A stretch of DNA of 8,722 nucleotides from Magnetococcales bacterium (GTDB lineage: Bacteria > Pseudomonadota > Magnetococcia > Magnetococcales > JADFWU01). Position numbers and translations under genes: made by a program. Every line of letters begins with the position of its first letter. Within the stretch, counting starts at the first letter, position 1. Below are positions 1 to 8,722 of the stretch, one piece after another. The stretch lies in assembly GCA_015234045.1 (NCBI GenBank), contig JADFWU010000083.1, forward strand, positions 1 through 8,722. The letters are read 5' to 3'. The notes under the pieces were generated by a model. It saw only the letters and a list, made by a program, of their open reading frames with translations. It had not been told where the DNA came from and searched no databases.

Positions 1-693
1 ACCGGTGGTTCTGGGGCTAGTAATGGGGTAGCTGATGCCAGTGGATCTGGATCCAGAAGAGAAGCAGGGGACGCCACCAGTGGTGATGGTGTTTCTTCAG
101 ATTCTGGTGGTGCTGGTCCTGGCGCTGGTAGTGAAGAGTGGGTGACACAGACGGAGTTTGCCAAACGTCGGGGGTGTGACCGGTCTTTGATATCCCGGTG
201 GGTGAGTAATGGAAAGATCCCTGCTGGTGCGGTACGGCGGAAGGGTCGGGCATGCCATATCAACTTTCAGGCTGCTATGGCGGCATTGGAAGATAATCTG
301 AACGGTATACAAGGCGGAAACCGGGCGGAACAGGCTGAAACAGGGGGTAAGGGGGATTCACCAAAGGCTGGTAACCAGGTGGTGGATGAACCACCGCGTA
401 CAGGCTCCTTACGGCATAGCCAAGAGCGTATTCAAATGGCCAGGGCAGACCGGGCAGAGATAGAACTTAAACGTGAAGCGGCTAAGTTGATTCCAGTAAG
501 GAAGGTGGAGAAGCCAATGTTTACCGCCTTTCGTTTGTTGCGTGATCAGGTGATGAGCCTGGGGACAAAGATTGCTGGTCAATTAGCGGCTGAAACGGAT
601 GAGAAAGCAATTTCCGAACTTGTAGAGAATGAAGTTAGATTGATGTTTCGAGAGGTTGAGACCGGCCTAAAAGGGACGGCGGATGTCTCTTGA
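1..693 (+). CDS. terS: Phage terminase small subunit (Nu1-like), 5' end open at window edge
   Basis: Likely the DNA-recognition subunit that binds the packaging site and recruits the large terminase. The frame is open from base 1. Codons 1-47 encode a Gly/Ser/Ala/Asp-rich stretch with strongly coding-like codons (GGT, GCT, AGT, GAT), followed by SEEW and then a winged-helix/HTH-type segment at about 145-222 (TEFAKRRGCDRSLISRW), matching the N-terminal DNA-binding region of lambda Nu1. Bases 400-690 encode a charged helical region (RADRAEIELKREAAKLIPV, then an LLRDQVMSLGTKIAGQLA-type helix) typical of the family's C-terminal part. A GTG at 142, with a weak purine-rich stretch before it, would give 183 residues, close to Nu1's length, and is the alternative start. 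I prefer a longer protein with a flexible N-terminal tail whose start lies left of the window. It overlaps the large subunit gene by 11 bases. Family is confident; the start is not. Confidence 0.8.
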   Translation, partial: TGGSGASNGVADASGSGSRREAGDATSGDGVSSDSGGAGPGAGSEEWVTQTEFAKRRGCDRSLISRWVSNGKIPAGAVRRKGRACHINFQAAMAALEDNLNGIQGGNRAEQAETGGKGDSPKAGNQVVDEPPRTGSLRHSQERIQMARADRAEIELKREAAKLIPVRKVEKPMFTAFRLLRDQVMSLGTKIAGQLAAETDEKAISELVENEVRLMFREVETGLKGTADVS

Positions 694-2647
694 GGAAATC
701 AGTCAATATTTCAAAGGTGAAAAGGATGTCATAGACATCATTATCCGGGCAATTCGCCCTGATCCAGTCATGACCGTATCGGAATGGGCGGATAAGTACC
801 GCTGGTTATCAGCCAAGGACACACCAGAACCAGGGCGTTGGACCACAGCACGGGTACCGTATTTGAGAGAGATTATGGATTGTCTCTCTCCTGCATCACG
901 AATACAAAAAGTGGTGCTAATGAAATCAACCCAAATCGGATTCACAGCGGGCATTATTGGCAACGCAATTGGTTATTACGTTGATGCTGTACCGGCACCA
1001 ATCATGGTGGTGCAACCAACAGAAAAAGCGGCAAAGAGATGGAGCAAACAACGGCTGTCACCACTCATCCAAGAGACTCCAAGGCTAAGAGAAAAGATAT
1101 CCGGAAATAGTCGGGATGGCGGCAACACCCTTTTACTGAAGGACTTTCCAGGCGGATTCATCAATGTCGTTGGTGCGAACAGCCCAACAGATCTGAGTTC
1201 AACACCAACCCGGATCATGTTGTTAGATGAGGTAGACCGGTATCCCTGGGATGTAGATGGAGAAGGGAACCCAATCATCCTTGCTGAGAAACGAACCAGT
1301 CGCTTCAAAAGTAATAAGAAAATTGTGATGGGGTCAACGCCAACCGGCGAGGGTGTAAGCCACATTGCATCCCATTTCCGGCAGACAGATCAGCGTTATT
1401 ACCACGTACCATGTCCCTATTGTGGTGGCATGCAGCCGCTGGATTTCGAAAATCTATCTTGGATAGAAGGTAAATCTGAATCTGTCCGGTACAAATGTCG
1501 AGAGTGTGAAAAAGAGATACCGGAATCCTACAAAGGCATGATGCTGGAGAATGGGCAGTGGGTAGCCAGTCAACCGGATCTGTACGACGGCAAGACAGCC
1601 GGGTATCACCTCAACGCGCTGTATGTGCCGCTGGGGTGGGATCCAGGATGGTTTGAAATCCTTGAGGAGCACCGTAAGGCGGTGAAAGAGGAAGAGGCTG
1701 GTGATCCTGGATTTCTTTATGGATTCGAAAATACCGTCCTGGCCAAAACCAGTAAGCGCAAAGGTGAGGGTAGGCCAGATCGTGAAGAGCTTGAGAAGCT
1801 GACCGAGCTTTATCAAAACGATGCTGCGGACATGCCGTCCAAAGCGCTGAAATTAACCATGGGCGTGGACACCCAGAATGACCGCTTGGCGGTAGTGGTA
1901 CGGGCTTGGGGTCCGGGAATGGAATCCTGGCTAGTCTATTGGGATGAGTTGATTGGTGATCCCAACGAAGATGAAGTGTGGAAACAGTTATCGGTATTGA
2001 TAGACCGTGGATGGGAACACCCGTCCGGCCAATCGATACAGGTGTCATCGGTAAGCATTGACTCTGGTGGCGGACGCACACAAGCGGTTTATGAATATGC
2101 CAGATTGACACAACCGTTGGTGGCGGCCTGTAAGGGTGCCAGCACCTATGGAAAGCCAGTCTTCGGACGTGCCAGTGATGTTGATGTTCGGTGGGATGGA
2201 AAGGTAAGGAAAGGTGCAGTCAAGCTGTATCAAATCGGTACGGATACAGCCAAAGACATTATCTATCAGCGTTTGCAAAAAACGTTGAATTCAGAAAGGG
2301 TTTCACTAGCTGGTGTGTACCATTTCTATGATGGTGTTGGATCTGACTATTTCAAACAACTGACGTCAGAGATCAAAGTCCCGATCTACAGCGGCAGAAG
2401 AAAGCAGGAGAGATGGACAGTTCATCCAACAGGGGCCCGGAATGAGGCGCTTGATTGTGAGGTGCTGGCGCTGGCTGGTGCTTATCGGTTGGGTATCCAT
2501 CGTTGGGATGAAAATCGGTGGGCATCCGAAGCGGCTGAAGTGCTACAGCCAACCTTGATGGATGTGGTTGATGATGGTCGTATTGAGAGGCTCATGAAGG
2601 CCAACAGTAACAAGAAGCGGCGGTCAATCCGTCGGAAGCGAGGATAG
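683..2647 (+). CDS. terL: Phage terminase large subunit, GpA family (ATPase and nuclease)
   Basis: Motor and nuclease that cuts concatemeric DNA and pumps it through the portal into the prohead. The 654 residues match the usual length of the GpA family (lambda gpA is about 640). Visible motifs: a deviant Walker A, KSTQIGFT at residues 81-88; Walker B LLDEVD at 180-185; a coupling motif GSTP at 217-220; a probable zinc-binding pair CPYC (C244, C247) and CREC (C272, C275); and nuclease-domain acidic residues in GVDTQND (D396), SIDSGGG (D460) and NEALDCEVLALAGA (D591). The basic C-terminal tail (KKRRSIRRKRG) could contact DNA or the portal. The ATG at 683 has AAGGGA six bases upstream (671-676) and lies inside the end of the small-subunit gene, so translation is probably coupled. 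All key motifs are intact and I see no frameshift. The family call is very secure. Confidence 0.96.
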   Translation: MSLEEISQYFKGEKDVIDIIIRAIRPDPVMTVSEWADKYRWLSAKDTPEPGRWTTARVPYLREIMDCLSPASRIQKVVLMKSTQIGFTAGIIGNAIGYYVDAVPAPIMVVQPTEKAAKRWSKQRLSPLIQETPRLREKISGNSRDGGNTLLLKDFPGGFINVVGANSPTDLSSTPTRIMLLDEVDRYPWDVDGEGNPIILAEKRTSRFKSNKKIVMGSTPTGEGVSHIASHFRQTDQRYYHVPCPYCGGMQPLDFENLSWIEGKSESVRYKCRECEKEIPESYKGMMLENGQWVASQPDLYDGKTAGYHLNALYVPLGWDPGWFEILEEHRKAVKEEEAGDPGFLYGFENTVLAKTSKRKGEGRPDREELEKLTELYQNDAADMPSKALKLTMGVDTQNDRLAVVVRAWGPGMESWLVYWDELIGDPNEDEVWKQLSVLIDRGWEHPSGQSIQVSSVSIDSGGGRTQAVYEYARLTQPLVAACKGASTYGKPVFGRASDVDVRWDGKVRKGAVKLYQIGTDTAKDIIYQRLQKTLNSERVSLAGVYHFYDGVGSDYFKQLTSEIKVPIYSGRRKQERWTVHPTGARNEALDCEVLALAGAYRLGIHRWDENRWASEAAEVLQPTLMDVVDDGRIERLMKANSNKKRRSIRRKRG

Positions 2648-2866
2648 ATGGCTATCACTCTCCAACAGGCAAAAGAGAAACTACAAATCTGGTTGGATGC
2701 AGAAGAGCGGATAGCGGTGCATGGTCAGTCTGTCAATGTCGATGGTGATGATCTTAACCGGGCAGATCTCAAGCAAGTAGCCGCAAGAATCGTATATTGG
2801 GAAGGCAAAGTGAAACAGCTATCTGGAAAACGGCGAGGGATGCGGATGTTGGGAGTAGTGCGGTGA
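2648..2866 (+). CDS. gpW-like head-tail joining protein
   Basis: A 72-residue protein, about the size of lambda gpW (68 residues), in the exact lambda position between terminase large subunit and portal. In that family gpW binds the filled head below the portal and prepares it for tail attachment. The sequence has an N-terminal helix (ITLQQAKEKLQIWLDAEERI), a central turn-like segment (VHGQSVNVDGDDL), and a second helix (LKQVAARIVYWEGKVKQL) with a basic tail, which fits the helix-hairpin-helix plan of gpW. The ATG directly follows the TAG stop of the terminase gene, with AGGA just upstream at 2640-2643. Its TGA overlaps the portal's GTG start by four bases. The call rests on size, position and pattern, since the sequence is short. 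Confidence 0.85.
   Translation: MAITLQQAKEKLQIWLDAEERIAVHGQSVNVDGDDLNRADLKQVAARIVYWEGKVKQLSGKRRGMRMLGVVR
2851..2865 (+). promoter_or_regulatory. Ribosome binding site and GTG start of the portal gene
   Basis: GGGAG at 2851-2855 lies seven bases before GTG at 2863-2865. That GTG overlaps the gpW stop in the form GTGA. An in-frame ATG at 2797 would extend the protein 22 residues into gpW. The extra residues (MGRQSETAIWKTARD...) do not look like portal sequence, whereas NFIDRLVSAISPEAGLRRL after the GTG does. Confidence 0.7.
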
Positions 2867-4389
2867 ATTTTATTGATCGTCTCGTATCGGCTATTTCTCC
2901 TGAAGCGGGTTTGCGTCGTTTGCGTGCTCGGCATTTTATGGGCCGAATAGAAGCCTATGCCGGTGGCAATCATTACCATGGTGCCAACCGTCGGGATAAG
3001 GCCATGCGTGGCAAGCGGGCCTCCAATGCCGATGCTGATACAGCGTTAAGCGGTGATCTCGAAGAGTTGCGGAACCAATCGAATCGATTAATCAGAAATG
3101 AACCGCTAGCAACCGGTGCGATTCGAACCGCTGTCAATTCCGTAATCGGGCCAGGTCTCCGGTTACAGTCCAATATCAACCGGCGTTTAGTTGGGTTGGA
3201 TGCGGATCAAGCTGAAGCATGGCAACGAAAAGCAGAAGATCTGTTCACCGTTTGGGCCAACAGTACCGATTGCGATATCACCAAAACCAACACCTTTGCC
3301 GGTCTTCAGGCTTTGGTGTTTCGGTCAAAGTTAGTCAGTGGTGATTGCTTTTCACTGCTGTCAGATCGGGCCGGTGGACATCCGTTTGATTTGGCCGTCC
3401 AGGTGGTTGAGGGACACCGAGTCAGTACACCACGTGGAGAGAAGGATGGACCACAACTGAACCAGGGCGTTGAAAAGGATCAACACGGTGCGCCAGTGGC
3501 CTACCATGTTTCCACCATGCATCCAGGATCAGCGCATAACAGAAACAAAGCGGATTGGGTACGGATTCCGGTTCGGCAAGCTTCCCGGCGGGTAATGTTG
3601 CATCACTACCAGCAGTTAAGGCCGGGACAGACAAGAGGGGAACCGTTTCTTTCACCGGTGATTTATGCCTTTTCGCAATTGGGCGATTACACCAAAGCGG
3701 AACTGGAAGCGGCGGTCGTCTCGGCGTTTTATACCGTATTTCTGAAAAGTGAGGAGTTGGAAGCTGATGAACTGGCGGATGGGATTAAACAGACTGCTGA
3801 TGCCGAAGCTAAAGCGGCTGGTTTGGACGTGGGTAATAACGAAGTTCACCTCAAAAGGGGCGGGGTTACTGTCCTTGGTCCGGAAGAGTCTATTGAAATA
3901 GCCAATCCAGGAAGACCAAACGCGCTGTTTGATCCCTTCGTGAACGCCATCATCATGCAGATCGGCGCGGGCTTGGGCATTCCACAAGAGGTTCTGACCA
4001 AGAGTTTTAAGGCGTCCTATAGCGCTGCAAAGGCGGCATTGCAGGAGGCTTGGCAGGTCTTTAACACATGGCGTCACTGGATGGCGGATTCCTTTTGCAG
4101 ACCAGTTTATGAAGCCTTCATCACCGAACAGGTTTTGACAGGTCGTCTGTATGCACCAGGCTTTTTGACTGATCCGATTGTAAGGCGTGGTTATTTGGGA
4201 TCTACCTGGATTGGATCACCAATGCCGCAACTGGACCCACTCAAAGAGGCTCAAGCGGCAGAGAAGCGGATGGATGTTCTAAAGCTCACCACACACGCTG
4301 AAGAATCAGCCGCGCTAACCTGTTTACATCCGCTATCAACCACCACCGTTACCACCCAAGGTAAGCGGATTGGAACTCATGCCGGATGA
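2863..4389 (+). CDS. Lambda-family phage portal protein, C-terminus replaced at a deletion junction
   Basis: The portal forms the ring at one head vertex through which DNA enters and to which the tail attaches. Recognisable segments of the lambda gpB family, from the GTG at 2863, include an N-terminal LRNQSNRLIRNEPLATGAI block and VNSVIGPGLRLQ. RPGQTRGEPFLSPVIYAF follows near residues 253-270. GAGLGIPQEVL lies near 368-378, and YSAAKAALQEAW, the highly conserved family motif, near 386-397. PMPQLDPLKEAQAAEKRM comes near the end. Family members continue for roughly 25-60 residues past this last block with an acidic helical tail. Here, after about residue 485, the frame reads CLHPLSTTTVTTQGKRIGTHAG and stops. 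Another frame of the same bases encodes a J-like tail protein, so the last 23 or so residues are out-of-frame readthrough. The core is otherwise intact. The family is secure, but function is doubtful because the C-terminus is lost. Confidence 0.92.
   Translation: MNFIDRLVSAISPEAGLRRLRARHFMGRIEAYAGGNHYHGANRRDKAMRGKRASNADADTALSGDLEELRNQSNRLIRNEPLATGAIRTAVNSVIGPGLRLQSNINRRLVGLDADQAEAWQRKAEDLFTVWANSTDCDITKTNTFAGLQALVFRSKLVSGDCFSLLSDRAGGHPFDLAVQVVEGHRVSTPRGEKDGPQLNQGVEKDQHGAPVAYHVSTMHPGSAHNRNKADWVRIPVRQASRRVMLHHYQQLRPGQTRGEPFLSPVIYAFSQLGDYTKAELEAAVVSAFYTVFLKSEELEADELADGIKQTADAEAKAAGLDVGNNEVHLKRGGVTVLGPEESIEIANPGRPNALFDPFVNAIIMQIGAGLGIPQEVLTKSFKASYSAAKAALQEAWQVFNTWRHWMADSFCRPVYEAFITEQVLTGRLYAPGFLTDPIVRRGYLGSTWIGSPMPQLDPLKEAQAAEKRMDVLKLTTHAEESAALTCLHPLSTTTVTTQGKRIGTHAG
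4305..4322. other. Inferred deletion junction: portal 3' end joined to J-like tail gene
   Basis: Left of this point frame 1 encodes portal sequence up to about TTHAEESAALT. Right of it frame 2, open only from 4319 after a TAA at 4316-4318, encodes PVYIRYQPPPLPPKVSGLEL, characteristic of the C-terminal third of lambda J-type tail proteins. All genes normally lying between portal and J are missing. The exact breakpoint is uncertain by several bases, and the size of the loss cannot be read from this window. Confidence 0.75.
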
Positions 4390-4744
4390 TGTCTACGGTG
4401 GCGGTGGTGGTCTATCCACTGAATGGACCGGTAAGGATGTTGGTATCCAGTGGCGGCATGCCAGGGCGGTTGGTGTTGAAGAGCTTGGTGAAGAGGCGTT
4501 CGGGGCTGGTGATGGTGGTTTAGATCCAGAGTTCAGGGATTATCAAATTGTCATTCTTGATTCCCAAGAAAGAGAATTACGTGAAGTGCATACGGTTGAA
4601 AATCGATTTTCCTATACCTATGAAATGAACAGACTGGACTATGGACGAATTAATGGGTCGGTTGGTGCAAACCGCGCTTTGATCGTTAGGGTCTGGGTGC
4701 GTGGACGTCAGAATCAACTGTCTGAGGAGTATGCAGAGCTATGA
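4319..4744 (+). pseudogene. J-like tail-tip (host specificity) protein fragment, N-terminus deleted
   Basis: J-type proteins form the tail tip and mediate host recognition in lambda-like phages. This piece encodes about 141 residues. PPPLPPKVSGLEL leads into LSTEWTGKDVGIQW, then FRDYQIVILDSQERELREV, FSYTYEMNRLDY and LIVRVWVRGRQNQLSEEYAEL. These are the linker and fibronectin-III-like segments found near the C-terminal part of the family. The first several hundred residues are missing, and the frame opens just at the deletion junction. An independent start is possible but poor: TTG at 4370 or ATG at 4379 (MPDDVYGGGG), neither with a good ribosome site, and both cut into the conserved SGLEL block. 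The frame ends in ATGA shared with the next gene. The match is from family pattern memory, not a search. Confidence 0.7.
4724..4743 (+). promoter_or_regulatory. Possible ribosome site and ATGA stop-start overlap inside the split J-like gene
   Basis: GAGGAG at 4724-4729 lies 11 bases before ATG at 4741, which overlaps the TGA of the upstream frame. The downstream frame could therefore be translated by coupling, although the spacing is longer than usual. The same sequence is equally explained by loss of one base in a once-continuous gene. Confidence 0.45.
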
Positions 4745-6816
4745 TTACAAATCCTGCACCATCAATGGCTGTTGTAACAGTCGTGCCAGGTTATCGCCAG
4801 TTAACAATCAACCATACGCTTGGTGATGACCTTGATTATGAGGGTATCATTGTTGCGCTGTCCGTCACATCACCAGTCAATATTGTCTCTGATAGGGCCT
4901 ATAAGGGCAGAGACAGTGCTGTTGTGTTGACTGAGGATGGTAATGGACAACTGATTGCTGCGAACACTACCTACTATTATCGTGTAGCGGCGTATGATGC
5001 ATTTGGTGAGGACGAAATTGTTTGGACCGGAGAGTTGTCTGTCATGACCTTGGACGATACGCCATTGATAAACAGTAACCAGCAATGGGCCGATATTAGC
5101 GGAACCGGAAAACCTGATGATCATGCTGATGTTACTGGCAGTAATACCGCTGCTGATACTCTGCGAGTTGGTGATGAACTGGCAACCGATGTCCGGGACT
5201 GGGCGTCCGATCCGCTGGTTCGTGCAAATGGCCTATCCACCCTGCTTGGCACGAATAAAGTTCATCTTGACGGTGGGTTGACGCTGGATAATTGGCAGGA
5301 CTCAATTAACCCGGTTGCGCTATTTGGTGGGGCTATCGCCGATGAGACGATAACAGCGGATCAAATAGCCGCTAATGCTATCACTACCGGCAAGATAACC
5401 GCGAATGCCATCACGGCGGCACAAATCGCTGCTGGTCAGGTTGGTGCTGACAAGTTATCTGCAAATGCTGTAACTGCTGACAAAGTGGCTGCTAACGCCA
5501 TTGTAGCCAGCAAAATAGCCGCTTTACAGATTACAACCGAGCACCTGGGTGCTCATGCTGTCACCTCACAAAAAATAGAAACCAACGCAATCACTGCTGA
5601 CAAGATCTCGGCAAATACCATCACTGGTGATCATCTGGCAGTTTCCACCATCACCGCTGATAATATTGTTGCAAGCACCATTACAGCCGATGAAATCGCC
5701 TCAAGCACCATCACCGGCCTGGAGATTGCCGACAGCGCCATTGGTGATAGCCACGTTGGCATCAATACTCTAAGTGCGGACCGTCTGTTGGGTGGATCCA
5801 CCATGACTGGTGTAACCGCTCAAACCAGTTCGAGCGCTACGGATCAGCGAGTTATTATTACGCCAACAGGAGATGATGGTGGGGAGTTGCAGGTTTTTGG
5901 TGATCGAGGTGATGGTGTAAATGAAGAGCTAGTTAGTATGGGGGTGCGTGGATCTGGTGATAGACACATAGTTGCTATTGGTAGTTCAAATTGTTCTCAA
6001 ATAGGATTGGACGTAAAAAACAACGCCACTGATAGGTCTGCCGCTAATTTTTGGAACGAAACTGGAATAGCAGTTCAGGCATTCTCAAACTCTACTAGCA
6101 AGCCAGCAATTTATGGTAGTAATCCAGCTAAGGGAATAGGGGTAAGTGGGCAGGGATATGTTACAGGCACTGGAGTTGTAGGAGATGTTTTAGGCTCAAG
6201 CCAAACCCAAGGGCAGGGCGGCATTGGAGTGCTTGCACGTGTCAGAAATGATGGGTTGGATCTAAGCACGGCTTTAGTTGCAGAGCACAATTCAGATACT
6301 GGTGTAGCTATATCTGTACCAAAGGGATTGGTAGGTATTGGCACCGATACCCCACTTGCTAACCTGCACATCAAATCTGGTGACTCTGGCCTCACCGCTC
6401 CAAGCTCTGAAGCTGACGCCTTTGTCATAGAGGGGGGTGACACTACTGGCATGTCGATCCTGGCTCCAAACGCAGCCAGTACGATCATCTATTTTGGTGC
6501 TTTAAGCGATAAAACTGGAGCAATGATCGGTTGGCGACATTCGACAAAACGTATGCAGATAGGGACACGAAACGGATCGGGATACCTGATTTTACATACT
6601 GCTGATAATGTTGAGGCATTGCGGATCGATAAAGACCAGAATGTTGGCATCGGCACAACAACACCTACTGAAATACTCTCTGTAAACGGTCGTGTTCATC
6701 TCTCCAACCAAACAGCTCCAACAACACCAACCGGTGGTGGAATTCTGTATGTCGAATCCGGTGCATTGAAATATATCGGGTCCAGTGGCACCGTCACAAC
6801 CATAGCACCAGCGTAA
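4741..6816 (+). CDS. Tail fibre-like protein continuing the J-like gene, with decapeptide repeats
   Basis: A 691-residue protein built of modules. Residues 1-105 look like a fibronectin-III-type domain (NPAPS, then TYYYRVAAYDAFGEDE), normally internal to J-like tail proteins. Residues 205-344 are 14 tandem ten-residue units of the form TADKIAANAI, which probably make an extended fibrous shaft. Residues 345-530 are Gly/Ser/Val-rich with GIGVSGQG and GTGVVG turns, suggesting a beta-rich fibre. Two VGIGTxTP units (near residues 531 and 635) and a GGILYVESGALKYIGSSG end are typical of tail-fibre and appendage C-termini. The likely role is host-surface contact at the tail tip. The missing J N-terminus and the frame break at 4741 make it doubtful that it is displayed on a particle. 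There is no signal peptide or membrane segment. Module identification is good; receptor specificity is unknown. Confidence 0.85.
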   Translation: MITNPAPSMAVVTVVPGYRQLTINHTLGDDLDYEGIIVALSVTSPVNIVSDRAYKGRDSAVVLTEDGNGQLIAANTTYYYRVAAYDAFGEDEIVWTGELSVMTLDDTPLINSNQQWADISGTGKPDDHADVTGSNTAADTLRVGDELATDVRDWASDPLVRANGLSTLLGTNKVHLDGGLTLDNWQDSINPVALFGGAIADETITADQIAANAITTGKITANAITAAQIAAGQVGADKLSANAVTADKVAANAIVASKIAALQITTEHLGAHAVTSQKIETNAITADKISANTITGDHLAVSTITADNIVASTITADEIASSTITGLEIADSAIGDSHVGINTLSADRLLGGSTMTGVTAQTSSSATDQRVIITPTGDDGGELQVFGDRGDGVNEELVSMGVRGSGDRHIVAIGSSNCSQIGLDVKNNATDRSAANFWNETGIAVQAFSNSTSKPAIYGSNPAKGIGVSGQGYVTGTGVVGDVLGSSQTQGQGGIGVLARVRNDGLDLSTALVAEHNSDTGVAISVPKGLVGIGTDTPLANLHIKSGDSGLTAPSSEADAFVIEGGDTTGMSILAPNAASTIIYFGALSDKTGAMIGWRHSTKRMQIGTRNGSGYLILHTADNVEALRIDKDQNVGIGTTTPTEILSVNGRVHLSNQTAPTTPTGGGILYVESGALKYIGSSGTVTTIAPA
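5353..5793 (+). repeat. 14 tandem 30-bp coding repeats (decapeptide TADKIxANAI), plus a partial 15th
   Basis: Starting at ACA 5353 the protein reads in exact ten-residue steps: TADQIAANAI, TTGKITANAI, TAAQIAAGQV, GADKLSANAV, TADKVAANAI, VASKIAALQI and so on to GDSHVGINTL ending at 5772. A partial SADRLLG follows. The fifth and tenth positions are always aliphatic (I, L or V), and T-A-D often opens the unit. At DNA level the units have diverged, so the repeat is conserved as protein rather than as recent duplications. Confidence 0.9.
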
Positions 6817-6828
6817 CAGGATTGAGCA

Positions 6829-7170
6829 ATGGGACAGTATCTTGAAGGGTCGGTGGGTCTTGTTAATGGCAGTGCCACTGTTACTGGCACTGGGACTGCT
6901 TGGATGTCCAAAGTTTCTGTTGGTGATCTATTTAGAGTAATTGGAGTAAATGCAACGTATCAGGTTGGTGGAGTTACTACAGACTCTGAGTTGCAATTGA
7001 CCGCACCATGGGCCGGTGCGGACCTAACAGGCGCTACCTATCTGATTCACCGTGATTTTACCTCACCAGATAGTATCCCATTGCTAAACAAGGGGGATAT
7101 TGAAAGTTACGCCATTTTGAATCGGGCATTGAATCAGATCCAAGATAGGCTGTCAGAGCTATCTGTTTAG
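6829..7170 (+). CDS. Small phage tail or fibre-associated protein
   Basis: A 113-residue protein starting at ATG 6829, with AGGA at 6818-6821 seven bases upstream and 12 bases after the fibre gene stop, so it is in the same operon. The pattern GSATVTGTGTAW, then VGDLFRVIG, YQVGGVTTDSELQL, WAGADLTGATYLIHRDF is a small beta-sandwich-like module that I recall at the ends of phage tail and neck-appendage proteins. The C-terminal part (IPLLNKGDIESYAILNRALNQIQDRLSEL) is helical and could form a short coiled coil or trimerisation stem. The position suggests a fibre accessory or a short fibre subunit. I cannot assign an exact role. It is the last rightward gene before the convergent integrase. No clear terminator is visible in the 35 bases between them. 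Confidence 0.7.
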   Translation: MGQYLEGSVGLVNGSATVTGTGTAWMSKVSVGDLFRVIGVNATYQVGGVTTDSELQLTAPWAGADLTGATYLIHRDFTSPDSIPLLNKGDIESYAILNRALNQIQDRLSELSV

Positions 7171-7205
7171 CTGTCATAAAGAGGCAGGATTTGTTTCCAG
7201 GTTCA

Positions 7206-8402
7206 TTAATGATTAGTGTTCTTTGCCAAACCATCTAAATGATCTGCCCAATCTTGCATCATCTTCCGGCGTTCATCCAAATACTGGCTACGATTGTAGG
7301 CCGCGCGTACTTTGTTCCGCTCCTCGTGTGCCAACTGGCGCTCTATCACATCCGCTCTATATCCCATCTCATTTAATACAGTCGATGCAACCGCTCGGAA
7401 ACCATGTCCTGTCATGCGTCCATGGTATCCGAGCCGGTACAGTGCATAGAGTGCTGTATTTTCGCTCATTGGCCGTTGAGGTGAGCGGCCAGCAAACACC
7501 CATTCAAACATCCCGTTCATCTCCTTCAATTGCTCAAGGATAGTGACCGTCTGATGGGCCAGCGGTACAATATGGGCGTCTCTCATCTTCATTCTCTGGG
7601 CTGGAATGCGCCAGATCTGGCTGTTGAGGTCGATTTCATCCCATGTTGCAAACCTCATTTCACCCGTTCGGACAAAAGTCAAAGCCAGGAATTTTAATGC
7701 CAGCTTGGTCTGTAGGTCACCAGCGGCCGCACAATCATAATCCTCAATCTTGGCCAGGAGAATTGGTAATTCTGAAGGTGGAATGGCCTTTTGATGTTGG
7801 ACTTTATGTGGTTTGAGTGCGCCTTGCAGGTCACCAGCTGGGTTGGCCTCACAACGTCCGGTAATGATGCCGTATTTAAAAATGTTGGAGATGGTGCCAC
7901 GCATCCGCTTAGGCAGATCCACGGCACCGCGGGCTTCAATCGCTCTTAATGCCTCAAGAACTATCATTGGTTTTATGTCGGTGATTTGTTCTTGGCCAAA
8001 CGCTGGATAGATATCTCTAGCAAGGCGGCCAGATACGGTCCTGTAGTGCCTTTCTGTCCACCGGCCACGTTCATTTTGTAACCACTCCTCGGCGATGGCC
8101 ATGAACGAGTTTTCAGCTTCTAAATTTGCCTTAATTTTCTCTTTCTTACGCTCTTCTGATGGATCAATTCCATCGGCCAATTGTCGGCGGATCTGATCGC
8201 GTCTCTCTCTGGCCTCCTTCAGGCTGACTTCCGGGTAGATTCCGAGCGATAATAATTTTTCCAAGCCGTTGATTCGGTACTTAATCCGCCAACGTTTCGA
8301 GCCTGCTGGTGTGACTTGAATATACAAGCCTCCACCATCAAAGATTTTTTGTGCTTTGGTCTTTGGTTTCAGATTTCGAAGTTTTGCGTCTGAGAGCGGC
8401 AT
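7206..8402 (-). CDS. int: P4-type tyrosine recombinase integrase
   Basis: Catalyses site-specific recombination between the phage attachment site and the host tRNA-Leu end, and excision in the reverse reaction. It has 398 residues, normal for the P4 integrase family. The N-terminal arm-binding domain (DUF4102 type) spans about 1-90 (MPLSDAKLRNLKPK, FDGGGLYIQVTPAGSKRWR, LSLGIYPEVSLKEAR). A core-binding SAM-like domain follows at about 95-200. The catalytic domain at about 205-385 carries R245 (FVRTGE), K272 (MKMRDAHIVPL), H333 and R336 (TGHGFR), H359 (QLAHE) and the nucleophile Y369 (AAYNR), so the full set is present. The start codon at 8402 has only a weak AAGG ten bases upstream, within or next to the G5TAA repeats. 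It is convergent with the tail genes and 165 bases from the tRNA. It looks functional. Confidence 0.96.
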   Translation of the reverse strand: MPLSDAKLRNLKPKTKAQKIFDGGGLYIQVTPAGSKRWRIKYRINGLEKLLSLGIYPEVSLKEARERRDQIRRQLADGIDPSEERKKEKIKANLEAENSFMAIAEEWLQNERGRWTERHYRTVSGRLARDIYPAFGQEQITDIKPMIVLEALRAIEARGAVDLPKRMRGTISNIFKYGIITGRCEANPAGDLQGALKPHKVQHQKAIPPSELPILLAKIEDYDCAAAGDLQTKLALKFLALTFVRTGEMRFATWDEIDLNSQIWRIPAQRMKMRDAHIVPLAHQTVTILEQLKEMNGMFEWVFAGRSPQRPMSENTALYALYRLGYHGRMTGHGFRAVASTVLNEMGYRADVIERQLAHEERNKVRAAYNRSQYLDERRKMMQDWADHLDGLAKNTNH

Positions 8403-8456
8403 GTGGGGGTAACCTTGATGTGGGGGTAATGGCTACCCCCAAAGTTACCCCTACAT
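8401..8456. repeat. Four G5TAA motifs, two direct and two inverted: probable integrase arm-type sites
   Basis: ATGTGGGGGTAAC at 8401-8413 and ATGTGGGGGTAAT at 8418-8430 are direct copies 17 bp apart. On the other strand there is ATGTAGGGGTAAC (8444-8456, 12 of 13 identical to the first copy) and a weaker copy at 8432-8444. The first copy touches the integrase start codon. P4-type integrases carry an N-terminal arm-binding domain, and short G-rich repeats between int and the attachment site are commonly seen with them. Binding here could also repress int translation or transcription. The repeats are seen directly; the function is inferred. Confidence 0.7.
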
Positions 8457-8469
8457 TTATCTGTATTGC

Positions 8470-8549
8470 AATGTACTTTATTGGATGATAATGGACTGCT
8501 GGACATAAAAAAAGCCAGCTAAAAAGCTGACTTAATGCACTTTATTGGA
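8470..8549 (+). repeat. 16-bp imperfect direct repeat between int and tRNA-Leu
   Basis: AATGTACTTTATTGGA at 8470-8485 and AATGCACTTTATTGGA at 8534-8549 match at 15 of 16 bases, 64 bp apart. They flank the terminator. A shorter related piece, AATGGACTG, is at 8490-8498. They may be additional recombination or directionality-factor sites, or remnants of a duplication. Confidence 0.6.
8507..8533 (-). terminator. Rho-independent terminator downstream of tRNA-Leu
   Basis: On the minus strand AAGTCAGCT pairs with AGCTGGCTT around a TTTT loop (nine pairs, one G-T), followed by a run of Ts whose complement is the A run at 8507-8513. It lies about 35 bases after the tRNA 3' end and would end the tRNA transcript before int. 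If the crossover is inside the tRNA, the terminator came in with the phage. Confidence 0.8.
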
Positions 8550-8567
8550 CTGTGTTGTATTCGGCAA

Positions 8568-8595
8568 TGGTGCCCGCGCCCGGACTCGAACCGGG
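8568..8595. other. Inferred prophage attachment site in the tRNA-Leu 3' end
   Basis: The T-arm and 3' acceptor strand of the tRNA face the integrase, the usual geometry for P4-type integration, where the phage restores the tRNA 3' end. The second copy expected at the other prophage end is not in the window, so the core boundaries are inferred only. Confidence 0.5.
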
Positions 8596-8653
8596 ACGAT
8601 CTAAGATCAGCGGATTTTAAGTCCGCAGCGTATACCAATTTCGCCACGCGGGC
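8568..8653 (-). tRNA. tRNA-Leu (UAA anticodon)
   Basis: Class II tRNA of 86 nt including an encoded CCA (TGG at 8568-8570 on the plus strand). The acceptor stem GCCCGCG/CGCGGGC pairs perfectly. The D arm is GCG/CGC. The anticodon stem is GCGGA/TCCGC with loop CTTAAAA, placing anticodon TAA at 8617-8619. The long variable arm is GATC-TTA-GATC, and the T arm CCCGG-TTCGAGT-CCGGG. It decodes UUA, and UUG by wobble. It appears complete and functional in spite of the neighbouring prophage. Confidence 0.96.
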
Positions 8654-8684
8654 AGTGCAGGAAAGATCGATATTTCATCGACTG

Positions 8685-8713
8685 ATCACACGGTAATGAA
8701 TATAGCGGTTCAA
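8685..8713 (-). promoter_or_regulatory. Possible sigma70 promoter of tRNA-Leu
   Basis: On the minus strand TTGAAC (8708-8713) and TGTGAT (8685-8690) are separated by 17 bases. Each matches its consensus at four of six positions. The start would fall about 25 bases before the tRNA 5' end. The match is weak and part of the upstream region is outside the window. Confidence 0.35.
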
Positions 8714-8722
8714 GGCAAATAT

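Follow-up and report, generated by a model that had tools for sequence, protein, structure and literature searches.

A lambda-family portal gene joined out of frame to the end of a J-type tail fibre gene: a probable deletion in a defective prophage of a Magnetococcales bacterium

The window analysed here, an 8,722-nucleotide stretch of DNA from a Magnetococcales bacterium (GenBank assembly GCA_015234045.1, contig JADFWU010000083.1), is an entire contig of 8.7 kb, designated C99. The draft genome to which it belongs (3.65 Mb, 117 contigs, 93% complete) looks like a metagenome bin. The contig carries phage packaging, portal and tail fibre genes, followed by an integrase gene and a tRNA-Leu gene of opposite orientation (Table 1). 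The reading frames of the terminase, adaptor, fibre and integrase are all open. A left neighbour of the contig was sought through end overlap and was not found.

Table 1. Features of the analysed contig and the evidence for their assignment
Feature	Position	Strand	Evidence or remark
Terminase small subunit	1..693	+	PHROG 57, E 3.4e-24; 5' end lost at contig edge
Terminase large subunit, 654 aa, frame intact	683..2647	+	GpA_ATPase 1.6e-88, GpA_nuclease 8.3e-74
Head-tail adaptor	2648..2866	+	DUF6148 / PHROG 118
Lambda family portal protein, minus last ~40-50 residues	2863..4317	+	Phage_portal_2 3.4e-94
Frame-1 continuation into DNA derived from J, 23 residues then stop	4318..4389	+	Unlike portal C-termini
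Breakpoint interval	4318..4342		Portal homology ends at 4317, frame-2 J homology by 4343
Headless C-terminal fragment of J-type central tail fibre, frame 2	4343..4744	+	tblastn matches in Vibrio phages VF16 and pVp-1; prophage J of genome G164
Tail fibre, T5 pb4 position	4741..6816	+	ATGA overlap with J stop; alignment with G164 J
Small tail-fibre-related protein	6829..7170	+	PHROG tail fibre families
Tyrosine integrase, frame intact	7206..8402	-	Phage_integrase 4.9e-23, plus arm-binding and central domains
tRNA-Leu(taa), probable attachment site	8568..8653	-	ARAGORN; integrase adjoins its 3' end

The portal protein covers positions 2-354 of the 354-position Phage_portal_2 model (PF05136; 316 bits, cut-off 32.9), and its PHROG portal match corresponds to residues 1-483. 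In pairwise alignments with four relatives the homology fades near residue 485, i.e. at nucleotide 4317, in good agreement with the earlier note on this DNA, which had read frame 1 as portal up to about 4318; only the alignment with Escherichia phage 473R2 extends weakly to residue 497. The 23 residues encoded in frame 1 beyond nucleotide 4317 are unlike the portal C-termini of relatives. When scored in register against these C-termini they gave values of +1 to -34, phage 473R2 being the sole marginal case (shuffle p 0.013). The portal gene has neither a complete C-terminus nor a head maturation protease gene behind it.

Frame 2 is open from position 4315, after a stop at 4312-4314. It holds the 141-codon frame that follows the portal, with TTG 4370 or ATG 4379 as candidate starts of the encoded fragment. 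Pfam and PHROG searches of this fragment gave no match. By tblastn it matches the C-terminal ~110 residues of the central tail fibre J proteins of T5-like phages (E 4e-6), the match in pVp-1 comprising residues 830-936 of 947. A profile built from five T5-like J ends led to its best relative, the 1060-residue J protein of a prophage in genome G164; residues 512-625 of this protein match the segment at 38% identity (E 2e-23). The proposal that frame 2 encodes a J-family segment, which the earlier note had begin at 4319, is thus well founded, J homology being present from 4343 at the latest. Frame-2 residues 9-20 (nt 4343-4378), situated upstream of the first ATG, lie within this contiguous homology (score 36, reached in 0 of 100,000 shuffles), and such a continuation of the J register shows that the DNA at 4343-4378 formerly lay inside a J gene. 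The window retains the C-terminal fibronectin-like domain of J proteins and lacks their N-terminal hub region, the part assigned to PHROG 31 and PHROG 5616 (residues 192-497 and 4-545 of G164 J, respectively). The number of N-terminal residues missing from the fragment ranges from ~510 in comparison with G164 to 830 in comparison with pVp-1. When viral contigs were searched for close kin, the fragment recovered distant J relatives only, and the adjacent large fibre none.

The four-base overlap between the J stop and this fibre gene is identical in pVp-1 and VCPH, and residues 2-104 of the fibre align with residues 631-729 of G164 J (E 7e-8). T5-like phages naturally have a J C-terminus followed by a fibre gene that overlaps it by ATGA, so the arrangement to the right of the junction is undisturbed. 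The small protein encoded further downstream is 35% identical (E 8e-19) to the product of the G164 fibre gene located just behind J. The earlier lambda-based description can be refined in one respect: the J fragment is closest to T5-like and G164-type proteins, and the gene that follows it corresponds in position to T5 pb4 and not to a lambda gene.

Because portal homology ends at 4317 and J homology in frame 2 has begun by 4343, the breakpoint lies inside 4318-4342, a narrower interval within the 4290-4390 region to which the junction had been assigned. Codon statistics also require one switch from frame 1 to frame 2, loosely at ~4364-4389, the frame-1 values remaining positive until ~4360. 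We gave more weight to homology than to codon statistics, whose resolution is poor and which place the switch somewhat later.

The gene order expected behind such a portal was examined in 96 relatives whose portals are at least 35% identical and which have enough flanking DNA; many of these relatives are closely related Pseudomonas prophages and are not independent. In all 96 the portal is 38-59 residues longer and a head maturation protease is encoded within 1 kb, and in none is J located within 3 kb of the portal. Relatives from Vibrio, Escherichia, Sulfurimonas, Sinorhizobium, Lachnospiraceae and the same bacterial order agree on the portal-protease succession. A conserved alternative gene order was rejected after a test in 101 loci, and no relative shares the truncated portal and the gene order of the window as a conserved arrangement.

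In G164 ~11 kb lie between the end of the portal-type gene and the matched position in J, and this interval encodes a protease, cement, capsid-like, tail tube, tape measure and distal tail proteins as well as the J N-terminus. In Sinorhizobium phage phi3LM21, whose portal is of lambda type, the probable J gene lies 8.9 kb beyond the portal end, and our estimate adds ~1.5 kb of J to this distance. The missing span, which starts with the protease and takes in the first ~510 residues of J, may accordingly be estimated at ~10-11 kb. As the earlier note had claimed for the genes that lie between portal and J in the lambda order, none of the head and tail-tube genes found in relatives, from the protease through the tail tip, is present on the contig.

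Two homologies are thus truncated at one junction, the reading frame changes between them, and the gene order interrupted there is conserved in relatives. We consider it probable that the window derives from a defective (cryptic) prophage residing beside tRNA-Leu, with one internal, out-of-frame deletion. The locus has the composition of such an element: an integrase gene beside the tRNA gene, terminase and portal genes kept, and head and tail-tube genes gone. Illegitimate recombination would have linked the portal gene, ~40 codons short of its end, to a position ~510 codons into J, out of frame, with the removal of the protease/scaffold, decoration, major capsid, connector, tail tube, tape measure and tail-tip genes (presumably ~10-11 kb). 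A single deletion is favoured because one event accounts for both broken genes while the other frames are intact. The earlier proposal of one deletion behind both the truncated portal and the headless J is also supported by the finding that each half is shorter than its counterpart in all intact relatives, the intervening genes being gone. Since the other genes of the contig look intact, the lesion seems to be single and fairly recent. The element would no longer be able to build particles by itself. Deletions are a common prophage defect (PMC2669165). The portal and J have different nearest relatives, which counts against a deletion within a single prophage, and no close relative that retains the missing segment was found.

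The main alternative, which we regard as considerably less probable although by no means negligible, is an assembly join, whereby two pieces of a single prophage, or of a related pair, would have been merged when a metagenome was assembled. A chimeric join would look identical, the contig is short and stands alone in a draft of 117 contigs, and the presence in the bin of a second tRNA-Leu(taa), 81% similar, could mean that the contig comes from another organism. However, the window contains no Ns, and the genome contains no repeat at the junction long enough to mislead an assembler (the best is 31-33 nt at 85%, E 0.03). Searched against the genome, the junction DNA, its portal part and its J part each proved to be single-copy. 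Neither the lost portal end nor the lost J start was found on other contigs. Nothing in the sequence favours such a join. Whether a deletion or an assembly join, the finding is an ordinary one.

Searches of the genome for the missing genes covered capsid-E, the protease and J. The first gave no match and the second only a weak one, to a 226-aa frame on another contig (C41). The genome's only J-like region elsewhere (C76, positions 1-2034) is a second prophage J that runs from the contig edge, shares 34% identity with the G164 J over the N-terminal half of the latter and has a different C-terminus. This gene was considered as the missing start of the window J and rejected, as it belongs to another prophage and its C-terminus differs.

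The existence of at least one other prophage J in the genome also bears on an unlikely third explanation, recombination between two different prophages, by which the portal of one was joined to the J of the other. Among phages, many of the portal's nearest relatives are myophages that carry sheath and baseplate genes, while the J part belongs to the siphophage type. Against this, the gene set of phi3LM21 suggests that non-contractile tails, too, can go with lambda-type portals, the genes to the right of the junction all stand in their natural order, and the J on C76 differs at its C-terminus from that of the window.

It is highly improbable that the locus represents a selected, functional compact element, e.g. 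a satellite that retains packaging and fibre genes, in which the portal ends naturally at 4389 and a short fibre gene begins at 4379: the portal stop does overlap that ATG tightly and the frame-1 codon statistics are positive almost to this point, but J homology reaches upstream of the ATG, the arrangement occurs in no relative and the portal tail is unlike that of any of them. Equally hard to credit is a stripped-down satellite whose terminase, portal and fibre genes are under selection and which obtains its head and tail from a co-resident helper prophage.

A defective prophage with an internal deletion has counterparts among the cryptic prophages of E. coli O157 Sakai (PMC2669165), which likewise kept an integrase and some late genes and lost particle genes through deletion. 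They belong to another host and phage lineage, and the contig described here displays a single clean junction as the sole lesion seen. Vibrio phage X29, Escherichia phage 473R2 and Sinorhizobium phage phi3LM21 share with the window the order terminase, small adaptor-size gene, portal (the latter ~40% identical), but in these phages the portal is complete, and protease, decoration and capsid genes come after it. Vibrio phage pVp-1, with its T5-like J/pb4 pair, has in common with the window the C-terminal J domain and the ATGA overlap with the next fibre gene, whereas the window lacks the N-terminal part of J. Annotation should flag both the portal and the short J fragment as truncated, and the contig should not be treated as an intact prophage. 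Beyond annotation the case has little import, although it is a clear example of two genes broken at one junction.

Between positions 5335 and 5770 the large fibre gene contains a run of roughly twelve short ITADxIAANAIT-type repeats, as in many tail fibres. These repeats are probably behind its weak matches to unrelated families, and a weak PADLOC match to the fibre was discounted as a probable effect of repeat composition.

One copy of tRNA-Leu(taa) is usually expected. The bin contains two, the region 8568-8722 of the window being 81% alike to C106:51161-51316 over the gene and its upstream region; the contig may thus derive from a different organism, or a duplicated tRNA gene may be the site of the prophage.
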